64,000 bases of DNA. Source: Tropicimonas marinistellae. Lineage in GTDB: Bacteria; Pseudomonadota; Alphaproteobacteria; Rhodobacterales; Rhodobacteraceae. The notes below the pieces were generated by a model. It had not been told where the DNA came from and made no database searches. It worked only from the letters and a program-made list of their open reading frames with translations. Position numbers and translations under genes: made by a program. The stretch lies in NCBI RefSeq assembly GCF_001509585.1, contig NZ_LNCI01000003.1, forward strand, positions 124,001 to 188,000. The letters run 5' to 3'. This document shows positions 1-64,000 of this stretch, in pieces (positions within the stretch are counted from its first letter, which is position 1; each line of letters starts with the position of its first letter).

Positions 1-646
1 CGAAGAGCTGTGGTGCAGGCAGGCGGAGCGGTTTGCCAAGCGCGGCGCCAGCAACCGCGCAGGTACCGAGAACCGCCCAGTCGCGCAGACTGGGATCGGT
101 GAGCGATACCCAGGCGCCCGGACCGCGCGCGGCACGGATATCCAGCGCAAACGCATAGAACAGAGCGATGGCGGAAATCACCAGGAAGACGCGCTGTGCA
201 TGGGCAAGCGCGATGCGGCGCTCGTCACCACCGGCGGCTCCCCCCAGTATGATCATCTCGTTGAGCCCGCCGGGTGCGGCGCAGAAGAAGGCATTGACCG
301 GATCGTATTTTCCGACGGCGCGGTAGAAGGTGTAGCTCGCGATCGTGGCGGCGGCGAGGAAGGCCGGAAGGAGCAGCAGGGTGCCGGTCCAGGCGCCCAT
401 GTGCTCGAGCAGCCCGGGGTGGAACCCGGAGCCGAGCATGACGCCGATGACCGGAATGACCACCGGTCGAAGCCCTACGGGGCCGTGCACCGGCGCGCCG
501 GAGAGCCCTGCAACCCCGCAGCCGAGCATCGGGCCGAGCATCCACGGCAGCGGCATTCCGATACCCCGGGCCACGATACCCGAGAGCGTTCCGATCAGCG
601 CGGCCAGCAGGATGCGCGGCCAGAGAGAAGAGGGTGGCAGTGTCAT
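1..646 (-). CDS. AbrB-family integral membrane protein (partial, C-terminus outside window)
   Basis: The reverse-strand frame begins with ATG at 646 (MTLPPSSLW...) and stays open to the window edge, so about 215 N-terminal residues are visible. They form several hydrophobic, glycine- and proline-rich segments (for example LLAALIGTLSGIVA and LLLLPAFLAAATIAS) and a conserved FCAAPGGLNEM stretch near residue 120. This is typical of the AbrB membrane family (the so-called ammonia-monooxygenase-like proteins, duplicated half-domains of about 150-170 residues). The family's molecular role is poorly known; regulatory and transport roles have been proposed. The gene is divergent from the lpxD-like gene at 837. 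A weak AGGA lies about 10 bases before the ATG. It is not the AbrB DNA-binding regulator of Bacillus. Confidence 0.8.
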   Translation of the reverse strand, partial: MTLPPSSLWPRILLAALIGTLSGIVARGIGMPLPWMLGPMLGCGVAGLSGAPVHGPVGLRPVVIPVIGVMLGSGFHPGLLEHMGAWTGTLLLLPAFLAAATIASYTFYRAVGKYDPVNAFFCAAPGGLNEMIILGGAAGGDERRIALAHAQRVFLVISAIALFYAFALDIRAARGPGAWVSLTDPSLRDWAVLGTCAVAGAALGKPLRLPAPQLF

Positions 647-836
647 GAATGGGCGTCCTGGCGGGACACTTGCCATGCCCCGCTTTCCCGCGCAAGCCGG
701 GCCGCCCGAGGGTGTAGGCGCGCGGCGCGCAGGCGAGTGTGACGCAGCCGATCCGCGGTTGCGCAGAAACCCTGCGATGCACTAAATCTCGGCCGCAACC
801 GAAAGGGTCGCACAGACAAAGGGCAGGACATCCCAG

Positions 837-1928
837 ATGCGTTTCACCATTCAGCAGATTGCGGAGGCGCTCGGCGCCCGTGCCGAGGGAAACCTGCAAC
901 AGACCGTCTCCCATGCTGCCGAACCCGCCGGCGCGGCCGCCGATGCGCTGGCGATTGCCATGGCCCCGGCCTATGCCGAGCGGCTTGCCGATGGCGCGGC
1001 GCGGGCGGCGATGCTCTGGGCCGGGGCCGATTGGCGGTCCATGGGGCTGGAGGCGGCGGTGCTCATCGAGCGGCCGCGATATGCCCTGTCCGGGCTGACG
1101 CAATTGCTGGACGCCGGCCCGGGGATCGCTTCAGGAGTGCATGAAACGGCGGTCATCGCGCCGACCGCGGAGATCGGGGACGGGGCGGCTATCGGGGCTT
1201 ATGTCGTGGTCGGCGCGGACGTGCGGATTGGGCAGGGCGCCCGCATCGCTCCGCATGCGAGCATCGGGGCAGGCACGCAGATCGGCGCGGATGCGCTGAT
1301 TCACGCTGGCGTCCGGATCGGCCGCAACATCCGGATCGGCGATCGGTTCACCTGCCAGCCCGGCGCGGTGATCGGCGGCGACGGATTTTCGTTCGTGACG
1401 CCTCAGGCGTCGGGCATGGAACAGGCGCGCGGCACGATGAGCGACGAAGTGGCGAACACCGGCCACGCCTGGGTGAAGATCCATTCCCTGGGCGGGGTCG
1501 AGATCGGTGACGACGTGGAAGTCGGCAGCAATGCGACGATCGACGCGGGCACGATCCGCGCGACCCGGATCGGCCGCGGCACCAAGATCGACAATCTGGT
1601 GATGATCGGCCACAACGTGGTGACGGGCGAGGATTGCCTGTTCTGCGGCCATTCCGGGGTAGCGGGTTCCACCGTGGTCGGTGACCGTGTCGTCATGGCC
1701 GGGCAATCGGGGCTGGCCGACAATATCACCGTTGGGTCCGACGTGGTGGTCTCGGCGGGCACCAAGGTGCTGTCCAACGTCCCCTCCGGCCGCGTGATGA
1801 TGGGATATCCCGCCACGCGGATGTCCGCCCAGGTGGAAAGCTACAAGGCGCTGCGCCGCCTGCCGCGCCTGTTCCGTGAGGTCGCGGAGTTGCGAAAGGT
1901 TCTTTCCAAGGCAGACGGCAAGGACTAA
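837..1928 (+). CDS. lpxD: UDP-3-O-acylglucosamine N-acyltransferase, LpxD-like
   Basis: The 363-residue protein has an N-terminal uridine-binding-type domain (about 1-100) followed by a long left-handed beta-helix of hexapeptide repeats (IGDGAAIGAYVVVGAD and similar, about 105-310). A C-terminal helical tail (ALRRLPRLFREVAEL) completes the LpxD architecture. The presumed catalytic histidine is H259 in DNLVMIGHNVV, matching the His of E. coli LpxD in context. LpxD adds a 3-hydroxyacyl chain from acyl-ACP to the 2-amino group of the UDP-glucosamine precursor of lipid A in the cytoplasm. The canonical lpxD sits beside bamA, fabZ and lpxA. Here it is instead followed 35 bases later by an ACP and a ketoacyl-ACP synthase, so it may be a second, specialised paralogue. 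The symbol denotes family, not proven orthology. Confidence 0.85.
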   Translation: MRFTIQQIAEALGARAEGNLQQTVSHAAEPAGAAADALAIAMAPAYAERLADGAARAAMLWAGADWRSMGLEAAVLIERPRYALSGLTQLLDAGPGIASGVHETAVIAPTAEIGDGAAIGAYVVVGADVRIGQGARIAPHASIGAGTQIGADALIHAGVRIGRNIRIGDRFTCQPGAVIGGDGFSFVTPQASGMEQARGTMSDEVANTGHAWVKIHSLGGVEIGDDVEVGSNATIDAGTIRATRIGRGTKIDNLVMIGHNVVTGEDCLFCGHSGVAGSTVVGDRVVMAGQSGLADNITVGSDVVVSAGTKVLSNVPSGRVMMGYPATRMSAQVESYKALRRLPRLFREVAELRKVLSKADGKD

Positions 1929-1963
1929 ATGTGCCCGACAAAGAGAGCAGGGGAGATGGCAGC

Positions 1964-2233
1964 ATGTCCGCAGACGTCAAGGACAAGGTGATTGCGATCA
2001 TTGCGGAGCAGGCGGTGCTGGAGCCGGCCGACGTGAAGATGGACTCCACGCTCGAAGACCTCGGCATCGACAGTCTGGGCCTGGTGGAGAGCATCTTCGC
2101 CATCGAGGAAGCTTTCGACATTTCCGTGCCCTTCAATGCCAACGAACCCGAGCAGAGCGATTTCGATATTTCCTCTGTCGCCGCGATCATTTCGGCGGTC
2201 GAGGGGCTCGTCGCGGAGCAGACCGCCTCGTGA
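1964..2233 (+). CDS. Acyl carrier protein (dedicated to the lpxD-KAS cassette)
   Basis: An 89-residue acidic protein with the phosphopantetheine attachment motif GIDSLG (Ser37) and the helix-II signature LVESIFAIEEAFDI. It is longer than a housekeeping AcpP (about 77 residues) because of an insertion around NANEPEQSDFDISS between helices II and III. In that respect it recalls specialised carriers such as AcpXL. I chose ATG 1964 over the upstream in-frame GTG 1931 because AGGGGAG lies 8 bases before it. Its stop overlaps the GTG start of the ketoacyl synthase by 4 bases (GTGA), so the two are probably translationally coupled. The likely role is carrying the acyl chain elongated by the neighbouring KAS and used by the neighbouring LpxD-like enzyme; that link is inferred from position. 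Confidence 0.88.
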   Translation: MSADVKDKVIAIIAEQAVLEPADVKMDSTLEDLGIDSLGLVESIFAIEEAFDISVPFNANEPEQSDFDISSVAAIISAVEGLVAEQTAS

Positions 2234-3438
2234 AGCGCGTCGTCATTACCGGGCAGGGCACGATCAATGCCCTTGGAACGAATGTCGCCGAGACCTGGGA
2301 GGCAATGCGCGAAGGCCGCTGCGGAATCGGCCCGCTGGAGATGCGCGATGTGGAGCGGCTGACGATCCAGATCGGCGGGCAGGTCAAGGGCTATGCCGCG
2401 GAGACGCATTTCAACCGCCAGCAGATCGTCCTCTATGACCGGTTCACGCAGTTCACGCTGCTGTCGGCGCGGGAGGCGCTGGCGCAGGCAGGGCTGACCT
2501 TCGTCGGCGATCTGGCGGCGCGCTCCGGCGTGGTGTTGGGGAATTCCGGCGGTGGCATGAACACGCTCGACGAGAATTACCGGACCGTCTACGAGGACGG
2601 GAAGAACCGTGTGCATCCCTTCGTCGTGCCGAAGCTGATGAACAATGCGGCGGCGAGCCATGTCTCGATGGAGTTCAACCTCAAGGGGCCGACCTTCACC
2701 GTGGCGACAGCCTGCGCTTCTTCCAATCACGCCATGGGGCAAGCGTTCCAACTGATCCGCTCCGGCATGGCCGAGGTGATGGTCACCGGCGGATCGGAAT
2801 CCATGCTCTGTTTCGGCGGCGTGAAGGCCTGGGAAGGATTGCGGGTGATGTCCAAGGACGCCTGCCGCCCGTTCTCGGCCAACCGCAACGGGATGGTGCA
2901 GGGCGAGGGCGCGGCGGTCTTCGTCTTCGAGGAATACGAACATGCGAAGGCGCGGGGCGCGGAGATCCTCGCCGAGGTGATCGGCTTTGCAATGACCTCG
3001 GATGCCGCCGATATCGTCATGCCTTCCAAGCAAAACGCCGCCCGTACGATGACGCTGGCGATGCGCGATGCGCGAGTGAACCCGGACGAGGTTGGCTACA
3101 TCAACGCGCATGGCACGGGTACGGCCGCGAACGACAAAACGGAATGCGCGGCGGTTGCCGATGCGCTCGGCCACCATGCCAACGACCTGATGATTTCCTC
3201 GACCAAGTCGATGCACGGCCACCTGATCGGCGGCACCGGTGCGGTGGAACTCCTGGCCTGCACGCTGGCGTTGAGCGAGGGCGTGATCGCGCCCACCATC
3301 GGTTACGAGGAGCCCGACCCGGAATGCGCGCTGGACGTGGTGCCCAACGTGGCGCGCGAGGCGGAGGTGGATGTGGTGCTGTCGAACGCCTTCGCCTTCG
3401 GTGGCCTCAACGCGGTTCTGGCGCTGCGCCGAGTGTGA
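2230..3438 (+). CDS. Beta-ketoacyl-ACP synthase, FabF/KAS II type
   Basis: A 402-residue thiolase-fold condensing enzyme starting at GTG 2230, inside the ACP stop codon. The Cys-His-His triad is intact: C162 in TACASSN, H294 in NAHGTGT and H331 in SMHGHLIGG. The full KAS fold is present, ending with the usual NAFAFGGLNA motif near the C-terminus. The family condenses malonyl-ACP with acyl-ACP by decarboxylative Claisen chemistry. Tight coupling with its own ACP and an LpxD-like acyltransferase suggests it lengthens or tailors a specialised acyl chain rather than serving bulk fatty-acid synthesis. NodE- and FabF2-like paralogues are the nearest alternatives. No downstream gene on this strand continues the operon. 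Confidence 0.9.
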   Translation: MKRVVITGQGTINALGTNVAETWEAMREGRCGIGPLEMRDVERLTIQIGGQVKGYAAETHFNRQQIVLYDRFTQFTLLSAREALAQAGLTFVGDLAARSGVVLGNSGGGMNTLDENYRTVYEDGKNRVHPFVVPKLMNNAAASHVSMEFNLKGPTFTVATACASSNHAMGQAFQLIRSGMAEVMVTGGSESMLCFGGVKAWEGLRVMSKDACRPFSANRNGMVQGEGAAVFVFEEYEHAKARGAEILAEVIGFAMTSDAADIVMPSKQNAARTMTLAMRDARVNPDEVGYINAHGTGTAANDKTECAAVADALGHHANDLMISSTKSMHGHLIGGTGAVELLACTLALSEGVIAPTIGYEEPDPECALDVVPNVAREAEVDVVLSNAFAFGGLNAVLALRRV

Positions 3439-3781
3439 AACTGGCGCGATCCCGAGGTTGCCGCGACGCTCCCGCGATGGACTCAACCGGGCGATGCTGG
3501 ATGGCTGGCTGACACGCAGCAGCACCTTGGATGACTTGTCAGATACCGGTGACCGCGACAGGTTATAGCGGGCGTTGGGCCACTGGATTTTGCAGGCCGT
3601 CGTTGCAGGAATCGCGGCGACCGCAACCGGTTCAGTAACCTCGCATTCCATCGGTGTGGCAAGGTCAGCGATGTGGCGCGTACGCGCCGTGTGATCGCGT
3701 GTAGGTTGATCTACCTCAGCGACAGATCCCGCCGCGGATGCGACAATTCCCCCACGTTACTTCTAGTGGAGGGAACTGGAT
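3439..3781. other. Intergenic region before the cytochrome gene; no gene seen
   Basis: These 343 bases between the KAS stop and the cytochrome start hold no open frame with recognisable content. The long minus-strand frame crossing the area is a shadow of the KAS gene. An imperfect inverted repeat (GTAGG...CTACC, about 3701-3718) lies about 65 bases before the cytochrome ATG. The stretch probably contains the cytochrome promoter, but no clear -35/-10 pair was identified. Confidence 0.5.
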
Positions 3782-4189
3782 ATGAGGAGATTTTTTGTAA
3801 TAATCGCGGGCCTTTGCGTTTCACTCGCCCCAACCGCCCTGATGGCACAAGAACGAGCCGCGGAGCTTGGCCAGCAGGAGTATCTGGTGGCTTGCGCCGG
3901 GTGTCACGGCGAAAGTGCCATGGGTGACGGGCCCCTTGCGGACCTCCTGAACATATCGACGCCAAATCTGACAGAGCTTTCACAGGCAAATGACGGCAGC
4001 TTCCCCTACGAAGCGATCCTGATGACGATCGATGGTCGCGATGGGGTTCGGGCGCATGGCAGTCAGATGCCGATTTGGGGGGAGCGCTTCCAATCCTCCG
4101 CAGCCAGCCAGCGAGGCGAGACGGCGGAAATGGTGGCACGGGGGCGTATTCTGTCGCTCGTCTACTACCTGCAATCAATCCAGAACTAG
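3782..4189 (+). CDS. Small exported class I c-type cytochrome
   Basis: A 135-residue precursor with a cleavable signal peptide (MRRFFVIIAGLCVSLAPTAL, predicted cut after AlaMetAla near residue 22). It carries one haem-binding motif, CAGCH (C38, C41, H42). A Met in HGSQMPIWGERF (about residue 95) is the likely distal haem ligand, which makes this a class I mono-haem cytochrome c acting in the periplasm. A strong GGAGGG sits 7 bases before the ATG. There is no oxidase, dehydrogenase or reductase next to it, so its redox partner cannot be inferred. It appears monocistronic, converging on the IalB-family gene. Confidence 0.85.
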   Translation: MRRFFVIIAGLCVSLAPTALMAQERAAELGQQEYLVACAGCHGESAMGDGPLADLLNISTPNLTELSQANDGSFPYEAILMTIDGRDGVRAHGSQMPIWGERFQSSAASQRGETAEMVARGRILSLVYYLQSIQN

Positions 4190-4351
4190 TCGGACGACTG
4201 GCGCCGTGTGCGTTTCGACCGGCGGTTTTGATCGCTAAGATGGCTTGTGTATGAACACGACGAACGTCTCACTCTCGCGCGTCTTCAGCGCGCGTGCGCG
4301 AAGGGGCATGGAAGTGCGCGTGCCCCCGATCAATTGCCGAACATCCCAAAC

Positions 4352-4384
4352 CAAAAGAAAACCGCCGCCCGATAGGGGCGGCGG
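4352..4384 (-). terminator. Rho-independent terminator of the IalB-family gene
   Basis: A 9-bp perfect GC stem (CCGCCGCCC / GGGCGGCGG, 4362-4370 with 4376-4384) is followed on the minus strand by the T-rich run TTTTCTTTT. It lies about 22 bases beyond the stop of the minus-strand gene at 4407. Confidence 0.85.
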
Positions 4385-4406
4385 ATATCCAGTCACTTGA
4401 GATGCA

Positions 4407-5099
4407 TCAGTTTCCGTTGCCCTCTGCCTCGGAGGCCTCCGCCTGCACCTTCTGGATGGCGGCTTCATTGGCGGCATTCAACTCGGTGATCTGATCGAAA
4501 CCCGCCGTAAAGCCGGCGAGCGAGATGGAGAGATCGACCTGCTGGTCCGGTGCGACCAGCGGGACTATGACCAGTTGGCCGGCATTGCCGCGCTTGAATC
4601 GTGCGACATCGTCCTGGCTGAAGCCCACGCGCGCGACGCAGCCCCGCTGGGTGCAGAAGTTGAACGGGTACTTACGTCCGGCGCCGCCGTCGACCGAAAG
4701 CGTGACCTGTTCGGTGAGCAGCGTCTCCAGCGGCGTGACGATGGTCGCCCCGGCCGCGGCGGGCTGACCAGCGGGAAGGTTTACCAGCTCGATTGTCGCG
4801 ACCGGGTTGTCGGCATCGTCGCGCATTACTTGGTGCAGGGCGCAGGGATCGGCTTCCAACTGGGTGCGGATGCAATGGATTTCCCAATCGCCGGACACGT
4901 CCTTGATATAAGTGGAGCCGAGTTCGTTTTCGGCCTGCACTGGCGTTCCCATGTTGAGCCCGAGGTCGCCTTCGGCGGTGTCGGCGGTCGCGGGCGCGGC
5001 GGTCTCATCGGTTGCAGTGTCCTGGGCGTAGGCGGGTACGGCGGTCAGCAGGATGGCAAGGGCCAGAGACGGCAAACGGGCGGGAAGGTGCAGTGTCAT
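4407..5099 (-). CDS. Invasion-associated locus B (IalB) family periplasmic protein
   Basis: A 230-residue precursor with an N-terminal signal peptide (cut near VPAYA-QD, residue 25), then an Ala/Thr/Glu-rich linker (about 26-62). The IalB-like domain follows, with the core GDWEIHCIR, a conserved Cys in DPCALHQ and the FCTQRGCVARVGF segment. The three cysteines (EIHC, DPC and the CTQRGC pair) are characteristic. The C-terminus is an acidic helix ending in EASEAEGNGN. IalB was named for Bartonella erythrocyte invasion, but the family is widespread in free-living alphaproteobacteria, where the role is unknown. The gene is monocistronic with its own terminator. Confidence 0.85.
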   Translation of the reverse strand: MTLHLPARLPSLALAILLTAVPAYAQDTATDETAAPATADTAEGDLGLNMGTPVQAENELGSTYIKDVSGDWEIHCIRTQLEADPCALHQVMRDDADNPVATIELVNLPAGQPAAAGATIVTPLETLLTEQVTLSVDGGAGRKYPFNFCTQRGCVARVGFSQDDVARFKRGNAGQLVIVPLVAPDQQVDLSISLAGFTAGFDQITELNAANEAAIQKVQAEASEAEGNGN

Positions 5100-5653
5100 G
5101 TTGGAATGATCGCTTTACGGCTCGAGTTGAATTATTCGGTTCGCTGTTTTGCCGCCGCATGTACCATGCACGGAGCCGGGTGTCAGGTGGGAAAGTCCCC
5201 CGGTCGGTTGCTGGCTGCGCTTGCGAACGCGGATCCTTGCCTATGCCGGGCACTCTGAGTGGTGACCTTGCCGGCTGAAACGCGCGGGGGATGTCCAGGG
5301 GAAACGAAGTTTTGGCAGGTCGGCAAAAAAAGGGCCCGACTGGACCCTTTTTCGGGGGCGAACCCCACGTGCTTGTGCACGTTTTCTTTTACTCCCTGTC
5401 GGACGGGCCGACTTGACGGGCAGACGCTAGGGCGATTGGAAATGGCGGTCAACAGGCAAATTTCCGCCTGCTTCCATTTTGATCGCTTATGAGCGCCAAA
5501 ACGGGTGGTGATGGTTTTTCAGGCAGCCGCAGGATCGGCGCAAACGCCGGAGACAGCGCGCATACCCCATGGTGCAGAGCGCCTCGGGTATCCGTTCTGG
5601 CGCATCGCGTCCAACAATGTATCTTCGGGCGGGATTTCGACGGGAGCGAATGG
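5100..5653. other. Long gene-free divergent region
   Basis: The 554 bases between the IalB-family start and the DUF853 start contain only short frames with no recognisable product. It must hold both promoters. It also contains an orphan intrinsic terminator (next entry) about 300 bases before the DUF853 ATG, which suggests an unannotated small RNA or a leader. An in-frame ATG at 5489 would extend DUF853 by 55 residues, but that extension has no family resemblance and no Shine-Dalgarno. Confidence 0.45.
5325..5352. terminator. Orphan bidirectional-looking intrinsic terminator
   Basis: AAAAAGGG (5327-5334) pairs with CCCTTTTT (5345-5352). Two further G-C pairs follow after one mismatch, with loop GACT. 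The stem carries A runs on one side and T runs on the other, so it could terminate transcription on either strand. No protein gene ends nearby. Confidence 0.6.
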
Positions 5654-7201
5654 ATGGATCGTATTTTCGTGGGCGGGGGCGGAGCGGGCTATGGCGTGCC
5701 GCAGGAGATGCTGCTGCGCTATGGCAACCGGCATGGGCTGATTGCCGGCGCAACGGGCACCGGCAAGACGGTGACCTTGCAGATCCTGGCCGAGGGGTTC
5801 TCCGCAATGGGCGTGCCTGTCTTCCTGTCGGACGTGAAGGGGGACCTGAGCGGGCTGGCCGCCGCCGGTTCGGCCATCGCCGGAACCCATGCGCCGTTTA
5901 CCGAACGGGCCGAAACCATCAAGCTCTCCGACTATACCTATTCGGCGTTTCCCGTGACCTTTTGGGATCTTTATGGTGCGCAGGGACACCCGGTCCGGAC
6001 CACGGTGGAGGAGATGGGTCCGCTCCTGTTGTCGCGGTTGCTGGAGCTGAGCGAGGTGCAGGAGGGCATTCTCAACATCGCCTTCCGCGTGGCCGACGAG
6101 CAGGGCTGGCCGCTCCTTGACCTGAAGGACCTGCAATCGCTGCTGGTCTGGGTCGGCGAGGAGCGCAAGGCGCTCTCCCTTCGCTACGGTAACATATCCA
6201 CCGCTTCCGTCGGTGCGATCCAGCGGCGGTTGCTGGTACTGGAGGCGGAGGGCGGGGAGAAGCTATTCGGCGAGCCGGCCCTGGAGCTTGGAGACCTGTT
6301 CCTGACCGATGCCATGGGGCGCGGCCGCGTGAACATCCTGGCGGCCGACAAGCTGATGGCCGCGCCGCGGCTCTATGCGACCTTCCTGTTGTGGTTGCTC
6401 AGCGAGCTTTTCGAGACCCTTCCCGAGGTTGGAGATCCGGACAAGCCGAAGCTCGTCTTCTTCTTCGACGAGGCGCATTTGCTGTTCGACGACGCTCCAC
6501 GGGCGCTGGTGGACAAGGTGGAGCAGGTGGCGCGGTTGATCCGGTCCAAAGGCGTGGGCGTCTTTTTCGTCACCCAGAACCCGGCGGACGTGCCCGAGGA
6601 CATTCTCGGGCAGCTGGGCAACCGGGTACAGCACGCGCTGCGCGCGTTCACCGCGAAAGACCGCCGGGCACTCAAGCAGGCAGCCGAGACCTACCGCGAT
6701 AATCCCGACTTCGAGATTGAAACGGCGATCCGCGAGGTGGGCACCGGCGAGGCCGTGACCTCCTTTCTGGTGAAGAAGGGGATGCCGGGAATGGCCGAGC
6801 GCACGCTCATTCGCCCGCCGTCGTCTCAACTCGGGCCGCTGGATACGGCGGCGCGGGCACAGGTTATCGCCACATCGCCACTGGCTGGCAAATACGACAC
6901 TGCGCTGGACCGGGAGAGCGCGTTCGAAATGCTTAAGGCGCGGACGGCCGCGGCCGCGGCGGAGGCAGAAGCCGCCGAGGCCGCCGAGGAGACGGCGTCG
7001 GTCGCCGAGCGTGAATACCAGTCCGGGCGCCGCTACTCCGGCAGCCGGGTGGGCCGCTCCACATCGAAACCCGTGCGGCGTACATCGCGCACTGACAGTG
7101 TGGCCGAGGCCTTTGCCAAGAGCTTCGCCCGGCAGCTCGGAACGAAATCCGGACAGGCGGTGGTGCGCGGCGTGCTGGGCGGGCTTTTCAAGGGGCGTTA
7201 A
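5654..7201 (+). CDS. HerA-like P-loop ATPase, DUF853 family (E. coli YjgR-like)
   Basis: A 515-residue protein with Walker A GATGTGKT (about residues 32-39) and Walker B LVFFFDEAHLLF (about residue 270). The usual DUF853 core follows, including VFFVTQNPADVPEDILGQLGNR. The C-terminal 80 residues are an Ala/Glu-rich helix and a basic linker. DUF853 proteins belong to the HerA/FtsK superfamily of hexameric ATPases; their substrate is unknown, and YjgR has no firmly assigned function. I chose ATG 5654 because GGGAG lies 7 bases upstream and the protein then starts MDRIFVGGG, as homologues do. It stands alone and converges on the DUF3833 operon. Confidence 0.88.
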   Translation: MDRIFVGGGGAGYGVPQEMLLRYGNRHGLIAGATGTGKTVTLQILAEGFSAMGVPVFLSDVKGDLSGLAAAGSAIAGTHAPFTERAETIKLSDYTYSAFPVTFWDLYGAQGHPVRTTVEEMGPLLLSRLLELSEVQEGILNIAFRVADEQGWPLLDLKDLQSLLVWVGEERKALSLRYGNISTASVGAIQRRLLVLEAEGGEKLFGEPALELGDLFLTDAMGRGRVNILAADKLMAAPRLYATFLLWLLSELFETLPEVGDPDKPKLVFFFDEAHLLFDDAPRALVDKVEQVARLIRSKGVGVFFVTQNPADVPEDILGQLGNRVQHALRAFTAKDRRALKQAAETYRDNPDFEIETAIREVGTGEAVTSFLVKKGMPGMAERTLIRPPSSQLGPLDTAARAQVIATSPLAGKYDTALDRESAFEMLKARTAAAAAEAEAAEAAEETASVAEREYQSGRRYSGSRVGRSTSKPVRRTSRTDSVAEAFAKSFARQLGTKSGQAVVRGVLGGLFKGR

Positions 7202-7383
7202 CGCCGAGCGCTGAAAGCCATGTCCGGGTGGGCGCCGATTGCCGGTCGCAAGAGGCTCTGGCGTGGCGTCATTCGTCGCTGGCGTCTAACCGGATCGGGC
7301 GGCCGCGGGCGGGCGGATGCCCGATCGGGGTCATGCGCGCGCGCCAGAGACAGCGACACCACACAGCGCCTGTGTGCGTCGCT

Positions 7384-7914
7384 TCAGAGTTTTTCGAACT
7401 GGATGATCGCTTCGCCAAGCCGGACACCAAAACGTGATACATACGCCCGGTTGAGAAGCCTGTCCTCGGATTGCAGCCACATCCAGTCATTGAAGTCGAC
7501 TCGCATCGTTCCACTACGCACGGGCAGGTCGATCCGGTAACGCCAGTTGAAGGTATCGCCGCGCTCCATTCCCGTTGCGACACCGAGCACCCCAGGGGCG
7601 GACCCTTCCCAACTGTCTTCCCCAGTCTTTTTCAGGGTCCAGATGCGTTGCTCGGTCTCTCCGTCGTCGTAAAGGAAATCCTCGACGAGCCTGAGGGTGC
7701 TACCGTCCCAGGTTCCCTCGATGTCGACCGTGAATCGCCGCTGTACGGTACCGAAGCGGTCCTGAAACTGCCCATAGGCGACGGTCTGACCTTCGAAGAA
7801 CTCTTCGAGGTTCAATTGCCGCTCTGACAACAATTCATCGTTTTCGCCCGGTGTGCCGGAACAAGCGGCGAGACCGAGAAAAAGAAGGAGAAGTGCGAGG
7901 TTCTTTCTCATCAT
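7384..7914 (-). CDS. DUF3833 family lipoprotein
   Basis: A 176-residue protein with a lipoprotein signal (MMRKNLALLLLFLGLAAC, lipobox LAAC) and one DUF3833 domain: QLNLEEFFEG, FGTVQRRF, GTWDGSTLRLVEDF, WMWLQSEDRLLNRAYVSRFGV. The family is of unknown function. Its beta-rich fold and habitual position beside Cfa-type enzymes suggest a lipid-associated role. It is the last gene of the six-gene minus-strand operon, 25 bases after a second DUF3833 gene that it resembles over its whole length, so the pair probably arose by tandem duplication. Start MMRKN is preferred over an upstream frame because it yields the lipobox. Confidence 0.85.
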   Translation of the reverse strand: MMRKNLALLLLFLGLAACSGTPGENDELLSERQLNLEEFFEGQTVAYGQFQDRFGTVQRRFTVDIEGTWDGSTLRLVEDFLYDDGETEQRIWTLKKTGEDSWEGSAPGVLGVATGMERGDTFNWRYRIDLPVRSGTMRVDFNDWMWLQSEDRLLNRAYVSRFGVRLGEAIIQFEKL

Positions 7915-7939
7915 GAAATCGCTTTCGGGTCGCGCCGGT

Positions 7940-8524
7940 CTACTGGGCGGCAATCGTTTGGTTTTCGTCGACTTGTGCCGGGCGCATCGTTGCGATCAAT
8001 TCCGCGACCTTGATGCCGAACTTGCGCATTTCGGAACGGTTCATGATTGTCCCGTCCGCCATGAGATACATCCAGTCTGTTGTGTCGAGCACGTGACCGC
8101 CGGCATCCTCTGGCAACCGGATCCGGTAACGCAGCATCACTGTTGATCCGGATATCACACCGCGCCCCTCGCCCTCGATATCATCGGCCTTTGCCACGAA
8201 TGTGTTGTTCGACCGGAGTTCAAGAAACCACTTCCGCTGCATTGTGTTGCCGTTGGAATAGGTGAAGACCTCGGTCAGGGTTCCACTGTCACCGCTCCAT
8301 TCGCCGTACATCTCGGCGACGAAACTGTTGGTCATGCGTCCGGTCGGACCATAGATAAGCCCTTCCGATTGGATCGGACCGTTCAGGACCTGTTTCAGAT
8401 CGAACTCCGGCGCGGTTGCCGCATAGTCGCGCGGCCGTTGCGCGCGAAAGCTGAGAAGCATCGCGCGGGCCAGAACGGCGACGACTACGAGCAGGATCAA
8501 AGCGAAAATGAACGTCTGGGTCAT
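7940..8524 (-). CDS. DUF3833 family protein with N-terminal membrane anchor
   Basis: A 194-residue protein with one hydrophobic anchor (FIFALILLVVVAVLARAMLL, residues 4-23) and no lipobox Cys, followed by a DUF3833 domain (FDLKQVLNG, GRMTNSFVAEMYG, GTLTEVFTYSNG, DWMYLMADGTIMNRSEMRKFGI). Its ATG overlaps the stop of the MFS gene by 4 bases (ATGA). The anchor predicts an inner-membrane protein facing the periplasm, whereas its paralogue downstream is a lipoprotein. The two may therefore work on opposite sides of the periplasm; that is inference. Function unknown. Confidence 0.85.
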   Translation of the reverse strand: MTQTFIFALILLVVVAVLARAMLLSFRAQRPRDYAATAPEFDLKQVLNGPIQSEGLIYGPTGRMTNSFVAEMYGEWSGDSGTLTEVFTYSNGNTMQRKWFLELRSNNTFVAKADDIEGEGRGVISGSTVMLRYRIRLPEDAGGHVLDTTDWMYLMADGTIMNRSEMRKFGIKVAELIATMRPAQVDENQTIAAQ

Positions 8525-9786
8525 GAAAGGGGCTCCTCGTTCGGCAACGCCAGGACCAAGGCCATGGCGAAGAGTTTCAGGATGCAGGGAATGATTGCGT
8601 ATGCGATGGTCAGGGCGCGTATTGCGTCGGGCGTGTTGTCTGTGCCCGGGGCGAAGCCGCTCGCCTCCAGCGCCGGCAGGACAAGGAAGGCGGCGAGCGC
8701 GAGGCCCAACTTTCCGGCAAACGACCATATGCCGAAAGCGGCCGAGGCGTTCAGGCCAGATCGTGTCAGAGCAACCGAGAACATGGCGGGCAGCACGACC
8801 ATGTCCGCTCCGAGCGCCGCGCCCGAGGCGATGCAGATCACCGCGAAGGCGGCCGCGTTACCCGGGCCAATGAAGCCAGCTCCGACGAAGCCGAGAATGG
8901 CGAGCGGCATGGCCAGCAGAAGCACGGAGCGCGCACCGATCCGGTTTGCCAATCGTGCCCAGCCCGGAACGCTTAGACCGGCGCTGAGGAAAAAGAGCAG
9001 TAGGAATGGTCCGGCCATGCCCGTCAGTTCCAGGCGGTCTTCGACGAAGAACAGGAATAGCGTCGAGGTGATTGCGACCGGCAGGCTATTGACCAGTGCC
9101 AGGGACAGCAGGCGAAGGGCGCCTGCGCGACGAAGGCCGGACAGGGACAGGCTTGCGCCCGGTCGCACAGGGCGGCGCCACATCGGCAAGGTCAGCCCGG
9201 CGACGAGACAGGCAACGATCCCAAGTAGAAACCCGAACGCGACGTAGCTGTCAGCTTCGCCACCCGCACCTGATAGCAGCGTCGGTGCCATGGCGGCGAT
9301 AACCACACCTGCCAGCATGCCGGCCTCTCGCCAGCCAGCAAGCGTCATGAGCTGCCGCGGATCCCGGCTGCCCGCGAGCGTTTCGCTTCGGCCATACAAG
9401 AGGATGGAGCCGAGGCTGTAGGCGGAAAAGAGGAGTACAAGCACGGCAAGGAGTTGCCAGATCACCGTCGGGCCGGCGTCGAGCGTGAAGAGCAACGGAA
9501 ACCCGACGGCAAGGCCTGCGGCGGCGGCCATTGCGAACCCAACCTGTGCGCCCGGCCAGCGATCGATGGCCCAGCCGATGAGAGGATCCTGCACCAGGTC
9601 CACCAATCGTATCGAGAGCAGCAGTGCGCCGATAGACGCCAGGCCGATGCCGAGGTTGACGGACGCAAACCGTGGCAGGTGAATGTAGAGCGGTATGCCC
9701 GCCGACGCGAGCATGAGCGCGTAGAGGCTCACCCTCGGATACAGGTTCACCGCCTGTGCCGACCCTATGAGGACCCTGGCACTCAT
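8521..9786 (-). CDS. MFS transporter, GPH/MFS_2-like
   Basis: A 421-residue polytopic protein with about 12 hydrophobic segments. The first-half motif RLVDLVQDPLIGWAIDRWPG (about residues 60-79) is the loop 2-3 signature of glycoside-pentoside-hexuronide/cation symporters and the related MFSD2 lipid transporters. Start and stop are each shared by ATGA overlaps with the neighbouring genes, so it is strictly co-translated in the operon. In other proteobacteria, MFS proteins of this group accompany Cfa-like, amine-oxidase-like and DUF3833 genes. A lysophospholipid or acyl substrate is an attractive guess, but nothing in the sequence proves it. Confidence 0.8.
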   Translation of the reverse strand: MSARVLIGSAQAVNLYPRVSLYALMLASAGIPLYIHLPRFASVNLGIGLASIGALLLSIRLVDLVQDPLIGWAIDRWPGAQVGFAMAAAAGLAVGFPLLFTLDAGPTVIWQLLAVLVLLFSAYSLGSILLYGRSETLAGSRDPRQLMTLAGWREAGMLAGVVIAAMAPTLLSGAGGEADSYVAFGFLLGIVACLVAGLTLPMWRRPVRPGASLSLSGLRRAGALRLLSLALVNSLPVAITSTLFLFFVEDRLELTGMAGPFLLLFFLSAGLSVPGWARLANRIGARSVLLLAMPLAILGFVGAGFIGPGNAAAFAVICIASGAALGADMVVLPAMFSVALTRSGLNASAAFGIWSFAGKLGLALAAFLVLPALEASGFAPGTDNTPDAIRALTIAYAIIPCILKLFAMALVLALPNEEPLS

Positions 9787-10277
9787 CCGCCGCGCAGCTT
9801 TCGCGTGAAGCTCTTCGAGCGGGAGTTTTCGCCGAGAAAGATCGACATGAACCGATACGTGATCTGCGGATGCGAAAGGGTGCAGGTACGCGTGCCGTTC
9901 AGCCAGAAATCCACTCGGTTCGGGCCATCGGTCACGGCGAGGTATCTGTCACCCTTGCGCACTGCAACGAAGCACCCCTCCAACTGACCGCGAACGGGCA
10001 GGGCCCCGCCGGTCCGGGTCAGTTCACGCATGGTCCCTTCGACAAGATCGTATTGCGTCAGGTTGCGCATGTAGCGCAGTTCCAGACCGAAATCCTGGTT
10101 CCAGTCGAGCGGCGCTCCGCCGCGTGTGAAAAGCCGCGCCTCGTAGAGGGGAAACCCGAGATAGCGGTACACGGCCGCGCCGCGCTCGCTGGCGCCGGGC
10201 AGAACCGAGCCGATCGCGGTCGCCGGATGCGGCAGCGCCAGGAGGAGGAGAAGCAATAGGCCAATGGTTCTATGCAT
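9783..10277 (-). CDS. Exported chalcone-isomerase-like protein
   Basis: A 164-residue precursor with a signal peptide (MHRTIGLLLLLLLALPHPATA). The mature part reads GAAVYRYLGFPLYEARLFT, then LELRYMRNLTQYDLVEGTMRELTR and the basic C-terminal NSRSKSFTRKLRGG. The conserved layout (YxxLGFxxYxAxLF and LxYxRxL) is that of bacterial chalcone-isomerase-like secreted domains, a fold shared with fatty-acid-binding proteins. Genuine flavonoid chemistry is unlikely; binding or altering a lipid acyl chain is more plausible. It overlaps the Cfa stop by 8 bases and the MFS start by 4. ATG 10277 was chosen because it gives the signal peptide. Confidence 0.8.
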   Translation of the reverse strand: MHRTIGLLLLLLLALPHPATAIGSVLPGASERGAAVYRYLGFPLYEARLFTRGGAPLDWNQDFGLELRYMRNLTQYDLVEGTMRELTRTGGALPVRGQLEGCFVAVRKGDRYLAVTDGPNRVDFWLNGTRTCTLSHPQITYRFMSIFLGENSRSKSFTRKLRGG

Positions 10278-11427
10278 GGGACAACTCGACCTGCGCGACG
10301 TTGGTGTGCCCGACGGCAAAGGAGGCGGCACAGATCTCGAGGTAGTATTGCCAGTTGCGGAAGAACTGTTCTCCGTTGCCGAGTTCGTCGATCCGCCGCT
10401 TCTGCCGGGACAGGCGCTCTGCCCAGATCCGGCAGGTCCTTGCGTAATCCGAGCCGAAGTTGAAGCTGTCGCGAACGGCCAATCCGGCCGCGGCGGCCTG
10501 TTCGGCGATGACCCTGTCGGAAAGCAACATACCGCCGGGAAAAACGTAGTGCCGGATGAAATCAGATGATGTGCGGTAGGTGTCGAAGAAGCTGTCGGGC
10601 ACGGTAATCGCCTGAACGAGCGCACGCCCGCCCTCCGCGAGACTGCGCTTGATGACGCCGAAGTAGTCCGGCCAGTATCGCTGCCCCACCGCCTCGATCA
10701 TCTCGATGGAGACGATATTGTCGTATCGCCCGTCGATCTCGCGATAGTCCTTGAGTTGTATATCGGCGCGGCCGTCCAGGCGGGCTTCTGCGAAGCTGTG
10801 CTGGTTCCGTGAAATGGTGACGCCGCTGACATGGCGACCTGTTTCGACGGCTTGCTCGGCAAAACCACCCCATCCACACCCGATTTCCAGCAGCTTCTCT
10901 CCATCGGTGAGCCGCGACAGCGCCCGGGCGTTCTTGCGGCGGTGGCCTTCTTCCAGGTCCGCCGGCGCATCGTCGAACAGCGCGGAGGAATAGGTCATTC
11001 CCTCGTCAAGCCAGAGTTGATAAAACTCGTTGCCCACATCGTAGTGGGCGCGGATGTTCTTACGCGCGCCGCGGCGGGAGTTTGCGCGCAGGGCCGTGTC
11101 GACCAGCCGAAACCTAAGCCGGTTCAGGGGGGCGGCGTGATCGTAGGCGCCGAGTTCTTTGCGGTTCCGCATCGCCAGGGTGATCAATCCTTCAACCGAG
11201 GGGGTATCCCACAATCCCTGCACATAGGCTTCGCCAAGTCCGATCTGCCCGTGCGCCGCGATGGCGGCGACGGCAGACCAGTCGCGGATTTCCATAACGG
11301 CTTCCGCACCCGTGCTTCCGAAGCGATGGACATCGCCTTCGGGCGTGCAGACTGTCAATTGACCCTCAGTGACCTGCTCGCACGTCGAAAGGAATTTGGT
11401 CTTCAGAGCCCTCGCCGCCAGTCTCAT
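10270..11427 (-). CDS. Cyclopropane-fatty-acyl-phospholipid synthase-type SAM methyltransferase
   Basis: A 385-residue CFAS-family protein. Visible motifs are NIRAHYDVGNEFYQLWLDEGMTYS, the SAM-binding LLEIGCGWGGFAEQA and the SIEMIEAVG segment. The C-terminal YYLEICAASF aligns with the E. coli Cfa active-site Cys region. The family methylates phospholipid acyl-chain double bonds to give cyclopropane or methylated unsaturated chains. Paired with an FAD amine-oxidase-like gene, it resembles genes of the Rhodobacter RpoE/ChrR regulon and of furan-fatty-acid synthesis (Ufa/Cfa), but I cannot assign which product is made. ATG 11427 has GGAGGG 8 bases upstream. The start lies 62 bases inside the end of the preceding gene. 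Confidence 0.9.
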   Translation of the reverse strand: MRLAARALKTKFLSTCEQVTEGQLTVCTPEGDVHRFGSTGAEAVMEIRDWSAVAAIAAHGQIGLGEAYVQGLWDTPSVEGLITLAMRNRKELGAYDHAAPLNRLRFRLVDTALRANSRRGARKNIRAHYDVGNEFYQLWLDEGMTYSSALFDDAPADLEEGHRRKNARALSRLTDGEKLLEIGCGWGGFAEQAVETGRHVSGVTISRNQHSFAEARLDGRADIQLKDYREIDGRYDNIVSIEMIEAVGQRYWPDYFGVIKRSLAEGGRALVQAITVPDSFFDTYRTSSDFIRHYVFPGGMLLSDRVIAEQAAAAGLAVRDSFNFGSDYARTCRIWAERLSRQKRRIDELGNGEQFFRNWQYYLEICAASFAVGHTNVAQVELSHA

Positions 11428-12709
11428 GGTGGAGACCCTCCATTTGTGTCTTCTGGTTGATCTTGCGGACGACCCGAAGCGCGCTTGCGATGCCGTCCTC
11501 GTGGAAGCCGTGGCGGTTGTAGGCGCCGGCAAACCAAGTTCTGTTTTGACCCTGCATGCGTTGCAGGCCGCGCTGTGCCTGCAAGGCCGGCCCATCGAAA
11601 ACCGGGTGGGCAAAGTCCTTGCGGTCGTACACCAGGTGCTCTGCGATCTCCGCCGGCGGATTGAGCGTGACAAAAAGCGGATCGCGCTCGGGTATCGCTT
11701 GCAGGCGGTTCATCCAGTAGGTGACGCCAATGGCCCCATCCTGTGACCGATAGGCCCAACTTGACCAGCAGTCGCGCCGCTTCGGCATCTGTGCCGGGTC
11801 GCAGTGCAGCACGGCGGTGTTCGTCTGGTAGCGTATCGCGCCGAGCAGGGCGCGTTCGGATGCGGTGGCGTTCGGGCCGAGGAGTGCCAGCGCCTGGTCT
11901 GAGTGGCAGGCGAGTACGACCTCGTCGAAGCGCTCCTCGTGACCTTCGGCAACACGGAGTGTTGCGCCCAAGGCGTCACGCTTCAGGCCCACGATGCGCG
12001 CGTTCAAGCGGATCGTGCTGCCGTTCGCTCGCATGGCCCTTTCGAGCCTGCGCACGTATTCGATGCTGCCGCCCGCAACTGTCCACCATTGGTGCTTTCC
12101 CGCGCCTGCGAGCAAGGCGTGGTTGCGAAAGAATCTGACCAATGAGCGGGCCGGAAAGCGATCCACCTCCCGGACAGGTGTCGACCAGATAGCGCCGCAC
12201 ATGGGCATGAGGTAGTAATCTCGAAACCAGGTGCCGAGCCGGAGTTCATCAACCAGTTCCCCGATGGACTTGTTGTCATCATCCGCAGCCAACTCGGCCC
12301 GTTTCCCGAACCGGAGGATATCCCGAACCATCCCGTGGAAGCGTGGCCGGACAAGGTTGCGCCGCTGGGCAAGCAATCCGCGCAGGTTGCCAAGGCCATA
12401 TTCAATGCGTCCATGGTCGATGCTCGCGCCGAAGCTCATGTCGCTTCTGGTGACTGGCACGTCGAGGTCGCGGAACAGACGGGTCAGGTTGGGATAGGTC
12501 GCGTAGTTGAACACAATGAAACCGGTATCCACCGGCTGATCGCCATTTTGCCCGGCGATCACCGTGCGCGCATGACCGCCGAGTCGTCCGGAGGACTCGA
12601 AGAGTGTCACATCGTGATCGGCACCCAGGTAATAGGCCGCTGACATGCCAGATATGCCAGCGCCGACGATGGCGATACGTTTCCGTGGTGCCGATTGGCA
12701 GTCTAACAT
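11366..12709 (-). CDS. FAD-dependent amine-oxidase-like oxidoreductase, first gene of lipid operon
   Basis: A 447-residue flavoprotein beginning MLDCQSAPRKR, then the dinucleotide-binding IAIVGAGISGMSAAYYLG (about 12-29) with the FAD ribose-binding acidic residue in DVTLFESSGRLGGHA. FAD-family features continue with the QPVDTGFIVFN segment and the C-terminal WFAGAYNRHGFHEDGIAS. Proteins of this type are annotated as flavin amine oxidases or cyclopropane/cyclopropene fatty-acid synthesis proteins and sit beside Cfa enzymes. A desaturase or oxidase role on phospholipid chains is likely by analogy with the furan-fatty-acid pathway. GAGGA lies 4 bases before the ATG. The leader is only about 20 bases from the predicted sigma-E-like start site. 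Confidence 0.88.
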   Translation of the reverse strand: MLDCQSAPRKRIAIVGAGISGMSAAYYLGADHDVTLFESSGRLGGHARTVIAGQNGDQPVDTGFIVFNYATYPNLTRLFRDLDVPVTRSDMSFGASIDHGRIEYGLGNLRGLLAQRRNLVRPRFHGMVRDILRFGKRAELAADDDNKSIGELVDELRLGTWFRDYYLMPMCGAIWSTPVREVDRFPARSLVRFFRNHALLAGAGKHQWWTVAGGSIEYVRRLERAMRANGSTIRLNARIVGLKRDALGATLRVAEGHEERFDEVVLACHSDQALALLGPNATASERALLGAIRYQTNTAVLHCDPAQMPKRRDCWSSWAYRSQDGAIGVTYWMNRLQAIPERDPLFVTLNPPAEIAEHLVYDRKDFAHPVFDGPALQAQRGLQRMQGQNRTWFAGAYNRHGFHEDGIASALRVVRKINQKTQMEGLHHETGGEGSEDQIPFDVRAGH

Positions 12710-12734
12710 GAAGTCCTCGTTTTCTTTCTTGGAC

Positions 12735-12764
12735 TGAATACGTTCGCTTTCCGGTTGCGGATCA
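12735..12764 (-). promoter_or_regulatory. Sigma-E (ECF)-type promoter of the FAD/Cfa operon
   Basis: On the minus strand TGATCC (12764-12759) is separated by exactly 18 bases from TATTCA (12740-12735), with the ATG about 25 bases further at 12709. TGATCC with a TA-initial -10 is the promoter type known for the RpoE/ChrR singlet-oxygen regulon of Rhodobacter sphaeroides. The same spacing recurs before the glutathione peroxidase gene at 14725-14754. Confidence 0.7.
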
Positions 12765-13177
12765 GAAGTGTGCAAGAAACATTCCCGCCGTTGTGGGGAA
12801 GGCGTGTTGGCGCGTGGGTCGCATTTGGGGAGGAGCGCAAAGACCGATCCGATCGCTGGTGAGGTGCGTATCAGGCGCATGAACAACAACACCGCCCAAC
12901 ACTTCTCTCACGTTCGTCGTGCGCACCGGACAAACACCCATATCAATGGATTGGGTCTTCTGCGTTCGGACTTTTGCCTTGAGGACGCGCCGCACTCATT
13001 TTCGGCCAACCGGTTCAGCGTCGCGCACCGGACGGTACGGGAACCTGGAGGTTCGCGCGCACTTGAGCATGGCGTGTCGACCTTGTGCGGCCCACGTGAA
13101 GTGCGCGGTCTCCCGGCACGGGAATTCACACGCGAAAGGCGGGAACGTGTCAGTCGCGCAGCGCTAGGGGCAGCAGA
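12765..13177. other. Divergent intergenic region before the first SDR; no gene seen
   Basis: The 413 bases upstream of the SDR contain only short frames without recognisable features on either strand. A CGATCC-N18-TATCAG pair on the plus strand at 12845-12874 is one base off the sigma-E-like pattern, but it lies about 300 bases from the SDR start. A weak AGGGGC precedes the SDR ATG at 13178. Confidence 0.4.
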
Positions 13178-13903
13178 ATGAGTTCGATATCGGGAAAGAG
13201 TTACTGGCTTGTGGGGGCGAGCGAGGGTCTCGGGCGCGCTCTGGCCACGGCTTTGGCGCGCGAAGGGGCGCAACTCGTGCTTTCGGCCCGCAGCCTCTCG
13301 CGGCTTCAGGAACTCGCCGACACGCTGCCCGACGCGTGGGCGGTGCAGGTCGATGTGACTGACGCAGACTCGGTGCGCGACGCCGCGCAGGCGGCGGGAC
13401 CGGTCGACGGCGTGATCTACAACGCCGGCGCATACGATCCGATGCCCACGCAAGACTGGAACACGCAAGCTGCACTGAACATGTGCGACGTGAACTACCA
13501 AGGTGCTGTGCGGGTGCTTGGAGAGGTTCTCCCGAGGTACATGGCGGACGGAACCGGCGATATCACGCTTGTGGGTTCTCTCGCGGGCTACCGCGGCTTG
13601 CCAGCTGCCATTGGTTACGGGGCGAGCAAGGCCGCGTTGGTGAGCCTCGCCGAGACAATGCGGTATGACTGTCGCCGGACCGGAGTCACTGTGCGGTTGG
13701 TCAATCCGGGCTTCATTCGTACCCGCTTGACGGATAAGAACAATTTCAAGATGCCAATGCTCATGTCGCCGGAACAAGCCGCTGAGCATATCGTGAGGGC
13801 GATGAAATCAAAACGCTTCCGAACCGACTTCCCCGCACCCTTTTCCTGGGCGATCCGGGCACTTGAGATGTTGCCGGATGCGCTCGCCTACCGCATCGGG
13901 TGA
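13178..13903 (+). CDS. Short-chain dehydrogenase/reductase (SDR) of the stress island
   Basis: A 241-residue classical SDR with the cofactor loop GASEGLG (residues 13-19) and NAG near residue 88. The catalytic Ser lies in VGSLAGYRG and the YxxxK motif is YGASK (about 148-152). The C-terminal 30 residues carry a hydrophobic helix (FSWAIRALEMLPDALAYRIG), hinting at membrane or lipid association. The substrate is unknown. SDRs of this type accompany the Cfa/amine-oxidase genes in related clusters. It is transcribed divergently from the lipid operon and converges on the glutathione peroxidase gene. Confidence 0.88.
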   Translation: MSSISGKSYWLVGASEGLGRALATALAREGAQLVLSARSLSRLQELADTLPDAWAVQVDVTDADSVRDAAQAAGPVDGVIYNAGAYDPMPTQDWNTQAALNMCDVNYQGAVRVLGEVLPRYMADGTGDITLVGSLAGYRGLPAAIGYGASKAALVSLAETMRYDCRRTGVTVRLVNPGFIRTRLTDKNNFKMPMLMSPEQAAEHIVRAMKSKRFRTDFPAPFSWAIRALEMLPDALAYRIG

Positions 13904-14130
13904 CCGTCACTCGCGAGCAAACCGTTTTTGGCGCGAGCAAGCTCTAAGGGTTCAATCACACGTCGAAAAAATACGCGGGTGCTGAGCGTAAGAAAGCAAA
14001 TCTAGCGCGTACAAGAAGTGTTCGGGCTCCATTAGTCGGAAGCCCTCCGACGTCGGTGTTTAGCGCCGTTTCCCGCGAACGATCCAAGCACTTCGGCGGG
14101 TTGGGTTAATTGGAGGACGCGGCAGCTTTG

Positions 14131-14160
14131 AAAAAAGTACGGGCATTGCAAATGCCCGTT
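14131..14160 (-). terminator. Rho-independent terminator of the glutathione peroxidase gene
   Basis: A perfect 9-bp stem, ACGGGCATT / AATGCCCGT (14139-14147 with 14151-14159), with a 3-base loop. On the minus strand it is followed by ACTTTTTTC. It lies 20 bases after the peroxidase stop at 14180. Confidence 0.88.
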
Positions 14161-14179
14161 GCGCTCGACGTGTGTGAAA

Positions 14180-14701
14180 TCAGTTCAGCAATGCCTCGAT
14201 TTGGCGCGTGATCTCGGCAGACAGCGGCTTTGTTCGCGAGCCCCACGTCTTGACCACGTCGCCCTCGGGGCTGACGAGGACCTTGTTGAAGTTCCAGCGA
14301 GGGACAAATCCCGTGTTCGATTTCACCGACTGGTAGAACGGATGCGCCTGCGCGCCTCGCACGTGCGTGATGTCTGTCATCGGCAGGTCGAGGCCGAAAT
14401 TGACCGCGCAAAACTCCTTCACAGCCTCTGCACTGGACAGTTCCTGCCGAAAGTCGTCCGACGGCACTGCAAGCACCTTGAGGCCGCGGTCACGGTATTG
14501 ATCGTAGAGTTCCTGCAGTCCGTCGTATTGCCGGGTGAATCCACAGCGGGAGGCCGTGTTCACGACGAGCACAGGATCTCCTCGCCATTCCTCCAGCGAG
14601 ATGGTGCCGCCGTCGATTGAATTGAAGGTCCCCGCTACCGGGCTCGAATTCACCTGGCTTCCGATTCCAATGAGTAGCGTCAAAAGAGCCATGCGCAGCA
14701 T
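14180..14701 (-). CDS. Exported glutathione/thioredoxin peroxidase family protein
   Basis: A 173-residue protein with an N-terminal hydrophobic export signal (MLRMALLTLLIGIG), placing it in the periplasm. The peroxidatic Cys is C53 in NTASRCGFT, and the Trp/Asn pair in WNFNK is kept. The usual FPCNQF motif is VPSDDF (residues 79-84), so the catalytic Gln and the resolving Cys normally found there are absent. Reaction mechanism and reductant are therefore uncertain. AGGAGG lies 7 bases before ATG 14701. A sigma-E-like promoter sits upstream and a terminator downstream, so the gene is monocistronic. Peroxidases of this family reduce lipid hydroperoxides, which fits the island. Confidence 0.88.
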   Translation of the reverse strand: MLRMALLTLLIGIGSQVNSSPVAGTFNSIDGGTISLEEWRGDPVLVVNTASRCGFTRQYDGLQELYDQYRDRGLKVLAVPSDDFRQELSSAEAVKEFCAVNFGLDLPMTDITHVRGAQAHPFYQSVKSNTGFVPRWNFNKVLVSPEGDVVKTWGSRTKPLSAEITRQIEALLN

Positions 14702-14724
14702 ATCCTCACCTCCTTGCTTTGAGA

Positions 14725-14754
14725 TGTTTACGCCGCTGATGCACTGCCGGATCA
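14725..14754 (-). promoter_or_regulatory. Sigma-E (ECF)-type promoter of the glutathione peroxidase gene
   Basis: On the minus strand TGATCC (14754-14749) and TAAACA (14730-14725) are separated by 18 bases. The ATG follows about 24 bases beyond the -10 with a strong AGGAGG between them. Element and spacing match the promoter before the FAD/Cfa operon. Confidence 0.72.
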
Positions 14755-14952
14755 CACTGCGAGGCAAAGACGCGGCCGTCGCAATTGACCGCCATGGAGT
14801 GAGGCGCACCGAGGTTTGTGTTCGTACATGCCAATCCAGACTCCGGACAGCATGTTCTTTCCCGTTCGGGAGCAGACACGCATGAAACTGCCGCCGAATT
14901 CCATTTTAGAGACCGCGCGCTATGTGACGAGCAGGAGATCAAAGGTGTGGCG

Positions 14953-15615
14953 ATGAAAACAGCACTTGTCATAGGCGCATCGGGCGGGATTGGCGCCGCG
15001 ATGACCACCTCGTTGTCAGGCCGTGGTGTGGACGTGACCGGGGTTTCGCGCAGCGTGGATGGGTTGGACGTGACCGATCAAGGCTCGGTGGACCGCGTTC
15101 TGGGTGCGCTACACGGTCCCTTCGACTTCCTTTTCGTCGCATCCGGCGTCCTCGCGCCGAACGGCGCGGAGCCAGAGAAATCGCTCGGCCAGATTTCGGC
15201 GGCGCAGATGGCACATGTTCTGGCCGTCAACACCATCGGTCCGGCAATGATCCTGCGTCACGCCCCCCGGTTGTTGCCACGCAAAGGGCGCTCGGTCCTG
15301 GCGGTTCTCACCGCCCGCGTCGGGTCGATCGGCGACAATCAATTGGGAGGCTGGTACTCCTACCGCGCCTCAAAGGCGGCGGCCAACCAGATCGTGCGAA
15401 CTGCGGCGATCGAGATTGGGCGCAGTCACCGGGAGGCGGCTGTGATCGCGCTGCATCCCGGAACGGTTGCCACGCCCTTTACCGAGAACTACCCCGGCCA
15501 TCGAAAGGTCGCTCCCGCAGCTGCGGCGGAGAACCTATTGCGCGTGATCGACGGCGTGGGGCCAGAGCATTCGGGTCGTTTCTTCGACTGGGCAGGCGAG
15601 GAGGTGCCGTGGTGA
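14953..15615 (+). CDS. SDR family oxidoreductase upstream of the photolyase
   Basis: A 220-residue SDR of the short C-factor-like type with GASGGIG (residues 8-14) and the active-site motif YSYRASK (about 138-144). The TGxxxGxG loop is atypical in lacking the leading Thr. GTVATPFTENY near residue 180 is the usual substrate-loop start. ATG 14953 starts the protein at MKTALVIGAS. Its stop overlaps the GTG start of the photolyase by 4 bases, so the two form a coupled pair. The same SDR-photolyase coupling is familiar in stress clusters; the substrate is unknown. Confidence 0.85.
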   Translation: MKTALVIGASGGIGAAMTTSLSGRGVDVTGVSRSVDGLDVTDQGSVDRVLGALHGPFDFLFVASGVLAPNGAEPEKSLGQISAAQMAHVLAVNTIGPAMILRHAPRLLPRKGRSVLAVLTARVGSIGDNQLGGWYSYRASKAAANQIVRTAAIEIGRSHREAAVIALHPGTVATPFTENYPGHRKVAPAAAAENLLRVIDGVGPEHSGRFFDWAGEEVPW

Positions 15616-17135
15616 GGCTTGTTCTCGTTCTCGGCGACCAGTTGAGTGAAAACATCGCGGCGCTCCGACAGGCAGACAGGGCGCAGGACCTCGTCGTCAT
15701 GGCGGAGGTCGCGGCAGAGACGCAATACGTGCCTCATCACCCCAAGAAAATCGCATTCATCCTTGCGGCGATGCGGAAATTCGCCGCTCGCCTTCGTGAG
15801 GACGGCTGGCAGGTGGCTTACACCAGGCTGGACGATCCGGAGAACACGGGAACGGTCCCTGGCGAACTCCTGCGGCGTGCCTCAGAGACCGGCGCGACTG
15901 ATGTCGTGGCAACCCGGCCCGGCGAATGGCGGCTGATCGAGGCGCTGGAGACCGTGCCGCTCGATCTGGAAATCCTCGAGGACGACCGTTTCATTGCCAG
16001 CCACGCCGATTTCGACCGCTGGGCAGAGGGGCGCAAGCAGCTGCGGATGGAGAATTTCTACCGCGAGATGCGGCGCCGGACGGGGTTGTTGATGGAGGGC
16101 GACAAGCCAGCCGGCGGCAAATGGAACTTCGACACGGAGAACCGGAAACCCGCCAGCGACGACATGTTCCTGCCCCGGCCGTCGCGGTTCGAGCATGACG
16201 ACACTGTTGCCGAGGTGCTCGAATTGGTGGAAACGCGGTTCGGTGGCAATTTCGGGCAGCTTCACCCGTTCGGCCTGGCGACGGACGCTGCGCAGGCCGA
16301 GGCGGTCCTTGAGCAATTTATCCACGCCGCGCTGCCGGCCTTCGGGGACTACCAGGATGCAATGCTCGCGGGGCGCCCATTCCTTTACCATTCCCTGATG
16401 TCGGCCTATCTCAACGTTGGCCTGCTCGACCCGCTGGACGTCTGCCGACGTGTGGAAACCGCATGGCAGGCCGGGCATGCGCCGCTCAACGCGGCCGAGG
16501 GGTTCATCCGGCAGATCATCGGCTGGCGAGAATTCGTTCGCGGCATCTACTTCCACGAAGGTCCGTGCTACGTGGAGCGCAACGAACTCGGTCATGAGCG
16601 AGACCTTCCCGCGCTCTACTGGGGGGCCGAAACCGGCATGGTCTGTCTCCGCGAGGCGGTCGCACAAACTCGCGAAGAGGCCTATGCACACCACATTCAA
16701 CGCCTGATGGTCACCGGGAACTTCGGGCTGGTTGCCGGGATCGACCCGGCGCAACTCCATGAATGGTACCTTGCTGTTTATGCTGACGCGTTCGAATGGG
16801 TCGAAGCGCCAAACACCCTTGGCATGAGCCAGTTCGCCGACGGCGGGCTTTTCGCCTCAAAACCCTATGTATCCTCCGGCAACTACATCGACAGGATGTC
16901 GGATTACTGCGGCACCTGTCGCTACTCGGTGAAGGCAAAGCACGGAGACGATGCCTGCCCGTTCAACCTGCTCTACTGGCACTTTCTCAACCGGCATCGC
17001 GCCCGTTTCTCAAGCAATCCCCGGATCGCGACAATGTACCGAACTTGGGATCGCATGGATGCGCAACGCCGGCAGGCGATCCTGCATGGGGCGGAGAATT
17101 TCCTGAAGAAGATGGATTCGGGTGCGCAGGTCTGA
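15612..17135 (+). CDS. Prokaryotic FeS-type (6-4) photolyase/cryptochrome (PhrB/CryB family)
   Basis: A 507-residue protein of the FeS-BCP/CryPro family. Four cysteines, C345, C433, C436 and C449 (in MVCLRE, YCGTC and DACPFN), have exactly the spacing (88, 3, 13) of the [4Fe-4S] ligands of Agrobacterium PhrB. The N-terminal LVLVLGDQLS starts the antenna-chromophore domain, and the C-terminal half binds FAD. The family repairs (6-4) photoproducts in DNA with blue light; in Rhodobacter, CryB also affects photo-oxidative gene expression. GTG 15612 within the SDR stop codon is chosen over GTG 15609 because it gives the coupling overlap. Confidence 0.93.
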   Translation: MRLVLVLGDQLSENIAALRQADRAQDLVVMAEVAAETQYVPHHPKKIAFILAAMRKFAARLREDGWQVAYTRLDDPENTGTVPGELLRRASETGATDVVATRPGEWRLIEALETVPLDLEILEDDRFIASHADFDRWAEGRKQLRMENFYREMRRRTGLLMEGDKPAGGKWNFDTENRKPASDDMFLPRPSRFEHDDTVAEVLELVETRFGGNFGQLHPFGLATDAAQAEAVLEQFIHAALPAFGDYQDAMLAGRPFLYHSLMSAYLNVGLLDPLDVCRRVETAWQAGHAPLNAAEGFIRQIIGWREFVRGIYFHEGPCYVERNELGHERDLPALYWGAETGMVCLREAVAQTREEAYAHHIQRLMVTGNFGLVAGIDPAQLHEWYLAVYADAFEWVEAPNTLGMSQFADGGLFASKPYVSSGNYIDRMSDYCGTCRYSVKAKHGDDACPFNLLYWHFLNRHRARFSSNPRIATMYRTWDRMDAQRRQAILHGAENFLKKMDSGAQV

Positions 17136-17238
17136 ATCCGAACGGCCACGTCACAAAGGGCATTCGCGCAAGGACATGTCCGGGCGCGTCCAACGACCGC
17201 CCGCGCAATGTGCGAACAGTCGATTTTGTGTGGTTGGG

Positions 17239-18540
17239 CTACAGCGGGCGGATCTTCAACCGCGTTAGCCGGTTCTGTTCGCGAGCCACCACCTCGAAGC
17301 GGAAGCCATGGAAAGAGAAGACCTGACCCTGCGTCGGGATGGTCTGCGCCTCGTGGATGACCAGGCCAGCGATGGTGTTGGCCTCTTCATCAGGCAGGTT
17401 CCAATCCTTCGCGCGATTGAGGTCTCGGATCGTCATGGCGCCATCCACGAGAAAATCGCCGGTGTCCGTCCGGCGGATCGGGTGTTCGGCATCCACATCG
17501 AACTCATCAGTGATCTCGCCGACGATTTCTTCGAGGATGTCCTCCAGCGTGATCAGTCCTTCGAGTGCGCCGTATTCGTCCACCACGAGCGCGAAATGCG
17601 TATGCCGCCGCAGGAATTGGCGCATCTGGTCGTCGAGCGTGGTGGTCTCGGGCACGAAATAGGGGGCCTTGGCCACCGCCATGATATCGAAGCCGGCCAT
17701 AGTCTGATCCAACGAGTCCGACTCGCGCATCATCTGCTCCAGTGCGCGGAGCAGGTCCTTGGCGTGGACCACCCCGACGATATTCTCTTGCTCGCCACGG
17801 AAGACCGGCAGGCGGGTGTGGGGGGAAGCGAGCACCTGGCTGACGATTTCCTCCGCAGGCGCTTCGGCGTCGATCATCTCGATCTGGCTGCGGTGAAGCA
17901 TGATCTCCTCGACCATCCGTTCGCTGAGATCGAGCGCGCCGAGGAGGCGGTCGCGGTCCTCTTTTTCAACAACGCCTTCAGAGTGGCCGATCTGCAGTGC
18001 ACCGACAATCTCCTCGCGCACGGACAACATGGAGTCAGGGTCGATCTTCATGCCGAACAGTCTGAGCACGCCGCGCACGATCACGCGCACGGCGGCCACG
18101 GCCGGGGAGAGCACGGTTATTACCGGCCCGATCAGCGGCGCGCTGCGGGCGGCCGCGCGTTCGGGATCGTTGATAGAGTAGGTCTTGGGCAGGACTTCCG
18201 CAAAGATCAGAACAAGAAGCGTCATGACCAACGTAGCGAGCGCCACGCCGCTGTCGCCGAAGGCTTGGGTGAAGGCGGCGGTGGCCAGCGAGGTGGCGAG
18301 GATATTGACCAGGTTGTTGCCCAGCAGGATACCGCCGATTAGCCGCTCATTGTCCTCCTTGAGCGCAAGCGCCGCTTCGGCGCCGCGATCGCCCTTGTCC
18401 GCCGCGGAGCGGAGTCGGCCGCGGGAGGCGGCGGTAAGCGCCGTTTCCGATCCGGAAAAGAATCCGGACAGGATCAGCAGGCAGAGGATCGCACCGGCCG
18501 TGATCCAGAAAGCGGCGTCGAGGGATGAAACGGTGTCCAT
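17239..18540 (-). CDS. HlyC/CorC (CNNM, DUF21-CBS) family membrane protein
   Basis: A 433-residue protein. The DUF21/CNNM transmembrane domain (about 10-190) has the SGFFSGSETALTAAS signature and four hydrophobic segments. A CBS-pair domain follows (about 205-340, including MLHRSQIEMIDA and FALVVDEYGALEGLITLEDILEEIVG), then a CorC/HlyC C-terminal domain (about 350-430). The family is linked to magnesium/cobalt efflux and membrane-ion homeostasis. The historical haemolysin name reflects no proven toxin activity. It converges on the photolyase and seems monocistronic. Confidence 0.92.
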   Translation of the reverse strand: MDTVSSLDAAFWITAGAILCLLILSGFFSGSETALTAASRGRLRSAADKGDRGAEAALALKEDNERLIGGILLGNNLVNILATSLATAAFTQAFGDSGVALATLVMTLLVLIFAEVLPKTYSINDPERAAARSAPLIGPVITVLSPAVAAVRVIVRGVLRLFGMKIDPDSMLSVREEIVGALQIGHSEGVVEKEDRDRLLGALDLSERMVEEIMLHRSQIEMIDAEAPAEEIVSQVLASPHTRLPVFRGEQENIVGVVHAKDLLRALEQMMRESDSLDQTMAGFDIMAVAKAPYFVPETTTLDDQMRQFLRRHTHFALVVDEYGALEGLITLEDILEEIVGEITDEFDVDAEHPIRRTDTGDFLVDGAMTIRDLNRAKDWNLPDEEANTIAGLVIHEAQTIPTQGQVFSFHGFRFEVVAREQNRLTRLKIRPL

Positions 18541-18614
18541 GGCAGGCTCTCGGGTAGGTTCCGCGCCATCTTATGCGGTCACGGCGCGGGCACCGCAAGC
18601 GGCGCAGGTTCGGC

Positions 18615-19088
18615 TCAGACGCCGACCTCCAGCTCCAACCCGCCCGCATAGACAATCTGTGGCCCGCCGAAGTCCAGGTGAGCCACACGAACGGGCGTCT
18701 TCGTCTCGTGCCACTTCACGTTTTTCCCATCGATCAGTGCGCGCGCTGCGAAGATCCCATCCCGTGGCGCGCCTGTGGCGCTGCGCAATACGATACGCTG
18801 ATCGGGCGGCAGCAGCAGGAACGTCTCCGGGCGGGCGCGGCCCAGCGTGGCCGGTCCGATCCGGACCATGAGGCCGTGCAACGTGTCGAAGCTGATGGCG
18901 CGCAGCGTGGCGGCTCCACTTGCCCGGCTGATGATCCGGTCACCGGGCATCAGGTGCTCGGCGGGGATCGCACCGTCACGCGTGTAGAGCATGGTGGAGC
19001 CGGTAATGCCGGTTGCGCGGTCGGGGCTCGACTGAAATGGCGCCGCCTGTTTTCGCGCCGTCGCCCCGCCGAAGAAGGGTATGTTCAT
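18615..19088 (-). CDS. Hint-domain protein (Hint_2 type)
   Basis: A 157-residue protein with a Hint-like core: GSTMLYTRDGAIPAEHLMPGDRIIS at the start (about 30-55), then a central hydrophobic strand (ETFLLLPPDQRIVL) and C-terminal VRVAHLDFGG. Such domains are common in alphaproteobacteria, often fused to RTX or calcium-binding proteins. The usual Cys or Ser nucleophile after the leading Gly is Ser here (G-S-T). ATG 19088 (MNIPFFGG) was chosen over an upstream ATG at 19139 because the domain needs no more. No repeats or partner domain are attached. Function unknown. Confidence 0.75.
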   Translation of the reverse strand: MNIPFFGGATARKQAAPFQSSPDRATGITGSTMLYTRDGAIPAEHLMPGDRIISRASGAATLRAISFDTLHGLMVRIGPATLGRARPETFLLLPPDQRIVLRSATGAPRDGIFAARALIDGKNVKWHETKTPVRVAHLDFGGPQIVYAGGLELEVGV

Positions 19089-19293
19089 GGGTCTGCTTGG
19101 CCTGAATGATTGTTTTTTGAGCAGGTTAGGGCAAGGCATGGGCGGCGGCTACAAAAATGTTAACATTTTGCCGGACCGTTGCAGGGGTGTTTTTCCTCTC
19201 GCATCCCCGCATCACCCTTGCTAGAAGGGCGCGAATTTGGATCGGGCGGCTGCGGTGCTGGAAACAGCGCGCGGTCGCTTCCGGTTTCAAAGT

Positions 19294-19378
19294 GCGGGTG
19301 TGGCGGAACTGGTAGACGCACCAGATTTAGGTTCTGGCGCCGCAAGGCGTGGGGGTTCGAGTCCCTTCACCCGCACCA
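19294..19378 (+). tRNA. tRNA-Leu (anticodon UAG)
   Basis: The 85-base sequence folds as a class II tRNA. The acceptor stem GCGGGTG pairs with CACCCGC, the anticodon stem is CCAGA/TCTGG with loop TTTAGGT, and there is a long variable arm (GCGCCGCAAGGCGT region) and a T-arm GGGGTTCGAGTCCC. The encoded 3' ACCA follows. The anticodon TAG at 19328-19330 reads CUA-type leucine codons. It lies 136 bases upstream of trigger factor, as an independent unit. Confidence 0.96.
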
Positions 19379-19514
19379 ACGGTGTTTCGCAAGAAACGCC
19401 CGTGACGATTGGGCAACTGAGCCGCGGCAGGCGATCGGATGGATTGCCGGTGTCTCCCGCGGTCAGGCGTGTCGCGCTGCGGGTGTTAGGGAATATGAGG
19501 AAGGAAGAAGAGCC

Positions 19515-20846
19515 ATGCAGGTCACCGAGACCCTGAACGAAGGCCTGAAACGCGGATATCAGATCACCATCACCGCGGATGAACTGGATTCCAAGGTCAA
19601 CGAGAAGCTGACCGAGGCCCAGCCCGAGATCGAGATGAAGGGCTTCCGCAAGGGCAAGGTGCCAATGGCGCTGCTGAAAAAGCAGTTCGGCCAGCGCGTC
19701 CTTGGCGAAGCGATGCAGGAGGCCGTCGACGGCGCGATCAGCGAGCAGCTCGAGAAGAGCGGTGACCGCCCGGCGATGCAGCCCGAGATCAAGATGGAAG
19801 GCGAGAACTGGAAGGAAGGCGACGACGTCGTCGTCTCCATGTCCTACGAGAAACTGCCCGAGATCGAACAGCCCGAGCTTTCGTCCATCTCGCTTCAGAA
19901 GATGGTGGTGAAGGCAGATGACGCCTCTGTCGAAGAGGCGCTGACGGGGCTGGCCGAACAGGCGAAGAACTTCGAGGACCGGGCCGACGGCGAAGCTGCG
20001 GAGAACGGCGATCAGGTGACGATGGACTTCGTGGGCCGGGTCGACGGCGAGGCCTTCGAGGGCGGCGCGGCGGAGGACTTCCCGCTGGAGCTTGGCTCGG
20101 GTCAGTTCATCCCGGGCTTCGAGGAGCAGCTTGTCGGTGTGAAGGTCGGCGAGGAGAAAGTTGTCGAAGTTTCCTTCCCGGAAGACTACCAGGCTGAGCA
20201 CCTGGCCGGAAAGGCGGCGGAATTCACCTGCACGATCAAGGCGGTCAAGGCCGCTGCAGCAGCTGAGCTGAACGATGAGCTGGCCAAGCAATTCGGTTCT
20301 GAAAGCCTGGATGCGCTCAAGACCCAGATCACCGAGCGGCTGGAAGCCGAATATGCCGGCGCTGCCCGCGCGGTGATGAAGCGCGGACTTCTGGACAAGC
20401 TGGACGAGCTGGTATCGTTCGAGCTGCCACCGACCCTCGTGGATGCCGAAGCCAAGCAGATCGCGCACCAACTTTGGCACGAGGAAAACCCGGACGTGCA
20501 AGGCCACGACCATCCGGAAATCGAGACCACCGAGGAGCATTCCAAGCTGGCCGAGCGCCGTGTGCGCCTGGGCCTGTTGCTGGCCGAGCTGGGAACCAAG
20601 AACGAGATCCAGGTGTCGGACGCCGAGATGACCCAGGCGGTCATGAACCAGGCGCGCCAGTACCCGGGCAAGGAGCGCGAGTTCTTCGAATTCGTGCAGC
20701 AGAACCAGCAAATGCAGCAGCAGCTCCGCGCGCCGATCTTCGAAGACAAGGTCGTGGACTACATCTTTGAATTGGCCCAGATCGAAGAGATCGAGGCCGA
20801 CAAGGATGCGCTGAAAGAAGCCGTCGAGAAGCTCGACGAAGAGTGA
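19515..20846 (+). CDS. tig: Trigger factor, ribosome-associated chaperone and prolyl isomerase
   Basis: A 443-residue protein with the ribosome-docking signature GFRKGKVP (residues 43-50) in the N-terminal domain. The FKBP-type PPIase domain (about 155-245) contains [20 protein letters not shown] and [18 protein letters not shown]. The remainder is the helical substrate-cradle domain. It binds near L23 at the peptide exit tunnel and shields nascent chains. ATG 19515 follows AGGAAG by about 8 bases and gives the standard MQVTET start. In many bacteria tig precedes clpP-clpX, but here a terminator follows and those genes are absent. Confidence 0.97.
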
Positions 20847-20885
20847 TCTGCGGCCGTTAAGGCGGCGGAATGCGCTGAAATTCAG

Positions 20886-20920
20886 GCAGGCGCGCGGCGA
20901 AGGCTGCGCGCCTGCTTTGT
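20886..20920 (+). terminator. Rho-independent terminator of tig
   Basis: A 10-bp perfect stem, GCAGGCGCGC / GCGCGCCTGC (20886-20895 with 20906-20915), followed by TTTGT. It lies 40 bases after the tig stop. Confidence 0.8.
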
Positions 20921-21318
20921 ACTAGGCTCGGCAGCACGCGGATCAAGCCGGGTGTCTGACGAGCGCGGCATTCGGTGCCCAGAGAGTCGAAATTGCCAGC
21001 GATGCCTGTCGCACCGCGTTTGCGCAATGTGGTCCACGGGTCCGCCGAGGAGATAGTCGGTGCCCGCTAACTATCTCTAAAATATTGTTAATTTCTTGGA
21101 GGGGTGCGAGAGGACGAGTCTCGATCGCCCCCTCCGAAAAGAACCTCGCCACGCTTGATTTCCCAGAGCCAGATTAGCCGGCAAGGCGCAATCTGCTGGC
21201 GCGACGTGGGTTAACCTAACGGGACATTTTCCGGTTCTGGCCCGAGAATCGCCACGAAAGTAGCCCAATTTATACTCAACCAGAGCGTGTGGGGGGGGAG
21301 AAGTGAAGGAAGACGTAA
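20921..21318. other. Intergenic region upstream of the RTX gene; AT-rich island
   Basis: These 398 bases hold no credible gene. A locally AT-rich stretch (about 21066-21100, CTCTAAAATATTGTTAATTT) and a second (AATTTATACTC, about 21267) stand out against the GC-rich background and may contain the RTX promoter. A TTAACCTAAC element occurs at about 21211. No operator was identified. Confidence 0.4.
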
Positions 21319-22179
21319 ATGGCAATCATTGTGGGCGGAGTTGACACCGCCGCGCTCGGTGACGAACTCAAGGCGTTTCTGGCATCATCAATGCCAACCT
21401 CGCTCGAGGGTGTGTCCGAGGATCTGGACGACTGGATCGACAAGAACGAGGAGCGGCTCGAAAACTGGCTAGACTCCCTGATGGAACGATTGGGCAACTG
21501 GGTCGACAGAGTGTCCGACGAGCTATCGGATACGGATGCGGACCTTCTCGGGGATTGGCTCGATGATCTTGAGGAAGCCTTGGAAACGTTCTTGGACGAA
21601 GGTCTGGAAGCACTCGACAATTTGATCGACGGCACAGAGGAAGCCGACGAGATCGACGCCGGTGATGGGGATGACGAAGTCTTCGCTTTCGGCGGCGACG
21701 ACAAGGTCCTAGGCGGAGATGGCGATGATCTTCTGAAGGGTGGCAAGGGCTCCGACAAGCTCGTTGGCGGAGCGGACGACGACAAGCTTGTCGGCGGTGC
21801 GGGCAGGGACAAAATGCTTGGCGGTTCGGGCGACGACGTGATGCTAGGCGGCGCGGGAAAGGACATTCTCAAGGGTGGTGCCGGCGCCGATTGCTACGTG
21901 TTCAAGTCGGTCGATCACTCCGCGGTGGGCGCGAAACGCGATGTCGTGTTTTTCGATGATGCCGATGGGGACGAAATCGATCTCAGGAGAATTGACGCTT
22001 GTGCCAGCGAGGACGGCGATCAGGACTTTGAATGGATCGGCCGAAAGGGGTTCTCAGGCGAAGAAGGCGAACTACGCCTCAAAGGCGGCGTTCTGCGTGC
22101 CGATGTCGATGGAGACGGGCTGGCCGATTTCTCGATCGCGATCGAAGGATCCATTTGGGTGGATGATCTTCTCCTGTAG
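21319..22179 (+). CDS. RTX (GGXGXD repeat) calcium-binding protein, probable type I secretion substrate
   Basis: A 286-residue, very acidic protein. Residues about 30-105 are an amphipathic helical region with repeated Asp-Trp and Leu-rich blocks (DDWIDKNEERLENW, GDWLDDLEEALETF). Residues about 112-198 hold about nine tandem nonapeptides of the GGxGxDxxx type (GDGDDLLKG, GAGRDKMLG, GSGDDVMLG), the calcium-binding beta-roll. A serralysin-like C-terminal part follows, ending IWVDDLLL, a plausible uncleaved T1SS signal. No catalytic domain is visible. No ABC/MFP secretion genes are adjacent, so it would use a transporter elsewhere. GGAG-rich sequence precedes the ATG. Confidence 0.85.
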   Translation: MAIIVGGVDTAALGDELKAFLASSMPTSLEGVSEDLDDWIDKNEERLENWLDSLMERLGNWVDRVSDELSDTDADLLGDWLDDLEEALETFLDEGLEALDNLIDGTEEADEIDAGDGDDEVFAFGGDDKVLGGDGDDLLKGGKGSDKLVGGADDDKLVGGAGRDKMLGGSGDDVMLGGAGKDILKGGAGADCYVFKSVDHSAVGAKRDVVFFDDADGDEIDLRRIDACASEDGDQDFEWIGRKGFSGEEGELRLKGGVLRADVDGDGLADFSIAIEGSIWVDDLLL

Positions 22180-22200
22180 CCCATCGTTGGCTCGAATTAT

Positions 22201-22229
22201 GGTTGCCGGCCCGTTGGTGGCCGGCAACC
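22201..22229. terminator. Strong GC hairpin after the RTX gene (probable terminator, no T-run)
   Basis: GGTTGCCGGCC pairs with GGCCGGCAACC (22201-22211 with 22219-22229), 21 bases after the RTX stop and between two convergent genes. It lacks a clear T tract on either strand, so termination efficiency is uncertain. Confidence 0.5.
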
Positions 22230-22319
22230 GTGCACGGTCTGCGCAGGGCGGCGCGCTGCGTTCTCCGTCTACACGATAGTATCGGCGGCGATGCGACATG
22301 TTCGTCGTTTACGGTGTTT

Positions 22320-22958
22320 CTACGGCGTCAGCATCCGGGTAAAGAGCGTTTCCAGATAGCGTTCCGCTTCAGGGTAGGGATCGGCGCCTTCGTCGCCAAG
22401 GACCGTGCGAACCTGAACGTCGAAATCGGCATAGTGCTGAGTCAGTGACCAGATCGAGAATATCAGGTGATAGGGATGGACATCGGCGATACGACCGGTA
22501 TCGCGCCAGCGCGCGACGACCGCCGCCTTCTCGTCGACGAGCGGTTTCAGCGCGGTCGTCAGGGTATCGCCCAGATGGGTGCCGCCCTGGAGTATCTCGT
22601 TCGCGAATATGCGGCTTTCGCGCGGCATCTCCCGGCTCATCTGCAATTTTCTGCGCACGTAGGTGAGGATTTCCGGGATCGGATCGCCCTCCGGGTCGAG
22701 GTCGCGCAGCGGAGCGAGCCAAACGTCCAGAAGGCCCGAGAGTAGCTGGAGGTGGATCGCCTCCTTGCTTGGGAAGTAGTAGAGCAGGTTGGGTTTTGAG
22801 AGGCCCGCCGCCTGTGCAATCTCGTCCACCGTTGCGCCACGAAACCCCTTGGCGGAAAACACATCCAGCGCCGCGTTCAGGATCGCGCTGTGGTTGCGGC
22901 GCTGGATTCGAGTGCGCGCCTGAGTCGGAATGTGGGGCGGTGTCTTGCTTTGATTCAT
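22320..22958 (-). CDS. rutR: TetR-family pyrimidine-utilisation regulator RutR
   Basis: A 212-residue TetR-family regulator. The N-terminal HTH (about 20-65) contains AALDVFSAKGFRGATVDEIAQAAGLSKPNLLYYFPSKEAIH, and the C-terminal ligand domain is close in length and motifs to E. coli RutR (IFANEILQGG, IFSIWSLTQHYADF). RutR is released from DNA by uracil or thymine. A near-perfect RutR box lies in the divergent region at 23070-23085, between this gene and the catabolic operon. That supports local regulation of the operon and possibly autoregulation. Confidence 0.92.
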   Translation of the reverse strand: MNQSKTPPHIPTQARTRIQRRNHSAILNAALDVFSAKGFRGATVDEIAQAAGLSKPNLLYYFPSKEAIHLQLLSGLLDVWLAPLRDLDPEGDPIPEILTYVRRKLQMSREMPRESRIFANEILQGGTHLGDTLTTALKPLVDEKAAVVARWRDTGRIADVHPYHLIFSIWSLTQHYADFDVQVRTVLGDEGADPYPEAERYLETLFTRMLTP

Positions 22959-23069
22959 GCTACGCTCAAAAATCCATCAAACCGCCCGTAAATCCGGGGC
23001 TGCTGCGTGTTGAGTTGACGCGGCGAATGCCGCGAACTTGACTGCTCGTTGCCCCGTGGTAGCGTGTTC

Positions 23070-23085
23070 CTGACCATTTGGTCAA
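23070..23085. promoter_or_regulatory. RutR operator (TGACCA-TT-TGGTCA)
   Basis: CTGACCATTTGGTCAA contains a perfect 6-bp inverted repeat around a 2-base centre and differs at one outer base from the RutR consensus TTGACCANNTGGTCAA. It sits 50 bases upstream of the aminotransferase ATG, where it would block the operon promoter. Confidence 0.88.
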
Positions 23086-23134
23086 ACATTCACGCCCGCC
23101 GCCCCGGAAGAAGGGCCGCCAGCAGGGAGACATC

Positions 23135-24460
23135 ATGGCGCTTGATCGCAAATCCGCACCGAACGATCTCAGTGCGTTCTGGATGCCGTTCACCGCAAAT
23201 CGCCAGTTCAAGCAAACACCGCGGATGTTCGTTGCCGCCGAGGGAATGCACTACACCACGGATGACGGCCGCAAGGTGCTCGATGGCACGGCTGGCCTTT
23301 GGTGCTGCAACGCCGGTCACAAGCGGCCGAAGATCGTGGAGGCGATCCAGGCGCAGGCGGCGGAGTTGGACTATGCGCCCGCCTTTCAGATGGGCCATCC
23401 AAAGGTCTTCGAACTGGCTTCCGCGGTTCGGGACATGGCACCAGAGCCCTTTGAGCATGTCTTCTTCACCAACTCGGGGTCGGAATCGGTCGAGACGGCG
23501 CTGAAGATTGCCTTGGCCTATCACCGGGCCCGCGGCGAAGGGCAGCGTACCCGTCTGATCGGCCGGGAGCGCGGTTATCACGGGGTGAATTTCGGTGGTA
23601 TCTCCGTTGGCGGAATCGTCAACAATCGGAAGTTTTTTGGCACATTGTTGACAGGTGTCGATCATCTGCCGGCGACGCATCTTCCGGAAAACGCCATGAC
23701 GCGCGGCCAACCGGAGCATGGCGCCCATCTGGCCGACGAGCTGGAACGGATCTGCACGCTTCACGGGCCGGAGACGATTGCCGCTGTCATCGTGGAGCCC
23801 ATGGCGGGCTCGACCGGCGTGCTGTTGCCGCCCAAGGGATACCTGGAAAAACTCCGTGAAATCTGCACGAAGCACGGCATTCTTCTGATCTTCGATGAAG
23901 TGATTACCGGATTCGGCCGCCTCGGCTCCAGCTTTGCGGCAGAGCATTTCGGGGTAATGCCCGACCTCATCACGACGGCCAAGGGTCTGACCAACGGCGT
24001 GATTCCGATGGGTGCGGTCCTGGCGACGGCGGAGATTCACGACGCCTTCATGACCGGACCGGAACACATGATCGAGCTGTTCCACGGCTACACCTATTCC
24101 GGCAACCCGATTGCCTCGGCGGCCGGGCTTGCAACGCTGGAGACTTATCGCGACGAGGGTCTCTTCCAGCGGGCGGCAGATCTCGCCCCGTACTGGGAGG
24201 ACGCGCTTCATTCCATGGCCGATTGCAAACACGTGATCGACATCCGCAACATGGGGCTGATCGGTGCGATCGAGCTTGAACCGATCGCCGGGGAGCCGAC
24301 GAAACGCGCGTTCTCTGCCTTCATCGACGCCTATGACAAGGGTTGCCTGATCCGCACGACGGGCGACATCATCGCGCTCAGCCCGCCGCTGATCATCGAG
24401 AAGGAGCATATCGACCAGTTGTTTGGCACGCTCAGAGCCGTGTTGAACAATCTGGACTAG
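23135..24460 (+). CDS. Omega-amino acid--pyruvate (beta-alanine) transaminase
   Basis: A 441-residue class III PLP aminotransferase. Motifs: FTNSGSESVETALKIA (phosphate-binding), ERGYHGVNFGG, LIFDEVITGFGR (Asp contacting the PLP nitrogen) and TTAKGLTNG with the Schiff-base Lys. Members next to pyrimidine genes convert beta-alanine or beta-aminoisobutyrate plus pyruvate to malonate semialdehyde plus alanine, the last step of reductive pyrimidine degradation. AGGGAG lies 7 bases before ATG 23135. It is the first gene downstream of the RutR box and is followed by the carbamoylase after 84 bases. Confidence 0.93.
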   Translation: MALDRKSAPNDLSAFWMPFTANRQFKQTPRMFVAAEGMHYTTDDGRKVLDGTAGLWCCNAGHKRPKIVEAIQAQAAELDYAPAFQMGHPKVFELASAVRDMAPEPFEHVFFTNSGSESVETALKIALAYHRARGEGQRTRLIGRERGYHGVNFGGISVGGIVNNRKFFGTLLTGVDHLPATHLPENAMTRGQPEHGAHLADELERICTLHGPETIAAVIVEPMAGSTGVLLPPKGYLEKLREICTKHGILLIFDEVITGFGRLGSSFAAEHFGVMPDLITTAKGLTNGVIPMGAVLATAEIHDAFMTGPEHMIELFHGYTYSGNPIASAAGLATLETYRDEGLFQRAADLAPYWEDALHSMADCKHVIDIRNMGLIGAIELEPIAGEPTKRAFSAFIDAYDKGCLIRTTGDIIALSPPLIIEKEHIDQLFGTLRAVLNNLD

Positions 24461-24544
24461 GCCCTGTGTGCCATATCCCTTTCGGGGAACACGCGAGTCT
24501 CTTGTGTGAGATCCGCGGCGCGTAGAACAGAAGAGAGAAACCAC

Positions 24545-25795
24545 ATGCCTGCACCCGGTGAAAACCTAAAAATCAATGGCGCCCGTCTCTGGGATTCGAT
24601 CATGGAGATGGCGAAGATCGGCCCGGGTATCGCGGGCGGAAACAATCGCCAGACGTTGACGGATGACGATGCGACCGGCCGCGCGCTGTTCCAGAAGTGG
24701 TGCGAGGCGGCGGGGCTAACGATGGGTGTCGACAAGATGGGCACCATGTTTGCCACGCGGCCGGGCGAAGACCCGGATGCGCTGCCGGTCTACGTGGGCA
24801 GTCACCTCGATACGCAGCCCACGGGCGGCAAGTACGACGGCGTTCTGGGTGTTCTCGGCGCGCTGGAGGCGGTGCGAACGATGAACGACCTTGCGATCAA
24901 GACCAAGCACCCGATCGTGGTGGTCAACTGGACCAACGAGGAGGGCGCGCGGTTCGCCCCGGCGATGCTGGCCTCGGGGGTCTTCGCGGGTGTTCACACG
25001 CTCGACTATGCGTATGGGCGCGAGGATCTTGAGGGGCTGACGTTCGGCAACGAGCTGAAACGGATCGGTTGGGTCGGTGACGAGGAGGTCGGCACGCGGA
25101 AGATGCACGCCTACTACGAATTGCACATCGAGCAGGGGCCGATCCTCGAGGCCGAGGGAAAGGACATCGGCGTCGTCACCCATTGCCAGGGGCTCTGGTG
25201 GCTGGAATTCACACTCACCGGCAAGGAGGCGCATACCGGCTCCACGCCCATGGCGATGCGGGTGAATGCCGGGCTCGCCATGGCCCGCATTCTGGAGATG
25301 GTGCAGGAGGTGGCGATGCGCGCCCAGCCCAATGCCGTGGGCGGGGTGGGGCAGATCAATGTCTCGCCCAATTCGCGCAACGTGCTGCCGGGGCAAGTGG
25401 TGTTCACGGTCGATATCCGCACCGTCGATCAGGAGAAGCTCGACGGGATGCGCGACGAGATCGAGGAACGCGCGGCGCAGATCTGTGATCTGCTCGGTGT
25501 CGGCTGCGCGGTGGAGCGGGTCGGGCACTTCGACCCGGTGACCTTCACGCCCGACCTGGTGGAGAACGTCCGCGCCGCGGCGGAGCGGTTGGGCTACACC
25601 CATATGAACCTCGTCTCCGGAGCCGGACACGACGCCTGCTGGGCGGCAAAGGTGGCGCCGGCGACAATGGTCATGTGCCCTTGCGTGGACGGGCTGTCGC
25701 ACAACGAGGCGGAAGAGATCACGCCGGACTGGGCGACCGCGGGGGCGGAGGTGCTCTGCCATGCGGTTCTGGAGACGGCGGAGATCGTGGAGTAG
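24545..25795 (+). CDS. Zn-dependent M20-family carbamoylase (beta-ureidopropionase, PydC type)
   Basis: A 416-residue M20/M28-like amidase. Metal-binding motifs are GSHLDTQPTGGKYDG (His and Asp), TNEEGARF (Glu) and the second-half SGAGHDACW. The internal dimerisation domain includes HTGSTPMAMR. The family hydrolyses N-carbamoyl-beta-amino acids (from dihydropyrimidines) or N-carbamoyl-L-amino acids (from hydantoins) to the amino acid, CO2 and ammonia. With a beta-alanine transaminase and a dihydropyrimidinase flanking it, the beta-ureidopropionase role is most likely. Length and motifs are complete. Confidence 0.92.
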   Translation: MPAPGENLKINGARLWDSIMEMAKIGPGIAGGNNRQTLTDDDATGRALFQKWCEAAGLTMGVDKMGTMFATRPGEDPDALPVYVGSHLDTQPTGGKYDGVLGVLGALEAVRTMNDLAIKTKHPIVVVNWTNEEGARFAPAMLASGVFAGVHTLDYAYGREDLEGLTFGNELKRIGWVGDEEVGTRKMHAYYELHIEQGPILEAEGKDIGVVTHCQGLWWLEFTLTGKEAHTGSTPMAMRVNAGLAMARILEMVQEVAMRAQPNAVGGVGQINVSPNSRNVLPGQVVFTVDIRTVDQEKLDGMRDEIEERAAQICDLLGVGCAVERVGHFDPVTFTPDLVENVRAAAERLGYTHMNLVSGAGHDACWAAKVAPATMVMCPCVDGLSHNEAEEITPDWATAGAEVLCHAVLETAEIVE

Positions 25796-25806
25796 GCGGC
25801 GCGGCC

Positions 25807-25855
25807 GGGGGCGCTGCCCCCGGACCCCCGGGATATTTCGGGACAGAAGAAGGGG
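25807..25855 (+). repeat. Intergenic repeat with hairpin (copy 1)
   Basis: A hairpin GGGGGC-GCT-GCCCCC (25807-25821) is followed by CCCCCGGGATATTT and ACAGAAGAAG. The block GGGATATTT...ACAGAAGAA recurs in the same orientation at about 34713-34734. Similar stem-plus-GGATATTT elements are common between genes in Rhodobacteraceae genomes. It sits between the carbamoylase and dihydropyrimidinase genes. Confidence 0.6.
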
Positions 25856-25896
25856 CGGGTATTGGGGTATCCATCCGTCCGGCAGGGAGAAAACGA

Positions 25897-27348
25897 ATGA
25901 CCACAGTCATCAAGAACGGAACCATCGTTACGGCCGACCTGACCTACAAGGCGGACGTCAAGGTCGACGGTGGCAAGATCGTCGAAATCGGGCCGAATCT
26001 GGCGGGCGACGAGGTGCTGGATGCCACTGGCTGCTATGTGATGCCCGGCGGGATCGACCCGCATACGCATCTGGAGATGCCCTTCATGGGCACCTATTCA
26101 AGCGACGATTTCGAGAGCGGCACGCGGGCGGCACTGTCCGGCGGAACGACAATGGTGGTGGATTTCGCGCTCCCCAGCCCGCAGCAAGGGCTGCTCGATG
26201 CGTTGAAGATGTGGGACAACAAGTCCACCCGCGCCCATTGCGACTATTCCTTCCACATGGCCGTCACCTGGTGGGGGGAACAGGTCTTCAACGAGATGGA
26301 AGAGGTGGTGAAGCGCGGTATCACCACGTTCAAGCATTTCATGGCCTACAAGGGCGCGCTGATGGTCAATGACGACGAGCTTTATGCCTCGTTCCAGCGC
26401 TGTTCCGAACTGGGGGCCATTCCGCTGGTTCATGCCGAGAACGGCGATGTGGTGGCGGAGCTCTCCGCGAAGCTGCTGGCCGAGGGTAACACGGGGCCTG
26501 AGGCGCATGCCTATTCCCGGCCGCCGCAGGTAGAGGGCGAGGCGACCAACCGGGCGATCATGATCGCCGATATGGCGGGCGTGCCGCTCTATGTCGTGCA
26601 TACCTCCTGCGAGGAAAGCCACGAGGCGATCCGGCGGGCACGGATGCAGGGCAAGCGGGTCTGGGGCGAGCCGCTGATCCAGCACCTGACGCTCGATGAA
26701 AGCGAGTATTTCAACAAGGATTGGGACCATGCTGCGCGCCGGGTGATGTCGCCGCCCTTCCGCAACAAGCAGCATCAGGATTCCCTCTGGGCGGGGCTGC
26801 AATCGGGGTCGCTTTCGGTTGTGGCCACGGATCACTGCGCCTTCACGACCGAGCAAAAGCGGTTCGGCGTGGGCGACTTCACAAAGATCCCGAATGGGAC
26901 CGGCGGGTTGGAGGACCGGCTGCCGATGCTCTGGACCTATGGTGTGAACACCGGGCGGCTGACGCCGAACGAATTTGTTGCCGTAACATCAACAAACATC
27001 GCCAAGATCTTGAATTGTTACCCGAAGAAGGGGGCGGTTCTGGTCGGCGCCGATGCGGACCTGGTGGTCTGGGACCCGGAAAAGACCAAGACGATTTCCG
27101 CCGGTACGCAGCAATCGGCCATCGACTACAACGTCTTCGAGGGCAAGGAGGTGACGGGCCTGCCGCGCTACACGCTGACCCGTGGCCGAGTGGCCGTGGT
27201 GGATGGCGAGGTGAAGCCGCAGGAGGGCCACGGCGAGTTCGTCGCCCGCGAAGCCACCGGCTCCGTCAACAAGGCGCTGTCGACCTGGAAGGAATTGACA
27301 TCGCCGCGTCCGGTGGAGCGGACGGGCATCCCGGCGAGCGGGGTGTGA
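25897..27348 (+). CDS. Dihydropyrimidinase / D-hydantoinase
   Basis: A 483-residue cyclic amidohydrolase. The binuclear zinc site is visible: H56 and H58 in DPHTHLEM, the carboxylated Lys K152 in FMAYKG, His in LVHAENGD, His in VVHTSCEESHE and Asp in VATDHCAF. It opens dihydrouracil, dihydrothymine or hydantoin rings to the N-carbamoyl amino acid in the cytoplasm. AGGGAG precedes the ATG by 8 bases (MTTVIKNG start). Position after the carbamoylase and under RutR makes the pyrimidine role more likely than hydantoin use. Confidence 0.94.
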   Translation: MTTVIKNGTIVTADLTYKADVKVDGGKIVEIGPNLAGDEVLDATGCYVMPGGIDPHTHLEMPFMGTYSSDDFESGTRAALSGGTTMVVDFALPSPQQGLLDALKMWDNKSTRAHCDYSFHMAVTWWGEQVFNEMEEVVKRGITTFKHFMAYKGALMVNDDELYASFQRCSELGAIPLVHAENGDVVAELSAKLLAEGNTGPEAHAYSRPPQVEGEATNRAIMIADMAGVPLYVVHTSCEESHEAIRRARMQGKRVWGEPLIQHLTLDESEYFNKDWDHAARRVMSPPFRNKQHQDSLWAGLQSGSLSVVATDHCAFTTEQKRFGVGDFTKIPNGTGGLEDRLPMLWTYGVNTGRLTPNEFVAVTSTNIAKILNCYPKKGAVLVGADADLVVWDPEKTKTISAGTQQSAIDYNVFEGKEVTGLPRYTLTRGRVAVVDGEVKPQEGHGEFVAREATGSVNKALSTWKELTSPRPVERTGIPASGV

Positions 27349-27424
27349 CTTTGGATGGCGGTACTGCATCCGTGTGGAATCACTGCCGCGCGTCGCGGTC
27401 CTTACATCGCTGGATTGCTTGTCG

Positions 27425-27847
27425 ATGACCGGCGGTCCGGCGATATCGGGTGTACTGGAATCCGCCGTTTACGTCGACGATCTGGACGCGGCGGAGGCGT
27501 TTTATGGCACTCTGCTCGGTCTGGAGCGCATCACGCGCGTCGACGGCCGGCATGTGTTCTTCCGCTGCGGCGACGGTGTCGTGCTGGCCTTCGTTGCGGA
27601 GGCGACGCGCCTGCCACCGTCGCCGGGTGGCCTGCCGGTGCCGACCCATGGGGCGACCGGCGCCGGGCACATTTGTTTTGCCATGTCGGCGGAGGATCTC
27701 TCGCGGATGCGGGAGCGGTTGTCGGACGCCGAGATCGAAGTCGAAGCGGACTTCAACTGGCCGAATGGCGCGCGCTCAATCTATGTCCGGGACCCCGGTG
27801 GAAACAGCGTGGAGTTTGCCGAGCCCCGTCTATGGAACACAGCGTGA
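27425..27847 (+). CDS. VOC (glyoxalase/bleomycin-resistance fold) family protein
   Basis: A protein of about 140 residues with two beta-alpha-beta-beta-beta modules. SAVYVDDLDAAEAFYGTLLGLE opens the first and GHICFAMSAEDL the second. A C-terminal YVRDPGGNSVEFAEP supplies the typical metal-site Glu. The substrate is unknown. It lies between the dihydropyrimidinase and the ABC ATPase in the same direction with small gaps, so it is probably co-transcribed, though no pyrimidine role is known for it. Start is uncertain: ATG 27425 gives the domain start, and an in-frame GTG at 27374 would add 17 residues. Confidence 0.75.
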   Translation: MTGGPAISGVLESAVYVDDLDAAEAFYGTLLGLERITRVDGRHVFFRCGDGVVLAFVAEATRLPPSPGGLPVPTHGATGAGHICFAMSAEDLSRMRERLSDAEIEVEADFNWPNGARSIYVRDPGGNSVEFAEPRLWNTA

Positions 27848-27899
27848 CTGAGATTGCGCGGCGCGCCATTCCCAGGGCCCGCATGGAGCAGGCAGGAAC

Positions 27900-28739
27900 A
27901 TGATCGGAACCAGTATGCCGACGGAACGTACAGCACCCGGAGCCGGGGTGGCGGAAGCGGATCAACCCGTCATCGAGGCCCGCAAGCTGGACCTTACCTT
28001 CCAGACGAATGACGGGCCGGTTCAAGCCCTTCGCGACGTGAACCTGACGATCAACAAGGGCGATTTCGTCTCCTTCATCGGTCCATCGGGCTGCGGCAAG
28101 ACGACGTTTCTGCGGGTCGTGGCGGCGTTGGAGCAGCCGACAGGTGGTGAGATTACCGTCAACGGGATGACCCCGGACGAGGCGCGGCGGAGCCGGGCCT
28201 ATGGCTACGTGTTCCAGGCAGCCGGGCTTTACCCGTGGCGGACCATTGCGAAGAACATCAAGCTTCCACTTGAGATCATGGGCTATTCCAAGACCTCTCA
28301 GGAAGAGCATGTGGCCCGCGTATTGAAGCTGGTGGACCTCGAAGGGTTCGGCGGCAAATTTCCCTGGCAGCTATCGGGCGGAATGCAGCAGCGGGCCTCG
28401 ATTGCCCGGGCGCTGGCCTTCGATGCCGAGATCCTGCTGATGGACGAGCCCTTCGGCGCACTTGACGAGATCGTTCGGGATCACCTGAACGAGCAGCTTC
28501 TGGAGCTTTGGGCGCGGACTGAGAAGACAATCGGCTTTGTCACCCATTCGATCCCGGAGGCCGTGTACCTTTCCACCAAGATCGTGGTCATGTCGCCGCG
28601 ACCGGGGCGGATTACCGATGTTATCGAGAGCACCTTGCCGCGTGAGCGGCCGCTGGAAATCCGGGACACGCCGGAGTTCCTGGCCATTGCGCATCGGGTG
28701 CGCGAAGGGCTGAGGGCGGGGCATGCGTATGACGAGTGA
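27900..28739 (+). CDS. NitT/TauT-type ABC transporter ATP-binding protein
   Basis: A 279-residue nucleotide-binding subunit: Walker A GPSGCGKT (about 61-68), Q-loop YVFQAAGLYPWR, signature LSGGMQQR, Walker B ILLMDEPFGALDE, and H-loop His in FVTHSIPEA. The FVTHSI/PGRI pattern is typical of nitrate/taurine/pyrimidine-precursor importers. It is followed by two permeases and a binding protein, completing the importer in the RutR-controlled operon. Uptake of a pyrimidine, dihydropyrimidine or hydantoin is the likely task. ATG 27900 has AGGA close by; ATG 27915 is an alternative. Confidence 0.92.
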   Translation: MIGTSMPTERTAPGAGVAEADQPVIEARKLDLTFQTNDGPVQALRDVNLTINKGDFVSFIGPSGCGKTTFLRVVAALEQPTGGEITVNGMTPDEARRSRAYGYVFQAAGLYPWRTIAKNIKLPLEIMGYSKTSQEEHVARVLKLVDLEGFGGKFPWQLSGGMQQRASIARALAFDAEILLMDEPFGALDEIVRDHLNEQLLELWARTEKTIGFVTHSIPEAVYLSTKIVVMSPRPGRITDVIESTLPRERPLEIRDTPEFLAIAHRVREGLRAGHAYDE

Positions 28740-28747
28740 GGTAGCCC

Positions 28748-29743
28748 ATGACTGACGCGGTTTTGTCGACGCCTGCGGGGGCGAGCGGTGTCGGTGCCGC
28801 GCTGCGGGGCGTCGCCGGGGCCGTCGTGCCGGTTCTGGTCGTCGTCGCGGCGATTGTGGCTTTGTGGTACGTCGCCTGCGTGCCCATGAATATCAAGGAG
28901 GCGCTGACGCAAGCCGAGCGGGCAGGCGCGGTGATCAACCCGCCATCGGCCATCGAGCGGCGGGACGCCAGCGCCATAGGGCTTGTGGTCCGCAATCCCT
29001 CACACGCGAGCGCGACGCTCAATCAGGAAAGGCCGCGGCTGCCGGCGCCGCATCAAGTGGGTGCCGAGCTTTGGAAGACCACCGGCGGCATGGTGCTGCG
29101 GGGGCGCGCCTTTTCAAAGCGGAGCCTGATATACCACGCCTGGGTGACGCTGAGCGCGACGGTATTCGGTTTCGTCATCGGCACGGTGGCCGGCGTCGGA
29201 CTGGCGGTGGGGATCGTGCATAGCCGGGTGATGAACATGGCGGTGATGCCATGGGCGATTGCCAGCCAGACGATTCCCATCCTCGCCATCGCGCCAATGA
29301 TCATTGTCGTGTTGAATTCGGTGGGTGTGACGGGGCTTCTGCCAAAGGCGTTGATATCGGCATACCTGAGCTTTTTCCCGGTAACGGTTGGCATGGTAAA
29401 GGGATTGCGAAGCCCGGATTCGATGCAGCTCGACCTGTTGCGCACCTATAGCGCCAGCCGCTCCGAGACGTTCTGGAAGCTGCGGCTTCCGGCGTCGATG
29501 CCCTATTTCTTCACCTCGATGAAGATAGGGATGGCCGCGGCTCTGGTTGGGGCCATCGTCGGTGAAATGCCCACCGGCGCCGTTGCGGGGCTCGGTGCGC
29601 GGCTGCTGGCGGGCTCCTACTACGGTCAGACGGTGCAGATCTGGGCGGCACTCTTTGCGGCAGCACTGCTGGCAGCCGTTCTGGTCGGCGCAATCGGGGC
29701 TGTCCAGCGCGCAACCCTGCGGCGGATGGGGATGGCGCAATGA
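28748..29743 (+). CDS. ABC transporter permease 1 (NitT/TauT type)
   Basis: A 331-residue permease. One N-terminal hydrophobic segment (about 22-46) is followed by an unusually long hydrophilic stretch (about 50-125) before the five-helix BPD transmembrane core (about 130-325). The cytoplasmic EAA-like loop is in SASRSETFWKLRLPASMPYFF. It lies 8 bases after the ATPase stop and overlaps the second permease by 4 bases (ATGA). The periplasmic insertion between the first two helices is longer than usual for the family. Confidence 0.9.
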   Translation: MTDAVLSTPAGASGVGAALRGVAGAVVPVLVVVAAIVALWYVACVPMNIKEALTQAERAGAVINPPSAIERRDASAIGLVVRNPSHASATLNQERPRLPAPHQVGAELWKTTGGMVLRGRAFSKRSLIYHAWVTLSATVFGFVIGTVAGVGLAVGIVHSRVMNMAVMPWAIASQTIPILAIAPMIIVVLNSVGVTGLLPKALISAYLSFFPVTVGMVKGLRSPDSMQLDLLRTYSASRSETFWKLRLPASMPYFFTSMKIGMAAALVGAIVGEMPTGAVAGLGARLLAGSYYGQTVQIWAALFAAALLAAVLVGAIGAVQRATLRRMGMAQ

Positions 29744-30594
29744 GCAACATCTTCGGCTGGTCGATCGCCTTTCTTATCGCGGCCTCGGCGCTGAACATTG
29801 CAATGGCCAATGGCGAGGGCCGCGATCAGGCCCTTACACGTTTCGTCGTGCCAGCGTTGTTCGGAGCCTCTTTGTTGGTGGTCTGGGAAGGGATTACGCG
29901 GGGTCTGGGCGTGCCCGGGGTTATCCTTCCAGCGCCCTCTGCTATATGGGAGACTTTTCAGGCCAACACCGAAACCCTGTGGAAGGATTTCGTGCAGACC
30001 TTTGTAAAGGGGGCATTGCGCGGCTACGTGATCGGTGCCATGGCGGCGTTTCTCGTCGCGCTGTTGGTCGACCGCAGTGATTTCCTCCGCCGCGGCTTGC
30101 TGCCGGTCGGTAATTTCATGGCCGCGCTACCCATCGTCGGTATCGCACCGATCCTCGTGATGTGGTTCGGTTTCGACTGGCAGTCCAAGGCGGCGGTCGT
30201 GGTGGTGATGGTCTTCTTCCCGATCCTCGTGAATACCGTGGAGGGGCTGCGCGCCACCGACCGGATGCAACGCGACCTCATGACGACCTATGCGGCGAAC
30301 TACTGGCAGTCGCTGCTGAAACTGCGACTTCCGGCGGCGATGCCTTTCGTGTTCAACGGACTGAAGATTTCCACCACGCTGGCGCTGATCGGCGCGATTG
30401 TCGCAGAATTCTTCGGCTCACCGATCCAGGGCATGGGATTCCGAATCTCCACCGAGGTCGGGCGCCTCGCGCTCGATATGGTCTGGGCCGAAATTCTCGT
30501 CGCGGCGATTGCCGGTTCGGCGTTTTATGGTTTCGTGGCGCTTGTAGAGAGCATCGTCACGTTTTGGCATCCATCGCAACGAAGGCGGCGGTAA
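29740..30594 (+). CDS. ABC transporter permease 2 (NitT/TauT type)
   Basis: A 284-residue permease with about six transmembrane segments and the EAA loop TYAANYWQSLLKLRLPAAMPFVFNG near residues 183-207. Its start overlaps the stop of permease 1, so the two are translationally coupled and probably form a heterodimeric channel. The C-terminus ends in a basic tail (WHPSQRRRR), consistent with a cytoplasmic end. Confidence 0.91.
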   Translation: MSNIFGWSIAFLIAASALNIAMANGEGRDQALTRFVVPALFGASLLVVWEGITRGLGVPGVILPAPSAIWETFQANTETLWKDFVQTFVKGALRGYVIGAMAAFLVALLVDRSDFLRRGLLPVGNFMAALPIVGIAPILVMWFGFDWQSKAAVVVVMVFFPILVNTVEGLRATDRMQRDLMTTYAANYWQSLLKLRLPAAMPFVFNGLKISTTLALIGAIVAEFFGSPIQGMGFRISTEVGRLALDMVWAEILVAAIAGSAFYGFVALVESIVTFWHPSQRRRR

Positions 30595-30649
30595 GGTCGC
30601 ACAACACCGAAGTTATCCAACAGGAAAGTCCAACCCGGAGGTACTACCA

Positions 30650-31633
30650 ATGAAAACACTTCTTTCCGCCGCCGTATCTGCACTTGCACTCGCCACGACC
30701 GCTCAGGCGGCCGACGAGGTCACGCTGCAGCTGAAATGGGTCACGCAGGCGCAATTCGCCGGTTATTACGTGGCCGCGGATCAGGGCTTCTACGAGGAAG
30801 AGGGGCTCGACGTCACCATCAAGCCGGGTGGCCCGGATATCGCGCCGCCCCAGATCATTGCCGGCGGCGGGGCAGATGTCACCGTGGAATGGATGCCGGC
30901 GGCGCTCGCCGCTCGCGAAAAGGGACTGCCGCTCGTGAATATCGCCCAGCCCTTCAAAAGCTCGGGCATGATGCTGACCTGCTGGAAGGATACCGGGATC
31001 GAAAGCCCCGAGGATCTCAAGGACCGGACGCTCGGGGTTTGGTTCTTCGGCAACGAATTCCCCTTCATGAGCTGGATGTCCTCGCTGGGCATTCCGACCG
31101 ATGGATCGGAAGGCGGGGTAACGGTGCTCAAGCAGGGCTTCAACGTGGACCCGCTGCTGCAGCGCCAGGCCGATTGCATCTCGACCATGACCTATAACGA
31201 GTATTGGCAGGTGATCGATGCCGGCGTGGCGCCGGAGGAACTGATCACGTTCAAATACGAGGACCAGGGCGTGGCAACGCTGGAAGACGGGCTCTATGTG
31301 CTGGAAGAGAGCCTCTCCGACCCGGCCTTCGAGGATAAGATGGTGCGCTTCGTGCGGGCCTCGATGAAGGGCTGGAAGTGGGCAGAGGAAAACCCCGATG
31401 ACGCGGCGATGATCGTGCTCGACAATGACGAGACAGGTGCCCAGACCGAGACTCACCAGAAGCGGATGATGGGCGAGATCGCCAAGCTTACGGCGGGGTC
31501 CAACGGTGCGCTGGACGAGGCCGATTACTCCCGTACCGTCGAGACCCTGCTTGGTGGCGGGTCCGACCCGGTGATCACCATGGAGCCCAAAGGCGCCTGG
31601 ACGCATCAGATCACGGACAAGGCACTGAACTGA
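30650..31633 (+). CDS. ABC transporter substrate-binding protein (NMT1/THI5-like, pyrimidine-type)
   Basis: A 327-residue periplasmic binding protein precursor with a signal peptide (cut after AQAA near residue 21) and an NMT1/ThiY-like domain. LKWVTQAQFAGYYVAADQGFY is the hallmark opening, followed by GGPDIAPPQIIAGGGADV. ThiY and THI5 relatives bind pyrimidine moieties, which fits a RutR-regulated operon with pyrimidine-ring-opening enzymes. GGAGG precedes the ATG. It is the last gene of the operon, followed by a strong terminator. Confidence 0.9.
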   Translation: MKTLLSAAVSALALATTAQAADEVTLQLKWVTQAQFAGYYVAADQGFYEEEGLDVTIKPGGPDIAPPQIIAGGGADVTVEWMPAALAAREKGLPLVNIAQPFKSSGMMLTCWKDTGIESPEDLKDRTLGVWFFGNEFPFMSWMSSLGIPTDGSEGGVTVLKQGFNVDPLLQRQADCISTMTYNEYWQVIDAGVAPEELITFKYEDQGVATLEDGLYVLEESLSDPAFEDKMVRFVRASMKGWKWAEENPDDAAMIVLDNDETGAQTETHQKRMMGEIAKLTAGSNGALDEADYSRTVETLLGGGSDPVITMEPKGAWTHQITDKALN

Positions 31634-31655
31634 TCCCGCACTTCAGATGCAACGC

Positions 31656-31687
31656 AGCGCCGGCCTCTCGGGCCGGCGCTGTTTTGT
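31656..31687 (+). terminator. Rho-independent terminator of the pyrimidine/ABC operon
   Basis: A 10-bp stem, AGCGCCGGCC / GGCCGGCGCT (31656-31665 with 31671-31680), loop TCTCG, then GTTTTGTT. It lies 22 bases after the binding-protein stop. Confidence 0.92.
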
Positions 31688-31728
31688 TGGGGGGGAGTCA
31701 AATCCTGGGAGTGGGCCGCGTTCGGAGA

Positions 31729-32256
31729 TCAGCGGTGAAGATCCACGGTGGGTGCGACCGCTGCCTGGATTTGCCGTAGGGTGTCGATGCTTGCGCCCAC
31801 CTCGGCCGAAGCAGTGTTGGCGCCTTGACCGGTGCCCTGGGCTGTTTCCTCGGCCGCCAGTTGCGCCTCCTCCCGGAGGCGCAGAATCTCCTCGGTCGTT
31901 TCGGTCGGGATCTCTACAATCTGTTTCAGCGGGGGCACGGGGGCCCGGAGCTTATCGATGGTGTCCGGCAATTCACCGTCTGCGTCCCCAGTGGCCGATG
32001 CCGATACAATTGCAACCGAACGCTCCACTTCATGTTGCGTGCGTGCAGTTTCCGATGGGCCATCCTCCGGAACAGGCTGGACGGCCAGAGCGCCGAGTTG
32101 CTGCGTTTCGACGGTTTGCGACGTAACTGACGCGTATTCCTCCATGCGGGAGGTCGGAGCGGTTTTGGTGATCGGGGCGATCCGCCGATCGTTGGGCGTG
32201 GCGGATTGCAGCCCACCCACCGCTTCGGTCAACGGGCGTGAGCCGATGGCGATCAT
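31729..32256 (-). CDS. Hypothetical protein (175 residues)
   Basis: I do not recognise this protein. It has no signal peptide or membrane segment. It is low in aromatic residues and rich in Thr, Ala and Glu, with a helical, possibly coiled-coil part (TTEEILRLREEAQLAAEETAQ, about 118-138) and a final helix (IDTLRQIQAAVAP). GAGGA lies 8 bases before ATG 32256, which supports a real gene. It is monocistronic and converges on the ABC operon terminator. The composition resembles small Rhodobacterales-specific proteins of unknown function. Confidence 0.6.
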   Translation of the reverse strand: MIAIGSRPLTEAVGGLQSATPNDRRIAPITKTAPTSRMEEYASVTSQTVETQQLGALAVQPVPEDGPSETARTQHEVERSVAIVSASATGDADGELPDTIDKLRAPVPPLKQIVEIPTETTEEILRLREEAQLAAEETAQGTGQGANTASAEVGASIDTLRQIQAAVAPTVDLHR

Positions 32257-32629
32257 TTTCGGAGTCCTCGTCTAAAGGAACCCCCACCTGTTCCGATCAT
32301 TCCGCGAGAACATGAACCAAGGGTAAAGGACGACGCAGGTGGTAGTTCGCAATCGCCAAGAAGTACTTCGGATTTAGATCGAAACGAGCGGGACAACGCT
32401 GCCCGAATATCTCCTTCCGAAAACAAGCCGTCGATGGGCGTGAAGGATACGGCGGGCCGGATCACAACCGCGGCGTTGATCGCGCGGGTCGCATCGCGCG
32501 TTGGGCCAACGCGGAATCCGCAGCGCCCCGAGGGGTAAAAGCCCGGTAGCGAACGGCCTGTCCCGCAAGAGGCACGACAATACGCCCACGTGCGGGCGCG
32601 CGCGCACGAAAGGGCGTTGACTGGGACGG
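32257..32629. other. Intergenic region, no gene seen
   Basis: These 373 bases lie between two minus-strand genes. Short frames exist on both strands but show no family features or good ribosome-binding sites. A GC-rich inverted repeat (CGCGTT...AACGCG, about 32497-32513) has no T tract. It probably carries the promoter of the 31729-32256 gene. Confidence 0.4.
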
Positions 32630-33607
32630 TCAGCCCTGCGCCATGCTCGCGAGGAGGCGTTCGCGTAGACGGGTAAACTTTTTCCGCTGAAATGCGCTGG
32701 CCGCGTACCGCGCCCGACTTATTGTCAGCCAGTCGATCAATAGCCGACCGCGAATGCAAACGTCGAGCAGCTCAGGATTCACCCGATGGCGGTAGAGCTT
32801 GAAAAACATGGACTTGTTGTGTCTGGACAACCCGCTCCTGTCGATATCCCGGGGGCGGACGGTCCGGAAGATATCCGCCTTCAGGAAGTCCACAATATCG
32901 TAAACCGCGAGCTTGCTGGAGCTTTCGGTGAAGTCCAGCCCGTAGGTCACGCCATTGCCCAGAATGAGGTTGCTGCCATGGAAATCCCCGTGGCCGAAAA
33001 CCTTCAGATCGATGGTGCCAGTCAGCGCCTCGGAATCGCGCTTCAACATTTCGATCATTGGCGCGTATTCTTCTGGATCTGCCTGTACAGGCTGCTCGGC
33101 AAGCGCCACATCGATGGCCTCAATCATCCAGTTTGGCCAAAAGCCGGTGGTTTGCGGGGCGGACTTGGCGTGCAGGACATGCAGCCAGTGTCCGGCTCTC
33201 CGAAAAACCTGCGCGACACTCGCATCGTTCGTGGATTTCTGAATAACGTGGCTGGCCGTTCGGCGCCCCACCAGTTCGGTTACGAAGAACCGCTTGTCCG
33301 CTGAAAGGTAGAGCGGTTTCGGAGTGGCGACCCTTTCGTAGGCGGAGAAATGGCCATGAACCTCCGACAAGACATTGAAATCCTTCTCCAGTCGACCGGT
33401 TTGAGGGGAGTCGTAGTCCAGTTTCAGGGCGTAGTCCTGGTTCTTTGCGGAGACCTTGAACACTTGCCGAGCTCGCGGATAGTCCGCGGACATGTAGATG
33501 AGGTCGAGTGAATACGCCCCTGGAATCCCGGCCGCATCGATGAATTCCCGTGCCATCCCCCGGACGCTCTGGAGGTTGATGTCTAGCAGCCGCAACGACA
33601 TGGGCAT
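32630..33607 (-). CDS. Aminoglycoside-phosphotransferase-like (APH family) kinase
   Basis: A 325-residue kinase-like-fold protein. The catalytic loop reads GHGDFHGSNLIL (the HGDxxxxN Brenner-type motif, about residue 205), followed by the metal-binding Asp in YGLDFTES. An N-lobe Lys is in YALKLDYDSP. The helical C-terminus is basic (RKKFTRLRERLL). APH-fold enzymes phosphorylate small molecules, sugars of LPS or choline; no neighbour indicates the substrate here. It appears monocistronic, downstream of nothing on its strand. Confidence 0.75.
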   Translation of the reverse strand: MPMSLRLLDINLQSVRGMAREFIDAAGIPGAYSLDLIYMSADYPRARQVFKVSAKNQDYALKLDYDSPQTGRLEKDFNVLSEVHGHFSAYERVATPKPLYLSADKRFFVTELVGRRTASHVIQKSTNDASVAQVFRRAGHWLHVLHAKSAPQTTGFWPNWMIEAIDVALAEQPVQADPEEYAPMIEMLKRDSEALTGTIDLKVFGHGDFHGSNLILGNGVTYGLDFTESSSKLAVYDIVDFLKADIFRTVRPRDIDRSGLSRHNKSMFFKLYRHRVNPELLDVCIRGRLLIDWLTISRARYAASAFQRKKFTRLRERLLASMAQG

Positions 33608-33802
33608 GTTGGCTCCGGAAATTGGCGACAGGACACCGGGTACCTTGTATCACTCGCGATCCGCCGGTCGACAAGCAAGAGGCGGGCACAATGCTCGTTT
33701 CGCGCGGGCTAACGGCATTTTCCGGGAAGCAGATAGACCATTTCGGGACGAGGCCCGCGCCAAAGGCGTCAAACTCGTCTCTGATGCCAGCAATAACGCA
33801 TG

Positions 33803-33832
33803 TCAGAAAAAGAAATGGGCCCCGAGGGGCCC
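33803..33832 (-). terminator. Rho-independent terminator of the liv operon
   Basis: GGGCCC-CGAG-GGGCCC (33817-33832) is followed on the minus strand by ATTTCTTTTTCTG. It lies about 52 bases after the LivF stop at 33885. Confidence 0.85.
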
Positions 33833-33884
33833 GACAGTGGAGACGGCGGGCGGTTCTGATGCCGCCCAGCCGGAGACGTTCTTG

Positions 33885-34640
33885 CTAGATTGCCAGATAC
33901 TCGGCACGGAGTTCGGCGTTTTCCAAGACTTCGGCTGCTGACCCGTCGAAGACGATGGAGCCAGTGTCGAGGATTACCGAGCGGTCGGCCAGTTCCAAGG
34001 CACGCACAGCGTTCTGCTCTACGATGACGGTCGTGATGCCCTGTTCCTTGATGTGGATAAGAGTCTTTTCGATCTCGTCCACGATCACCGGGGCGAGGCC
34101 CTCGTAGGGTTCGTCAAGCAGCAGCACCTTGATGTCCCGGGCAAGTGCGCGGGCGATGGAGAGCATCTGCTGCTCTCCGCCCGACAGCGTCACACCCTCC
34201 TGCTTCGCCCTTTCCCCAAGTCGGGGGAAGAGGTCATAGAGGCGGTCGATGGTCCAGCCGACGGGTTCGGAGATTTGCGCAAGTTGCAGATTCTCCTCGA
34301 CCGTCAACCCGGGAATGATCGAACGGTCTTCCGGCACAAGCCCGATTCCGGCCTTTGCGGCCTGGTGGCTCTTCATCGTGTGCAGGTGCTGGTGATCGAG
34401 CCAGATCTCGCCATGGGTGACTTGCGGATCGTCCATGCGGGCGATGCCGCGGAGCGTTGTGGTCTTGCCGGCGCCATTGCGGCCCAACAGCGCCAGGATT
34501 TCACCTTCGTGGACGTTGAAGGAGATGCCCTGAATAATGTAGCTCTCGCCGTAGTAGGCGTGCATGTCGTAGACGGAGAGGAACGCGGGCGCGGTTGCCG
34601 CGAGGTTGGCGTTCTTGGAAAAGTCCGGTTTGACGTTCAT
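33885..34640 (-). CDS. livF: LivF-type branched-chain amino acid ABC transporter ATPase
   Basis: A 251-residue ATPase with Walker A GRNGAGKT (about 53-60), LivF-typical GLVPEDRSIIPGLTVEENL, signature LSGGEQQM, Walker B VLLLDEPYEGLAP and the VIVEQNA H-loop region (His replaced by Gln, normal for LivF). It is the distal gene of the operon livKHMGF-like order (binding protein 37923, LivH, LivM, LivG, LivF). The substrate class is amino acids, amides or urea. The symbol reflects family; substrate is unproven. Confidence 0.92.
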   Translation of the reverse strand: MNVKPDFSKNANLAATAPAFLSVYDMHAYYGESYIIQGISFNVHEGEILALLGRNGAGKTTTLRGIARMDDPQVTHGEIWLDHQHLHTMKSHQAAKAGIGLVPEDRSIIPGLTVEENLQLAQISEPVGWTIDRLYDLFPRLGERAKQEGVTLSGGEQQMLSIARALARDIKVLLLDEPYEGLAPVIVDEIEKTLIHIKEQGITTVIVEQNAVRALELADRSVILDTGSIVFDGSAAEVLENAELRAEYLAI

Positions 34641-34690
34641 TTACGGGCTCCCTTGAAAGGACCGGGCAAGGTGGTGGCCGGCGTGCCGGT

Positions 34691-34738
34691 GGCGCCTGCG
34701 GGAGCCTCCGGCGGGGATATTTTCAGACAGAAGAAACG
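34691..34738 (+). repeat. Intergenic repeat with hairpin (copy 2)
   Basis: A GC-rich inverted-repeat-like block (GCCTGCGGGAGCCTCCGGC) is followed by GGGGATATTTTCAGACAGAAGAA. The second part matches the element at 25829-25851 (GGGATATTT...ACAGAAGAA) on the same strand. It fills most of the 109-base gap between livG and livF. Confidence 0.6.
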
Positions 34739-34749
34739 GGTGCCGGGCA

Positions 34750-35505
34750 TCAGGCGGCCTCGCCGAGATAGGCTTCGCGGACCTTCGGGTTGCCGCGGAT
34801 GTTATGGGGTTCGTCCTCCACCAGCGGGCTGCCCTGGGCCAGCACCGTTATCCGGTCGGCGAGGCTGAAGACGACGTGCATGTCGTGCTCGATGATGCAG
34901 ATCGTGATGTCGCGGCTATCCTTGATCTCTTTCAGCAGGTCGATCGTGTTGTTGGTGTCGGCCCGTGCCATGCCGGCGGTGGGCTCGTCCAGCAGCAGCA
35001 GGCGCGGCTCCTGTAGAAGGCACATGGCCATTTCCAGCCGCCGCTTGTCGCCGCGGGAGAGGGCGGCCGCGTGCATGTGAATCTTGTCCTGCATGTTCAC
35101 GTCGACCAGCATCTGTTCGGCCTTGATGCAGATATCCTTCTCGTTGGACACGCTTTCGAACGCATGCATCCGGAAGGACCCGTCGCGCCGGGCGAAGGCA
35201 GGTATGACCATGTTCTCGAACACGGTCAGGTCTCCGAAGATCTCGGGGGTCTGAAAGACCCTTGAGATGCCCATCTGGTTGATCTCGAAGGGGGTGCGGC
35301 CCAGCACCGACTTGCCGTCGAAGCTGACGGAGCCGGTGTCTGGGATGAGCTTGCCCACGAGGCAGTTGAGAAGGGTGGATTTACCGGCACCGTTGGGGCC
35401 GATGATGGCGTGAACGGTGTTTTCGGCCACCGAGAGGTTCACGTCGCCCAGGGCCTGCAGGCCGCCGAAGCGCTTGTTCACCCCTTTGACTTCAAGAATT
35501 CCCAT
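34750..35505 (-). CDS. livG: LivG-type ABC transporter ATPase with atypical signature
   Basis: A 251-residue ATPase with Walker A GPNGAGKS (about 36-43), Q-loop region SRVFQTPEIFGDLTV, Walker B RLLLLDEPTAGM and H-loop IIEHDMHVV. The ABC signature reads LSRGDKRRLEMA rather than the usual LSYGQQRRLE: the second position is Arg and Gln is Asp-Lys. The gene lies 12 bases after LivM. Whether the altered signature affects ATP hydrolysis is unknown; the LivF partner has a canonical one. Confidence 0.9.
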   Translation of the reverse strand: MGILEVKGVNKRFGGLQALGDVNLSVAENTVHAIIGPNGAGKSTLLNCLVGKLIPDTGSVSFDGKSVLGRTPFEINQMGISRVFQTPEIFGDLTVFENMVIPAFARRDGSFRMHAFESVSNEKDICIKAEQMLVDVNMQDKIHMHAAALSRGDKRRLEMAMCLLQEPRLLLLDEPTAGMARADTNNTIDLLKEIKDSRDITICIIEHDMHVVFSLADRITVLAQGSPLVEDEPHNIRGNPKVREAYLGEAA

Positions 35506-35517
35506 TGTCAGGTCTCC

Positions 35518-36741
35518 CTATTCGGCCACATGGGGCGTTTCCTTGGGGTGATGCTCGGGGTCTGGCCCTGCATCCTCGTCCTTGCGCCCGCGGCGCAGCA
35601 GCCGCGACAGTCGCTGACCGCCTTCTACGAGCCCGCCGGGCAGGAAGGTCACCACGAGCATGAACAGGATGCCGAGCGTCAGGTGCCAGCCCTTGCCGAC
35701 AAACGGGTGAACGAGAAAGACGAGCGTGTCCTCCATCCCGTCTGGCAGGAACGCGAACCACTGGTGCAGGACGTTGTCGTTGATTTTCGAGAAGATGTTC
35801 TCGAAGTACTTGATGAAGCCGGCACCGAGAACCGGACCGATCAGGGTGCCGGCACCGCCGAGGATTGTCATGAGAACCACTTCGCCGGAGGCCGTCCATT
35901 GCATGCGTTCGGCGCCCGCGAGCGGGTCCATCGATGCCATGAGCCCGCCTGCGAGGCCTGCATACATGCCGGAAATGATGAAGGCCGCAAGCGTGTAGGG
36001 CTTGGGATTCAGTCCGGTGTAGTTCAACCGTTGCTGGTTCGATTTCACCGCGCGCAGCATGAGGCCGAAGGGGGAACGGAAGATGCGCAACGAAATGTAG
36101 AAGGCGAAGATCATGATGATCGCGCAGAGATAGTATCCGGCGTTGAAGTCGAAAGACCAGGCGCCGACATCGAGCGTATGGGTCGCCCGCATTTCGATGC
36201 CAAAGAAATTGGTCACCGGGATGCCGCCTTGATCGGTCGCCGACTGGCCGAGCACGCGCGGATCGTCCAGCGTGAGTTGCAGGCCGGTCTCGCCATTGGT
36301 GATCGGGGTAAGTACCGAATAGGCGAGGTTGAAGGACATTTGTGCGAAGGCGAGCGTCAGGATCGAGAAGTAAATCCCTGAGCGTCGAAGTGACACAAAG
36401 CCGATCAGGACCGAGAAGAGGCCCGCGATGACCATCGCCAGCAGGATTGCCGGGACGACGTTCATCGACAGCAGCTTGAACATCCAAACCGCCGAATAAG
36501 AGCCGACACCGAGGAAGGCGGCGTGGCCGAAGGAGAGGTACCCGGTCAGCCCGAAGAGAATGTTGAAGCCGATGGCGAAGATGCCGAAGATCACGAAGCG
36601 CTGCATCAGGTCCGGGTAGCCGGCGTTGAATTGCGCCATCGCGGAGCCGCTCGGGAAGGGGTTGAGCAGGAACGGGGCGAACATCGCCAGTGCAATCACA
36701 ACCAGCAGGAGCGTCGTGTCTTTCTTGTCGAGACCGAGCAT
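35518..36741 (-). CDS. livM: LivM-type ABC transporter permease
   Basis: A 407-residue permease with about 9-10 hydrophobic segments. It has the conserved [21 protein letters not shown] motif near residues 58-78 and the EAA-like region around [21 protein letters not shown]. The C-terminal extension (about 45 residues, [20 protein letters not shown]) is hydrophilic. It follows LivH by 3 bases, so the pair is co-translated and forms the heterodimeric channel. Confidence 0.93.
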
Positions 36742-36744
36742 GGT

Positions 36745-37776
36745 TTAGTCCTCCATCACGCCCTTGCGGCCCATGAGCCCGCGGGGACGCGTGAGCAGAA
36801 TGATGATAGCGACCAGGTAGATGATGATCTGGTCGATGCCGGGAAGGATGCTTTTCACCCAGGTCATGGAGGCGAAGCTCTCAAGGATGCCGAGCAGGAA
36901 GCCAGCGAGTACCGCGCCGGGCAGGCTGCCCATGCCGCCAACGACCACCACGACGAAGGACAAGACAAGGAAGTCCATTCCCATGTGATAGTTGGGCGAG
37001 TTGATCGGGGCATACATCACGCCGGCAAGACCGGCGACAGCAGCCGCAAGGCCGAACATCATCGTGAAGCGCTTGTCGATGTCGATCCCGAGCAAGCCAA
37101 CGGTTTCACGGTCGGCCATGCCCGCCCGAACGACCATCCCAAAGGTGGTGAACTGCAGGAAGGCAAAGACCCCGCCGATAATGATCATGGCGAAGAGGAA
37201 ATAGACCATCCGCCAGTACGGGTAGATGATGACATTGGGATCGAAGCCCAGGAGGACGCCGAAATCGAAGCTGCCCTTGAAGACATCGGGTGCGGGCGTA
37301 GGGATCGGGTTGGCGCCAAAGAAATACTTGATGATCTCCTGAAGCACGATCGCGAGTCCGAATGTCACGAGGATCTGGTCTGCGTGGGGGCGCTTGTAGA
37401 AGTGCTTGATCAGCCCGCGTTCCATGGCGAAGCCGATGGAGATCATGATCGGGATGGCAAAGAGGATCGAGAGCGGTACCGCCCAGTCGATGATCGCCGC
37501 GCCCGTTTCTGGGCCGAACCAAGCCTCCACATAGGGCGTCTTGACCTTCATTGGGTTGCCGAGGAAGTCCGTTTTCGTCTCGTCAATCGTCTCGAAGGAA
37601 AGCGTCAGCAGGCGGCTGAGCGTGACCGAGCAGAACGCGCCGAGCATGAAGAGGGCGCCATGGGCGAAGTTCACGACACCAAGCGTGCCGAAGATAAGGG
37701 TCAGGCCGAGGGCGATCAGCGCATAGGCAGACCCCTTGTCGAGACCGTTTAGGATTTGGAGAAGAATGGCGTCCAT
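36745..37776 (-). CDS. livH: LivH-type ABC transporter permease
   Basis: A 343-residue permease starting MDAILLQILNGLDKGSAYALIALGLTLIFG, the typical LivH opening, followed by GVVNFAHGALFMLGAF. A periplasmic loop of about 50 residues (SFETIDETKTDF...) separates the first helices and is longer than in E. coli LivH. It is the first permease gene of the operon, separated from the binding-protein gene by a 146-base structured spacer. Confidence 0.93.
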   Translation of the reverse strand: MDAILLQILNGLDKGSAYALIALGLTLIFGTLGVVNFAHGALFMLGAFCSVTLSRLLTLSFETIDETKTDFLGNPMKVKTPYVEAWFGPETGAAIIDWAVPLSILFAIPIMISIGFAMERGLIKHFYKRPHADQILVTFGLAIVLQEIIKYFFGANPIPTPAPDVFKGSFDFGVLLGFDPNVIIYPYWRMVYFLFAMIIIGGVFAFLQFTTFGMVVRAGMADRETVGLLGIDIDKRFTMMFGLAAAVAGLAGVMYAPINSPNYHMGMDFLVLSFVVVVVGGMGSLPGAVLAGFLLGILESFASMTWVKSILPGIDQIIIYLVAIIILLTRPRGLMGRKGVMED

Positions 37777-37837
37777 CGTCCCACCCTTGCGGAATGATTG
37801 GAAAGGCGCCCCGCCCGTGGGCGAGGCGGCGAAAGTC

Positions 37838-37905
37838 CCGCCGGGAGCAGGGCTTTATGAAAAGCCCCGCAAGGATCCCTGGATAGGGAGTTTCCCTCCC
37901 GGCGG
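37838..37905 (-). other. Intercistronic stem-loop after the Liv binding-protein gene
   Basis: CCGCCGGGAG (37838-37847) pairs perfectly with CTCCCGGCGG (37896-37905). The enclosed sequence holds two smaller hairpins (GGGCTTT/AAAGCCC-like and CCCTATCCAGGG). The structure starts about 18 bases after the binding-protein stop (37923). Such structures commonly stabilise the upstream transcript or cause partial termination so that binding protein outnumbers permease. Confidence 0.65.
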
Positions 37906-37922
37906 TCCTGTACGACGTCAGG

Positions 37923-39266
37923 TCAGCCGTTGTTGCACTCGCCGAGCGCACCGCCGGCGAACATCGGATGGTCGACCGGGTAGGTGACCTGTGCGGCCGG
38001 GGTGATCTCGACGATTTCGAGCAGGTCGAATTCCGAGGTCGGGTTATCCTTACCCTTCACCACGAGCACGTCCTTGAAGCACTGGTGATCTTCGGCGCGG
38101 TAGAGCGTCGGGCCATTGCCCAGGCCGTCGAACTCGAAGCCTTCGAGGGCTGCGGCGACATCGCAGGGCGCGAAGGAGCCGGCGCGAGTGACGGCGTCCG
38201 CGTAGAGCAGGGTTTGCACGTAGCAGGTGTGCGCAGCCTGGCTCGGCGGGAAGCCGTATTTCGTCCCGAACGATTTCACGAAGGCCTGGGACCCCTCATC
38301 CTGAAGCGACCAGTGCCAGTTCGTCGATCCGAAGATACCCTTCACGTTCTCGCCTGCACCCTTAGCCATCAGGCGGGAGTAGAGGGGCACGACGATTTCG
38401 AAGTTCTTGCCGTTCACCTGCTTTTCGCGCAGCCCGAACTGGACGGCGTTGGTGAGCGAGTTGACCATGTTGCCGCCGTAGTGGTTGAGAACCAGCACGT
38501 CGGCGCCGGAGTTCAGAACCGGTGCGATGTAGGAGGAGAAGTCCGTCGCTGCCAGCGGGGTCAGGACATTGTTGACAGTCTCCCAGCCGAGCGCCTCGGT
38601 GGCGGCGGCAATGGATTCCTGCTGGGTCCAGCCCCAGGTGTAGTCGGCGGTCAGGTGGTAGGCCTTCCGGTCGGAGCCGTAGGCGTTCTTCAGCACGGGA
38701 GCGAGGGCGGCCCCGGACATGTAGCCGTTGAAGAAGTGGCGGAAACCGTTGGCCTTCTTGTCCTTGCCGGTGGTGTCGTTGGAGTGGGTCAGGCCCGCCA
38801 TGAAGATAACGCCGGCTTCCTGGCAGAGGCCCTGAACTGCGATCGCCACGCCGGAGGACGAGCCGCCGGTAATCATGATGGCGCCGTCTTTTTCGATCAT
38901 CGACTTGGCGGAGGCGCGGGCGGCGTCGGATTTGGTCTGGGTGTCACCGGTCACGTACTCGACTTTCTTGCCGAGGATGCCGGTGCCGTCGAGCACCTTC
39001 GAGGAGAAGGTGTTGAGCATCCCACCGTCGCCACCGCCGTTCAGGTGCTCGACCGCGAGTTCGTATGCGCGCAGTTCATCTGCGCCTTCGTCGGCGTAGG
39101 GGCCTGTCTGCGGTACGTTGAAGCCGAGTGTCACGCTGGAGCCGGTCGGCTCGTTCATGAACGCGTTGGCGGAGCTTGCCGTGAAGATCGTCGGCAGCGC
39201 CAGGCCGGCACCAGCGGCAGCACCAGACTTCAGCGCGCCACGGCGCGTCACGTTGAGTTTCGACAT
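37923..39266 (-). CDS. Tat-exported Liv-type ABC substrate-binding protein
   Basis: A 446-residue precursor starting MSKLNVTRRGALKSGAAAG. The twin-arginine motif TRRGALK and long hydrophobic part up to SSANA (about residue 34) predict Tat export. The mature protein is a type I periplasmic-binding fold (VTLGFNVPQTGPYADEG, later ITGGSSSGVAIAVQGLC and LTADYTWGWTQQ). It is related to amide, urea and branched-chain amino-acid binders. GGGAGG precedes the ATG by 5 bases. It is the first gene of the liv operon, divergent from the ScfR-like regulator. Confidence 0.9.
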   Translation of the reverse strand: MSKLNVTRRGALKSGAAAGAGLALPTIFTASSANAFMNEPTGSSVTLGFNVPQTGPYADEGADELRAYELAVEHLNGGGDGGMLNTFSSKVLDGTGILGKKVEYVTGDTQTKSDAARASAKSMIEKDGAIMITGGSSSGVAIAVQGLCQEAGVIFMAGLTHSNDTTGKDKKANGFRHFFNGYMSGAALAPVLKNAYGSDRKAYHLTADYTWGWTQQESIAAATEALGWETVNNVLTPLAATDFSSYIAPVLNSGADVLVLNHYGGNMVNSLTNAVQFGLREKQVNGKNFEIVVPLYSRLMAKGAGENVKGIFGSTNWHWSLQDEGSQAFVKSFGTKYGFPPSQAAHTCYVQTLLYADAVTRAGSFAPCDVAAALEGFEFDGLGNGPTLYRAEDHQCFKDVLVVKGKDNPTSEFDLLEIVEITPAAQVTYPVDHPMFAGGALGECNNG

Positions 39267-39372
39267 GTGTTCCTCCCAATGGAATGTGTCCGGAGCCTTA
39301 CCTCCCGCGCCGGACGCCCTGTTCACAGGCTCCTTCAGTATCGGCGGGTATTGTCAAAGCTGGCAACAACTC

Positions 39373-39385
39373 CTTTTGACAAAAG
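39373..39385. promoter_or_regulatory. AT-rich divergent promoter region with palindrome CTTTTGACAAAAG
   Basis: In the 215 bases between the binding-protein gene and the regulator, an AT-rich block (39368-39410) contains the palindrome CTTTTGACAAAAG. A related ACAAAAGATTTT...GTAAATAAA follows, and GTAAAAGATTT lies at about 39426. It is a good candidate operator for the divergent XRE regulator, whose relatives bind TTTGC/GCAAA-like repeats. This is inferred from position only. Confidence 0.45.
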
Positions 39386-39481
39386 ATTTTTTTTGTAAAT
39401 AAATAGACAGTGGATCGTGGGTGTGTGTAAAAGATTTCTCACTGCGGCGCAGAAAGCCGTTGGGAAGATGGGGAAAAGTTC

Positions 39482-40795
39482 ATGGCGCGCAGTTCGCTGA
39501 CAGGCAGCCGTATCAGGGAGCGGCGCACGATGATGGGCCGGAAACAGGCCGATCTAGCAAGATCGGTCGGTATTTCTCCGTCGTATCTCAATCTGATCGA
39601 GCACAATCGGCGAAGAATCGGCGGCAAACTCATTCAAGATATTGCGCGAGAACTCGGTGTTGAGCCGTCGGCGTTGACCGAAGGGGCGGAGGCGGCACTT
39701 CTAAACGCTCTCAGAGAGGCTGCCGTGGGTCATGCGGGTGCCGGGGAGGAACTGTCCCGGCTCGAAGAGTTTGTCGGACGTTTCCCGGGGTGGGCAAGGC
39801 TCTTGGCCGACACACGCCAGCGCGCGACAGCGCTGGAGCACTCAGTCGAGGTGCTGTCGGATCGAATGACCCACGATCCATTTCTGTCGGCGTCCTTGCA
39901 CGAGGTCATCTCCACCGTGACAGCAATCCGCTCCACGGCCACCATCCTCGCGGAGACCAGGGATATCGATCCTGAATGGCGCGAGCGGTTTCACCGAAAC
40001 ATGGCTGAAGAATCCGCCCGGCTCGCCGAGAGCGCGGAGGCGTTGGTGCGGTACTTGGACGAGGCGAGTTCGACCGAATTCACCGGGTCAACACCGCAGG
40101 AGGAGCTGGATGGCTGGTTGAGGGATGCACAATTCTTCGTGCCGGATCTTGAGGGCGACACGCCTGCCGAACCCGCCGAAATCGTACGCGGAACAGAAGC
40201 GTTGCGAAGTTCGGCGGCTCAGGCATTGGCAGAAGCCTACCTGACCGACTACCGGAGGGATGCGGCGCGAATGCCGCTTGAGGCATTTCTCGACGCTGCG
40301 GTGGCGCAGCGTTTCGACCCGGCCGCCCTCGCGATGCGTTTCGGCGTCGATCTCGCCGCCGTGTTCCGCCGGATTGCCGCGCTGCCGGCCGAGCGGATCG
40401 GGGCGGAGATCGCACTTGTTGCCTGCGACGGGTCAGGTACGCTGACGTTTCGCAAGCCAGTCGAAGGCTTCCCGCTGCCGCGCTACTCGGCGGCCTGTCC
40501 GCTGTGGCCGCTCTACCAGGCTTTGGCGCGACCCATGTCGCCGGTTCGTCAATGGGTGGAATTGGGAGGACGCAACCCGCGCCGCTTTCTGGCCTTTGCG
40601 GTGTGCCAGCCCAGTCAACCGACGGGCTTCGACGGACCACAGGTTCTTGAGGCGACCATGCTCGTATTGCCAAGCGAGCTTGCCGATGACACGCAACCTG
40701 CACAAGTGTTTGAAATCGGAACTTCTTGCCGAATTTGTTCGCGCTCCGACTGCGCGGCCAGGCGCGAACCGTCGATCATGGCACAGGTGTTTTGA
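39482..40795 (+). CDS. XRE/ScfR-like (short-chain fatty acyl) transcriptional regulator
   Basis: A 437-residue regulator with an N-terminal XRE helix-turn-helix (about 8-62, RKQADLARSVGISPSYLNLIEHNRR). A middle domain follows (about 95-250). The C-terminal ScfR-type region (DUF2083-like) ends with a cysteine cluster, GTSCRICSRSDCAARREPS (about 412-430). Relatives respond to short-chain acyl-CoA levels, for example RamB- or MccR-like regulators of acetate or propionate metabolism. The IrrE/ImmA-like metalloprotease motif often present in the middle part is not evident here. It is divergent from the liv operon and upstream of a response regulator and kinase. Confidence 0.82.
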   Translation: MARSSLTGSRIRERRTMMGRKQADLARSVGISPSYLNLIEHNRRRIGGKLIQDIARELGVEPSALTEGAEAALLNALREAAVGHAGAGEELSRLEEFVGRFPGWARLLADTRQRATALEHSVEVLSDRMTHDPFLSASLHEVISTVTAIRSTATILAETRDIDPEWRERFHRNMAEESARLAESAEALVRYLDEASSTEFTGSTPQEELDGWLRDAQFFVPDLEGDTPAEPAEIVRGTEALRSSAAQALAEAYLTDYRRDAARMPLEAFLDAAVAQRFDPAALAMRFGVDLAAVFRRIAALPAERIGAEIALVACDGSGTLTFRKPVEGFPLPRYSAACPLWPLYQALARPMSPVRQWVELGGRNPRRFLAFAVCQPSQPTGFDGPQVLEATMLVLPSELADDTQPAQVFEIGTSCRICSRSDCAARREPSIMAQVF

Positions 40796-40872
40796 CTTGG
40801 CCGCCGTAAGCGGCAATAGTGAACGCGAAGCGGGCGCGCGCAACGAAGACCCGCTTGCGGGGGGGAGACCGT

Positions 40873-41256
40873 ATGTCGAAACGCGTGCTGCTCGTCGAAG
40901 ATGAGCCAAACATCATTGAGGCAATCCGGTTCATTCTGTCGAGAGACGGATGGGCGGTGGACACCCATGTCGATGGTGCCTCAGCTGTCGACAAGGTACT
41001 GGCAGGTCCGCCGGACGTTCTGGTGCTCGACGTGATGTTGCCGGGCAAGTCAGGCTTCGACATTCTGAAGGAGCTACGGGCGGAACCGGCCACGGTCGAC
41101 CTGCCGGTATTGATGCTTACTGCCAAGGGGCAAGGGCGCGACCGCGAGTTAGCGGAGCGATACGGCGTGACCTGCTTCATGACGAAGCCATTCGCAAATG
41201 CCGAGGTCCTCGATACCGTCAATGCGCTCAAGGCCGGCGCACTCGGACAGGTGTGA
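40873..41256 (+). CDS. Single-domain response regulator
   Basis: A 127-residue CheY-like receiver domain with no output domain. The phospho-acceptor Asp is in DVLVLDVMLPG (about residue 52), the acidic pocket in LVEDEPN, the switch Thr in MLTAKG and the Lys in MTKPF. GGGGGAG lies 5 bases before ATG 40873. Two genes downstream is an SSS/histidine-kinase fusion, the probable phosphodonor. The lack of an output domain implies action by protein contact or in a phosphorelay. Confidence 0.92.
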   Translation: MSKRVLLVEDEPNIIEAIRFILSRDGWAVDTHVDGASAVDKVLAGPPDVLVLDVMLPGKSGFDILKELRAEPATVDLPVLMLTAKGQGRDRELAERYGVTCFMTKPFANAEVLDTVNALKAGALGQV

Positions 41257-41266
41257 GGGTAGGGGG

Positions 41267-41680
41267 GTGAGCGACGATCCGGGGCCGCGGTTGCCGGACC
41301 GGGACGCGGGCGACCGATCAACAGGTCCGGTCGCATCGGTTCCGCCGCCCGAACGCTGGCACGATTGGGCGGACTTGCCGTTTCAGGGGGGGGCGGAGCG
41401 CAGTCACCAGCCGGTCTTTCTCGAGCGCGACATCTACCGCCGCCGGCGCGTGATGGACGCGGCGCGCCTGTTGCCACTGCTCGGCGCGATCCTCATGCTC
41501 CTTCCGATGATCTGGGCGCCCGGCGAGGGAACGTCTTCCGGCGTCGTCTATCTGTTCCTTGTATGGGCCGGCCTCATCGTCGTGGCAGCCTACCTGGAAC
41601 GTCGGCTCTCCGAACCGCTTAGGGAGGTCGACCGGGCTGAACGCAGCGCGGACGAGACCGGCGAGCAAGAGGAGCGCTGA
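41267..41680 (+). CDS. Small two-helix membrane protein between regulator and kinase
   Basis: A 137-residue protein of no recognised family. A Pro/Asp-rich cytoplasmic N-terminus (about 1-65, including FLERDIYRRRRVMDAARL) precedes two transmembrane helices (LLPLLGAILMLLPMIW and VVYLFLVWAGLIVVAAYL). An acidic tail follows. It starts at GTG 41267 after GAGGGTAGGGG and ends 3 bases before the kinase ATG, so it is tightly co-translated. Small membrane proteins in this position often accompany SSS symporters as accessory subunits. Function unproven. Confidence 0.7.
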   Translation: MSDDPGPRLPDRDAGDRSTGPVASVPPPERWHDWADLPFQGGAERSHQPVFLERDIYRRRRVMDAARLLPLLGAILMLLPMIWAPGEGTSSGVVYLFLVWAGLIVVAAYLERRLSEPLREVDRAERSADETGEQEER

Positions 41681-41683
41681 CCC

Positions 41684-44392
41684 ATGTCGTTCAATGCGCT
41701 CGTCGCCATTTCGCTTGCCTATGTCGCCTTCCTGTTCGCCGTCGCCTATTTCGCTGAGCGGCGCACGCGGCGAACGGGGGGCGGTTGGTTAGGCTCGCCG
41801 CTGGTCTACACCCTGTCGCTGTCGGTCTATTGCACCGCGTGGACCTTCTACGGTGCCGTCGGCTATGCCGCGCGGTCAGGGCTGGAGTTCATCACGATCT
41901 ACCTTGGCCCGACGCTGGTGTTCACGGGCTGGTGGCTGCTCTTGCGGAAACTGGTGCGCGTGGGACGCAGCCAACGGATCACCTCGATTGCCGACATGAT
42001 CTCCTCGCGGTACGGCAAGTCGAATGCACTCGGTGTGCTGGTGACCGTCATGGCCGTTGTGGGCACCACACCCTATATCGCGCTTCAGTTGCAGTCCGTT
42101 ACCCTTTCATTCGGGGTGTTCGCCGAAACGGAGGCCGAGACCTGGACGCCGTCCAATCCTGCCTCGACCGGGCTTTGGGTCGCCTGCGGCCTGGCGCTGT
42201 TCACAATTCTCTTCGGGACGCGGAATCTCAACACGAACGAACGCCACTACGGCGTCGTTATGGCCATCGCGGTAGAGGCGGTGGTCAAGTTGCTGGCACT
42301 CATGGCTGTCGGATCGTTCGTCGTCTGGGGGCTGGCCGGGGGACCGGCGGACATACTCGCCCGGATCGACGCTTCTCCCATCGCGGGCTGGGAGATCGTG
42401 CCGGCGCGATGGGCTGGTTTGATCTTCACCTCGGCCGCCGCGATCCTCTGCCTGCCGCGGATGTTCCAGGTAATGGTGGTGGAAAACGCCGACGAGGCGC
42501 ATCTTGGCGTCGCCTCTTGGGCATTTCCGCTATATCTCTGCCTGATGAGCCTTTTCGTGGTGCCGATTGCCGTGGTCGGACTCGCCACCATGCCGGAGGG
42601 AGCCAATCCGGACCTCTTCGTACTGACGTTACCGCTCCGCGAGGAATGGCATGGTCTTGCCGTGTTCGCCTTTCTCGGCGGGTTCTCATCGGCAACCTCG
42701 ATGGTTATCGTGGCGGCGCTAGCGTTGGCGACCATGGTCTCCAACCATATTGTCATGCCGCTTTACCTGTCGCGCCAGAAGGACGGCGCAACCATGGCCG
42801 GGGATGTGCGGCGAGTGGTCTTGCTGGCGCGGCGGTTTTCCATCGGAGCGGTATTGTCCCTTGGCTATCTTTACTACCGGTTCTCAGGCGGCTCGGCTGC
42901 ACTTGCCTCGATCGGTCTTATTTCGTTTGTCGGGGTCAGCCAGGTGCTTCCGGCACTGCTTGGCGGGTTGTTCTGGCGGGGAGGTACACGGGTTGGCGCG
43001 GCGGCAGGGCTGATTACCGGCTTCACCATCTGGGCCTACACGCTGTTTCTGCCGAGTTTCGGCGATGCCGGTCCAATGAGCGAGGTCATGATGGCTCATG
43101 GGCCGTTCGGGATCTCCTGGCTGCGGCCCCAAGCGCTCTTCGGTATCGCCGGGATGGACCCGCTGATTCACACGGTGTTCTGGTCGATCTTGCTGAACAC
43201 GATCGCATATTGCGGCTTCTCCATCGCGTCGTTCCCGACGCCGTTGGAGCGGTTGCAGGGGGCGCAGGTTGTCAATGTGTTCGAACACACGCTCGGCGCT
43301 CGTGGTTGGACGCGGGGCAGCGCCCGGGCGGAGGACCTGTTGATGATGGCTCAGCGGATCCTTGGGGCTTCGGATGCGCAAGCCCTGTTCCAGTCCGAGG
43401 CCGCGTCCCAGGGCAAGGCGGGGTACTTACCCGATACGACCCCGGAATTTCTTGCCCGCCTGGAGAGGGAACTCTCCGCCAGCGTCGGCGGTGCGACGGC
43501 GCACGCCATGGTCGGGCAAATCGCTGGTTCGTCGTCCGTCCTGGTTGAGGATCTCATTCGTGTCGCGGACGAAGCGCAGCAGATTTTGGAGTATTCCAAC
43601 CGGCTGGAGGCCCAGTCGGAGGAACTGGAGCGCACCGCGCGCCAGCTGCGGGAGGCCAACCAGAAACTCACCGAAATCTCCATCCAGAAAGATGCGTTTC
43701 TGAGCCAGATCAGCCATGAACTGCGCACACCCATGACGTCGGTCCGTGCATTTGCGGAGATACTGCGCGAGGGTGATCTGAGCGAGCAGGAAACGGTCCG
43801 CTACGCTGGCATCATTCACGACGAAGCCATTCGCCTGACACGATTGCTCGACGATCTTCTGGATCTCAGCGTTCTGGAGAATGCCCAAGTGAGCCTCACG
43901 CTCGGGCCGGCGCGCTTGAACGAGCTGATAGACCGGGCGATTGCGGCTACGGGTGCGATGACGGAGGTACGTGCGCAAGACGGATTGCAGGTGTTCCGCA
44001 ACCCGGCGGACGAGCAAATCGATCTTGTCACGGACGCAGACCGACTGACGCAGGTGTTCATCAACCTGATCGGTAACGCGAAGAAGTATTGCGATGCGGA
44101 ATGGCCGCAACTTCAGATTCGCGTCCGGCGACTCGCGGGGCGGGCGGTGGTCGACTTCATCGACAACGGCTCGGGTATTCCGGACCGGAGCCAGGACATC
44201 ATCTTCGAAAAGTTCTCCCGCCTGTCCGACCAAGCCGCCGCCGGCGGCGCGGGTCTTGGCCTTGCAATCTGCCGGGAAATCATGGTGCGCCTTGGTGGCG
44301 CGATCGAGTACCTGCCGGGGCAGGGCGGCGCGGCATTCCGGGTGAGTGTACCGCTGGCAGAAGGGGCGGGGTCCGCACGCGCTGCCGAATAA
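41684..44392 (+). CDS. SSS-family transporter/histidine kinase fusion (CbrA-like)
   Basis: A 902-residue protein. Residues 1-510 are a sodium/solute-symporter-like domain with about 13 transmembrane helices (YGAVGYAARSG, ITSIADMISSRYGKS). A linker and coiled coil follow (about 590-670, EYSNRLEAQSEELERTARQL). The kinase has phospho-acceptor H678 in SHELRTPM, N-box INLIGNAKKYC, G1 DNGSGIP and G2 GLGLAIC. The layout matches CbrA, which senses or transports carbon and nitrogen sources. The receiver at 40873 is its likely partner. Substrate unknown; the ScfR-like regulator nearby suggests organic acids. Confidence 0.92.
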   Translation: MSFNALVAISLAYVAFLFAVAYFAERRTRRTGGGWLGSPLVYTLSLSVYCTAWTFYGAVGYAARSGLEFITIYLGPTLVFTGWWLLLRKLVRVGRSQRITSIADMISSRYGKSNALGVLVTVMAVVGTTPYIALQLQSVTLSFGVFAETEAETWTPSNPASTGLWVACGLALFTILFGTRNLNTNERHYGVVMAIAVEAVVKLLALMAVGSFVVWGLAGGPADILARIDASPIAGWEIVPARWAGLIFTSAAAILCLPRMFQVMVVENADEAHLGVASWAFPLYLCLMSLFVVPIAVVGLATMPEGANPDLFVLTLPLREEWHGLAVFAFLGGFSSATSMVIVAALALATMVSNHIVMPLYLSRQKDGATMAGDVRRVVLLARRFSIGAVLSLGYLYYRFSGGSAALASIGLISFVGVSQVLPALLGGLFWRGGTRVGAAAGLITGFTIWAYTLFLPSFGDAGPMSEVMMAHGPFGISWLRPQALFGIAGMDPLIHTVFWSILLNTIAYCGFSIASFPTPLERLQGAQVVNVFEHTLGARGWTRGSARAEDLLMMAQRILGASDAQALFQSEAASQGKAGYLPDTTPEFLARLERELSASVGGATAHAMVGQIAGSSSVLVEDLIRVADEAQQILEYSNRLEAQSEELERTARQLREANQKLTEISIQKDAFLSQISHELRTPMTSVRAFAEILREGDLSEQETVRYAGIIHDEAIRLTRLLDDLLDLSVLENAQVSLTLGPARLNELIDRAIAATGAMTEVRAQDGLQVFRNPADEQIDLVTDADRLTQVFINLIGNAKKYCDAEWPQLQIRVRRLAGRAVVDFIDNGSGIPDRSQDIIFEKFSRLSDQAAAGGAGLGLAICREIMVRLGGAIEYLPGQGGAAFRVSVPLAEGAGSARAAE

Positions 44393-44498
44393 GGCGCGCA
44401 ATCAGACCCGCCTTAACGGTTTGCCAAGAGACTCCGGCGCATCTTGATTCTGAAAGGTTCCGCCGCGGTCGCGCGCGCGGATGAGGGATGACGTCGCA

Positions 44499-45737
44499 AT
44501 GAGCGAGCAAGAAGCGCAATCGGTGCTTCGGCGCATGGCTGCCGCCGGGCGGGACGCTGCCCCGGGCGGTCAAGCCGTATTGCCCGCCCGCGCGCTCGCA
44601 TCCGGTCTCAGCAAGGCGGCTGAAGCCTCGATATCCATGGCCGTGCTTGCCACGGCGACGTCGGAGCGGGTGGGAGGACTTCCCGACATCCTTGAAACGG
44701 TGCCCGAAGGCGGCCTGATCGCGGTGCTCGAAGGGCCGGGAGAGACGCAGGGCCTCATGTGTTTCGACCATGCGCTGCTGTCTGCCGTGATAGAGATGCA
44801 GATGACGGGAGGAATTGCTCCCAGGACGCCGCCGACCCGCCCTGTGACCCGAACGGACGCGGCCCTTGCAGCGGATCTGATCGACGCAGCGCTTCGGGAA
44901 TTCGAAGCACCGCTCCTTGGGCGGCAGGAGGCACGCTGGGCGGCGGGGTTCGGGTACCATAGCCATCTGGAAGGCATTCGGCCTCTTGGACTGATGCTGG
45001 ACGAGGTCGACTATCGGATTTTCGGACTGGAACTGGACCTGGAACAAGGATGCCGTGCGGGAAACCTCATGCTCGCCTTGCCGGCGGAGGGTCAGGGTGC
45101 TGTCGGCGAGCCGGTGGATCGTGCGGCCAGACCGGAACGCGATACCCTATGGCAGACCGAGTTCGGAGAGGCTGTCATGGGCGCAGGCGTGCGTCTTCAG
45201 GCGATAATGCACCGCGTCAAGCTTCCCTTCGATGAGGTTGCACATCTCGAGGTTGGTGACGAAATCCCGCTTCCCGCAATCAGTATCGACCGCGTGCGCC
45301 TAATCGCGGCGGGCGGGCGGACCTGTGCTATGGGGCGCCTTGGTCAGAGCCGCGGGAATAAAGCGATCCGCATCGGGTCACTTGGAGATGCTCCGCCTGC
45401 GGGTGACACTCGTCGGGCCACTTCAATTGCGCTGCCTGGAGAGACCTCCGGCGACATCGCAGGCCTCGATCCGGTACCCTTCGCGGAGATGTCTTCCATG
45501 CCTGGCGAACCGGACGTGTCGGCGCTTGATACGGTCGCGCTGCCTGGCACCGATCTGGTGAGTGATGAGGGACCCAATCTGGCGAATCCACCTGCCGTTG
45601 ACGTCGCGGAGCTTTCAAACGACGACGGCGGGTTGCCCGATCTATCCGACCTTCCCGGTCTTTCCGATCTGCCTGACCTGCCGGATCTGCCCGATCTTCC
45701 AGACCTGCCAAGCCTTTCCTCGCCGCCGGAAAGCTGA
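44499..45737 (+). CDS. FliM/FliN-family (SPOA domain) protein, solitary
   Basis: A 412-residue protein. The N-terminal 200 residues resemble a degenerate FliM middle domain (ADLIDAALREFEAPLL, GLMLDEVDYRIFGLELDLEQG). A SPOA/surface-presentation-of-antigens domain is visible at about 225-300 (LQAIMHRVKLPFDEVAHLEVGDEIPLP). The last 110 residues are acidic and end in tandem LPDL/LSDLP units (about 380-410). FliM/FliN proteins form the flagellar C-ring, but no flagellar gene lies in the window. The start is uncertain between ATG 44499 and 44481. Confidence 0.75.
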   Translation: MSEQEAQSVLRRMAAAGRDAAPGGQAVLPARALASGLSKAAEASISMAVLATATSERVGGLPDILETVPEGGLIAVLEGPGETQGLMCFDHALLSAVIEMQMTGGIAPRTPPTRPVTRTDAALAADLIDAALREFEAPLLGRQEARWAAGFGYHSHLEGIRPLGLMLDEVDYRIFGLELDLEQGCRAGNLMLALPAEGQGAVGEPVDRAARPERDTLWQTEFGEAVMGAGVRLQAIMHRVKLPFDEVAHLEVGDEIPLPAISIDRVRLIAAGGRTCAMGRLGQSRGNKAIRIGSLGDAPPAGDTRRATSIALPGETSGDIAGLDPVPFAEMSSMPGEPDVSALDTVALPGTDLVSDEGPNLANPPAVDVAELSNDDGGLPDLSDLPGLSDLPDLPDLPDLPDLPSLSSPPES

Positions 45738-45800
45738 ATGGACGCTGAAGGAGCGACGGTGTCGAGACTTCCGGCAGACATCGCGTGACGCCGCCAAAGT

Positions 45801-46229
45801 TCACTCGATGCGCGCGGCAATCTCCAATTGCTCACGAAGGTGGTTTAGCGGGTAACCTGCACGCATTGCCGCGTTTATCAGCGTATCCGGCGCGGTCGAA
45901 CGGGCGGCGCCAAACATCCAGACCACGGTGGATCGGGTGCCTGACGCGCAATAGGCGAGCACGGGCCCATCCGAATTCGCGATTGCGTCGCGCTGCAGGC
46001 GAACAGCCTCGCGGCCGACATCTCGGGAGTCGATGGGATTGTCGACGAAGGTCAAGTCAACCTGTTCAGCCGCCGCGCGAACCATTTCCGCGCGCAAGAA
46101 CGGCGGAATCTCATCGTCCGGCCGGTTGCAGATGATGGTCCGGAACCCGGCCGCCACAATAGCGGGCACGTCCTCCGGCGTGATCTGTGGCGAGACCGCG
46201 TAGGTCTCGGAAAGGGGGCGAATATCCAT
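45801..46229 (-). CDS. DUF442 (Blh/TIGR01244-like) phosphatase or sulfurtransferase-type protein
   Basis: A 142-residue protein with a phosphatase-like fold. It begins VSPQITPEDVPAIVAAGFRTIICNRPD and has the P-loop YCASGTRST (nucleophile C94, R99). The Cys-x4-Arg loop length is typical of the DUF442 branch found in Blh beta-lactamase-like fusions and sulfide-metabolism operons. Substrate unknown. It converges on the SPOA-protein gene and is divergent from the DksA-like gene. Confidence 0.88.
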   Translation of the reverse strand: MDIRPLSETYAVSPQITPEDVPAIVAAGFRTIICNRPDDEIPPFLRAEMVRAAAEQVDLTFVDNPIDSRDVGREAVRLQRDAIANSDGPVLAYCASGTRSTVVWMFGAARSTAPDTLINAAMRAGYPLNHLREQLEIAARIE

Positions 46230-46492
46230 GGCTCTCCATCCTCTTCTTTGGCTCCGGGGTCAAGGCGCCGGACGGGTCCTGGCGGAGCCGGTCGCAACGG
46301 CCAGGCCGCGAAGACCGTTTTGGCGGCGAAGATCGGTCGCCGCGCTCAATCGCTGGTGCGACCTGTTGCGCTAGCGCCGCTGCACCATGATCCAGCGTAG
46401 TTCCCGGCTGCTGGCATTGATTTGCGTCAATGACGAAAACAGGTGGGGCGCGTAGCGTGTCAGATCGGGAACCTGCAGATAGGAGAACAAAA

Positions 46493-46822
46493 ATGGTTGC
46501 GGTTCTGGAACGTAAGGCGCAACTGGAGGCGCGTCTTGCGGCATTGGAAGAGAAGTTGCGCGAGATCGACGAGGAACTCGACAGCCATCAATCGCGGGAT
46601 TGGGAAGAACTCGCGGTTGAGCGCGAGACCGACGAGGTGCTTGAGGGGGAAGGGCGCGCGGGCAAGGTCGAGATCGCGGCTATCCGTGCGGCTCTTCGGC
46701 GTATCGAGGAGGGCACCTACGGCGAATGCGTCCAATGCGGCGAGGACATTTCCGAGGCGCGCCTCGACGTCCTCCCGTTCACGCCATTCTGCGCGGCATG
46801 CGCCAACAAGCTTCATAAATAG
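46493..46822 (+). CDS. DksA/TraR-type C4 zinc-finger protein
   Basis: A 109-residue protein. The N-terminal coiled coil (about 5-40, ERKAQLEARLAALEEKLREID) is followed by a C4 zinc finger CVQCGEDISEARL...FCAAC (about 82-104). Proteins of this size can bind the RNA polymerase secondary channel like DksA, but the conserved tip Asp-x-x-Asp-Ala of true DksA is not evident. It may therefore be a DksA-like paralogue or a short TraR-like form. ATG 46493 has AGGAG 8 bases upstream. Confidence 0.88.
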   Translation: MVAVLERKAQLEARLAALEEKLREIDEELDSHQSRDWEELAVERETDEVLEGEGRAGKVEIAAIRAALRRIEEGTYGECVQCGEDISEARLDVLPFTPFCAACANKLHK

Positions 46823-46933
46823 GTTTCGGACGTCAGTTCGCGGCTCGGTCAATCAGTGTCTTGCCACTCGGGCGCACGACGGGTTTGATCGCGGTGTCTG
46901 GTCGGTTAGGAAGGCCGGAGGCAGGAGCAGCGC

Positions 46934-48991
46934 ATGGCGGTTCTTCGAATGGAAGTAGAACGGATCGGACCGGTGGCGCTGCTGGCGCTCGGCTCCGCTG
47001 TCCTTGATGCGCCACTTCGAGCCCAGATCATGTCGACCTTGGACGCGCTCGAGGACGATGCCGACGTTCGCGCAATCGTCCTGGTGTTGCCGGCCTGCGA
47101 TGCAACCGCAGCAACGCTCGATACCTCGCCAGAGACCACGCCGGCTCTGGCCGATCTGTGTACGACGTTGGAGGCGTTCGGCCGGCCGATTGTCGCGGCG
47201 TTGACAGGGTGTGCCAGCGGGACGTTGGCGGAACTCGCGCTCAGCGCGCATTTCCGTCTTCGTGGGGAAGGGCCGTGCCTCGCGCTATCCGCAATCGAGA
47301 CCGGTACGCTGGAGGGCGGCGGTGCGACGCAACGGTTGCCGCGACTGGGTGGTGCGGCTTTCGCGCTCGAAGCTTTGCTTGGTGGAACCCCACTTTCCGC
47401 CGAGGCGGCCTGTACGGCCGGAGTTCTGGATGGCGTGGTTCAGGGTGACGTGATCGAGGCGGCGTTGTCCCTTGCGGAAAAACTTGCACAGGCTGATGCG
47501 CCTCCACGGCCGGCACGCCTACGCAACGAGGCATTGTCGGACCGGGCCGCGTTCCATGACGCTGTGGAGACAGCGCGAAAACGGTACGACACACCTCCGG
47601 CAAATCGGATCATCGAATGCGTTGAGGCGGCGCTCGTGCTGCCCTTCGATGCCGGGGTCGCATTCGAGCGTGCGGCAGCCGAGGCACTGCGGCAAGCGCC
47701 GGAGGCGGCAGCTTTGCGCCATGTGGTTTCAGCCGAACGCAAGGTGGCCGCGTCGGTTGAGGTAACGGCCAACCCGCTACCGATCCGCCATGTCTCGGTC
47801 CATGCCGGCGACACCACCGCGGCACCTTTCGCATTGGCACTGCTGCGGGCCGGCGTCGAGGTCACGGTTGCCGAGCATGCACCGGGTCGGGAAATGTTGT
47901 CGCGTATCGGGGAAGAGTTGGCGCGCGATGTGGCAGACGGCCGGTGTGACGAGGCCACACGGCGCGCGCACCTGACCCGGTTGCACGCAGGTCGGTCTGG
48001 TGGGGGGGCATGCGGAGATCTGGCCTTGCGTTTCATGGCGCAGGACGGGCGTGTGCCGCGATTGATGTGCCATCCTTCCGGCGGGCCCGAACCGATCCGG
48101 GTCACAGTCGTTCCGGCGGATGATCCGCTTGATGTCGCAGCAGAGGTGAATGGCACGGAGTTGCACCTGGCAATGACCGAGCGGTTTCGACCGGGGAGCC
48201 TGGCGGAACTCCTGCCCGGTGTCGCGTCCTCCCCTTCCGTCGTTTCGTCGGTAACCGGGCTGTTGCGGTTGATCGGGGCCTTTCCCATCGTGTCGGGACA
48301 GTCGACTTTGTCCATTGCCGGTGTGCTGACGTCGCGGCTTCGTACGGCGGCTGATCATCTGTTGGAAGACGGTGCCACGCCGCAATCGATAGACGCAGCG
48401 CTTGAGGCGGCCGGTTATTCACTGGGGCCGTATCGACGGCTCGACTGCGAAGGGTTGAGCGGCGTCCACCGTCGCCGGCGCGCGCGGGCCGAGATGCGCG
48501 ATCCGCGCGACCGCTACGTGCCAGTGCTGGACCGGCTCTGCGCGACCGGCCGCTGGGGCAAAGAGGCGGGGCAGGGGTATTATGATTATCCGGACGGTAT
48601 TCCGGAGGGGCTTGCTTCGGGCGCGGTCGGGCGCATCGTGCAGGACGTACGCAGCGCTGCCGGGGTCGCCCCACGCCCGATATCGGCCGCTGAGATTGTG
48701 GATCGATGTCAACTCGCGCTGATCTCGGCCGGTTTTTCGGCGCTCGGAAGCGGCGTGGCGAAGTCTCCGACCGATGTCGACCTTGTGGCGGTCCACGGTC
48801 TTGGATTTCCCCGAAGCCTTGGGGGGCCAATGTATCAAGCCGGTCTGCTCGGGCTGGCGGAGGTGCATGGCAGGCTCTTGGAGCTTGCGCAGCGGGCGGA
48901 CGCGCGGTTCTGGGCACCGCCGCGGTTTCTGGAACGCATGGTGGTGCGTGGAGCGGCGTCAGGTTTTCCCCACGGCGCGCCAGCGGCCTGA
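46934..48991 (+). CDS. FadB-like enoyl-CoA hydratase/3-hydroxyacyl-CoA dehydrogenase with eroded active sites
   Basis: A 685-residue intact frame with the order crotonase fold (about 1-185), Rossmann domain (about 270-450) and two HAD C-terminal domains (about 455-680, including GKEAGQGYYDYPDG and GLGFPRSLGGPMYQAG). The expected oxyanion-hole AGAD is replaced by ATAATLD, and the GxGxxG loop of the dehydrogenase by VHAGDTTAAP. The catalytic-His motif HFFSPA is replaced by ERFRPG, and GFxxNR is missing. The fold appears retained but both activities look lost or changed. No beta-oxidation thiolase is adjacent. Confidence 0.8.
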   Translation: MAVLRMEVERIGPVALLALGSAVLDAPLRAQIMSTLDALEDDADVRAIVLVLPACDATAATLDTSPETTPALADLCTTLEAFGRPIVAALTGCASGTLAELALSAHFRLRGEGPCLALSAIETGTLEGGGATQRLPRLGGAAFALEALLGGTPLSAEAACTAGVLDGVVQGDVIEAALSLAEKLAQADAPPRPARLRNEALSDRAAFHDAVETARKRYDTPPANRIIECVEAALVLPFDAGVAFERAAAEALRQAPEAAALRHVVSAERKVAASVEVTANPLPIRHVSVHAGDTTAAPFALALLRAGVEVTVAEHAPGREMLSRIGEELARDVADGRCDEATRRAHLTRLHAGRSGGGACGDLALRFMAQDGRVPRLMCHPSGGPEPIRVTVVPADDPLDVAAEVNGTELHLAMTERFRPGSLAELLPGVASSPSVVSSVTGLLRLIGAFPIVSGQSTLSIAGVLTSRLRTAADHLLEDGATPQSIDAALEAAGYSLGPYRRLDCEGLSGVHRRRRARAEMRDPRDRYVPVLDRLCATGRWGKEAGQGYYDYPDGIPEGLASGAVGRIVQDVRSAAGVAPRPISAAEIVDRCQLALISAGFSALGSGVAKSPTDVDLVAVHGLGFPRSLGGPMYQAGLLGLAEVHGRLLELAQRADARFWAPPRFLERMVVRGAASGFPHGAPAA

Positions 48992-48998
48992 TGTGCCC

Positions 48999-49214
48999 TC
49001 AGGCCAGGATTACGCCAACGACAACCATCATCAGGCCGACTGCAGAAACCGCAAGCGAGCCGAGGTTCCACACCACCACTTTCTGCAGTCGCTCCCGCAT
49101 TACCGCGTCCTCCAGTCCTTGCCTGCGCGCCCGCGCAACCGAGACGACGCATCCGATGATCCCTGCTAGCCCCACCAGCGAAATCGCAGCGCCGATCCAG
49201 ATCAGAAGTTCCAT
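48999..49214 (-). CDS. Small two-helix membrane protein
   Basis: A 71-residue protein with two hydrophobic helices (LLIWIGAAISLVGLAGIIGCVV and VVWNLGSLAVSAVGLMMVVVGVIL) joined by a basic loop (RARRQGLEDAVMRERL). GGGAGG lies 4 bases before ATG 49214; ATG 49238 is an alternative that adds 8 residues. Function unknown. It converges on the FadB-like gene with 7 bases between stops. Confidence 0.65.
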   Translation of the reverse strand: MELLIWIGAAISLVGLAGIIGCVVSVARARRQGLEDAVMRERLQKVVVWNLGSLAVSAVGLMMVVVGVILA

Positions 49215-49355
49215 CACACCTCCCACAAGCCGTCCCATCGTCCGCGCTATCCTCTCTTGCGGGCAGGCGCAACCGGTCTTGCGGGCCGAGGCGGGGCCTT
49301 ATAGGACAGGGCTTCTGTAGGGCCATGCGAGCACCACGATAGGACAGAGGCAGTC

Positions 49356-49640
49356 ATGAGCGACATTCCCAGCGAGAGCGGCAGCACCGCCGCGAGTGAT
49401 GCGACATACAAGGTTGCAGCCGGCGAGTTGCGGCAGTTCATAGAGCGGTTCGAACGTCTCGAAGCCGAGAAAAAGGACATTGCCGAGCAACAGAAGGAAG
49501 TGATGGCCGAGGCCAAGGCGCGCGGCTATGACACCAAGGTCATGCGCAAGGTTATCGCACTGCGCAAGCGCGAGCCGGACGACATCGCCGAGGAAGAGGC
49601 CGTGCTCGAGATGTACAAGGAAGCGCTTGGGATGAGCTGA
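49356..49640 (+). CDS. gapR: GapR (DUF2312) nucleoid-associated protein
   Basis: A 94-residue, helical, charged protein. Its DUF2312 core (VAAGELRQFIERFERLEAEKKDIAEQQKEVMAEAKARGYDTKVMRKVIALRK region, residues about 20-70) matches the alphaproteobacterial GapR family. In Caulobacter, GapR binds AT-rich and overtwisted DNA ahead of polymerases and helps chromosome replication. It is nearly universal in the class, which supports the assignment. Spacing and overlap with flanking genes suggest a separate transcript. Confidence 0.95.
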   Translation: MSDIPSESGSTAASDATYKVAAGELRQFIERFERLEAEKKDIAEQQKEVMAEAKARGYDTKVMRKVIALRKREPDDIAEEEAVLEMYKEALGMS

Positions 49641-49797
49641 TGCGCATCTCGGGTCAGGATTCACGCCGGGCCTGCAGGCTGCTCCCAAAGAACGGCGCGT
49701 ACACAACCCATGCGGGTGGGCGCCCAATTTCCGTCCTCAATCTTCGCGAAAATGCCGCCTCGGCCCTGTGCGGAGGCCACGATTTCAATGTCCCTTC

Positions 49798-50388
49798 ATG
49801 CGCGAGTTATGGTTCGCGGTTGAGGGTTGCGACGTGGCGAGGGAAGAGCGTTCGAGTTTCTGGACGACCGGAATCTGGGTCATGCTGCGCTATCTCGCGC
49901 TGCCAATCCTGATTTGCGTCGGGGTCTATCTTCTGGCGGGGCCGACCAAGCGCGCGCAGATCCATGCACGGCTGGCAGCAATTGCAATGCCCGTGACCGA
50001 GGCGGTTGGCGCATTTCTCGGCCGTTCCGAGGCATTGCAGGCGCGCGTCCACGTGAAGGAGCCGGATATCAGTGCCGACACTGGGAAGCTTCGGCTGTCT
50101 GACCTTCCCGTGGCCGCGGTCGTCCCGGTCGTCAATCTTTCCGACTTGCCGGAAGTCGAAGGTACACGGCATGTGAACCTGTCGGATCTTCCTGAACCGG
50201 TCGACAACACTGTCTATTTCTTGACGGACAAGCCGCAGCGCGAACTGGCCGTGGCACGTTCCATTCGTCCAGTTGTTCGCCCCTCGAACCTCTCAGGAAC
50301 TGTCCCCATCGTGCCCGGACCCGACGCTATTGCAGCTGAATCCACGCAACCGCTCCGGTTTACGACTTTCAACGGGTTATCGAATTAG
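49798..50388 (+). CDS. Membrane-anchored protein with triple LSDLP motif, function unknown
   Basis: A hypothetical protein of about 196 residues with one hydrophobic segment (MLRYLALPILICVGVYLLAG, about residues 29-48) and a long hydrophilic C-terminal part. Three near-identical motifs, RLSDLP, NLSDLP and NLSDLP, recur at about 20-residue intervals (about 100-145), alternating with hydrophobic or acidic spacers. I know no family for it. The start is unclear: ATG 49798, GTG 49768 or ATG 49882 are possible and none has a clear Shine-Dalgarno. The motif suggests repeated short contacts with a partner protein. Confidence 0.5.
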   Translation: MRELWFAVEGCDVAREERSSFWTTGIWVMLRYLALPILICVGVYLLAGPTKRAQIHARLAAIAMPVTEAVGAFLGRSEALQARVHVKEPDISADTGKLRLSDLPVAAVVPVVNLSDLPEVEGTRHVNLSDLPEPVDNTVYFLTDKPQRELAVARSIRPVVRPSNLSGTVPIVPGPDAIAAESTQPLRFTTFNGLSN

Positions 50389-50443
50389 CCCTCGGCCTCC
50401 GCACGCTGTGGATGCGATGAACGAGCCCGAGACCTTGGGCGGA

Positions 50444-50680
50444 TCAGTGAACGTTGACCGGGGTCAGGTCGTTCTGGCGGGCGAGGACAAATGCCAACTT
50501 GCGGCCGCGGACCAGAGCGAGCCGTTGACCCTGCGCGTCATGTACGGAGTAGAGATCTTCCACGCCTTCGGCCTGCTGTTGCAGCTCTTTCGGAAGGTCG
50601 CTTACGTCAACAGGACGGACGTAAACGATGGGTTTCGTCTCCGGTGTCGGCGCATCGCCGAGCGGGTGCTTGTGATCCAT
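50444..50680 (-). CDS. DUF1150 family protein
   Basis: A 78-residue protein with the DUF1150 core IVYVRPVDVSDLPKELQQQ and GQRLALVRGRKLAFVLARQNDLTPVNVH. The family is short, alphaproteobacterial and uncharacterised, and typically sits next to a small heat-shock gene, as here: only 10 bases separate it from hsp20. AAGGAGG precedes ATG 50680 by 5 bases. It is most likely expressed with hsp20 from the RpoH-like promoter at 51170-51198. Confidence 0.88.
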   Translation of the reverse strand: MDHKHPLGDAPTPETKPIVYVRPVDVSDLPKELQQQAEGVEDLYSVHDAQGQRLALVRGRKLAFVLARQNDLTPVNVH

Positions 50681-50690
50681 TCCTGCCTCC

Positions 50691-51104
50691 TTACGATTGA
50701 TTGATCTGGATCGTCTGGACGATTGTTTCCGGCACCGCATGTTCCAGGTCGACGTGCAAGAGCCCGTTCTCCATCTTGGCGCCCGTCACTTCCACGCCGT
50801 CGGCCAGAACAAAACTCCGTTGGAACTGGCGTGCCGCGATGCCGCGGTGCAGGAAGATCCGTTCGCCCTCGTCATCGCCCTGGCGTCCGCGGATCACGAG
50901 TTGACGATCCTCGACAGTGATCGAAAGGTCTTCTTCGGCAAAGCCCGCTACGGCGAGCGTGATCCGATAGCTACGATCACCGGATTGCTCGATGTTATAC
51001 GGTGGATAGCCCTCGTTCCCGGACTTTGCAGTTCGTTCGACGAGGCGCTCAAGCTGCTCGAATCCCAACAGAAATGGATGCGAGCCAAGGGCGGTTTTGG
51101 TCAT
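50691..51104 (-). CDS. Small heat-shock protein, Hsp20 family
   Basis: A 137-residue alpha-crystallin-type chaperone. The N-terminal arm is MTKTALGSHPFLLGFEQLERL. The alpha-crystallin domain (about 40-125) contains YRITLAVAGFAEEDLSITVEDRQLVIRG and the terminal GLLHVDLEHAVPE. An IQI/IxI-like tail (TIQINQS) matches IbpA/HspH types that bind unfolded proteins. ATG 51104 has AGGA 8 bases upstream inside a possible thermosensor hairpin. It forms an operon with DUF1150. Confidence 0.93.
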   Translation of the reverse strand: MTKTALGSHPFLLGFEQLERLVERTAKSGNEGYPPYNIEQSGDRSYRITLAVAGFAEEDLSITVEDRQLVIRGRQGDDEGERIFLHRGIAARQFQRSFVLADGVEVTGAKMENGLLHVDLEHAVPETIVQTIQINQS

Positions 51105-51162
51105 CGGGCACGTCCTTTCGCGAAGCGACCATGCGATTTCGGGCCCCGCATTCGGGCACCCT
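51105..51162 (-). promoter_or_regulatory. Candidate ROSE-like RNA thermometer in the hsp20 leader
   Basis: The predicted 58-base leader contains UCGCU (51128-51124), which matches the UYGCU element of ROSE thermometers. It can pair with the SD region AAAGGAC (51118-51112) through GUC/GAC pairs around a G-G and C-A mismatch and U-A pairs, the characteristic imperfect ROSE helix. A stronger hairpin (GGGTGCCC...GGGCCC) lies upstream. This is a reading by eye; no folding was computed. Confidence 0.5.
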
Positions 51163-51169
51163 TCGAAAA

Positions 51170-51198
51170 ATATGGGCGCAAGGACGCAGCTCTGCAAG
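51170..51198 (-). promoter_or_regulatory. RpoH (sigma-32)-type promoter of hsp20-DUF1150
   Basis: On the minus strand CTTGCA (51198-51193) is separated by 17 bases from CCATAT (51175-51170), resembling the alphaproteobacterial RpoH consensus (CTTGAA and CCATAT/CCTATAT-like). The ATG follows about 66 bases downstream, leaving room for the thermometer-like leader. Confidence 0.6.
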
Positions 51199-51272
51199 GT
51201 TCGGGCTTTGCGGGGGGCGGTAGAAAACCCTATATTCGGAGTGTTGTCGCGAAAAGTTCAGACAAGGCACGC

Positions 51273-51491
51273 ATGAACGCACCTAACGAAATGGACCCGA
51301 TCGAGGTTAAGCGCGTGAAGTTGCAGGTGCTTGTTCGCGAGCATCGGGATCTCGACGAGGCTATCCGTGCCCTCGAAGAAACGGGGACGGCGGATTCTTT
51401 CACCATTCGTCGTCTGAAAAAGCAGAAACTGTCGCTCAAGGACCGGATTGCCGCTCTGGAAGACGAGATTACTCCGGACATCATCGCCTGA
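51273..51491 (+). CDS. DUF465 (YdcH-like) small protein
   Basis: A 72-residue helical protein with the DUF465 pattern VREHRDLDEAIRALE...FTIRRLKKQKLSLKDRIAALEDEI. The family is widespread and uncharacterised. It starts at ATG 51273 and is divergent from the hsp20 promoter, 69 bases upstream of the purE start. It may be expressed separately from purE. Confidence 0.88.
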   Translation: MNAPNEMDPIEVKRVKLQVLVREHRDLDEAIRALEETGTADSFTIRRLKKQKLSLKDRIAALEDEITPDIIA

Positions 51492-51560
51492 CCGAATTGC
51501 CCCCGTTGCCCTCTGCCAAGGCGCTGCTATGGTGCGCGCTCTGTTGAGCAGGAGGGTGCC

Positions 51561-52046
51561 ATGGCGGAGCCGAAAGTGGGAATCATCATGGGGAGCCAAT
51601 CCGACTGGCCGACCATGAAGGAAGCGGCCGCGATCCTGGATGAACTCGGCGTGACCTATGAAGCGCGCATCGTCTCGGCCCACCGCACGCCCGACCGCCT
51701 CTGGAGCTATGGCAAGAGCGCCGCGGAGCGTGGTCTGAAGGCCATTGTTGCCGGCGCGGGCGGTGCGGCGCATTTGCCTGGAATGGTCGCCTCGAAGACC
51801 CGCGTCCCTGTCATCGGTGTGCCGGTGCAGACGAAGGCGCTCTCCGGCGTCGATTCACTCTATTCCATCGTGCAGATGCCGCGCGGCTTTCCGGTCGCGA
51901 CGATGGCCATCGGTGCCGCAGGCGCCGCCAACGGCGGATTGATGGCAGCGGCGATCCTGGCCAACGAGGATCCGGCGCTCGCCAGCCGTCTCGAAGAATG
52001 GCGTGCGGCGCTTTCCGCCTCGATCCCGGAAGTGCCGGAGGGATGA
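51561..52046 (+). CDS. purE: N5-carboxyaminoimidazole ribonucleotide mutase (PurE class I)
   Basis: A 161-residue protein with [10 protein letters not shown] (residues 11-20), the catalytic His H41 in SAHRTPDRL and the glycine-rich [12 protein letters not shown]. Class I PurE moves the carboxylate of N5-CAIR to C4 in purine synthesis and works with PurK, found two genes downstream. AGGAGGG precedes the ATG by 5 bases. The stop overlaps the next gene by 4 bases (ATGA). Confidence 0.97.
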
Positions 52047-52798
52047 GTCGCCTTGGCTTCATCGGAACCGGGCATATTGCGGCCCCGATGGTGCGGTTTC
52101 TCGCGGCGCGTGGGCATGAGATCACGGTCACCCGGCGAAACGAAGGGGTGTCCACGGCGCTGGCCGCGGAATGTGGTGTCGCGGTGACCGATGCGGCTGG
52201 TGTACTTGAGCAATCCGATATCGTCTTTCTCTGCCTGCGCCCACATGTGGCGGCGGAGGTTCTGCAAGGGCTAGCGTTTCGCAGTGACCACCGGATCGTT
52301 TCGGTCATGGCGGGCGTGACCGAGGCCGAGTTGAAATCGCTCTGCGCGCCGGCTGCGGATTTCGTCCAGACTATTCCGCTTGGGTTTCTGGAGCAGGGCG
52401 GGTGCCCACTCGCGGCCTACGGCAACGCGGAGCTTCTGAGCACGCTTTTTGAGCCGGAGAACCCCGTCGTGACGACCCCGAGCGAGGCCGCACTGAACGC
52501 TCATTTCGCGATTTGTGCCATGGTGCCGGGCATCCTCGATCTCATGGAGAGAGCCAGCAGCTGGCTCGGCGCAAAGACCGGCAACGCGGCGGCGTCCGAA
52601 TTCTACACAACGCAACTCACCGCTGGTTTTCTGGACGCCATGGAAAAGGGGGCGGCTGGTGGGCTTGCAACGGAGCGCGACGCGCTTGCAACCGATGGCA
52701 CACTGAGCCTGCAAATGGTCGATGACCTGCGCAGCGGCGGTGCCCAGGATGCTCTCTGCGCGGCGCTGTCTGCAATCGACGAACGTTTGAACGGATAG
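52043..52798 (+). CDS. ProC-like NAD(P)-binding protein inside the purEK operon
   Basis: A 251-residue protein with an N-terminal Rossmann loop [12 protein letters not shown] (residues 4-15) and a helical C-terminal half. It resembles pyrroline-5-carboxylate reductase and F420-dependent oxidoreductases ([22 protein letters not shown]). It lacks the usual ProC SGDSPAY-like substrate loop; the equivalent reads [15 protein letters not shown]. Its ATG is within the purE stop and purK starts 7 bases after it, so it is co-translated with the purine genes. Its reaction is unknown. Confidence 0.75.
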
Positions 52799-52805
52799 AG
52801 TGACT

Positions 52806-53876
52806 ATGCCCATCCTACCGCCCGGTGCGACGATCGGAATCCTCGGCGGCGGCCAGCTTGGCCGGATGCTATCCGCAGCGGCGGCCCGCCTCGGCTATCG
52901 CTGCCACATATTTGAGCCGGGTGCGGCGCCGGCCGGCGACGTCGCGGCCGCCGTCACCCAAGCGTCCTACGAGGATGCGGAGGCGTTGGAGCGCTTCGCC
53001 CGCGCTGTGGATGTGGTGACCTTCGAGTTCGAGAATGTCCCGGCCGAAGCGCTCGACCGTATCGAGGCGCTACGACCGCTGCGTCCGAACCGCCGCGCGC
53101 TGGCGGTGAGCCAGGACCGATTGTCGGAGAAGGACTTTCTGAACGGTCTCGGTTTGAAAACAGCCCCTTACGCGAATGTCGAATGCGCGGCGGATCTGGC
53201 CGCCGCCGTTGTCGCGCTCGGGCTACCAGCAATCCTCAAGACCCGGCGGCTGGGATACGACGGCAAGGGGCAGGTGCGGATCACCGACGCGGCACAAATC
53301 GAGACAGCTTTTGCGGAGATGCAGGGCGCGCCGGCGCTGCTGGAAGGGTTTGTCGACTTTTCCATGGAGATCTCTGTCATCGCCGCCCGCGGCCTGTCCG
53401 GCGAGGTCTCGTGTTTCGATCCCGGGCAGAACGTTCACGAAGGCGGCATATTGCGCAGTACCACGGTGCCCGCGCCGATCCCTGCGGCGTTGCGCGCCGA
53501 TGCCGTGTTGCTCGCTGGTCGCATCCTGAATGCACTGGACTACGTGGGAGTTCTGGGCGTCGAACTTTTTGTCACCACCGACGGTTTGTTGGTGAATGAG
53601 ATCGCACCTCGCGTCCATAATTCTGGCCATTGGACCCAGAACGGCTGTGCGGTGGACCAATTTGAACAGCACATTCGCGCTGTCGCTGGCTGGCCGCTCG
53701 GCGACGGAAGCCGCCATTCGGATGTGGTGATGGAAAACCTCATCGGCGCTGACGTTGATCGCGTACCCGATCTGGCTTCCGCGCCGTCCGCGGCTATCCA
53801 TCTATACGGCAAGGCGGATGCGAGGGAAGGCCGCAAGATGGGCCATGTCAATCGGGTCTCGCCGAAAGCGGACTGA
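52806..53876 (+). CDS. purK: 5-(carboxyamino)imidazole ribonucleotide synthase (PurK)
   Basis: A 356-residue ATP-grasp enzyme. It has GILGGGQLGRMLSAAAARLGY (residues 8-28), the ATP-grasp lysine region LKTRRLGYDGKGQ and the metal-binding NEIAPRVHNSGHWT. It carboxylates AIR with bicarbonate and ATP. I prefer ATG 52806 over GTG 52800; no strong SD is present beyond GAGTGA. It is the last gene of the purE-ProC-like-purK unit. Confidence 0.97.
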   Translation: MPILPPGATIGILGGGQLGRMLSAAAARLGYRCHIFEPGAAPAGDVAAAVTQASYEDAEALERFARAVDVVTFEFENVPAEALDRIEALRPLRPNRRALAVSQDRLSEKDFLNGLGLKTAPYANVECAADLAAAVVALGLPAILKTRRLGYDGKGQVRITDAAQIETAFAEMQGAPALLEGFVDFSMEISVIAARGLSGEVSCFDPGQNVHEGGILRSTTVPAPIPAALRADAVLLAGRILNALDYVGVLGVELFVTTDGLLVNEIAPRVHNSGHWTQNGCAVDQFEQHIRAVAGWPLGDGSRHSDVVMENLIGADVDRVPDLASAPSAAIHLYGKADAREGRKMGHVNRVSPKAD

Positions 53877-53955
53877 AACGATTTCGGTTTTCGGATTCGG
53901 CCGGTACAGCCGCGACAATCCGGTCAGCTGCGCCCCGCGTTCGGGTGACCCGGTG

Positions 53956-54219
53956 TCAGGACTCGATCCTGAATACCTTGTTGCGCGACGTGCCGCCCCG
54001 CACCAGTTTCAAAGTCGATTTAGGAACGCCGAGCGCCTTGGCCAGCAGCGTTTGCACGGCGGCATTGGCTTTGCCGCCCTCCGGTGCGGCCGTGACGTAG
54101 ACACGTAGACCATCATCTGAATGTTCCACGGCATTGCGCGACGCCCGTGGCGTCACTCTCGCGGCGATCTCGGCGCCCGGAACGGCCAGATGTGAAAGGT
54201 TCGCCTTTTTCATTGTCAT
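53956..54219 (-). CDS. DUF167 (YggU-like) family protein
   Basis: An 87-residue protein with VTPRASRNAVE, YVTAAPEGGKANAAVQTLLAKALGVPKS and LVRGGTSRNKVFRI, the DUF167 pattern. The family has a known small alpha/beta fold but no agreed function. Start is ATG 54219 or ATG 54213. It converges on purK, 79 bases away. Confidence 0.9.
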   Translation of the reverse strand: MTMKKANLSHLAVPGAEIAARVTPRASRNAVEHSDDGLRVYVTAAPEGGKANAAVQTLLAKALGVPKSTLKLVRGGTSRNKVFRIES

Positions 54220-54881
54220 CACCCAGTGAGGCGAATGCCTTGGAAGATCAATGCACATTAACCCCCTGAGCACGGGCGTTCAGGAACATTGGACGCTGCG
54301 TCGACGGGTTCTGAGTGGTTGGCGACCTGGAGCGGGCGCGTCAGGCACCGACCTCGGGCAGTTCAATACAGGGTACCGCAAGGCCGTTTCGACCTGGTGT
54401 GGGAATGGGCCGGAGGACCGGCATCTCGGAAGAACAGCCCCTTCTCTCGGATGACGTCTGAGCCATGCTCCAGTGAAAACGCGCCTGACACGAGATTGCC
54501 GTTAGCGAGACATTGCGATCTAGCAGCGGGGCAATTCAATGGCCCTGGGTCCTCGCGCGCGGTTCCGGATGCGGGCGTTGGTTGCTGGAAAAACTGGAAG
54601 CGTTGGAGACGCAGCCAGCACGATTTCGGATCACTGCAATCGGCCTCAGGACGCCCTAACGCCATGGACGGTCGATGGTCAGGAAAAGCTCCGGATCGAT
54701 CCAATTGCCGATGCTACGCGTGTCCGGTTTTCCCATGGCTCCGTTTGGAAACCGCCGTTTGCACCCGGCACGGGCACCATCGAATTTGCGCAGGAAAACG
54801 GTCGCCGCGGTTCTTCCGTCTCCGTCGATTGGGTAGCATCGATCGGAATCCGGGATGGAGGCGAGAGCGTTGAAGCAACGT
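54220..54881. other. Long non-coding-looking region
   Basis: No frame in these 662 bases shows a recognisable family, a good ribosome-binding site or alphaproteobacterial codon bias, apart from short shadows. A 177-195 residue frame at 54289-54873 has no hydrophobic pattern or motif. The promoters of DUF167 (minus) and of the DUF3299 gene (plus) must lie here. I see nothing else I can name. Confidence 0.4.
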
Positions 54882-55388
54882 ATGAGCAGAAGATACGCAG
54901 TTGGCGTTCTTGGTGCCGGCATACTAATGCCGGCGCTGGTGCGACGGGTATCCGCAATGGCCGAACCCGTGGACCTGAATTGGAAGGATCTCCGCCCATT
55001 GCCGGCGCGAGGATTTTCCACGGGTAGCGTTGTAAACCACTCCCGCCTGCCGGAGCGCGACTATTCCGATCCGCGGGCTTACATGGTCGAGAAGAAATAC
55101 AATGGGAAGCTTGTTCGCCTTCCGGGATATCTGGTCCCACTTGAATTCGACCGGATGGGCGGCACCGAGTTTCTCCTCGTGCCGTTCGTAGGGGCCTGTA
55201 TCCACGTCCCGCCGCCACCGCCGAACCAGTTGGTCTATCTGACGACGACCGATCCCTACCAGATGAATGCCATGTTCGAGCCAGTCTACGCGATTGGAGT
55301 TCTGAACACCGTGTTGGCCGAGACCGACCTTGCGGATGCAAGCTATGTGATGCAGGGGCATCGCTTCGAGAAGGTCACGTTCAACTGA
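54882..55388 (+). CDS. DUF3299 family exported protein
   Basis: A 168-residue protein with an N-terminal signal carrying two arginines (SRRYAVGVLGAGILMPALV), which may be a Tat-type or plain signal. The DUF3299 domain follows: LNWKDLRPLP, KLVRLPGYLVPLEFDRMGGTEFLLVPF and GACIHVPPPPPNQLVYL. The family is periplasmic or lipoprotein-like and uncharacterised. ATG 54855 would add 9 residues. Its stop overlaps that of the convergent AraC gene by 8 bases. Confidence 0.85.
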   Translation: MSRRYAVGVLGAGILMPALVRRVSAMAEPVDLNWKDLRPLPARGFSTGSVVNHSRLPERDYSDPRAYMVEKKYNGKLVRLPGYLVPLEFDRMGGTEFLLVPFVGACIHVPPPPPNQLVYLTTTDPYQMNAMFEPVYAIGVLNTVLAETDLADASYVMQGHRFEKVTFN

Positions 55389-56322
55389 CGCGCGCCAGCG
55401 TCTCGGAGGGGCGTTCGCCGAAGGCGCGGCGATAGTCGGTCGCGAACTGCCCCACATGGGTGAAACCGTATCGCGCCATCACTTCGCCGACTTGTACGTC
55501 ACTGGGCCCGGCCACCAGCAACTCCCGGCGCACTCTCCCAAGGCGTGCGCGTTTCATGAACGCTGCCGGCCCAACCCCGAACCGATCCAGGAAAGCGGTC
55601 TCCAGCGTCCGTCTGGACACTCCCGAGCTGACACAAAGCGCTGCCACGGGAATTTGCTGCCCAGGTGCGGCGTCGATCAACTCAAGGCAATGCGTTACGG
55701 CGCGATCCTTGGAGGGCCCGTTGGCCGGTCGGGTGCGGAGCCCGGCCTGTTGAAGCCAGCTCAAGACAAGGTCCGCAGTGATCTTCTCCACCCGTTCCAC
55801 CGTTGCCCCGGGATGCCCCTCCCGGGCAGCCATGAGGATTGCCCGGGCCGCGGCCACCCTGGCCGGGGGCGGGCGGAAAACCTCCGGCCGCTGACGCAGG
55901 GCCGGGAGCGGCACGTGTTCCCGTTCGGCAATCGCGGCCACCTCGGCCTCCTCGATGGAGAGGCAGAGATTGAGGAAATCCGGCCCGGAGGCGGCGCGCA
56001 ACTCGGCCCCTTCGTGAAAGACCATGACTTCATCCGAGCTTGCCTGCTGCCCGCGCCACCAAATAGGGGGCGTCCGGTCGGACAGGAGAACGAATGTATG
56101 GCGGTGCGCTGGTGGCATTCCGGCCTGGTCCAGCGGCGCCCGCAGGCGCGCGGAGCCGAAATCGACGCAGCCGAAGCGGATCTGTACGATCTCAGCCGCA
56201 GATCCCTTGCCGAGCGAGCCACCCAGCGGCACGAAATCGAGGTCCCAGTTCTTCGTCGCCTCGCAGAACTGCTCCATGTCGTCGAAGCTCGCCTTCAGTA
56301 GTATCGTACCCTTTAGCGGCAC
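55381..56322 (-). CDS. AraC-family transcriptional regulator
   Basis: A 313-residue regulator. The C-terminal AraC DNA-binding domain (about 215-312) contains two helix-turn-helix units (IPVAALCVSSGVSRRTLETAFLDRFGVGPAAFMKRARL and VGEVMARYGFTHVGQFATDYRRAFGERPSETL). The N-terminal 200 residues are an undefined sensor domain. It is divergent from the MBL-fold gene with a 126-base promoter region and probably controls it, although no operator is visible. Confidence 0.87.
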   Translation of the reverse strand: MPLKGTILLKASFDDMEQFCEATKNWDLDFVPLGGSLGKGSAAEIVQIRFGCVDFGSARLRAPLDQAGMPPAHRHTFVLLSDRTPPIWWRGQQASSDEVMVFHEGAELRAASGPDFLNLCLSIEEAEVAAIAEREHVPLPALRQRPEVFRPPPARVAAARAILMAAREGHPGATVERVEKITADLVLSWLQQAGLRTRPANGPSKDRAVTHCLELIDAAPGQQIPVAALCVSSGVSRRTLETAFLDRFGVGPAAFMKRARLGRVRRELLVAGPSDVQVGEVMARYGFTHVGQFATDYRRAFGERPSETLARVS

Positions 56323-56448
56323 CCCGTACCTTTCCTCGGTTCAGTGCTTGAAAGACCCGTAAAACACCAATCCTTGCGCATTCTCGATCATTGCACGCCG
56401 AGAGGGATGTTAGCAATTTTCCATCCCGCGAATGCGAAAGGAAACGTG

Positions 56449-57894
56449 ATGGCAAAAGGACAGATGCTGGCGGCGGGTCTGCTCGCCTGCGCAGCGCTCG
56501 GTGCGTCAGAGTTTGCGATGGCCCAAACTCCCGCGCCGCCCGAGCTTGCAGAGCCCTCCGACGAGGACAAGATCATGGCCGCGCTCACCGGCGGCATTTC
56601 AGGCGACCGCTGGAAAGAGGGACTGCTCTTCGAAGGCGTGGAACCGATGGACCACATGCAATCGGCGTCCAACTGGTTCCCCGGCACCGAGGACGTGCAG
56701 CCTGAAGAGATGCGCATCATCTTCATGGGCACCTCGCCGATCATCCGCCCCGGCCAGATGAACACCTCGATCCTCGTGCAACTCGGCAATGGCGAGAACT
56801 ATCTCTTCGATGTCGGCGAAGGCTCTGTCGCCAATATCAACGCCTCCAACATCGCGCTGAACGAGTTGGACAAGATCTTCATCACCCACCTCCATGTCGA
56901 TCACTATAACGCGCTGCCCTATATCTATGTCTTTGGCGGCTGGTCGGGCCGCTGGCACAACCCGCTGCGTGTGTTCGGTCCTTCGGGCCGCACGCCGGAA
57001 TATGGCACGGCGGCGATGATCGAGGGCATGAAGCAGATGGTGAAATGGCACACCGATGCCTTCTCCGTCTTCCCGGTCGGGCAGGGACACGACATCGAGG
57101 TGAACGAATTTCCCTTCGACGATGATGGCGGGGTGGTGCTCGAAGAGAACGGCGTCAAGATCATCCACTGGCAGCGCAGCCACGCCAAAGACGGGGCCTC
57201 GGCCTACCGGCTCGATTGGAACGGCCTCTGCTTTGTCTGGACCGGCGACGGGCGGCCCAACATGCGTGACGTCGAATACGCCAAGGGGTGCGACGTCTAC
57301 GTGACTGAAACGCAAACGGAACTGGTGGAGATCTCCGCCGGCGTGCAGGGCGTGCCGCCCTTCCTCGCGCGCTACACGATCGACACGCATCACACGCCGG
57401 GCTACGCGGCCGGCTATGTCGCCAACCTGATCCAGCCGCGCATGTTCCTGACCACGCATATGCCCTTCGACCCCTATCTCAACGAAGAGACAGTTGCCGA
57501 GATCCGCGAGCACTGGCAGGGCCCGTATCACTTCGGCGCGCCGGACGGGATCGTGGTCAACGTGACCAAGGACAAGATCTGGGTGCGCGAAGGGATCATT
57601 CCGGATTATCCCAACAACCGCGCCCCGCAGTTTAACTTCGACAACGACCAACTCGTGGTGCCGGGCCCGCCGACCACCCGCGAGGAGATCCAGAACGCGG
57701 GCATTCGCGAGAGCCAGATAGACCCGGATCTCTACTATCCGGAGGGCTACAAGCCCGAGTTGATGGAAGACTGGCCGACGGGCAAGGAAGACCTTGTCGT
57801 GCCTTACGAGGCGCTGCCCCCGGCATTGCAGGCTGGCATGGGCGACACCTGGCGCAAGCGGAAGGCGCTCCGGGAGTATCACGGTCTGGAGTAG
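56449..57894 (+). CDS. Exported MBL-fold metallohydrolase
   Basis: A 481-residue precursor with a signal peptide (MAKGQMLAAGLLACAALGASEFAMA). The metallo-beta-lactamase motif is THLHVDHYN (H147, H149, D151, H152), with further ligands in HTPGYAAGY and TTHMPFDPYL. FMGTSPIIRPGQMNTS precedes it. A C-terminal extension (about 380-480) ends REYHGLE. AAAGGA precedes the ATG by 7 bases. Such proteins include a guanitoxin-pathway hydrolase called GntH; whether this is an orthologue cannot be judged here. It is periplasmic and controlled from the divergent AraC region. Confidence 0.85.
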   Translation: MAKGQMLAAGLLACAALGASEFAMAQTPAPPELAEPSDEDKIMAALTGGISGDRWKEGLLFEGVEPMDHMQSASNWFPGTEDVQPEEMRIIFMGTSPIIRPGQMNTSILVQLGNGENYLFDVGEGSVANINASNIALNELDKIFITHLHVDHYNALPYIYVFGGWSGRWHNPLRVFGPSGRTPEYGTAAMIEGMKQMVKWHTDAFSVFPVGQGHDIEVNEFPFDDDGGVVLEENGVKIIHWQRSHAKDGASAYRLDWNGLCFVWTGDGRPNMRDVEYAKGCDVYVTETQTELVEISAGVQGVPPFLARYTIDTHHTPGYAAGYVANLIQPRMFLTTHMPFDPYLNEETVAEIREHWQGPYHFGAPDGIVVNVTKDKIWVREGIIPDYPNNRAPQFNFDNDQLVVPGPPTTREEIQNAGIRESQIDPDLYYPEGYKPELMEDWPTGKEDLVVPYEALPPALQAGMGDTWRKRKALREYHGLE

Positions 57895-58061
57895 CAGATT
57901 ACTCGCATATTGATCCTGTCGGACCCGGCTCCAGCTTGGCGGGTCCGCATGCATCGCTGACCAATTTCGGGATACAGGACGTCGCCGCTCATCATCCGGC
58001 GTGCCGCGAACGCTCCGTTCGGTCGCACCGGCTGCGTACAGGAAACGAGGCCAATGGCCGC

Positions 58062-59060
58062 CTATGCCTCAACCAACCGGATCATCCGTTCCAAACGCTC
58101 CATCGCGAGAACGCCGTCCTCAATGGTTGGCATCTCGCGGTTGTCCCCCCTCAGAACCGCCGAGGCGTCGGCGACCAGCCCGCTATACCCCTTGTGATCC
58201 TCATTGGCGGCCGCCGTGAAATTGGGTTGCCAGGTCAGGGTGTCGACCGTGTCGTCGAGGGTCGCCGCCGGGTTGTCGGCCTTGAAGGGCGGGTCCCTGT
58301 GAAGCTCGACATTGACGATGTTGTCCACCTCGATCCGCTTGTGATCGCCCATGATGCGGACCTCCTCCATCGGGGTCCCCCGTGACTGGACTGTGCCCAT
58401 CACGATATTGCCGATCGCACCCGCCTTGGTCGTGAACCCAAGGTGCAGCAGAAGCCGACCGGGCGCCGGGCTGACCTTGCGCACGCTCAGATCACCGAAT
58501 TCGCTCGATGCAAACCAGGGGATGAGGTCCATGTAGTGGATGCAGTGGTGCAGGTAGAAGCCGGTGTAGTCCGGCTCGCCCTCGAAATAGGTGGGCGCCG
58601 TAAGATAGCTTCCGGTTATTCCAAGAATTGGGCCAAAATCTCCATTCCTCAGCAAGTTCATCGCAATACGATTGCCGCTGGAATAGCGCTTCATGAAGCC
58701 CACGATCACGGGCTTGCGGGCCTTTTGCGCGGCCGCGGCCACATCCCGCGCCCCGGCGGCGGTGGCGGCGGGCGGCTTCTCCATGAAGACGGGCAAGCCG
58801 CGTTCCAGCGCGGCGATTGCCGCAACCCTGTGAATCTCGGGACCGACAGCCATACCGATTGCGTCCAACCCGGGATGCCGCAGGAGATCGCCAAAGTCGG
58901 CGTAGCAGTCTGTGACACCGTAGGCCCGCGCGGTTGCCGCCATGGCCGCTCCATCCCTGTCGCACAGGGCAGCCAGCCTGATGTCATGATCCGGCAGGCG
59001 GGGCAGAAGCATCTGGCGAGCATGCCGCCCACATCCGATCCAGCCGATGTTCAGGGTCAT
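58062..59060 (-). CDS. Gfo/Idh/MocA-family NAD(P)-dependent oxidoreductase
   Basis: A 332-residue dehydrogenase with the Rossmann motif [14 protein letters not shown] (about 4-17), the family [11 protein letters not shown] (the EKP motif, about 93-103) and the C-terminal mixed alpha/beta substrate domain ([11 protein letters not shown]). It oxidises or reduces sugars or inositol-like compounds with NAD(P). It overlaps the epimerase-like gene by 4 bases and is the last gene of the carbohydrate operon. Confidence 0.9.
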
Positions 59061-59944
59061 TGGTCCACCTCCGCAAGGGCCAGCGCCGAGCGGATCACGC
59101 CGAGGCCGGCTTTCAGCTTGTCGCTCTCGTTCTCCCGAGGCGCACGCCAATGGGCGATGGGGAGCGCCACCCGGTCATCGGCGCGGCGGAAGGGCTCGAG
59201 CGAGACGGGCCCAGTGTACTTTGCCTCATCCAGCGCACGGCAGATCGCGGGCCAGTCGAGGTGGCCGGTTCCGGGATGGCCGCGGTGGTTCTCGTTCGCC
59301 TGGAAATGGACGATCCGCGAGCCCGCGGCGCGGATCGCATCGGGAATGGAGCGTTCCTCCATGTTCATGTGGAAGGTGTCGAGCAGGATGCCGAGGCCGG
59401 CGTCGTCCACCGCGTCGACAACCTCGATAGCCTGCCTTGTGGTGGAGAGAATGTCGGTCTCGAACCGGTTCAGCGGCTCTACGGCGAAGACCTTCCCGGC
59501 GGCGCGGGCAACAGGGGCGACCGCGGCCAGCCCCTCGATGGTGCGCGCGGCGCGGGCGGCAATATCTTCGTCGGTTCGGGGAACCGGCGGGCGGCCCGCG
59601 AAGACCATGGGCTCGCCATAGAGCGGGCCGCCGATGATGCGCGCGCCGACCGCCTCGGAGATTTCGACGCAGGATTTCAGGTAGTCCAGCCCACCCGACC
59701 GCGCAGCGGGATCGTCCGAGGCAATCGAGCGTTGCGGATTGACCCGCGCCGCGAGAACGATGTCGATGCCGGCGTCCTGCGCGGCTTTGCGCACCTCGAC
59801 CGGTGACAGGTCGTCCTCCGGTTCCGGGACCAGTAACTCGACGAAGTCAAAACCGAGCGCCTTCGCGTGGGCGAAATAGTGCAGGTCACGCCCGGTGAAT
59901 GGACGCGTGAACTGCATCGAGATAATGCCGACGGGGTTGTCCAA
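59057..59944 (-). CDS. Sugar isomerase/epimerase (ketose 3-epimerase-like TIM barrel)
   Basis: A 295-residue AP-endonuclease-2/xylose-isomerase-like TIM barrel. The metal ligands are visible in [10 protein letters not shown] (Glu), [10 protein letters not shown] (Asp and His), [18 protein letters not shown] (His) and SLEPF (Glu), the pattern of D-tagatose/D-psicose 3-epimerases. It is probably coupled to the oxidoreductase that follows. The substrate is not known. Confidence 0.88.
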
Positions 59945-59963
59945 GTGGTTTTCCTTTCGAGGC

Positions 59964-60797
59964 TCAGCCTTTGACCGCGCCCTGGGTGAGGCCGGAGATC
60001 AGGCGCTTCTGCACCAGCAGGAACAGGACGGTGGCCGGCATCGCGCCGACGATGCCGCCAGCAGTCAGAAGGCCCCATTGCACCTCGTACTCGCCGATCA
60101 ACGTCTGCACCGCGACGGTGATGGTTCGCACGTTGCGGCCGCCGAGCGTCAGCGCGTAGAGGTATTCGTTCCAGGCGGTGATGAAAATGTAGATACCGGT
60201 GGCGATGATCCCCGGCAGGCAAAGCGGCAGCACGACCCGCAGCATGGCGCCGAGACGCGTGCAGCCGTCGGTCATCGCGGCTTCGTCCAGCGATCGGGGG
60301 ATGCCGTTCATGTAGCTCGTCATCATCCAGACCGAGAACGGGATGGCGATGGTCGAGTTGGCGATGATGAGTGCAAGGTGACTGTCCAGTAGCCCAAGGA
60401 CCCGCATCAGCACGAAGAGTGGCAGGATCAGCAGCACCAATGGGAACATGTTGATCAGCAAGAACTGCATCATCAGCATCCGGCGTCCCCGGAAGGTGAA
60501 GCGGGAGAACGAATATGCCGCCGTAACGGACAGCGACAGTCCGACGACGACGGTGCCGCTCGCGACGATGAAACTGTCGAGCAGGTTGTCGGCGAAACCC
60601 ACGGTGCGGAACAGGCGGGTGTAGTTTTCGACCGTGGCGCCAGAGATCGAAGGACCCACCGTAAACAGCCGGCTTTCCGGTGTAATCGACGTCAGGAACA
60701 TCCAGAGGTAGGGGCCAAGCGTGAAGGCGAGGATTGCCAGCATCGGCAGGTCCACCGTCAGTATCCGGCGACGCAGGGATTTCCGCTTGAGTGCCAT
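59964..60797 (-). CDS. Carbohydrate ABC transporter permease (MalG/UgpE-like)
   Basis: A 277-residue permease with six hydrophobic segments and the EAA loop [26 protein letters not shown] (about 185-210). Start and upstream stop share one base (TGATG), so it is coupled with the first permease. It forms the heterodimeric channel of the sugar importer. Confidence 0.92.
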
Positions 60798-61723
60798 CAG
60801 CGAAGGGCCTTTCCGGTGCGGCGCAGGTAGATCACCACGATGATCATCAGCAGGATCGTGAAGGTAACGGCCAGCGCGGAACCGTATCCGAAGTCGAGAT
60901 TGGTGCGCGCCTTGATGAAGGCATAGAGCGGCAACGTGTAGGTGGCGTAGCCCGGCCCCCCACCCGTCATGACGAAGATGACGTCAAAGGAATTGGCGAC
61001 CCAAATGACACGCAGCAGGACGGCGGTGACAAGAACACCGGAGATGCCCGGCAGTGTGATGTGCCTGAATTGTCGCCAGGCGGAAGCGCCGTCGATCGAG
61101 GCGGCTTCGTAGTAGCTTTTCGGAATGGCCTGCAGGCCGGCCAGGATCATGACCGCGAAGAAGGGAAATCCCTGCCAGGTGAGCGTCAGCATGATGGCGC
61201 CGAGCGCGGTATCTGGATTGGCAAGCCACGGCACGGAGCTCTGGATTACCCCCAGCCGCAGCAGGAAGTCGTTCATGACGCCGTAATTGCTGTCGTAGAT
61301 CCAGGCCCACATCAGCGCGATCACGACCGAGGGCAGTGCCCAGGGGATGATGATCAGCGCACGGGCAAGCGGCCGCCACGGGAAATCCTGGTTGAGAAGC
61401 AACGCCGTGACGAGCCCCAGCAGGAGCTGGGCGGGCACGGTCACACCGATCCAGATTAGCGTGTGGCGGAGCGAGATCCAGAAGACCTCGTCGTGGAACA
61501 CGGCGCGGAAATTGTCCAAGCCAATGAAATCGAAGTCTTTCGGGCGGAACAGAACGTACTCGTGAAGGCTCATCCAAGCGGTCTGGAGCATCGGCAGAAA
61601 GACGATGGCGAGCGTCACCAGCACCGCTGGCGAGAGCATCGCATAGGGCAGAACCTGCCGGGCTAGCGAGCGGCGCACCGGACGTTCGGGCATGGCGTGG
61701 CGGGGAATGTCGGTGGCACTCAT
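60797..61723 (-). CDS. Carbohydrate ABC transporter permease (MalF/UgpA-like)
   Basis: A 308-residue permease with about six transmembrane segments. The EAA loop is YEAASIDGASAWRQFRHITLPGISG (about 222-246). ATG 61723 gives an N-terminal cytoplasmic tail (MSATDIPRHAMPERPVRRSL) before the first helix. The longer upstream frame is unlikely to be translated. It lies 88 bases after the binding protein, with a hairpin between. Confidence 0.9.
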   Translation of the reverse strand: MSATDIPRHAMPERPVRRSLARQVLPYAMLSPAVLVTLAIVFLPMLQTAWMSLHEYVLFRPKDFDFIGLDNFRAVFHDEVFWISLRHTLIWIGVTVPAQLLLGLVTALLLNQDFPWRPLARALIIIPWALPSVVIALMWAWIYDSNYGVMNDFLLRLGVIQSSVPWLANPDTALGAIMLTLTWQGFPFFAVMILAGLQAIPKSYYEAASIDGASAWRQFRHITLPGISGVLVTAVLLRVIWVANSFDVIFVMTGGGPGYATYTLPLYAFIKARTNLDFGYGSALAVTFTILLMIIVVIYLRRTGKALR

Positions 61724-61771
61724 CGGGCGTCGGGCTCTGTCGGGGCGAGCTTGGGTGGCATGGCGATCGGG

Positions 61772-61796
61772 CGGGGCGACGACTGACGCCGCCCCG
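61772..61796 (-). other. Intercistronic hairpin after the sugar binding-protein gene
   Basis: CGGGGCG (61772-61778) pairs with CGCCCCG (61790-61796), 15 bases beyond the stop of the binding-protein gene (61812). It probably protects the upstream message or attenuates transcription into the permease genes, as is usual in binding-protein operons. Confidence 0.55.
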
Positions 61797-61811
61797 TCGT
61801 GTTGGTTCGGG

Positions 61812-63032
61812 TCACTCGGCAAAGAGCTCGGCGATCTCGGCGTTCATATCTTCCGCGGCGATTTCCCCGGTGAGCGCGCGCTGCATCGCGACCGGCCAGA
61901 CCGTGTTGACGAAATCCGAGGTCTCGGAACGGTTGGGGAGCAGGTTCGCGAAGGGCAGGGAGTCCATCGTCGCCGTGACGAAACGCTCTGGGTGGAGCGA
62001 CCAGCCAGCGCTGTCGGTTTTCGTGACCGGAAGCTGGCCCGTTGCCTCGTTGAACATCGTGTTGTTGCCGGCCGTCGAGAGGAATGAGATCCACTTCCAC
62101 GCCGCGTCCTTGTCCTCGGCTGTGGAGAAAACGGCTGTGCTCTCGTCACCGAAAGCGGTCCAGTGGCCGCCACCGCATTCGGGCACCGGTGCCGCGGATA
62201 CCTTGTCGCCAAGCGCTTCGACCATGCCGTTGGCCGAACCGATGTGGTGGATGGTCATTGCCGTCGTTCCGGCCTTGAAGGCGCCGATGATCTCCTGGAA
62301 CCCGTCATTGGGGGCCGAGGGCGGGAACACGCCGTCCTCGCGGAACAGGTCGACGACAAACTTCGTGCCCGCCACGGCGGCTTCGGACTCCATTCCGCTT
62401 ACGAGATCGGCCCCTTCACGGCTGAGCGTGAGACTGGCCCAATGGTCGTGCCCGCCCTTGCCGCCCCGAAAGCCGAAGCCATAGACATCCATCTGCCCGT
62501 CGCCGTTGGTGTCCCGCGTGAGCGCCTTGGCGACCTCGCGGAATTCGTCGCAGGTCGACGGGACGCCGAGCCCGAGTTCGTCGAACATGTCGGCACGGTA
62601 GTAGAGATAGAGCGCGACATACTGCACCGGAAGGTAGTAGTTCTCACCGTCCGCAGCGGCGGTCAGGTCAAGCAGGTTGTCCAGAAGGTCGGCTTTGCCC
62701 TCCCAAGCGCCAATTCGCTCTCCGAGCGGCTCCAGTGCGCCCATTTCAAGAAGGCGCGGCTGGGCGAACATCTTGACCATCGCCGCATCCGGCGCGTTGC
62801 CACCGACGATCGACGTGTAGAGCGTATCGTAATAGCTGTTCCAGGGGACGTTCTCGGCCTCGATCGTGATGCCGGGATTGGCCTCCTCGAATGCCGCGAC
62901 CAATGCGTCCATCGGATTGTCGGCATTGTCGAAATGGTACCAGAAGCGCACCGTGCTGTCGGCGCTGGCAGCACTGGCCGCAAGTGCGAGTATGCTGGCG
63001 GTCAAACCAAGTCTGATAGTCGTGTTCATCAT
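61812..63032 (-). CDS. Carbohydrate ABC transporter substrate-binding protein
   Basis: A 406-residue precursor with a signal peptide (MMNTTIRLGLTASILALAASAASA). The mature part has the family-1 extracellular solute-binding fold: VRFWYHFDNADNPMDALVAAFEEANPGITIEAEN, then GENYYLPVQYVALYLYYRADMF. It binds a sugar or polyol in the periplasm for the two permeases downstream. GGGAGG precedes the start by 5 bases. It is 27 bases after the hydrolase gene. Confidence 0.92.
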   Translation of the reverse strand: MMNTTIRLGLTASILALAASAASADSTVRFWYHFDNADNPMDALVAAFEEANPGITIEAENVPWNSYYDTLYTSIVGGNAPDAAMVKMFAQPRLLEMGALEPLGERIGAWEGKADLLDNLLDLTAAADGENYYLPVQYVALYLYYRADMFDELGLGVPSTCDEFREVAKALTRDTNGDGQMDVYGFGFRGGKGGHDHWASLTLSREGADLVSGMESEAAVAGTKFVVDLFREDGVFPPSAPNDGFQEIIGAFKAGTTAMTIHHIGSANGMVEALGDKVSAAPVPECGGGHWTAFGDESTAVFSTAEDKDAAWKWISFLSTAGNNTMFNEATGQLPVTKTDSAGWSLHPERFVTATMDSLPFANLLPNRSETSDFVNTVWPVAMQRALTGEIAAEDMNAEIAELFAE

Positions 63033-63059
63033 CGTTTCCTCCCTTTGATGACTGTCCGT

Positions 63060-63968
63060 TCAGGCGATCACCTCCCGGAACGCCTCGCCCGCCCGCTCGA
63101 ATGCTTCTGTCGCTTCGGGCAGGGCATTTCCCATCTGCATGAACCCGTGGATCACGCCTCGGCAAAGATCATATCGGTCACTGCGTCCCACGGCCTTCAG
63201 GCGCGCCACCAGCAACTCGGTGTCGGATCGCAGCGGGTCGAGTTCCGCCGCGTTGAGATAGAGGAGGGGCAGACGCGCGAGCTCGCTGTCGGTGGCGCAG
63301 AGCGGAGCCACAAGGGGGTCAGCCCGATCTTCGGGTTGGGCGTACAGGTTCCAGTAGGCACGCATTCCCGCCCGCGTCAGGCCCGGTCCATCGGCCTGCT
63401 CGATATAGGAGTCCGTCTCGAAATCGGCGCCATAAACACCGTAGAACAGCAGAGCCGTCGCGGGCATCTCGCGCCGTTCGGCAAGGAGCCGTAGCATGAG
63501 TGCGAGGCAGAGGTTCGCCCCCGCGCTGTCCCCGGCAAGACTCCACCGCCGGTCCCGCGGGCGCGCCTCCCACGCCGCCAGACAATCGTCGAGGCCGAGG
63601 GGGTAGGGATGCTCGGGCGCGAGTCGATAATCGAATGTCAGAACCGGCGCCCGGCACGCGTTCGCCAACCGCCGGGCCGCGCCTTCGTGGGTCGCAGGTG
63701 AACAGAAGGCCCAGCCACCGCCATGAACCTGCAGGATCGCATCGCTGCCCTCGTCGTTGTCGGGAACGACGAGACGCGATGGCATGCCCGCGTGCAGGAC
63801 GGTCCGTGCCTCTGCCATCTCGGGCAGGTCTTCGTTCCAGCGAAGGTTGTTAAGCAGAGACAATGAACGCCCATGCATGGGCTCCACGTCCGTCGGGTGC
63901 GGCAGCCCGGCATCCTCGATTTCGAGCCTCTTCAGGACCGCCTTCATGGACGGGCTCGGATGTCTCAT
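63060..63968 (-). CDS. Alpha/beta hydrolase of the HSL/acetyl-esterase family
   Basis: A 302-residue esterase-like enzyme. The oxyanion motif HGGGWAF (about 81-87), the nucleophile GDSAGAN (about 147-153), the acid in AELDPLRSD and His in GVIHGFMQM (about 275) form the catalytic triad. It probably deacylates a carbohydrate or ester taken up by the adjacent importer. It starts within the stop of an upstream partial frame (ATGA) and is the first complete gene of the operon in the window. Confidence 0.88.
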   Translation of the reverse strand: MRHPSPSMKAVLKRLEIEDAGLPHPTDVEPMHGRSLSLLNNLRWNEDLPEMAEARTVLHAGMPSRLVVPDNDEGSDAILQVHGGGWAFCSPATHEGAARRLANACRAPVLTFDYRLAPEHPYPLGLDDCLAAWEARPRDRRWSLAGDSAGANLCLALMLRLLAERREMPATALLFYGVYGADFETDSYIEQADGPGLTRAGMRAYWNLYAQPEDRADPLVAPLCATDSELARLPLLYLNAAELDPLRSDTELLVARLKAVGRSDRYDLCRGVIHGFMQMGNALPEATEAFERAGEAFREVIA

Positions 63969-64000
63969 TGGGCGCTCCGCCCCGTCAGATCGGGGCCGAA
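63965..64000 (-). CDS. Possible end of the preceding gene (partial)
   Basis: On the minus strand a frame ending in TGA (63967-63965) codes for FGPDLTGRSAQ from the window edge. Its stop overlaps the hydrolase start in an ATGA, the same coupling seen elsewhere in this operon. Only 11 residues are visible, so it cannot be named. Operon logic would allow the missing sugar-ABC ATPase or a regulator. Confidence 0.35.
   Translation of the reverse strand, partial: FGPDLTGRSAQ

Follow-up and report, generated by a model that had tools for sequence, protein, structure and literature searches.

In R. sphaeroides, the genes RSP1091–1087 form a five-gene operon (PMC7380195, PMC3818230). The products are UfaD, UfaO, RSP1089, RSP1088 and the short-chain dehydrogenase/reductase (SDR) RSP1087, with UfaM encoded outside the operon (RSP2144). 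From gene order and length, we take RSP1089 to be an MFS protein and RSP1088 a DUF3833 protein; RSP1088 is reportedly listed in the published core regulon. In Shewanella oneidensis, the RpoE2–ChrR regulon is reported to include pgpD, the photolyase gene phr (SO_4169) with the SDR gene SO_4170, and the phrB–cfa operon SO_3386–3374, behind promoters of the TGATCC/CGTAA type (PMC4336711). A third related arrangement is found on plasmid p1 of Aeromonas sp. BC14, which encodes a photolyase, an SDR, an FAD oxidoreductase, DUF1365, a Cfa-family protein, DUF2878, a chalcone isomerase family protein and DUF3833.

The locus described here lies in the window, by which we mean the whole stretch of 64,000 nucleotides analysed. 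A block at 7206–17238, with no strand assigned, is missing from the equivalent site of a congener (genome G007, locus L188), where the flanking genes (5489–7201 and 17239–18540) are neighbours 191 bp apart. The boundaries are given directly by computation, since the DNA alignable with the congener ends at 7205 and restarts at 17239. This insertion contains the entire gene set, at 7384–17135, and every gene listed in the earlier note was found there. Six minus-strand genes (7384–12709) follow one another tightly in the order ufaD2, CMAS, chalcone-isomerase-like, MFS_2, DUF3833B and DUF3833A; with the likely starts, their coordinates give overlaps of 62, 8, 4 and 4 bp, then a 25-bp gap. Beside them lie genes for an SDR (plus strand), a glutathione peroxidase (minus), another SDR (plus) and a member of the DPRP photolyase family (plus). 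The gene set was seen again in alphaproteobacteria, on one betaproteobacterial plasmid and on one gammaproteobacterial plasmid, and because of this recurrence we do not attribute it to chance. The parts of the island have counterparts in furan synthesis, in the R. sphaeroides operon and in the Shewanella PgpD and phr–SDR pair. We are largely confident that the island, a composite one, serves the photo-oxidative stress response under sigma-E (RpoE)/ChrR; its furan-lipid genes would be combined with a putative envelope lipid-carrier module.

Like RSP1091–1087, the six-gene operon and its adjoining SDR comprise counterparts of UfaD and RSP1087 together with MFS and DUF3833 partners, the latter two matched by place and size alone; in addition, a sigma-E-type promoter stands at the operon and RpoE–ChrR is encoded in the genome, as in R. 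sphaeroides. However, a UfaM-like gene (its likeness to RSP2144 being one of family and gene context) is situated within the operon, and a chalcone-isomerase-like gene and a second DUF3833 lipoprotein gene are added. Furthermore, ufaO is decayed at this site and intact elsewhere in the genome, the SDR gene is on the opposite strand, and the operon is on a different contig from rpoE–chrR. With S. oneidensis the island has in common the peroxidase, the SDR with a DPRP photolyase and an operon with a Cfa-family gene, but these occupy several loci there and a single 10-kb block here, and no such promoter was found for the SDR–photolyase pair. The Aeromonas plasmid shares the core set, including the chalcone-isomerase-like and DUF3833 genes, but it has DUF2878 and lacks the MFS gene, keeps DUF1365 intact in the cluster, and has NTF2-like and TIGR02450 genes interspersed.

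Exact matches to the sigma-E-type promoter TGATC-N17-CGTA were computed at 12739–12764 (minus strand), upstream of ufaD2 and the six-gene operon, and at 14729–14754 (minus strand), upstream of the peroxidase gene. These are the two exact sites in the 64 kb, against 0.36 expected, and 3 of 100 shuffles reach two. A site of this type precedes ufaD in 20 of the 21 named loci that hold ufaD. On another contig (C15), chrR (TIGR02451, 213.9 bits) adjoins a sigma-70-family gene with Sigma70_r2 and r4 domains, divergent from a second ufaD (ufaD1). The earlier note had connected these families with RpoE/ChrR or furan-fatty-acid biology, and this is upheld by an operon of the extended RSP1091–1087 type, its sigma-E-type promoter and chrR on C15. 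The peroxidase and the SDR–photolyase pair match reported members of the Shewanella RpoE2 regulon (PMC4336711).

The PgpD-like glutathione peroxidase (14180–14701, minus strand; PF00255, with NCBIfam rows below cut-off) combines a GSHPx domain with the RpoE2-type promoter site; its N-terminus appears signal-like by eye, and the hydropathy scan gave no segment above threshold. The SDR at 14953–15615 (plus strand; best NCBIfam row PRK09009, below cut-off) overlaps the photolyase gene (15609–17135, plus strand; PF04244) by 7 bp, and neither an exact nor a one-mismatch sigma-E site was found shortly upstream of this pair. The photolyase gene had been called a (6-4) photolyase. Its DPRP domain and closest solved relatives place the product among the FeS-BCP-type cryptochromes/photolyases, which retains the family; however, the nearest of them is the R. 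sphaeroides cryptochrome CryB (3zxs, E = 9.9e-232), followed by PhrB, which is listed as a (6-4) photolyase, so (6-4) repair as such is unsupported.

The remaining operon genes encode the putative envelope components. Both DUF3833 proteins exceed the PF12915 cut-off of 25 bits, and at 27% identity to each other they represent two lineages. DUF3833A (7384–7914, minus strand; 190 bits) is a lipoprotein by its LAAC motif, read by eye, and is related to a gene that in other genomes stands alone next to a ttcA-like PP-loop gene (e.g., L045). DUF3833B (7940–8524, minus strand; 177 bits), the counterpart of RSP1088 by operon place and size, has an N-terminal hydrophobic helix by hydropathy and a 10-strand calycin barrel in the predicted model (pLDDT 89.5). 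The fold comparison identified the barrel as nitrobindin/FABP-like in shape only, the top row being a designed barrel; this likeness to nitrobindin and FABP calycins is one of predicted shape, without a weighty sequence match in the PDB, and the DUF3833 proteins differ in being membrane-anchored or lipoproteins. The MFS_2/GPH-family transporter (8521–9786, minus strand; PF13347, 141.7 bits) is the counterpart of RSP1089 by operon place and size.

The chalcone-isomerase-like protein (9783–10277, minus strand) has two invariant Cys residues and a hydrophobic N-terminus, which we read as an export signal. Its earlier designation holds at the level of the predicted CHI fold, but not by Pfam, since it scores 15.7 bits against the PF16036 cut-off of 27; the operon counterparts in Aeromonas and Cupriavidus exceed this cut-off, with 38 and 47 bits. 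The plant CHI-fold fatty-acid-binding proteins AtFAP1 and AtFAP3 are 8 and 11% identical to the bacterial protein; the likeness is of predicted fold, and the signal-like N-terminus sets the bacterial protein apart. For this protein, as for DUF3833, a shared fold is not evidence of a ligand. Since CHI and calycin folds include fatty-acid binders, the roles of both become testable by ligand binding.

The chalcone-isomerase-like gene repeatedly occurs with MFS and DUF3833 genes, as a module. All three occur together in 22 of 23 named loci, and among 22 widely inspected alphaproteobacterial loci a DUF3833 gene lies near the chalcone-isomerase-like gene in 15 and an MFS gene in 14. In Cupriavidus, a Lipocalin_2 protein adjoins the chalcone isomerase gene, and DUF3833 is not listed in that stretch. 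We tentatively propose that the chalcone-isomerase-like protein, the two anchored DUF3833 proteins and MFS_2 constitute an envelope module that would bind and move modified or peroxidised acyl lipids. Slightly more speculatively, it could be an unrecognised trans-envelope carrier distributed across proteobacteria, which would bind periplasmic acyl chains that carry a furan or have been damaged by singlet oxygen, and return or export them; a lipocalin may take the place of DUF3833 in one lineage and DUF2878 that of the MFS.

A rather unlikely alternative, though the one that survives best, is that these genes are passengers, with functions of their own unrelated to the rest, in what is simply a gathering of sigma-E regulon genes. 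Single deletions of RSP1087, RSP1088 and RSP1089 in R. sphaeroides are reported to leave the fatty acid profile unaltered (PMC7380195), DUF3833A-type genes stand alone elsewhere, and 5 of the 22 chalcone-isomerase-like genes (L117, L121, L122, L123 and L127) have no DUF3833, MFS, UfaD, UfaO or CMAS gene nearby. Against this, the three genes co-occur in distant alphaproteobacteria, the chalcone-isomerase-like and DUF3833 genes stay together, with DUF2878, on the Aeromonas plasmid, and the operon genes overlap. Because of the deletion results, a role of the RSP1087–1089-type genes in synthesis itself is unlikely; the earlier proposal that the chalcone-isomerase-like, MFS and DUF3833 proteins could act on modified lipid chains gains support, short of proof, from predicted folds and from co-occurrence. 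RSP1087–1089 are members of a singlet-oxygen operon without effect on the fatty acid profile; as the chalcone-isomerase-like and DUF3833 proteins travel with an MFS_2 transporter, their part in lipid turnover becomes testable too.

It is improbable that the chalcone-isomerase-like protein is instead an enzyme of the furan pathway, for instance one that closes a ring in, or isomerises, the methyl diene or an opened furan. UfaO is reported both to be needed and to suffice for furan formation (PMC7380195), RSP1091–1087 leaves no place for such an enzyme, the signal-like N-terminus would imply export from the cytoplasm, and the Arg is not universal.

Even less probably, the chalcone-isomerase-like, MFS and DUF3833 proteins would act as sensors of lipid damage or relay it, for instance to ChrR-degrading proteases, rather than carry lipids. 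Activation of RpoE by singlet oxygen is reported to depend on RSP1090 and RSP1091, with lipid peroxidation proposed as a messenger; however, the required genes are ufaD and ufaO, and the available text of these reports shows no role for RSP1087–1089 (PMC3818230, PMC6852236). Moreover, rpoE–chrR was not seen within the inspected stretches of seven loci that carry the chalcone-isomerase-like, MFS and DUF3833 genes (L112, L115, L119, L120, L124, L125 and L126), some of which end at contig ends.

The UfaD-like FAD amine oxidase/desaturase gene ufaD2 (11366–12709, minus strand; PF01593) was assigned by family, by a tree of cluster relatives and by its sigma-E promoter. The CMAS/Cfa-family SAM methyltransferase (10270–11475, minus strand; PF02353, 250 bits; tree), with a likely ATG start at 11427, is encoded with ufaD/ufaO, and its relatives adjoin ufaO (e.g., in L059, L063 and L110). 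The bicarbonate ligands of E. coli Cfa are reported to be E239, H266 and Y317 (PMC11387697); in the residue alignment, in which Glu and His were scored, the window protein retains the Glu, while the His is Gln in it and in 31 of 31 aligned CMAS sequences. The protein thus departs from the Cfa ligand set and, with this catalytic bicarbonate-binding His missing, looks UfaM-like. The change alone is no proof of UfaM, as a second CMAS of the genome, outside the cluster, carries the identical Gln; it may help annotators to distinguish methylases of the UfaM-like kind from genuine cyclopropane synthases.

No intact UfaO (DUF1365) gene was found within the cluster. The apparent gap at 12710–13177 contains a decayed ufaO (12840–13115, plus strand; HMM score 46), detected by tblastn with the UfaO of contig C7 (34.8% over 92 aa; E = 7.5e-11 against the whole window, 5e-13 against 900 bp only). 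It aligns to residues 8–99 of the C7 open frame; residues 8–20 precede the likely ATG of that frame, so the coding part starts near 12879. The decayed divergent promoter CGATCC-N16-CGTA (12845–12870, plus strand; one mismatch), formerly of ufaO and the SDR, is the one sigma-E site upstream of the SDR gene at 13178–13903 (plus strand; PF00106), which is the RSP1087 counterpart by operon place and occupies the equivalent place in relatives; of 15 named loci in which ufaO is divergent, 14 have an exact site at the promoter position. The one intact ufaO, of the same lineage (tree), lies beside a tRNA-Trp on C7, and its promoter is near-consensus with a mismatch (15 of 200 shuffles of the locus give as many one-mismatch sites). 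Although the remnant and its decayed promoter could mean that furan fatty acids are no longer made and the pathway halts at methylated unsaturated chains, the intact C7 copy with its near-consensus promoter makes this quite improbable. The insertion boundaries, the decayed ufaO and the altered methyltransferase active site were absent from the earlier note.

For regulation in vivo, the furan product, cell location and lipid ligands, we infer the following course. Singlet oxygen would free RpoE from the ChrR encoded on C15, and RpoE would recognise the TGATC-N17-CGTA promoters of the island. Cis-vaccenoyl chains of phospholipids would then be turned into a methyl furan fatty acid by the UfaM-like methyltransferase, UfaD and the UfaO encoded on C7, and this product would scavenge singlet oxygen. 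The periplasmic-type glutathione peroxidase would reduce peroxides, the CryB-type photolyase/cryptochrome would act on light or DNA damage, and the exported-looking chalcone-isomerase-like protein, the DUF3833 barrels and MFS_2 may bind and move modified or peroxidised acyl lipids in the envelope.

On contig C34, the same sigma-E-type site also precedes a sigma-70-family gene, judged by eye to be rpoH, and this fits the known RpoE-to-RpoHII cascade, as reported (PMC6852236).

According to Pfam profiles of the window, the genes listed in the earlier note exist and stand in the order that it gave. Six minus-strand genes, overlapping or almost abutting, encode an FAD amine oxidase, a Cfa-family methyltransferase (CMAS), the chalcone-isomerase-like protein (CHI, no Pfam match at E 0.001), an MFS_2 protein and two DUF3833 proteins; they are neighbored by two SDRs, a glutathione peroxidase and a DPRP photolyase. 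In the genome of a congener, the counterparts of 5489-7201 and 17239-18540 are adjacent genes, separated by 191 bp, and the DNA alignable with this congener ends at 7205 and starts again at 17239. Thus, the proposed island (7384-17135) lies inside a 10-kb block that is present in the window's genome and absent at the congener site; a search of the congener for DUF3833 gave no match. Gain in the window's genome and loss in the congener cannot be told apart by this two-genome comparison.

For the most part, the island is a known regulon whose genes are newly arranged. Published studies describe a sigma-E operon of R. sphaeroides composed of RSP1091 (UfaD), RSP1090 (UfaO, DUF1365), RSP1089, RSP1088 and RSP1087, in which UfaD and UfaO, together with UfaM, make methyl furan fatty acid, and deletions of RSP1087-1089 are reported there to leave the fatty acid profile unaltered (PMC7380195; PMC3818230). 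The lengths stated for RSP1089 and RSP1088 are 402 and 186 aa (PMC7380195), and the published core regulon includes RSP_1088 (PMC5507510). The window operon is an extended form of this operon. From gene order, length and general knowledge, we take RSP1089 to be an MFS protein and RSP1088 a DUF3833 protein. The R. sphaeroides-type layout, with chrR-rpoE divergent from ufaD-ufaO-MFS-DUF3833-SDR, was found in three relatives (L060, L061, and L078), and in three further loci (L059, L110, and L111) the CMAS and CHI genes are inserted into it. Among 23 named loci retrieved using the CHI protein as query, CHI, MFS and DUF3833 occur together in 22, ufaD in 21, the CMAS gene in 17, ufaO in 16 and two DUF3833 genes in 13. 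The exceptions are L151, with CHI lacking any partner, and L139, a 3.8-kb contig that ends within the CMAS gene. In five Ruegeria loci the cluster is devoid of ufaO and CMAS, and their ufaO adjoins rpoE-chrR instead (L162, L164-L167).

The assignment of these families to singlet-oxygen and furan fatty acid biology, suggested earlier, is also supported by the promoters. The published motif is given as TGATC-N18-CGTAT in one paper (PMC5241685) and as TGATCC with CGTAAT at a mapped Shewanella start in another (PMC4336711). The window has two TGATC-N17-CGTA sites (0.36 expected; at least two in 3 of 100 shuffles), one upstream of the UfaD-like gene (ufaD2, 11366-12709, minus strand) and one upstream of the peroxidase gene (14180-14701). 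Such a site precedes ufaD in 20 of the 21 named loci that hold this gene (the miss is L137), and where ufaO is divergent, the divergent side shows the same site in 14 of 15 loci (the miss is L138). In the window's genome, a further copy of the motif separates the sigma-chrR pair from the second ufaD (ufaD1) on contig C15. On contig C34, TGATCC...CGTA stands directly upstream of a sigma-70-family gene that reads as rpoH by eye (L181, 1057-1935), as expected for an RpoE-to-RpoHII cascade. On contig C1, a sigma-E-type site is located inside the start of the longest open frame of an HlyD-family adaptor gene (L176, 464-1804); for this site to act as a promoter, translation would have to begin further in.

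No sigma-E-type site was found shortly upstream of the pair formed by an SDR (14953-15615) and the photolyase (15609-17135). The Shewanella RpoE2 regulon has counterparts of the window peroxidase and of an SDR beside a DPRP photolyase (PMC4336711). The nearest solved structure to the window photolyase is CryB of R. sphaeroides. The congener photolyase and peroxidase (80 and 68% identical, respectively) are on contigs other than that of its empty site; the island therefore gathers functions scattered in the congener.

A ufaO remnant was revealed at 12840-13115, between ufaD2 and the other SDR gene (13178-13903), where relatives such as L048 carry ufaO. In a tblastn search of the whole window with the ufaO open frame of contig C7, it matched at 34.8% over 92 residues (E 7.5e-11; runner-up E 0.06). 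The first 13 matched residues precede the likely ATG of the C7 ufaO, so the similarity takes in the promoter region; CGATCC-N16-CGTA, with an identical T-to-C change, occurs there both in the window and on C7. C7 carries one intact DUF1365 gene (L005, 8647-9480), adjoining a tRNA-Trp gene (9614-9689), a kind of site at which mobile DNA often inserts; a fatty acid desaturase gene (6633-7580) is about 1 kb off. In the tree (topology only; the remnant branch is long), the remnant and the C7 ufaO fall together among the ufaO genes of roseobacter type; the ufaD1 that neighbors the sigma-chrR pair groups with the ufaD of the congener (topology only), which has rpoE-chrR, ufaD1, ufaO and SDR in one place. 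In the simplest history, a roseobacter-type cluster would have been gained, the native ufaO and SDR lost, and the gained ufaO moved with its promoter, a displacement that is new here. One DUF1365 gene was counted in 26 of the 27 entries tested and two in the remaining one (one genome was entered twice).

Another new feature is the active site of the methyltransferase. E. coli CFAS is described as binding a catalytic bicarbonate by Glu239, His266 and Tyr317 (PMC11387697). The window enzyme keeps the Glu and has Gln for His, as do all 31 distinct aligned sequences at the His position; a typical Cfa identity was rejected on account of this replacement. The change fits UfaM-type methylation without ring closure. 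The second full-length CMAS of this genome, on contig C12 outside the cluster, is among the 31 and has the same Gln, and hence the change alone is no proof of UfaM.

The CHI, MFS and DUF3833 proteins may, judging by their folds, constitute an envelope lipid-carrier module, likewise new here. These genes also occur in other contexts. Next to a PP-loop (ttcA-like) gene, and with yidC close by, L045 (2243-7355) and loci like it carry a gene for a DUF3833 lipoprotein-like product; these stretches contain no furan-lipid genes. Two alphaproteobacteria (L114 and L118) have a short row of photolyase, DUF3833 and CHI genes, with no MFS or ufa genes within the stretches. On Aestuarium and Marivivens plasmids (L191 and L192), CHI and MFS genes form a pair in the vicinity of carbon monoxide dehydrogenase genes, and the genes listed for these stretches include neither DUF3833 nor ufa. 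In several roseobacters (L129, 4797-5312; L132, L134, L135, and L193), a fasciclin-domain protein, assigned by Pfam on the L129 protein only, adjoins chrR; its gene stands behind a sigma-E-type site in the first four and is possibly a further regulon member.
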